Made by a program: the position numbers and the translations under genes. From the IMG/VR virus record IMGVR_UViG_3300042904_000498, positions 1 to 22,005 of that record: 22,005 nt of DNA, one strand, 5' to 3'. How positions within the stretch are numbered: position 1 is the first letter of the stretch; each line of letters starts with the position of its first letter. This DNA comes from a virus. The notes under the pieces are model-generated. The model saw only the letters and a program-made list of their open reading frames with translations, was not told the DNA's origin and made no database searches. Below, piece by piece: positions 1 to 22,005 of this stretch.

Positions 1-2
1 CC

Positions 3-368
3 ATCAAGGTGAAGAAGAACCCGATCTTCGATCTGGGCCGCGTTGCCAAGAAGAGTCCTATCCATCCTGAGACTGGTCTTCCTTTGGAATCATACCGCAT
101 GGTATTCCTGGATGACTCAGACGTGGACGGTTCACCTAACATCAAGCACGTAGCTCAAAAGGGCCGTAGCTTCATGGACGGTGTTGTACCGGGTCTTACG
201 CCAATGCCTAAGTCACTTCAGATCCTGCTGGGTCAGACCGGCGGAACTGCTTCGAAAATACTTTCTACCGTACAGGACAAGAGTGAATACACAAGGTTCA
301 AATCAGCGGGTATCCAGATCCTGCGTGCGAACAGGTGTTTCGATCTTCAGTGTACTGCAGGTCAGTAA
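3..368 (+). CDS. Probable major capsid protein, C-terminal part (5' truncated)
   Basis: The reading frame is open from the first complete codon at position 3 to a TAA at 366-368, so the true start lies upstream and the GTG at position 9 is an internal valine. The visible 121 or so residues contain an acidic FLDDSDVDG stretch, a Gly/Pro-rich segment (VVPGLTPMP) and a short tail ending FDLQCTAGQ. They show no signal peptide, membrane segment or coiled coil. Position supports a capsid protein: in crAss-like phages the major capsid gene lies just upstream of the small structural genes seen next here, and such genes are often followed by a strong terminator, as this one is (412-443). The identification rests mainly on gene order and general resemblance. 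Another abundant head protein is possible. Confidence 0.55.
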   Translation: MKVKKNPIFDLGRVAKKSPIHPETGLPLESYRMVFLDDSDVDGSPNIKHVAQKGRSFMDGVVPGLTPMPKSLQILLGQTGGTASKILSTVQDKSEYTRFKSAGIQILRANRCFDLQCTAGQ

Positions 369-411
369 ACGAATACTGCGAGGAAAAGACTGTTGGGTGT
401 TTTCTTCTGCC

Positions 412-443
412 AAGTCCCGCTCTTGTAGCGGGATTTGTTTTTT
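412..443 (+). terminator. Rho-independent terminator after the capsid-type gene
   Basis: A hairpin with arms 412-421 and 427-436 contains a perfect 7-bp TCCCGCT/AGCGGGA core, a G-T wobble and two A-T pairs, around a 5-base loop (CTTGT). It is followed by GTTTTTT (437-443). It lies 44 bases after the stop codon and should separate high-level capsid transcription from the next genes. Confidence 0.85.
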
Positions 444-455
444 AGCCTATATTTG
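423..455 (+). promoter_or_regulatory. Candidate Bacteroidota-type promoter (-33/-7)
   Basis: TATATTTG at 448-455 matches the Bacteroidota -7 consensus TAnnTTTG exactly. A TTG at 423-425, 22 bases upstream, can serve as the -33 element and falls in the terminator loop. Transcription would begin near 460, giving a leader of about 30 bases to the ATG at 493. The placement directly behind a terminator is what a fresh transcription start would need. The -33 element is weak and the phage could use its own polymerase, so this remains a candidate. Confidence 0.5.
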
Positions 456-492
456 GATGGTAATTCACTCTTAACAGTCAAAACCTAAACCC

Positions 493-1422
493 ATGTCATC
501 ACACAAGAACTCTCATGTAATTGAGGTATTTCGTGCAGGATCCTTCCTCGCGCGTGCTCAAGGTCCCGAGGTACAGGAACACTTTTCATCAGCAAAAATC
601 TCTATCGGCTCTTACTGGTCCCGCCAGGGAGTAAAGATCGCAAGCGGCCTGTCGTTCGAAGAAGAAGAACTACTTCTGCCCAAGATCATTGATACACCGA
701 AGGAAGACAAGGAATTCAGAAAAAAGCTCAGGGTATTTTACGTGGATATCGATACCAAGGTGCCAGCAGCCGGCCTCAAGCTGGAAATCGGGCTGGCAGT
801 TGATAACTCTAAACCGGTATCAGAAGAAAACTGGCCGATAGAACTGATGGATTACCTGCGCTGGCGCCACATGCTTGGTCACCCCAAGGTTGCCAAGACA
901 AAAGAGATCTCGGATTCCGATCCGAAAAAATGGTTTTACATCTTTGACCGTAAAGCGATCCAGGCTACAACGATTGCCCAGAATAAGGAGAAAGACGATG
1001 CACTGGCGATCTACCTCAAGCTCAAGGCTGAGAAGGAGAAGATACCGATGATGCTTACCCTCCTGAACCACGATCCAAAGGAGTACACCCCGTCCCAGCA
1101 ACTGGAGAAGGTACGCGAACTGGCAGAGACAGACCCGGCTGGGTTCATTGCGGCTTACGAGCAGGAAGACCTGGAGATCCGCTTCCATATCCAGAGCATG
1201 ATCAGAAACAAGGTGCTCAATCATTCCCTTTCAAAATATTACAGGACCGAGGATAAGAAACTCCTGGCAAATTCACTCGACGAACTGATCCTTTGGTTCA
1301 CGACCGAGGATAATGCCAACGAGGTGAGCGCGCTTAAAGCACTGAACCAGGAAGCCATGAAAGCTCCTGTGGTAGCTGCTAAGAGAGTGACCCAGCCTTT
1401 GCCTGGTAAAACCCTTAAATAA
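493..1422 (+). CDS. Conserved crAss-like structural-module protein, role unknown
   Basis: This gene encodes a 309-residue soluble protein with no signal peptide or membrane segment. The N-terminal half is mixed alpha/beta. At about residues 119-135 it has a DYLRWRH...HPKVA block, which I recall from the gene that follows the capsid gene in many crAss-like phages. A charged helical stretch rich in Lys and Glu follows at about residues 158-185, and the C-terminal third is helical, ending in a short basic tail. The ATG at 493 is preceded by an A/C-rich leader without a Shine-Dalgarno site. It is the first gene after the terminator/promoter pair and lies 6 bases before the next gene, so the two are probably co-transcribed. 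A virion or assembly role is inferred from position; no enzymatic motif is visible. Confidence 0.6.
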   Translation: MSSHKNSHVIEVFRAGSFLARAQGPEVQEHFSSAKISIGSYWSRQGVKIASGLSFEEEELLLPKIIDTPKEDKEFRKKLRVFYVDIDTKVPAAGLKLEIGLAVDNSKPVSEENWPIELMDYLRWRHMLGHPKVAKTKEISDSDPKKWFYIFDRKAIQATTIAQNKEKDDALAIYLKLKAEKEKIPMMLTLLNHDPKEYTPSQQLEKVRELAETDPAGFIAAYEQEDLEIRFHIQSMIRNKVLNHSLSKYYRTEDKKLLANSLDELILWFTTEDNANEVSALKALNQEAMKAPVVAAKRVTQPLPGKTLK

Positions 1423-1428
1423 GAAACG

Positions 1429-2490
1429 ATGTCACCAAGGGACATGCACATTGAGGTCAACCAGTCGCTGCAGGTCGTGGCGGCTAACAAGACCCACAAG
1501 TTCGAACCGGAAGAGATCGACTGGGTGCTCAATAAGCAGGTCGATCGTTTCATCCAAAGCCACATGCGCCCGAAAAGCGATGGCTCCGGGGGATTCGAAC
1601 TGGACCAGATTGGAGTGGACGCACTGCGTAACCTGATCGTGACCGAGCATGAGCTTACTCCCTACATCGATAATGACCGCAGGTATAAGTGTTTCCTGCC
1701 ACCGGACTACGCCTATCTTCTAAGTGACTGGTCAAAGACGACCAATCTCTGCGACGATGAGGCGGAAACAACCGCGGCAACGCTTTATGTCAACGCGCTT
1801 CGCCAGGACTACTCCGGTAAGTCAGCTCCCAAGTATTATGAGTCACTCGACGTCGAGATAAAGGACAAGGCTGTACTGATACCGGCGAACCTGAACTACG
1901 GTCACACTTACGAGGGCTACAATGCAAAGCAGGATATTGAATTTCTGATACCGTGGATATGCATCAAGGGATCGTTCTACTGGGAAAGATTCGGACCGTA
2001 CTATTACCCGGGTTATTATATCCGGGTAGGTTCAGTCAATACCGGTAATTTCAAAGCGACGATTGATGCCAACGCATCACCCGCTCCCGCTACATCGGTA
2101 TTCACCAATACGCTTTCACATACCTTGTCACTCACCCGTCACGATGGGGAAGGTACCTTCACTGAAAACAGGCTCACGCCTTCCAACAAAGTGAATGGAC
2201 TAATGGGTGTACCGTACTTCGGTACCCTGCACACATCCCCGATCAGTGAATTAAGTGGCAATGTACTCTACATTTACAGGGATGAAAGCTTCACAGTAAA
2301 CGTGGCGGGCATATCCTACGTTAGGAAGCCATTTCCTATTTCTCTAAGTTTGAATTCAGGATCGGAGATCGCACCCGAGTTTCACCAAACGATCTGTGAC
2401 CTGGCCGTGGAATATCTCAAGGGAAGACTGGAGAATCCGGTTGGCCAGCAACTAATCGAGCGGGACACTTCAAGGAGAGTGATACTCTGA
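1429..2490 (+). CDS. Conserved crAss-like virion protein (possible neck/tail component)
   Basis: The product has 353 residues. The N-terminus (start PRDMHIEVNQ, then FEPEEIDWVLN at about residues 25-35 and a CFLPPDYAYLLSDWS block near 87-101) has the pattern of a protein family found in crAss-like structural modules. The middle is rich in aromatic residues (around 180-200, a PYYYPGYYIRV run), and the rest looks beta-rich. There is no signal peptide, coiled coil or catalytic motif. The ATG at 1429 lies 6 bases after the previous stop, behind an A-rich spacer. The gene ends TGA followed at once by TAG. Role in the neck or head vertex is inferred from neighbours; the exact position in the particle cannot be read from the sequence. 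Confidence 0.6.
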   Translation: MSPRDMHIEVNQSLQVVAANKTHKFEPEEIDWVLNKQVDRFIQSHMRPKSDGSGGFELDQIGVDALRNLIVTEHELTPYIDNDRRYKCFLPPDYAYLLSDWSKTTNLCDDEAETTAATLYVNALRQDYSGKSAPKYYESLDVEIKDKAVLIPANLNYGHTYEGYNAKQDIEFLIPWICIKGSFYWERFGPYYYPGYYIRVGSVNTGNFKATIDANASPAPATSVFTNTLSHTLSLTRHDGEGTFTENRLTPSNKVNGLMGVPYFGTLHTSPISELSGNVLYIYRDESFTVNVAGISYVRKPFPISLSLNSGSEIAPEFHQTICDLAVEYLKGRLENPVGQQLIERDTSRRVIL

Positions 2491-2500
2491 TAGAAATCTT

Positions 2501-2520
2501 AAAAACCTTAAACCTTAAAG
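2501..2520 (+). promoter_or_regulatory. A-rich leader with repeated ACCTTAAA motif
   Basis: The spacer before the ATG at 2524 holds ACCTTAAA twice in tandem. Related AAACCY(T)TAAA-type strings occur just before other starts in this window, at 481-492, 1407-1420, 3551-3564, 4808-4819, 11181-11192 and 21287-21296. No Shine-Dalgarno sequence is present. It may act as a translation-start element in a Bacteroidota host; its function is not established. Confidence 0.3.
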
Positions 2521-2523
2521 ACA

Positions 2524-3474
2524 ATGCGCAAGAATCGCTTTTTCAAAGACACTATCGGAGTTCCCTGCGAAGCAATCGTAGCCCAGCTCTTCGATATTTC
2601 AGACTCACCTTCAGGAGCACAGGAATCTCATCAGGCGTTCGTTGAGAACGCACCAGCCGGAGCCATCGCGGCTTACTGGGATGACACCAACCTGGAAGTT
2701 GCTACCGGTGGAACCGCACTGGCAGCCAACGCCAATCGTAAATTCTTCTATGCCTGGAAAGACGCCGACGGTGAAGCTCGCAGGAGCCAGCCCATCCCGA
2801 CGCGCGGCCTGACCTACAAGCAGGTATCGTATAACGCCGGCACAGCAGACGTGTTCACGGTAACTTATGGTGGAACGATCGCTGTTAGCCAGTGGATCCA
2901 TGTTCGTATCCAGGACACTACCGCAACCATCCTGCCTTACCCACACTGGGCTTATTCAGCGAAAGTTACATCTACCGTGGCCGCAGCCGTTACTGCCCTT
3001 GCAGCAGCAATCAATGCTGAGACTCATGACGATGCTTTCGTTACTGCCTCAGGTGATGGTACTACACTTACCGTGACTTCAGGCAACAGCCAGCGTAACA
3101 TCAAAGTGACCGCTTACATCGAGACTTCTGCTTCTGAAGATACTGATGCAAGCTCTATCACGATCACTCACACGACCAAGGCAACTGCACCGGTAGGTAC
3201 ACTTGCTGATGTTCAGGAGTTCGAGAAGTATTCCAACATCGGTCAGGGTGGTATCAACTACACCAACACCCAGGCTGGTACCTCAGCCGAGGAGTTCGGT
3301 CAGCTCGCTTCCAATGCAGTGAACAACTCAACGACTTCAGGCCAGTATGGTTACCTGATCGTGAGCGCTGAGAAGAGCGAGTACACGCAAGGATCTACAC
3401 GTTCTTACCCTGCTAAGGCGTACGTGATCATCGCGGTTCGCAAGAACGACGTAGTACTGATGGCGGCACTGTAA
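2524..3474 (+). CDS. Beta-rich structural protein, presumed abundant virion component
   Basis: This is a 316-residue Ala/Thr/Ser-rich protein. A central segment (about residues 150-205) reads as a helix of Ala repeats (ALAAAINAE) followed by alternating beta strands (FVTAS, TLTVTS) and an RNIKVTAYIE strand. This pattern is shared with modules in phage tail-tube, sheath and decoration proteins. The C-terminal part is also beta-rich and ends in a hydrophobic strand (VVLMAAL). The gene stands apart from its neighbours: a 33-base A-rich leader precedes it and a very strong terminator follows 25 bases after the stop, which suits a protein needed in many copies. A head decoration, fibre or other outer virion protein is most likely. 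A contractile sheath or long tail tube is unlikely in a short-tailed phage. Confidence 0.55.
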   Translation: MRKNRFFKDTIGVPCEAIVAQLFDISDSPSGAQESHQAFVENAPAGAIAAYWDDTNLEVATGGTALAANANRKFFYAWKDADGEARRSQPIPTRGLTYKQVSYNAGTADVFTVTYGGTIAVSQWIHVRIQDTTATILPYPHWAYSAKVTSTVAAAVTALAAAINAETHDDAFVTASGDGTTLTVTSGNSQRNIKVTAYIETSASEDTDASSITITHTTKATAPVGTLADVQEFEKYSNIGQGGINYTNTQAGTSAEEFGQLASNAVNNSTTSGQYGYLIVSAEKSEYTQGSTRSYPAKAYVIIAVRKNDVVLMAAL

Positions 3475-3499
3475 AAGAGCCTTTCAACCCTAAACCTTG

Positions 3500-3534
3500 A
3501 AAAATCCCCCGGGCGCGAGTTTCGGGGGATTTTT
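3500..3534 (+). terminator. Strong Rho-independent terminator
   Basis: A perfect 12-bp inverted repeat (AAAAATCCCCCG at 3500-3511, CGGGGGATTTTT at 3523-3534) flanks an 11-base loop. The right arm ends in five T residues. It follows the beta-rich structural gene by 25 bases and divides the window into two transcription blocks. The flanking A and T runs would let it also work on the minus strand, though no minus-strand gene is seen. Confidence 0.9.
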
Positions 3535-3564
3535 GTATAACTTTACGAGTACAACCTTGAACCC

Positions 3565-4224
3565 ATGCCTTCACTAAACGAGATCACTACCGGTCTTGCT
3601 GCGCATTTTGATAAGCAGACCGATGAACCGTTTAAGCGGTTCCTTGCTCCCAAAGTAAACTTCTGGCGAAGCAAGCTGGTTGTCAATTCACTTGAAAAGC
3701 ATCCTGAGCAACGTAAGTTTTTCCGACAAACGATCTGGCTTTCCATGGAAGAAGATGACCTGGTAGATTGCCCGATACCGATGACGCTTTGCCGTATCGC
3801 TTCATCCAAGTTCGAGGTACCTCGTCCCATGCGCGTGGGAGATATACTATTCGATTACGTAGGAGCGATCGATGGTAAGGTACCGTTTCGTGAAGCGGCC
3901 CCGGGCATGATCGGATTCATGACAGAAGGAAGATATTCCAGGAACACAACCTTTTACGAATACTGGAACGACAAGATCAAGGTGAGGGCTTACAAGAGTC
4001 TTCCCAAGATACGTGTCGATGGTGTCTTCGACGATCCTATCGCTGTGATGGAATTCAATTGCCGTAACTCAGGTCAGTGTGACTGGTGGAATGAAGAGTA
4101 TCCTATCACTGGCGATATGCTCCAGATGGTAGTACAGTATATTCTCCAGGTTGACTTCAATCGCTCGGCGATGCCAATCACTCCGGAAGTCGAGGTCAAT
4201 AAAGAAACCCAAGGTCCCCAATGA
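3565..4224 (+). CDS. crAss-like neck/ring protein candidate
   Basis: The 219-residue product has a conserved-looking core. It contains DCPIPMTLCRI and VPRPMRVGD near residues 67-92, YVGAIDGKVPF near 98-108, RVDGVFDDP near 150-157, FNC near 163, a CDWWNEEYP block near 171-180, and a C-terminal end with an EVEVNKE string. I recall this combination from small proteins located between the capsid and muzzle genes of crAss-like phages, several of which form rings under the portal. It has five or so Cys residues but no clear metal site. The ATG at 3565 is the first after the terminator. The stop overlaps the next start as ATGA, so translation of the two genes is likely coupled. The neck-ring role is inferred. 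Confidence 0.6.
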   Translation: MPSLNEITTGLAAHFDKQTDEPFKRFLAPKVNFWRSKLVVNSLEKHPEQRKFFRQTIWLSMEEDDLVDCPIPMTLCRIASSKFEVPRPMRVGDILFDYVGAIDGKVPFREAAPGMIGFMTEGRYSRNTTFYEYWNDKIKVRAYKSLPKIRVDGVFDDPIAVMEFNCRNSGQCDWWNEEYPITGDMLQMVVQYILQVDFNRSAMPITPEVEVNKETQGPQ

Positions 4225-4832
4225 AAACAATACCGATTCATACCGTAAAACACATGTGGGAGGCTTACTCTCGTAAGATCCTGGCTGAGAACCCGGAGTT
4301 CTTTAGCCGTCGTCACAATAAGATCAAGAACTTTTACATCTACCGTGGCCACACTGATGACCCGATACCGGTGGTCTCTTACACCAAGTTCCGCAAGATC
4401 ATAGAAGATTATTTCGATCGTGCGAAGACAGCCATCATAAAAGGTGAAGCAATCGATATGCGCGGCGGCCTGGGGAAGATATGCGCCAAAAGAGTGGAAC
4501 GTGACTTCACTTCCCGCAAGCAGCGTAACATGGTTGACTGGAAGCGCACCGAGAAGTATAAGGTGTGGGACGAGGAGAAAGAGAAATTCATTTACACCAA
4601 GATAATCTATTACGCCAACGATGACTGGTCACGTATATGCTGGTTCAGGAATGGTATGGTAAAAAACGAACTGATGTACGAGTTCAAGCCTTCCGGCAAT
4701 TCATCCAAAGGTATCAACGGGTTCAGGGGAGAGTTCTCCCAAGCCCTGCGCAACGATCCTTTGCTTAAATACCGCTACCTCTATCACTCGGTCGTTCACC
4801 CATTCATAAACCCTAAAGCAATTAAAGAATGA
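4221..4832 (+). CDS. crAss-like neck/ring protein candidate, basic
   Basis: The 203-residue protein is strongly basic and aromatic. It has an AKRVERDF segment near residues 90-98 followed by a VDWKRT segment, a YYANDDWSRICWF strand region near 130-142 and a Tyr-rich C-terminus. This is the pattern of another small gene in the crAss-like tail-assembly cluster. It overlaps the preceding stop by four bases (ATGA at 4221-4224) and itself overlaps the next start the same way. The stoichiometric expression this implies fits adjoining rings of the portal-tail neck. I cannot say which ring it would form. No catalytic motif, signal peptide or membrane segment is visible. Confidence 0.55.
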   Translation: MKTIPIHTVKHMWEAYSRKILAENPEFFSRRHNKIKNFYIYRGHTDDPIPVVSYTKFRKIIEDYFDRAKTAIIKGEAIDMRGGLGKICAKRVERDFTSRKQRNMVDWKRTEKYKVWDEEKEKFIYTKIIYYANDDWSRICWFRNGMVKNELMYEFKPSGNSSKGINGFRGEFSQALRNDPLLKYRYLYHSVVHPFINPKAIKE

Positions 4833-5644
4833 TATACCAGTCTACCTCGATCAAAGAAGTGATTGCGCGGGTGATACGTAACACGCGGCTGCAGGACTCG
4901 TCCTATATCACTGACATGGGTGAATGGATACCGGAGGCTATGGGGATCCTAAAAACAAAATGGGTACTGGTGCCCCGTTACCAGGACGTGAACATATACT
5001 TTCATAAAGGTGCGCTTCCTTGCGACCTGGATTATATTACTGCAGTTGAGTGGCAGGGTCAAAGAGTGCAGCGTATGAACGGTGCCCGTATGGCGGAGGT
5101 AGTGCGTGGACAGATCACGTCTGACTCAGGACCGGAAGATATCTCGGTATTTGCATCTGACCCAGATACAGTGGAATCACCTAACGGTAATTTGATGTTC
5201 ACATCCGACGCCGTACCATTCTGTTCACTTACTGATACCGATTGTAACCAGCTTCCTTGCGCTACCGACCTATGGTACGATGTAGAGCTGGGTCACATTA
5301 CTATGTCCTTCAAGGATGGTATGGTTCGCGTACATTACCGTGGTCTTCCCCTGGACGAGGAAGGCTTCCCTTTGATACCGGATAACGAGGAGTATAAGCA
5401 GGCGCTGTACTGGTATTGCCGCGCGCAGATGATCGGTGCCGGTTATAAGGATACCGTATTTTCTTACGCCCACTGCGAAGCGCAGTTCGATAAGTATGTG
5501 GCAAAGGCTAAGGGCAGGATCAAGTACCCAAGTCCTGACCAGATGCAGTCACGCATCAATACGCTCAACCGGTTGGTATTCGATGACTCGTATTTCTCAC
5601 GTTTCTTTCATTCACCTAACGCAGAACCACAGTTCCCTATATGA
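4829..5644 (+). CDS. Tail adaptor protein, P22 gp4-like (crAss-like neck)
   Basis: The product has 271 residues. The N-terminus is helical and contains the pattern SIKEVIARVIRNTR followed by an acidic-aromatic DMGEWIPEAMGIL segment at about residues 30-41. It continues into a beta segment with ALPCDLDYITAVEWQGQRV. This arrangement (a helix bundle, then a P.DL..I..V strand) is typical of the gp4-like head-tail adaptors annotated just upstream of the muzzle gene in crAss-like phages. The C-terminal third is helical and rich in Tyr and Arg. It begins at an ATGA overlap and ends in another with the muzzle gene, so adaptor and muzzle are probably made together. It would join the portal to the tail tip. 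Confidence 0.65.
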   Translation: MIYQSTSIKEVIARVIRNTRLQDSSYITDMGEWIPEAMGILKTKWVLVPRYQDVNIYFHKGALPCDLDYITAVEWQGQRVQRMNGARMAEVVRGQITSDSGPEDISVFASDPDTVESPNGNLMFTSDAVPFCSLTDTDCNQLPCATDLWYDVELGHITMSFKDGMVRVHYRGLPLDEEGFPLIPDNEEYKQALYWYCRAQMIGAGYKDTVFSYAHCEAQFDKYVAKAKGRIKYPSPDQMQSRINTLNRLVFDDSYFSRFFHSPNAEPQFPI

Positions 5645-8600
5645 AACCCATTAAAGGACTGAACAGAGATTCCCGGCCTCATGAACAACCTGACGGTACT
5701 TATCCGTTCGGGAAAAACGGTATTCAGCATGATCAGCCCGGGAGCGTGTTTAATGAACCGGGTTTTGAATTGATGGATGCGGTAGCACCTTACCGTATCA
5801 TCGGTATCATAGAAACAGATGATAAGCCGGTACTGATCTCAACTGATAACACCAATACTGCTTTTGGGTATTTTAATCCGGCACTTGGCACCTATGAAGC
5901 GATCATTGATGACGCTACCTGGGGACTTACCGGTACGATCGGGTTTAATACCGATAGGTTTGTGACGGGTGTATCCCAGCGTAACTATAAAGGCGAACTG
6001 GTAATAGCATGCACGGATAAATCTGTTTTCCCGATATATCTCAACTGCGATAACCCGGGTCTTGAATCGATCAATGACCTGCGCCTGTTTCCTTTCTTTA
6101 CTCCGCCAGTGATCTCAGCTACCCAGATGTCTGGTGGAAGACTTTCTGCAGGTGCATACTATATCGCTGTTGGGTACGAACGTAACGACGGCACTTCTAC
6201 TCCTTACTCAGAAGTGAGCGAGGTAGTGGTGGTAACGCCGGACGCTAATGGTGGCAGGACCGGTAAGGCTCTTGAGATCACGATCACGCAAGCTGACGCG
6301 ACTTACGATATGCTCAGGGTAGCGATTATTGCGAAAGTAGATGGTAAGACTACCGCGGTAGAACTGCAGGACTTTATACCCATTTCATCCGGCACCGTAC
6401 AATTCATTTATACCGGTGACAACCTTACGACCGATATCTCGGTAGAAGAAGTACTCACGCCCGCAGCCCAGTACGAAACTGTTGGAACGATCGGTCAACT
6501 CAATGACGCGCTCTACCTGGCAGTACTTGAAAGCGAAGCTGACTTTAACGAGCTTCAACCTTACGCGCTCGCTGTTCAGCCGGAGTGGGTGAGTGAACTG
6601 ATAGATGCTACCGCTCCACCGCTTGATCATGTCAATGGAGTGAAGCGCGGAATGATGCACGAAGAGGTATATGCTGCTTACATCCGTTATACCAAGACCC
6701 GTGGCGGAAAGACCAAGTGGTTCCATATACCAGGCGTATCGCCGACCAGCCTGGATACGGGAGCTTCTACTGAGGCTACAACCGGTGGATCCACTACTTC
6801 AGTACCGAAGTTCAAAGTGGAAGACACGATCGGGTTCTTTGACCCGATAGCAAAAAGAGGAAAACCCGGTATTTGGCAGAACGCGACTGAGACCTATCCC
6901 GATACCGCTGATTTTGACGCGTCCGGGATCGGTGGCAGGAACTTGCGCGGTGAGAAGGTATTGCACCATAAGATGCCTTCTTTGAGATGGTGTAAGCAAA
7001 ATCTGTACGCTTCAGAAACTGAATATGGTAAAACAAAGCTTGACCTGCTTGGGATCAGGCTCACCAACGTAAGGATCCCGACGGCACTTGTCGGTCTTGT
7101 CAGTGGGTATGAACTAGGGTTCGCCAAGCGTACAACCAGTAATATGACCGTCTACGGCCAGAGTGCACTCTTGCACGGAGCGGTAAATAACTTCGACCTT
7201 TCTCACACAACAGCGAATTCCGAGATATATACCACTGGTGGAAACTGGAGATCAGAGATCTTCCACCAGGGTAAAGGTGACTATAACGATAACTGGGAAT
7301 TGGTACAGGTAAGGCGTGATACGATGCGCTTTCACGCGTTTGATATCCTGTTTACCAGGCCATCTATTGAGCCGACTTTTATTTCATCACAGCTCAAATT
7401 GAAAAGGGAGAATCTTATCACTGAAGGATACGTGGAAGATGGCTCTCACGAAGACGAGTACAATATGCCTACCACTCACCTGGTAGATTATACTCGCGGG
7501 CTGACACCGGTGGTAGCCGCCACGGGAGAAAAACTCCGTACAATCACAGACAGTTTTTATCTCACCGGCCAGATCAACTCGAACCGGTTTCAGAATATGC
7601 GTCATGAAGCTTGTTTCGCGGGCGTACTGGGCGGCACCAACTGGCCACTCAACGTCGGTACCGCGGCATTCAGGATACGTGGCCAGGGTTATACGGAGCC
7701 GTCGATCGGTTCTCCAGGCTTTGAAGAAACCTACCTGGTCAACCTGATCGGGGTCAAAACCGATATCTATGCAAACTTCTATTCCCAGCTTCTCGTCTCT
7801 GCAGGTAGGGCAAAGAGTCTTACTGACACTTCAGTCTTCTGGGGTGGAGATACGTTTGTCGTGGATTATACCTTCCACACCTACGGAAGACACGACTCCA
7901 TCGATACGCATGGAGAAGGTATCAAGGGTAAAAAAGTGATCCGTCGGCTGGTGTGTGAAAGTGCAGCCAATCTTCACCTGCGCTATGAACTTGACGCCAA
8001 CCAATATTCAAAGTGGTACCCGAGGACTTCAGTTACTGCTGGACCACCAACTAACCATTACATCACGCTATTTGACCGCTCTATTGAACCAAACCAGTTC
8101 GGTTATTCCCGTGACTTAAACTCACTCAATGAGCTGACTTCATCCGTTATATTCTCACCTTACCGCGAAGAGATCACGTCCCACCCTTACCGGGTACACC
8201 GGGGCGGTAAGCAATCCCGCCAGGCCCGGCCGCGTTCATGGCGGACATTTCTGCCACTGGACTTCTACGAGTGCCAGAAGAATATGGGAGCGATCACCCA
8301 CCTGGAAGGGATGGATGATCACTTGCTTATTCATCACGAGAACGCCCTTTTCCGCACGCAAGACAAAGCAAAGCTGGACGCGGGACTGCTCTCCGTTACA
8401 CTCGGGTCCGGGGACATCTTCCAGTTCGAGCCCCAGGAAGCGATCTCAGCCAAACTCGGCTACGCTGGTACCCAGCACGAGCTGGCCTGCGTGCGCACAC
8501 CGATCGGTTACGTATTCCTGGACGCCAAACTGGGTGAGCTTTATATCTACAAGGGAGAACCAAAGAACCTAAACCAGGGTCTCAACGCGTTTTTGCGCGA

Positions 8601-10437
8601 GTACCTGAAAATAACTGAGAACAATCCCTTCACCGGTAACGGGGTAACGATCGGTTGGGACCAGAAATATAAAAGGATCCTGCTGACCGTGAAGAACTCC
8701 CGGCCTACTATCACGGATTACAAGATCTATGAAGATACCGATGACTTCTGGAGTGACCTTACCGTAGGTGATATCATACTAAAAGACGGCCGTTACATAG
8801 AATACCTCGGACCTAACACTTCTGAGTTCGATTGTCCGGATGATAGCGGGCTGGTAGTATATACCTGGCAAAGGGAAGCGCCCTACTGCCTGGTAAATTC
8901 AGATGGTGAGACAACAGGCATGATCGGGTACGCCCTTCGTCAAAGGCTTGCTGACGGCGTACTGGATGGTACCTACGAGATCAACGAACCAAACGGCGGT
9001 ACCGGTACTTACTTCCCACCTGAGGTAGACGACTCATCCCCGGCCGAGTGCTCCGCTTCTCCTACGATCGAGTGGGAAGGAATGGCACCTTACTGCGAAC
9101 AGGACTCTACCTGCGCGGTCGGTGTGTTAAGTAACGGACAGTGTTTTGAGACACTTACTGAAGCTGCTACCGCGCCTGAGGAAACGCTTGCCCTGATCGT
9201 AGCTGCCTCTTCCAAGCTATGGAACCGGGGTGGTGCGCTCGTATACCAGGAAGGCTTCAACCTGGACGGTTCCGGAACAGTCCTTGCCAATATTACTACA
9301 CCGGTTCTCTGGCTCAATGGTACCGCTCAGTGGAATCAGAATAGTGACGCGGGCGTTACCAGTTCGCGCATGAATGCAGCTGGTGTATGGACTTCACCAG
9401 TAGCGGTATTAAACGAGTGGATCGGATTTTCTCACAAGATGACCGGTGTAGCTGGCCAGGTGATTCACGTCGGTATCAGTTCAGTCAATGCGTTTAAGAT
9501 AAGGCTCAACGGGGAAGTAGTAGTGTCTTGCCCTACCGGCCAGATCAGCGGATCGGAGGCTTACAACTACCTGCACATCTATCCCATCTCTCTTCGTAAC
9601 GGGGATAACTATATCGAGATGTTCGGTATGAACTTCGAGGATACACCCGGACTGGTAGCGGAGATATATGATAATACCCTTCCGGAACTGCAGGGCGCAG
9701 CGGTGGAAGGGGACCTGAATATCCTGTTTTCTTCCAAAGACAAGGTTGGCTATTACAATGAGCTTGGTTCGATATACGGTTACTCCTGCCCTGCAGGGTA
9801 CTCGCTTGATATCTCTGGTAGCCCGGCTGCATACTCTTGTGTAAAGATCAATGTCACGCCAGCCACCGGTACCAACTCGACTACCAAGTACTTTACTATG
9901 CGCAGACTCCTGATCAATGATGAGCCTACGGGCCTGGAGCAGGAGAATGATTACGGTGAAAATTACGTAGAGCCTATCACTGACGCTACCGAGTGTCCGC
10001 TGGGTTCACCTGACCAGACGCCACCGGAACAAAACATTACGGGAACGATCGCGCTGACTGACCTGGGTGAGGTAGGAGTTGGTCTGCAGATAGAACTTAG
10101 CGCTGCACCGACGCTCGCACTCCGGCTCAGGATCGGGGCTAGGTGGGCCGGGTCCCCTGCGGATTACTACGTGGGCAGCGAACTGTTTACTCCCGGGGCA
10201 AATGACTCACTCAACCCTGACTACGATGAAGATGAGCCGTTCTACGTGATCATCCCAGCTGGAGAAGACTCCATTACCATTTCGCCGGCCATCTGGCAGG
10301 ACGGAAGGAAAGGACAGGAGAACTCGCAGTGGTTGCATGACGAGACCCTGGAGCATTTGTATATAGAACTGCAAACACCGTCACAAAGATTTTCACTGGC
10401 GCTCACGGGTGTCGGTATCACAGTAACAAACGTATAA
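5641..10437 (+). CDS. Tail muzzle / P22 gp10-like 'stabilization' protein with added C-terminal domains
   Basis: This is a 1598-residue protein. The start (KGLNRDSRPHEQPDGTYPFGKNGI) has the NxD..p.eQPdGty...NGi pattern of the large tail 'stabilization'/muzzle protein of crAss-like phages. Residues 1 to about 1055 look like the long beta-rich core. Several additions follow. Two degenerate repeats about 70 residues apart each have Cys-(8 to 11)-Trp-(7)-Cys (C1065/W1076/C1083 and C1137/W1145/C1152, both with an APYC string). A jelly-roll-like domain spans about 1225-1345. A Cys-containing GYSCPAGYSLD module lies at about 1379-1410. A beta-sandwich-like end covers about 1465-1598. It overlaps the adaptor gene by ATGA and stops one base before the next start. 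It would form the tail tip; the extra domains may bind host glycans or stabilise the tip. Confidence 0.75.
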   Translation: MKPIKGLNRDSRPHEQPDGTYPFGKNGIQHDQPGSVFNEPGFELMDAVAPYRIIGIIETDDKPVLISTDNTNTAFGYFNPALGTYEAIIDDATWGLTGTIGFNTDRFVTGVSQRNYKGELVIACTDKSVFPIYLNCDNPGLESINDLRLFPFFTPPVISATQMSGGRLSAGAYYIAVGYERNDGTSTPYSEVSEVVVVTPDANGGRTGKALEITITQADATYDMLRVAIIAKVDGKTTAVELQDFIPISSGTVQFIYTGDNLTTDISVEEVLTPAAQYETVGTIGQLNDALYLAVLESEADFNELQPYALAVQPEWVSELIDATAPPLDHVNGVKRGMMHEEVYAAYIRYTKTRGGKTKWFHIPGVSPTSLDTGASTEATTGGSTTSVPKFKVEDTIGFFDPIAKRGKPGIWQNATETYPDTADFDASGIGGRNLRGEKVLHHKMPSLRWCKQNLYASETEYGKTKLDLLGIRLTNVRIPTALVGLVSGYELGFAKRTTSNMTVYGQSALLHGAVNNFDLSHTTANSEIYTTGGNWRSEIFHQGKGDYNDNWELVQVRRDTMRFHAFDILFTRPSIEPTFISSQLKLKRENLITEGYVEDGSHEDEYNMPTTHLVDYTRGLTPVVAATGEKLRTITDSFYLTGQINSNRFQNMRHEACFAGVLGGTNWPLNVGTAAFRIRGQGYTEPSIGSPGFEETYLVNLIGVKTDIYANFYSQLLVSAGRAKSLTDTSVFWGGDTFVVDYTFHTYGRHDSIDTHGEGIKGKKVIRRLVCESAANLHLRYELDANQYSKWYPRTSVTAGPPTNHYITLFDRSIEPNQFGYSRDLNSLNELTSSVIFSPYREEITSHPYRVHRGGKQSRQARPRSWRTFLPLDFYECQKNMGAITHLEGMDDHLLIHHENALFRTQDKAKLDAGLLSVTLGSGDIFQFEPQEAISAKLGYAGTQHELACVRTPIGYVFLDAKLGELYIYKGEPKNLNQGLNAFLREYLKITENNPFTGNGVTIGWDQKYKRILLTVKNSRPTITDYKIYEDTDDFWSDLTVGDIILKDGRYIEYLGPNTSEFDCPDDSGLVVYTWQREAPYCLVNSDGETTGMIGYALRQRLADGVLDGTYEINEPNGGTGTYFPPEVDDSSPAECSASPTIEWEGMAPYCEQDSTCAVGVLSNGQCFETLTEAATAPEETLALIVAASSKLWNRGGALVYQEGFNLDGSGTVLANITTPVLWLNGTAQWNQNSDAGVTSSRMNAAGVWTSPVAVLNEWIGFSHKMTGVAGQVIHVGISSVNAFKIRLNGEVVVSCPTGQISGSEAYNYLHIYPISLRNGDNYIEMFGMNFEDTPGLVAEIYDNTLPELQGAAVEGDLNILFSSKDKVGYYNELGSIYGYSCPAGYSLDISGSPAAYSCVKINVTPATGTNSTTKYFTMRRLLINDEPTGLEQENDYGENYVEPITDATECPLGSPDQTPPEQNITGTIALTDLGEVGVGLQIELSAAPTLALRLRIGARWAGSPADYYVGSELFTPGANDSLNPDYDEDEPFYVIIPAGEDSITISPAIWQDGRKGQENSQWLHDETLEHLYIELQTPSQRFSLALTGVGITVTNV

Positions 10438-10438
10438 T

Positions 10439-11200
10439 ATGCCAACAGGTTGTATGAATCCGGCCGCGGCCAATTACTCTCCCGGGTACACTACTCCGGA
10501 CAGGAGTTGTATCTACCTGTTGAAAAACGAGGAAGTCTGCCACATGTTCCGTGACCTGCAGGCTGACGATGCGGAGGATAGGTCCTTTACCTTGTCTTAC
10601 TCGGTACCGGGTGGTTCCTGGGTATTCTTTCATGATTATCATCCTGATTTCTATTTCCATACGCGTGATCAACTCTGGAACCTGAAGGATAATAGGGTAT
10701 ACAAGCACCACACGGGAGACCCGGGGCAGTTCCATGATGCGGATAAAAAGCCGTTCTTCATTGATATTGTATTCAAAAGTGGGGAAGAACTCCTGCTGGA
10801 ATCGGTCAATTGGGTGAGCGAGTTCCTGAACGCAGACAGTGCCGATCAACTGCTTGGTACGATTTCTCATATATCCTGCTGGAACTCACGTCAACACTCC
10901 GGAAGGATTGCGCTGACCCAGGTGTTTGAGAAACTGCAGTATGATGCTCGCCGATTGAAAGGCCAGTGGAGCTTCAATAACCTGCGGGATATTCTCCTGA
11001 GTAACGGGGAACAGTTCCTGCTCAGTCTCTTTGATGATTTTGAGTTGGATCAAAACCAGGTAGACAGCGCTGCGAGCTGGTACACTAAGCAACTGATGCA
11101 GGATAACTGGTTTTGTGTTAGATTTGAATTCGATAACTCGACTCCCGGGACACTGGTTATCCATGATACCGAGATCGAAGCCCTAAAAACCCATAGATAA
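10439..11200 (+). CDS. Probable detached muzzle C-terminal module with Cys-containing head
   Basis: The 253-residue protein has two parts. Residues 4-26 (C5...NP.A.NYSP....D.SC24.Y) match a short Cys-bounded, Asp/Asn-rich motif common in Bacteroidota surface proteins. From about residue 45 onward (LSYSVPGGSWVFFHDYHPD, then RDQLWNLKDNRVYKH, a strand region near 100, and a C-terminal FCVRFEFDN...LVIHDTEIEALKTHR) it resembles what I recall as the C-terminal end of fused crAss-like muzzle proteins. The start lies one base after the muzzle stop (TAATATG), in a different frame, so reinitiation is likely. It most likely works as a separate subunit of the tail tip. A sequencing frameshift between the two genes cannot be ruled out without read data. 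Confidence 0.5.
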   Translation: MPTGCMNPAAANYSPGYTTPDRSCIYLLKNEEVCHMFRDLQADDAEDRSFTLSYSVPGGSWVFFHDYHPDFYFHTRDQLWNLKDNRVYKHHTGDPGQFHDADKKPFFIDIVFKSGEELLLESVNWVSEFLNADSADQLLGTISHISCWNSRQHSGRIALTQVFEKLQYDARRLKGQWSFNNLRDILLSNGEQFLLSLFDDFELDQNQVDSAASWYTKQLMQDNWFCVRFEFDNSTPGTLVIHDTEIEALKTHR

Positions 11201-13080
11201 TGTCAACCCTATACAAACGGTACCGCAGGTACGAGGATGGAACCGAAGACATGCGTGGCCAAAACTTTGGTAACGTAGCCGGCACGGTCGGAGCGATCGG
11301 TTCCGGTATACTGGACGCCGTTGATACACCGAATGACCTGGGCTTCCAGGGTAAGGGAACGGTGATCGGCAAGTCCGCGCTTTCTCTTGCTGGTACCGGG
11401 GCAATGGTCGGGGGACCAATCGGTGCTGCCATCGGTGGCGTGGTCGGGGCAGGTATCGGTCTGATCAGTGCCAATAAGCAACGCAAACTCGCAAATGCAA
11501 TTCGCACCAACGCGCAGATCGCGCGGTATTCCCAGGAGCAAGACCTCTCTTCAAAAAGAATAGCAAGCGATCCATCACTCATTGAAGGAAATGAAAATGC
11601 CATGTCATATAAACACGGTGGACCGCTCTACCAGAAGTTCAAGGAAGGCGGCGACACAAAGAAGGCCGCAGCCAAGGCAGCGCCAAGGAAAGTAGATAAG
11701 ATACCTGACGGATATGAACTCGAAGGAGAGGAAGAAGGCCGCAAGATCTACCGCAAGACGACTGCTCAGAAGCAGGAAGCAAAGACCGCTAAGGTGATAC
11801 CGGTCAAACCTAAGACCACTACGGCGGCACCTGCCAAGTCGAAGATATATTCTCAAGGCCAGCGTCCGAAACCCAAACCAAAGCCTGTTGCAAACGCAGG
11901 TGCCGGGATGGATGAAATGATTGACCGTGTTTATATGGAAGACACTCCGCCCCCGCAGCCTAAGATCAACAAGTTTGATCCATGGGAATACGTGGCCGGC
12001 TACCAGGGTCACTCCTCACTCGTGCCTTCGGGCGGAGAGGGAGAAGGAAGACAAGGTATGACAACAGTATGGAACACGCAGGCTTCCGGAAGCAATGCTA
12101 CTGGAGGCGGTGGCGCATTCCAGAACGGTGCAGCCGGAGAAAACTACATGGTATTCGGTATGGGAGAACAGGAGATGATCAAAAAGGGAGTCAACTCGGT
12201 CACACCTGGTAAGACTGATTGGATCGACAGATCTAAACCAATATATGCTTTTGGACAAGGTGAGAAACCTTTGCCTGATCTGAACCGTAGCTGGAAAGAC
12301 CGGCATGATCCGAAGGGAGAAGGCTTACTTCCTTACTACAATATGCTGGATGGTACCGCTGATGGAATGAATAAATTCCTCGGTACGATCGCTTCCAATC
12401 CGGAATTGGCCAAAACCTATGGAGTAAAGAGTTTTATGGGAGCGCCTACTGTTACAGATAAGCAGGACGCAGCGTATTACTCGGGCGAGAACGAAGCCAA
12501 CAAGGTATACCAGTCAACCGGACCGCAGCAATACGGTAAGACCTATACACCGAACCTTTCATGGGAAGAAAAGGAAGGAAGTTACATTCCTTACGTGGAT
12601 GGTAAACCGGTAGATGGACAGACCTTCAAGGATAAGAACGAGGTGCAGAAATACCTTTTCAATTACAAGCCGGCTGTGAAGTCTGCTTCGGTAAACGAAA
12701 GCCAGGTAACAAGGCCAGTCATGAGAACAGGCGGCGACGTGAAAGCGCCACTCATGGATATGTATATGCAAGGTGGCAATGCTCGCCAGCTTTCTTCAAC
12801 CGCGTCTGAAATGGTTGGACCATCCCACGAGTCGGGCGGTATCAAAGTACCGGAGCTTGGGGCTGAGCTGGAAGGTGGCGAGTCTACCAACGGGTCTTAC
12901 GTATTCTCAAAATCACTGGGGTTTGCTCAAAAGCACATTCCGCTTGCTCGCGCGATAGGTAAGATCGAGAAAAAGCCGATGACTACTGAGCGCAGGAATT
13001 CACTTAAACTGCTCAAAGGACGTGAGAGCGCACTTGCTGAGCAACAAGAGTCACTGAAAAAATATTACGGTATCAAATAA
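11200..13080 (+). CDS. Virion cargo/ejection-type protein with glycine zipper
   Basis: The 626-residue protein is modular. Residues 65-90 form a glycine-zipper hydrophobic segment (GAMVGGPIGAAIGGVVGAGIGL), which often inserts into or crosses membranes. Residues 152-237 are a Lys/Pro/Ala-rich basic, probably disordered, linker. About 240-510 is a Gly/Tyr/Asn-rich region I do not recognise. About 510-575 holds GG-containing strings and the pattern SHESGGIKVPELGAELEGGE (H543, GG546-547, E557-E560), which recurs in cargo-region proteins of crAss-like phages. The end is helical and charged. The start shares one base with the previous stop (TAATG at 11198-11202). A role as head- or tail-packed protein ejected with DNA is inferred from the zipper, the linker and the neighbours. 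Confidence 0.5.
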   Translation: MSTLYKRYRRYEDGTEDMRGQNFGNVAGTVGAIGSGILDAVDTPNDLGFQGKGTVIGKSALSLAGTGAMVGGPIGAAIGGVVGAGIGLISANKQRKLANAIRTNAQIARYSQEQDLSSKRIASDPSLIEGNENAMSYKHGGPLYQKFKEGGDTKKAAAKAAPRKVDKIPDGYELEGEEEGRKIYRKTTAQKQEAKTAKVIPVKPKTTTAAPAKSKIYSQGQRPKPKPKPVANAGAGMDEMIDRVYMEDTPPPQPKINKFDPWEYVAGYQGHSSLVPSGGEGEGRQGMTTVWNTQASGSNATGGGGAFQNGAAGENYMVFGMGEQEMIKKGVNSVTPGKTDWIDRSKPIYAFGQGEKPLPDLNRSWKDRHDPKGEGLLPYYNMLDGTADGMNKFLGTIASNPELAKTYGVKSFMGAPTVTDKQDAAYYSGENEANKVYQSTGPQQYGKTYTPNLSWEEKEGSYIPYVDGKPVDGQTFKDKNEVQKYLFNYKPAVKSASVNESQVTRPVMRTGGDVKAPLMDMYMQGGNARQLSSTASEMVGPSHESGGIKVPELGAELEGGESTNGSYVFSKSLGFAQKHIPLARAIGKIEKKPMTTERRNSLKLLKGRESALAEQQESLKKYYGIK

Positions 13081-13087
13081 TTAAGCC

Positions 13088-14014
13088 ATGCCAGGACCTA
13101 CCAGATATACACCTAAGATCGATGTGAGGGATATCCTCAATCGGAAGGGTAAGAAAGGATCACCAATGGAGCCGCCTCCGGGTATGCCTAGAGGAAATAC
13201 AACAAGATTTCCTGAGCAAAGGCCAAGTAGTATCACTCCTCCAGGTTTGGTTAATGCCAGTACGGCTGGTATACCTGTATCTTCCGGGATACCGGTAACA
13301 AAGCCAAAGGTGAAGAAAGCTTCTGCACTTCCTGGTGAAGAACAACCAAGTGGTGATGGTATGGCTAAAGCAGCCAAGATAGGTAACGATGTATTGCCGT
13401 TCGCGTCTAACATCATCAATGCTTTTCGTAAGCCGCCTATGCCTGTTCGTGGTACGAAGGATAACTATGTATCACTTTCCAAGGTGAACATGGATGATGA
13501 ACGTAACCAGGTATCACGCGAGATCAATGCGACCAATAAGTCAATTGAGCGTACCATTGATGGTAATGCATCTGCCGCGGTGAAACTTTTCAACCAGGGA
13601 CAGAAACTGGGTAAGTTCTCCGAGATCACTGAACGTGAAAAGAATACAAACGCGGGCATCCAGGGTAGAGAAGCTATGATGAACGCGCATATTTCTATGA
13701 GCAATAGCGCCAAGGACGATCGTTATAACGAACAACTCGTAGAAAGGAATATCGCTCACCAGAATAACCAGGCCGCCAACATTGCCAATGCCGGGGATAA
13801 GATCGTTGGTATCAGAAATGAAAAGCAGAAGGCTAAGGTGGAAATGGATAAAACTCGTGTGATGAGTGAGGCTTTCAATCGCCAGGGAGTATTCGATCGC
13901 TTCCGCGTGCAGATGAAGAAGAAAGGTGAACCTGATCCGTTGGGACAGGATTACAAAGATTTAAAGAATGGTGGATCAATAAAGACCGCCGGCAAACGTA
14001 AAAAAATCAGGTAA
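13088..14014 (+). CDS. crAss-like virion cargo-region protein, helical
   Basis: The 308-residue protein has a Pro/Lys/Ser-rich, probably disordered N-terminal 100 residues, then a short hydrophobic helix (about 97-115, DVLPFASNIINAF). A long helical region rich in Asn, Gln, Ala, Glu and Lys follows (about 125-285), and the C-terminus is basic. The Asn/Gln-rich helical part and a FRKPPMP string after the hydrophobic helix resemble proteins in crAss-like cargo clusters. The start lies 7 bases after the previous stop, with no Shine-Dalgarno site; the stop overlaps the next start as TAATG. The function is unknown. A packaged or scaffolding-like helical protein is the best reading. Confidence 0.5.
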   Translation: MPGPTRYTPKIDVRDILNRKGKKGSPMEPPPGMPRGNTTRFPEQRPSSITPPGLVNASTAGIPVSSGIPVTKPKVKKASALPGEEQPSGDGMAKAAKIGNDVLPFASNIINAFRKPPMPVRGTKDNYVSLSKVNMDDERNQVSREINATNKSIERTIDGNASAAVKLFNQGQKLGKFSEITEREKNTNAGIQGREAMMNAHISMSNSAKDDRYNEQLVERNIAHQNNQAANIANAGDKIVGIRNEKQKAKVEMDKTRVMSEAFNRQGVFDRFRVQMKKKGEPDPLGQDYKDLKNGGSIKTAGKRKKIR

Positions 14015-16185
14015 TGGGACTCTACGACAGATACCAATCACAGAACTCGTCCACTATACCTACGTTCCAGGGCTCATCGGGCCCTGAAGCCATTAAAGTA
14101 GGTCAGTACCTGCAGGGTCTTTACGATACCGGGCAAGCTGGTTGGATGAAGCTGATGGGAGATAAAGAGCAGCTCACTTCTCTTAAACAGGACGAAGGAC
14201 TGAAAAACGAGCTGTACAGCAGCGTGACCGGGGAGCTGGATAAGATGAGCAAAGAAGGAAACTTCGAAGACATGATCCCGCGCGTACAACTTCTTGGGTC
14301 TAATTTCGCCAGCCGTTACCGCGAACTCATGGCACCTATCCAGCAACGCCAGGAGTATGAAACAAAGATGCTGGAAGATAAAGATCGCAATCTCACTCCA
14401 TGGCAGAAGCAATTACTTCTCGCTAAGAGTGATCATGAATATAAAGGACTCCAGAAAGACGCTCAGGGCAGGTATGTAGGTGGATACCGGGGTACTATGC
14501 CTGATAAGAATATTGACGTCAACGCAAAGGTTGATAAGTGGATGGATGGGATCGCTGTGGCTGAAGGGGGCAGCAAAATGACCAATGACAACGGTATCTG
14601 GAAAACATGGACAGGTAAAACCTGGAAGCAACTCGAACCGCAAAAGATAGAGAATGCACTTCGATTGGCTATGGCCAATGACCAGGAGTACCAGGGTTAC
14701 CGCAAGATGATGGGAGACCTTTCCGGTTTCTCGGCTGGTCAAAGGATCACCGATCCAAACCAGATATCAGATCCTGCTTTCCGTAAAGCGGTGGAAGATA
14801 CTGCAGCCAAGTACGGTGTGCCTATTAATGAGGCGGCCGGGATCGTGGTTGGCTCCCAGACTCAGAAGGATATCGAGAACTACGCACTCAGTTATGCCAA
14901 GACCAAGTATGCGGTAAATAACCTGTTTACTGATAACGGTAACGAACTTGGTGATGTGGAGAAAGAAGCACGTAAGAAAGCGCTCACTGATGAGTCTCCT
15001 TATATCGTAGCTGGTCCTAATGTACAGACTACTGATGACGAGGCCAATATTACCAAGCTCAATGAAAACTTCGGTACCGTTACAACGAACCTGAAAGAGG
15101 TGAATAAAGAGATCGTCAGGTTGAATACGCAGCTTAAGCGTACAGATCTGAAGCCTGATGAAAGGTCGCAGATGCAAACGCAGGTGCATAATCTGAAAGA
15201 GCAGCAACGCGGGTTGGTAGAGAAGACCGATCGCATCAACCAGGTGATCGATTACTCCAAGGCTAAGACCGTTCAGTCAATGGGTTACACTACGTTCGAA
15301 GACTTTAAGAAGGCCCAAATGACTAAAGTTTTAGATGTAGTTAACAATGGTACAAAGGACAAACAGGTAACTTTTGGAAAGAATGATAGCTTCAAGCTTA
15401 CTAAAGAGCAAGTAGCTGAGGCTATTGTTGATGGTAGGATAAAACTTGCAAACACAGGTCGGCCTTATTATATAGATCACGATGGTACCGAGCATAAGAT
15501 GGGTGATAAGTATATGGTGATGGTCACTAATGCAATCACTCAAAGTGACGTACAGAAATTCAATAACAACTGGGCCAGGGATCATAAGAACAACGTGAAA
15601 GATTACTCTGTATCTACTCAGGTGATTAATTTACCCAAGTCGGAACAGGATGCAGTGACCAGTGCGCTCAAAGGTGGTGTTAATGGTGTATCGTTCAGGA
15701 CACCGGGCAGTTACGGTGATGGTGACGAGAAAGAACGTCCAGCAAACTTCAAGGTATACGGTATCCGTAACATTTCGCCTAACGGTGAGGTTACACTTAT
15801 CGTGCGTGAACTGGATGAAGATAACAAGGAGACAGGTAAGGAGTATGAAGCAGTGGCCAAGAACTCAAACATTGCAGGAGAACTTGCACGCAAGTTCGCA
15901 AAGCAGGGTCAGACCAATCGCCAGGCACAGGTTATCTCCCAGATACTCACTCCAGGTTCCGGTGCGTCTCAACTGTTCAATAAGCCGATTGGTTTTGGTA
16001 TGTCGATCGGAACAGTCGGCGGTAAAGCGCTGTCAGTGAAAGTAATCAAAACCGAAGGTGGAAAGATATATTATGGACTTGTAGATCCTACCGGTACCAT
16101 TCAAAGTACTACTGATGGGAAACAATTCTATACCGATGATATTGGTGAGGCGGGCCAGTGGGTGGACCAACTAAAAACTGATTAA
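14014..16185 (+). CDS. Large helical virion cargo-type protein
   Basis: The 723-residue protein is mainly helical in its first 450 residues. It has a strong heptad-like coiled-coil stretch at about 345-415 (NLKEVNKEIVRLNTQLKR and onward), and is more beta-rich afterwards. There is no signal peptide, membrane segment or catalytic motif. Both ends overlap their neighbours as TAATG, tying it to the 308- and 1701-residue genes. Residues 430-509 are encoded by a locally AT-rich patch (15301-15540; 37 percent GC by hand count over its first 180 bases, against about 47-48 percent in flanking samples). Position in the run of cargo genes suggests a protein packed in the capsid or neck. I cannot assign a biochemical activity. 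Confidence 0.5.
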   Translation: MGLYDRYQSQNSSTIPTFQGSSGPEAIKVGQYLQGLYDTGQAGWMKLMGDKEQLTSLKQDEGLKNELYSSVTGELDKMSKEGNFEDMIPRVQLLGSNFASRYRELMAPIQQRQEYETKMLEDKDRNLTPWQKQLLLAKSDHEYKGLQKDAQGRYVGGYRGTMPDKNIDVNAKVDKWMDGIAVAEGGSKMTNDNGIWKTWTGKTWKQLEPQKIENALRLAMANDQEYQGYRKMMGDLSGFSAGQRITDPNQISDPAFRKAVEDTAAKYGVPINEAAGIVVGSQTQKDIENYALSYAKTKYAVNNLFTDNGNELGDVEKEARKKALTDESPYIVAGPNVQTTDDEANITKLNENFGTVTTNLKEVNKEIVRLNTQLKRTDLKPDERSQMQTQVHNLKEQQRGLVEKTDRINQVIDYSKAKTVQSMGYTTFEDFKKAQMTKVLDVVNNGTKDKQVTFGKNDSFKLTKEQVAEAIVDGRIKLANTGRPYYIDHDGTEHKMGDKYMVMVTNAITQSDVQKFNNNWARDHKNNVKDYSVSTQVINLPKSEQDAVTSALKGGVNGVSFRTPGSYGDGDEKERPANFKVYGIRNISPNGEVTLIVRELDEDNKETGKEYEAVAKNSNIAGELARKFAKQGQTNRQAQVISQILTPGSGASQLFNKPIGFGMSIGTVGGKALSVKVIKTEGGKIYYGLVDPTGTIQSTTDGKQFYTDDIGEAGQWVDQLKTD

Positions 16186-19100
16186 TGCCAGATCCTAAGG
16201 ACCTCAATAGTATATATGATCCCAATGGGGTCAATGACCCGGTACCTGTACCGAAGGTTAAACCGCGCTCCCTTGATGAACTTCACAAGGGAGTTATGCG
16301 TACCTATACTAAGGCGGGTACGCCGGAAGAAGTTGATGTAAGTGAGTATATCGATTACATGCCGGGCGGTGTTTATACTACACGTAAACCAATTGACTTC
16401 ATACGTGGAGAGAACCAGACAGTCGGAGAGAAACTCTGGCGTCGTACCGCTAACCTGATACCGAATATTGCAGCGGGACTGGTAGAAGGTGTTGGTTACC
16501 TCGGCGCACTGGCAACTGAATGGGGTGATGATAAGGATTATTCCAACTGGCTCACCCAAGGTGCAGCCGCAATGAAGAACTCATGGGCTGGAGATACGTA
16601 TAGAGAGAGCAATGATGTGTGGGATATCGGTGATCCTACCTGGTGGATCGATAACGTTTTCTCACTGGCCGAGACCGCTACGACCTTTGCCATTGGTGGT
16701 ATGGGTGCTTCCGCTGTCTTGGGAAAAGCGGCAAGTACTGTTGGTAAACTGGCTCAGGCCGGCCAACTCGGTACGCGTGCACTTAATGCAGGTGCAAAGC
16801 TTGGTACCGCAGGTTACCTGGCGTTCACTGAAGGAGCCATGAGTGGCGCAAAGGTTTACGACCAGGTGTTCGATGATCAATTCAAAAAACATATTACCAA
16901 TGGTCTTACGCCGGAAGAAGCAAAGGAGCGTGCAGCACATACTGCTTCTCAGTCTGCTGCGACTACCGTTCAGTTAAATACCATACTCAATACCGGTCTC
17001 AACCTCACGTCTATTTCTCCTTTCTTTCGTAAAGCAGATGACGTCGTAGGTGATATCATGAAGCAACAAATGCGTCGCCAGGCGGGAGAGACACTGGAAG
17101 ACGTGGGTAAACGAGTGGCAGCGCTTGAAGCCAGTACGTTTGGAAAGCAACTGCGCTCGCGTAAAGGTTACCTGGCTGAAATGGGCCAGGAGTCTCTGGA
17201 AGAACTTACCAACCAGTTCGCTGAACAGACCGGTATCCAGGAAGGAACCAAAGGAAGAACCCATGGGTTCCTGGAGCAACTCGGTCAACTGGAGAACTAC
17301 TTCGCCCGTACCATGAATGAAGAGGGTGCACTTGCTGCAACCCTGGGAGCTTTCGGCGGGTTCGCGCAAACAGCGATCACTTATAACATGATACCGTCCA
17401 GGTCTGTCGAGAAACTCGGCAGTGACGGGCAGGCCCTGCAACGAGTGGATAAGGATGGTAATTTCCAGACTGATGCAGCCGGCAAACCGGTATATCAAAA
17501 GAAAAGGATATCAGCACGCAGCTATGACAACTGGATGATGCAGCAACACTTCTCCAGTGTGAAGGACGCCGTGGCAAACGAGATAGATAATTTCACCAAG
17601 CTTCAGAATGAACTGGCGGTAGCTGCTGCCAAGGGAGATTCAGTAGAGGTGTCCAGGATCAAGCAAGAGATGTTCGATATCGGCCAGATCGCGGCCGTTC
17701 GTAATGGTCTCACTGAACCGTGGATCGCTACCTATAACGATATTGCCGAGATGGATCAGGCTGAGGCTGTGAAGAAGGGCCTCGCTACTGACGATACCGA
17801 TGAGGAGTTCAGGGCTAAGGCCAAGCAGGCTGGTGTGGAACTCAAAGAAGCTCAGCAGGAATACCAGGCTCTTCAGAAGAAATACGGTACGCTCTACGAA
17901 GATAACGCCGGTATGAAGCAAGTAGTGGACATGGTGTTTGCCCGCAAGATCGAACTGAAAGGTTGGGACAAACAACTCAAAGAGCACGATGAGAAACTGA
18001 AAGAGATCGAGAAAGAAAGAGATGAGCTGGCCAAACTCTCCAATCCGGAAGACTACGACCAGCACATGGCGGGTTATGTAACCAACGTCAAGGCTTCTCA
18101 GGAAGTGAACCAGAGACTCAAAGCCGACCTGGAAGAACTCCAGTCTGCAGCTGCGTCCAATGACATCAAGAAGATCAAGCGTTTGCTTAAGAAATACCGT
18201 GCAGTCGGAGTCAATGATTCAGATCTGCAGCCAGCGGTCGATGACCTGGTACGTAAGCTTGTCGCTCACAACGAGAAACTCCAGGCTAGGGTAAAGGAAG
18301 CTGAAGACACACTCTTTAATTCATCTGGTTTCACCGCCTGGCAGGCTGAGCATCCGGAAGGAAAGTTCGAAACATTTATGCAGGAGGTAGTCAAGAATTA
18401 TTCACTTGACTCCCGCGCGATATCATATAAGGCGAGCATTGATGAGTCACGTAAGCAACACGCGATCGCTTCTCAGAACTTAGGTGACATACTGAAAACA
18501 AAAGGACTCCAGAAGTTTGCGTCAAAAGCAAAGTCCTGGAACGATCGTATTATGGAGGAGGCTGAGAACCTGGAAAAGGTAAAACTCGCCGACTTGCAAA
18601 CCAGGGCCAAGGACAAGGCTACACTCAGGCGTATCGACAAGATACAACTGGACGCTATGGCCCAGCGTTACAAAGATGAGTTGGATAAGGTGGAAAAGAG
18701 GATCACGGAAGTGACCGCGCGGATTGCCGAGGTAAGAACAGAAAGAGAGAGCAAACCGTGGAGAGCATGGGATGAGAGAAAGATTTTGCGGCGCGAAGAG
18801 CTGCAACTGAAAAAAGAGCTGGAGCAACTGATTGCCCGGAAAAGAAAGCTCGAAACCCTTTACCATGATTCTCATATTGACACTTCTACTACTGGCGAGA
18901 TGCCTGTACCTGTGGGAGAAGTTACAAAGGAAAACGATGAACTCGGAGAAGAAGAAACTCCGTCCGAGGTCGATCCTTTAACTGAAATAGAAAACTCATC
19001 TGTCCCGGCTGAAGAAGCAACTGAACCGGTAAAAAGCGAGGCTGATCGTCTGATCGAAGAGGCCCTGGCTGACGCACCGGTAGCGGAAGTGACCGAAGAG

Positions 19101-21290
19101 GAACAGCGTGAGGACCCGGAGATCGCTTACCTGGAAGCTGCTATGGCGGCACCGAAACCTGTACAGAAAGAACTGCTCAGGCTGCTCACTGGTATCCGTG
19201 ACGGATCGATCGGGTTTTCCTATGACCTTTTAAAACAGCAAGTAAATGATGGTACTATTTCCCAGCCGGACGCTGCGCAACTACTGCAGAAACTTTACGA
19301 TTACATCGAAGCTACAAGGTCACAGGAAGCGTTTACTCAAGTTGTTACAGAGAAGGTAGAGGAGCAGAAGAGTAACCTGCCCAAGGTTGATGTCAATGTC
19401 CCGGGACTCCCGGACTCGCCGGCCATCTTTATTATGGATGACGCGTTAGCTGAAGAGCTGCCGGGTGAGATGCACCACGGCGGAAAGAAGACCAAGGACG
19501 TACTCTCAGTTGCCAACTCCACGATCAAGTACCGAGAAATAAAGCAAGGTGACAAGTACCGCAAAGTAGCTGATCCTACGTCGCTGTCAGAAACAACCAA
19601 CCCGGATGTTTTGATACCGGGGAAACTCACTGAAGGTCATCCCGTTCGTTTCGAGGTGGATACTGCCTACGATGGTGATATCAATATAGATGATTTCCAT
19701 GTCCAGGACGAATACGGTGAGCGTGGCCAGCGCAAAGAGAAGACCGCCGATCGTATGCGCGCTGGCAGAGTAGTACCTACGGAAGATAACATTGGTAGTG
19801 TAGCGATCAAGGTAGTGGACACCGTTACCGGTAACACGATCGGTTATGTTCGCCGCCTTGACTGGGTTACCGCCAAGTACCCGGGTACCAGCGACTACCG
19901 TAACGTAGCTGATACCGAGGTGGTAAACGATACCGTGATCGATATTATGCCTCGTCATATTGATGAGATCATGAGCCTTCGCCGTAAGGTCATTGAGCAG
20001 TTCAACGCCAACGGTACCGGGTTGGAAGGAGAGATCACCGGTAAAGGAACAGGATCGCTCATCAAGAATATACAGGTCAATCTCAATACAGATAAGACAA
20101 AAGCAGTACTAGGTCTTGCCCGTTCCAGTAAGCCTGAGAATTCAATGCTACCTGACGAATCGCTGGAGATTGCGGTTGTCCAGAGTGGTAAGGCTTACAC
20201 CGGAAAGGATTATATGTTCAGCAGGTCTCAAGGGTTCGATACCGTAGATCTCCCTGATGGCTCGGTGGTTGTCATGCTCCCCGGGGCGAATGGGCAATAC
20301 CTGTACGCACCACTCGTGGGCCACCGACTGGTAGACGATCAAAGGAAGACTGCCGTTAACGCGGTATCAAAAGCAATCGAGCTTTACCTATCCAATGACG
20401 GATCTAACCCGCAGGCGGAAGCTGAGATCCTGGAACTCCAGAAACTGAGCGGTTTTGATATCTCAACTGAGCAAGGACTGAAAGCTTTCATTAACCAGTA
20501 TTTCACTTACTCTCAGGACTTCCTGGACTCAGTTACATCTGTTGCGGCGGCCAAAGATTCAGAAGAGGCTCAAGAGCGTTTCCTGTTCTCGATCCAGGAA
20601 AGGACCGGTACCCAGAACAAAGGCAACATCAAGCTGGGCTGGAGCTATTCAGGCCGTGCTCCTGTCTACGCAAAGCTCACCGGTGGAAGACTGGACCCTA
20701 AATTTGTCGAGGCCCTGGAAGAAGGCTTTGCTACCCGCTCACGCGCAGTGGTATACACCAATCCGGAACTAGGTATCCGCGGTATCAACTCAAGTGGGTC
20801 GTTCACGGAGATCTACGCCGATAAGAATGGTAAGTTCAAGCCACGTCACTTTCCTTCATACAACGAATACGTGAAGTCTTTCTCCCGTACGATCGTGTAC
20901 GGACGTAACCAGATCGGTGACAGGTATGTGTATACGGCCAACCCGTCCATACCGTTCGCGGTCAAGGTAAAACCGGTAGCTACCAACCTGGTAGTGAAAC
21001 AGAACGAAACTCCTGACAAGGTCCAGGACAACCCGGAACTGCCTTACGATGCGAAGGCCGCCAATATGTTCGACCTGGACAATGAGTACAGGAGCGTAGA
21101 GGTCAGTGAGCGGGGAACCGCCCCGGATAATGCCCGGGAGCTGAGTGTGCAGACTCTCACAGAAATCTATAACTTTACTCCCGTAGACAATCGCAACGGT
21201 AAGACCGTCCTGGAAGTATACGAAGACTTATTGAGCAGGGGCCACAGCTTCATACCGGATGGATTCAACCCGTTTACCCGTTGTCTCTAA
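16185..21290 (+). CDS. Giant virion cargo/ejection-type protein (1701 residues)
   Basis: Domains in order: a soluble N-terminus to about 150; an Ala/Gly-rich hydrophobic segment at about 157-215 with repeated small residues; a second hydrophobic stretch at about 380-405 (ATLGAFGGFAQTAI); several long charged coiled-coil stretches between about 540 and 892; an acidic, Glu/Pro-rich disordered linker at about 902-980; then a mixed alpha/beta C-terminal half. That half has a VRFEVDTAYDGDI block near 1149 and a GYVRRLDWV block near 1219, both of which I recall from large crAss-like cargo proteins. It ends SFIPDGFNPFTRCL. No nuclease, protease or polymerase signature was recognised. It starts by TAATG overlap and ends 6 bases before the next gene. 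Glycine-zipper plus coiled-coil architecture suggests an ejected, possibly channel-forming, protein. Confidence 0.55.
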   Translation: MPDPKDLNSIYDPNGVNDPVPVPKVKPRSLDELHKGVMRTYTKAGTPEEVDVSEYIDYMPGGVYTTRKPIDFIRGENQTVGEKLWRRTANLIPNIAAGLVEGVGYLGALATEWGDDKDYSNWLTQGAAAMKNSWAGDTYRESNDVWDIGDPTWWIDNVFSLAETATTFAIGGMGASAVLGKAASTVGKLAQAGQLGTRALNAGAKLGTAGYLAFTEGAMSGAKVYDQVFDDQFKKHITNGLTPEEAKERAAHTASQSAATTVQLNTILNTGLNLTSISPFFRKADDVVGDIMKQQMRRQAGETLEDVGKRVAALEASTFGKQLRSRKGYLAEMGQESLEELTNQFAEQTGIQEGTKGRTHGFLEQLGQLENYFARTMNEEGALAATLGAFGGFAQTAITYNMIPSRSVEKLGSDGQALQRVDKDGNFQTDAAGKPVYQKKRISARSYDNWMMQQHFSSVKDAVANEIDNFTKLQNELAVAAAKGDSVEVSRIKQEMFDIGQIAAVRNGLTEPWIATYNDIAEMDQAEAVKKGLATDDTDEEFRAKAKQAGVELKEAQQEYQALQKKYGTLYEDNAGMKQVVDMVFARKIELKGWDKQLKEHDEKLKEIEKERDELAKLSNPEDYDQHMAGYVTNVKASQEVNQRLKADLEELQSAAASNDIKKIKRLLKKYRAVGVNDSDLQPAVDDLVRKLVAHNEKLQARVKEAEDTLFNSSGFTAWQAEHPEGKFETFMQEVVKNYSLDSRAISYKASIDESRKQHAIASQNLGDILKTKGLQKFASKAKSWNDRIMEEAENLEKVKLADLQTRAKDKATLRRIDKIQLDAMAQRYKDELDKVEKRITEVTARIAEVRTERESKPWRAWDERKILRREELQLKKELEQLIARKRKLETLYHDSHIDTSTTGEMPVPVGEVTKENDELGEEETPSEVDPLTEIENSSVPAEEATEPVKSEADRLIEEALADAPVAEVTEEEQREDPEIAYLEAAMAAPKPVQKELLRLLTGIRDGSIGFSYDLLKQQVNDGTISQPDAAQLLQKLYDYIEATRSQEAFTQVVTEKVEEQKSNLPKVDVNVPGLPDSPAIFIMDDALAEELPGEMHHGGKKTKDVLSVANSTIKYREIKQGDKYRKVADPTSLSETTNPDVLIPGKLTEGHPVRFEVDTAYDGDINIDDFHVQDEYGERGQRKEKTADRMRAGRVVPTEDNIGSVAIKVVDTVTGNTIGYVRRLDWVTAKYPGTSDYRNVADTEVVNDTVIDIMPRHIDEIMSLRRKVIEQFNANGTGLEGEITGKGTGSLIKNIQVNLNTDKTKAVLGLARSSKPENSMLPDESLEIAVVQSGKAYTGKDYMFSRSQGFDTVDLPDGSVVVMLPGANGQYLYAPLVGHRLVDDQRKTAVNAVSKAIELYLSNDGSNPQAEAEILELQKLSGFDISTEQGLKAFINQYFTYSQDFLDSVTSVAAAKDSEEAQERFLFSIQERTGTQNKGNIKLGWSYSGRAPVYAKLTGGRLDPKFVEALEEGFATRSRAVVYTNPELGIRGINSSGSFTEIYADKNGKFKPRHFPSYNEYVKSFSRTIVYGRNQIGDRYVYTANPSIPFAVKVKPVATNLVVKQNETPDKVQDNPELPYDAKAANMFDLDNEYRSVEVSERGTAPDNARELSVQTLTEIYNFTPVDNRNGKTVLEVYEDLLSRGHSFIPDGFNPFTRCL

Positions 21291-21296
21291 ACCCTT

Positions 21297-22005
21297 ATGT
21301 CTTCTGTATGTCATCACCTGGCTCCCAACGGCCAGAAATCCATTCTTTACCAGCAACTAGAACTTAAGGTTGGTGCCGACAAGGCCCATGACATCTGGAC
21401 GGACATCCGTTCCCAGCAGTTCTTGAATAAGCATGGCGACTGGACCAACACGACAGGATCGGTGGAGTCAGGATCTTCTTATACAAATCACTCCGGTGGA
21501 GCCAATGGGGCAGATACCTGGTGGGAAAAGATCGGCAAGGAGTACGGTGTAGACCAACATAATCAATACTGGCACGGTACCAAGACACCTACTGGTAATT
21601 TCGAGATCAGTAATGAGGAGATTGAAGAGGGTTGGCAGCAGGTATTGAAAGCAAATCTGTCTCTTAAACGCAGGCCGAATGCAGCGAAGCATAAGTCCTT
21701 ACTCGGCAGGAACTGGTTCCAGGTAAAAAACTCAGATGGCGTATTTGCGATAGGAAAGCTTGCTTCTCCCGCAACTGTTGACGGTGGAACAGGTTGGGCT
21801 GTACAGATGGCCATTGATAATAACAAACCGGTTTACGTATTCGACCAGGAAACAATGGATTGGTACGAGTATTCCTATAAACTGAACAGATTCATAAGAA
21901 CGACTACGCCAAAACTCACAAAGAACTTTGCCGGTATTGGTAGCAGGAAACTGACTGAGGCTGGTAAAGCAGCGATCCGTACGGTATATGCAAAAACCTT
22001 TACAG
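21297..22005 (+). CDS. SLOG-like (Rossmann-type) cargo-region protein, 3' truncated
   Basis: The gene runs off the window; 236 codons are visible from the ATG at 21297, 6 bases after the previous stop. Residues 5-49 form an opening module (C..LAPNGQKSILY, ending FLNKHGDW) that I recall at the front of large multi-domain proteins of crAss-like and related phages. A SLOG-like core follows: SGGANGAD at 66-73, RNWFQV at 138-143 with SDGVFAIG next, VDGGTGWAV at 161-169 and VYVFDQ at 179-184. A further GSR-type motif (FAGIGSR, 211-217) comes last. The GGAxGAD, RN and GG.G motifs match those of the SLOG superfamily (DprA, LOG/YspA-type, ThsA sensor domain), which bind nucleotides or their derivatives. 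The ligand and activity are unknown. The rest of the protein may carry more domains. Confidence 0.65.
   Translation, partial: MSSVCHHLAPNGQKSILYQQLELKVGADKAHDIWTDIRSQQFLNKHGDWTNTTGSVESGSSYTNHSGGANGADTWWEKIGKEYGVDQHNQYWHGTKTPTGNFEISNEEIEEGWQQVLKANLSLKRRPNAAKHKSLLGRNWFQVKNSDGVFAIGKLASPATVDGGTGWAVQMAIDNNKPVYVFDQETMDWYEYSYKLNRFIRTTTPKLTKNFAGIGSRKLTEAGKAAIRTVYAKTFT

Follow-up and report, generated by a model that had tools for sequence, protein, structure and literature searches.

No other group of viruses in the human gut is as abundant as the crassviruses, and virions of phi-crAss001 contain RNA polymerase-associated proteins (PMC10172136). Little is known about how these phages handle host immunity in the first minutes of infection. 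The crAss-type RNA polymerase represented in the Protein Data Bank (PDB), phi14:2 gp66 (6VR4), is a chain of 2194 aa. Giant injected polymerases that carry exchangeable effectors (ART, zincin, lysozyme, PBECR) have been described among polyvalent virion proteins and N4-like virion RNA polymerases (vRNAPs) (PMC5512222). SLOG domains are known as nucleotide sensors, as in the SLOG sensor of Thoeris, ThsA, which binds cADPR (ThsA residues: PMC10022894), and viral SLOG domains have already been predicted to counter host ADP-ribose or cADPR-like signals (PMC9503650). A phage family from Cr30, GAP32, Atu_ph07, cr109_1, and others is collected in PHROG 768, which is labelled 'DprA-like DNA recombination-mediator protein'.

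The locus compared here lies at the 3' end of the window, the whole 22,005-base stretch of DNA that was analysed, which is a complete IMG/VR virus record. It encodes a SLOG domain of the same family as PHROG 768 (E 5e-13); many members of that PHROG are stand-alone proteins, whereas the window copy is the N-terminal passenger of a very probable vRNAP, and the PHROG label makes no mention of the circular permutation described below. The domain shares the SLOG superfamily and a proposed NAD-linked setting with ThsA, but no SIR2 partner was seen with the window family, for which cADPR binding is a prediction. In contrast to the polyvalent proteins of PMC5512222, the carriers of SLOG here are crAss-type (DPBB) vRNAPs as well as N4-type vRNAPs. 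The main text of that paper (Iyer et al. 2017) mentions neither SLOG nor crAss, and the main text of a large crassvirus genome survey (PMC7886860) does not mention SLOG; within the literature available outside subscription, the SLOG-vRNAP fusion is real and apparently undescribed so far. It is a variant of the polyvalent virion-protein theme.

Gene context and identity of the terminal reading frame

The features that define the setting of the locus are as follows.

5641..10437, + strand: crassvirus muzzle protein (Pfam crAss_MUZ, E 1.5e-17; PHROG virion structural protein)
16185..21290, + strand: 1701-aa giant, a probable ejected cargo protein, orthologous to the protein that precedes the vRNAP in L151 and L052
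21288..21290, + strand: in-frame TAA closing the upstream giant gene; the stop is also present in L151 and L052, each time followed by another ATG after a few bases
21297..22004, + strand: first 236 residues encoded by a giant gene that is very probably the vRNAP gene; ATG start, 3' end open
21297..21455, + strand: conserved leader APNGxxSxLYxxLxxKxGxxKAHxIW...GDW, residues 1-53

Because the record ends with the window, the last open reading frame (ORF) is cut by the end of the contig. The crAss_MUZ match of the muzzle protein places the contig in Crassvirales; the C-terminus of a major head protein is encoded at 9-368, and further upstream proteins are virion structural proteins of crassvirus families. 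The 1701-aa giant is 44-53% identical to its L151 orthologue and 30% identical to the 1772-aa L052 orthologue, with no Pfam match over the cut-off and no convincing PHROG match. The TAA that closes its gene is a true gene boundary, and read-through or recoding at this stop was ruled out by the separate ATG gene found there in L151 and L052.

In the syntenic phage L151 and in L052, a giant gene starts a few bases past the orthologue of the 1701-aa protein. Its product has 3900 aa in L151 and 3835 aa in L148, the source of the L052 polymerase gene in full length, and both are longer than the 2194 aa of 6VR4. These orthologues of the window gene match 6VR4 (E 1.7e-23 for L151 and 4.9e-25 for L052), resemble it over the catalytic core, and contain the GSDFDxDK motif. 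Over residues 2-53, the leader of the window ORF shares 65% identity with the beginning of the L151 polymerase (E 1.7e-20, with a shuffle control run); past the leader, no similarity to the L151 polymerase was found (an equally high score was reached by 147 of 200 shuffles). The window stops before any polymerase motif, so the vRNAP identity rests on the leader and on synteny, and by these the window ORF very probably encodes the N-terminal part of a crAss-type vRNAP, one giant polypeptide.

A first-pass annotation of the sequence had described this ORF as encoded directly after a giant protein, which is correct, the stop being conserved as a gene end in both relatives. It had also placed the gene beside virion cargo genes; the virion-cargo setting stands, with the crassvirus muzzle upstream, but the SLOG region is very probably a passenger domain of the vRNAP and not a separate gene. 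Delivery at infection, which it had suggested, is likely, given that the SLOG domain is very probably on the vRNAP polypeptide, whose packaging and ejection we infer from crassvirus virion studies.

Separately, the muzzle gene looks split into the ORF at 5641-10437 and a second ORF at 10439-11200 in a different frame, and the two match consecutive parts of phrog_28748 and phrog_15100. This may be a true split gene, a frameshift, or an assembly error.

Type and conservation of the SLOG domain

The domain follows the leader and contains four motifs.

21474..22004, + strand: SLOG domain, circularly permuted DprA-type, residues ~60-236, essentially complete (from the alignment, AlphaFold2, and the rotation scan)
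21492..21515, + strand: motif 1, SGGANGAD, residues 66-73, in the loop that follows the opening strand of the permuted domain
21708..21725, + strand: motif 2, RNWFQV, residues 138-143, in a helix; the RNWFQVKN consensus is nearly invariant
21777..21803, + strand: motif 3, VDGGTGWAV, residues 161-169; the next position, 170, is Gln in place of the catalytic Glu of LOG enzymes
21927..21947, + strand: motif 4, FAGIGSR, residues 211-217, the canonical first Rossmann strand shifted to the C-terminus

SLOG relatives, 39-57% identical, were gathered from viral contigs by a peptide-pattern search, and 35 sequences were aligned. Residues G68, D73, R138, N139, W140, Q142, V143, K144, N145, G163, G164, and T165 are invariant in this alignment, and the dense invariant polar set (D73, E111, R138, N139, Q142, K144, and N145) argues for a ligand site that has been kept. 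Stand-alone relatives end at about the same point as the domain in the window ORF. For residues 59-236, AlphaFold2 predicts an alpha/beta Rossmann-like fold with alternating strands and helices at a mean pLDDT of 97.0. The elements of a SLOG core, namely a GG loop, an R-N helix, and a GGT/SGT loop, are found by the motifs, the AlphaFold2 model, and the DprA profile match after permutation.

Structural and sequence databases gave little by direct comparison. Foldseek searches of the PDB with two models returned no match at E <= 1e-3, a sequential comparison being expected to perform poorly on a permuted fold, and direct sequence searches of the PDB returned no usable match for the domain. As no solved structure matches, there is no homologue from which to deduce the ligand. 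Weak fold matches in a viral library include DprA-like and molybdenum-cofactor-carrier proteins. Naming of the domain by Pfam and NCBIfam is weak or absent, and the Pfam matches of the window ORF are sub-threshold (Nuc_deoxyrib_tr, E 0.013; cpYpsA, 14.7 bits).

The domain was then compared with DprA sequences in a rotation scan, with 100 column shuffles as the control (maximum score 19.2). In native order, 24 columns were aligned with a score of 27.7. When the domain was cut before residues 189-213, 134-137 columns were aligned to DprA with a score of 42.0 and an E-value of 7e-6, which, like the other profile-comparison E-values given here, is from a single comparison on modest alignments. The rise in score on reordering indicates that the domain is circularly permuted, and from these profile comparisons it is assigned as a circularly permuted DprA-type SLOG with canonical strand 1 at the C-terminus.

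A described permuted family close to the window domain is cpYpsA (PF12694), whose motifs are collinear with those of the window domain (SGGxxGxD, RxxxxVxxSD, GGT, and, at the C-terminus, NVAGPRES as the counterpart of FAGIGSR). Native-order comparison with true cpYpsA proteins gave E 0.0016 and a score of 27.2 against a shuffle maximum of 26.4 (0 of 100 as high). The window domain nevertheless stays below the PF12694 cut-off (14.7 versus 26.2 bits), as does the copy from Klebsiella phage Pylas (16.2 bits), and it differs from cpYpsA in having additional sequence between motifs 1 and 2 and a beta-hairpin at residues 188-202. Membership in the LOG family was considered and rejected, as hhalign found no match to PF03641 sequences and the catalytic Glu is not conserved. 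At this position, 20 of 31 sequences have Gln, five have Ala, five have Glu, and one has Met, which makes LOG-type cleavage unlikely and perhaps leaves binding alone. The YAcAr family (PF10686) was unusable as a comparison because it gave a single weak match in 118 genomes.

Much of the first-pass annotation of the domain holds. The three SLOG motifs that it had read at residues 66-73, 138-143, and 161-169 are exact, and all are invariant or nearly so among the 35 aligned sequences, but it overlooked FAGIGSR. The Rossmann-like fold that it had proposed to check is predicted by AlphaFold2. Its assignment to the SLOG domains stands, with the amendment that the domain is of a permuted DprA type and is not LOG-like. 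It had further mentioned similar sequences in gut phages that had no assigned function; such sequences are known there, but they do carry a label, the listed phage homologues being 32-46% identical to the window SLOG and many of them annotated 'DprA-like DNA recombination-mediator protein'.

A passenger slot and the spread of SLOG

The slot after the leader holds different sequences in different phages: SLOG in the window, DUF7831 in L151 (E 1e-29), and an ADP-ribosyltransferase (ART)-like sequence in L158. The latter (LYRGE...GSFFTD...EEAQYYN) was recognized by eye and has no Pfam match. SLOG is absent from the close relatives L151 and L052. The same leader also opens other crAss-type vRNAPs and other crassvirus giants, where it is followed by ART-PolyVal, metallopeptidase-like, or other domains, and further domains found on vRNAP ORFs are NADAR, a helicase, and an AlkB-like domain (below the cut-off). 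From these sequence comparisons, the region between the leader and the polymerase core is identified as a swappable passenger slot. Several effector domains are thus exchanged on one giant polypeptide, as in polyvalent proteins, with the location in the virion being predicted. A slot behind a recognizable leader also offers an easy way to look for new early-acting phage effectors, between the leader and the polymerase core of other crassviruses.

Two side observations concern this arrangement. The ~50-residue leader (APNGxxSxLxxxL...GDW) starts several different crassvirus giant proteins and may be a packaging or ejection signal. DUF7831 occupies the vRNAP passenger slot at L151:5048-5600, which suggests that it is an early-acting injected phage effector domain.

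The frequency of SLOG was estimated from 141 distinct crAss-type polymerase loci sampled by the catalytic core, regardless of SLOG. The domain is present at 19 of these loci (13%, a value that may be somewhat high as the query core alignment included SLOG-bearing giants), in all 19 cases on the polymerase ORF and at widely varying positions before or after the core. N4-type vRNAPs with SLOG were found in Klebsiella phage Pylas and Alteromonas phage PT15-A5 (Pfam N4_RNAP_helical and vRNAP_dom_2), and many other relatives are stand-alone proteins of ~185 aa. In a tree of 44 SLOG sequences, in which several branches are long and single placements are unsure, about five switches between the fused and the solo state are needed, of which well-supported branches force at least three, indicating that SLOG moved onto, or off, ejected polymerases several times. 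A single origin of the fused forms is therefore unsupported. A search for plasmid-borne relatives found none, and no SLOG protein matched the PADLOC defence models, whose matches were limited to the bacterial WYL neighbours.

Bacterial copies are a separate matter. In four Flavobacteriaceae chromosomes (L053, L054, L055, and L056, ~6000-7900), a SLOG gene adjoins a WYL-type regulator between miaB and topA; the WYL domain was confirmed by Pfam for L053 and L055, and miaB and topA were named by eye. SLOG is fused to a UPF0227-like hydrolase in L053 (by Pfam) and in L054 (by similar sequence). The SLOG and WYL genes possibly form a small signalling operon. Of 300 sampled Flavobacteriaceae genomes, one has a SLOG gene of the window family.

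NAD and ADP-ribose context and candidate roles

The surroundings of the family suggest NAD or ADP-ribose chemistry. NADAR lies on the same vRNAP ORF in L014, L199, and L245, and by coordinates also in cr130_1 and L022, the frames of which need TAG read as glutamine. In L027 and L041, Macro-domain proteins are encoded next to solo SLOG genes or not far from them. NADARs undo guanine ADP-ribosylation (PMC11125620), and PMC13232231 recently reports phage enzymes that degrade ADPR signals. A coupling of SLOG to NADAR had looked promising in single loci and was dropped, as two of the 141 vRNAP loci have both domains (Fisher p = 0.35, not significant). Together with the ART-like sequence in L158 and the ART-PolyVal domains behind the leader of other crassvirus giants, the NADAR and Macro contexts make a role related to NAD or ADP-ribose plausible, and it is from such context that we infer a ligand and an anti-defence role for the SLOG domain.

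In the mechanism that we propose, the vRNAP would be carried in the capsid and would enter the cell together with the DNA or before it, and the SLOG domain would arrive before any phage gene expression. It would most likely bind, and perhaps cleave, an ADP-ribose-type nucleotide, either a cADPR-like immune signal or an ADP-ribose adduct, and the host alarm would stay silent during synthesis of the first transcripts by the polymerase. If this is true, a signal-binding domain on the polymerase would act before phage expression, at a time too early for anti-defence proteins that are made after infection. The complete reading, in which a vRNAP N-terminus with a leader and a SLOG slot is injected, binds an ADP-ribose-type ligand, and mutes the host alarm, is in our judgment evenly poised between right and wrong. 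Points that weigh against it are the end of the window short of any polymerase motif, the chance-level overlap of SLOG with NADAR, the mostly replaced LOG Glu, and the lack of a matching solved structure or PADLOC model. More tentative, and somewhat short of an even chance, is the generalization that two unrelated kinds of injected polymerase, crAss-type and N4-type, carry exchangeable anti-alarm enzymes, of which the permuted SLOG would be one, removing or sequestering an ADP-ribose-type signal before expression.

The resemblance to DprA raises the alternative that the domain is a nucleic-acid-binding accessory that holds entering ssDNA or assists in loading the polymerase onto early promoters. 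DprA is the best distant profile match, PHROG 768 bears that name, and fusion to the unrelated DPBB crAss-type and N4-type polymerases fits DNA handling. Such an accessory would not be expected, however, to occur in 13% of the sampled crAss-type vRNAPs at such different positions before or after the core, to give way in the same slot to DUF7831 in L151 and to an ART-like sequence in L158, or to exist as solo forms in phages and beside a WYL regulator in bacteria, and we regard this explanation as unlikely. The Gln that mostly stands at the position of the LOG catalytic Glu would also suit a sensor through which a nucleotide signal switches the activity of the polymerase or of a neighbouring domain, as in ThsA; SLOG-sensor fusions to nucleic-acid enzymes have been proposed for phages (PMC9503650), and in bacteria the homologues come with a WYL-domain regulator as partner. 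The unfixed position of SLOG relative to the polymerase, and the many stand-alone relatives of ~185 aa that have no fused partner to switch, make a sensor quite unlikely.

A role in the metabolism of nucleotides, such as that of a nucleoside deoxyribosyltransferase-like N-glycosidase acting on free nucleotides, has only a slim chance of being correct. It would account for the weak Nuc_deoxyrib_tr likeness (Pfam E 0.013 in the window and 1.2e-4 in the best relative) and for the Nuc_deoxyri_tr2 protein encoded two ORFs upstream of the solo SLOG gene in L010, but the window score is under the Pfam cut-off and bulk metabolism has no obvious gain from fusion to an ejected polymerase. Deoxyribosyltransferases are expected to have a Glu in the motif-3 loop, and this residue is not conserved in the SLOG loop. 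A domain with no ligand chemistry, present in the giant protein as an inert insertion or packaging element, is very improbable: close relatives such as L151 and L052 can be without SLOG, yet the polar motif residues are strictly conserved across solo, fused, and bacterial forms, which is unexpected for an inert spacer.

As a minor observation, the large phage contig L041 encodes, near 4838 and 9194 and within ~3.5 kb of its solo SLOG gene, a CoaB-like DFP domain as well as a Macro-domain protein.
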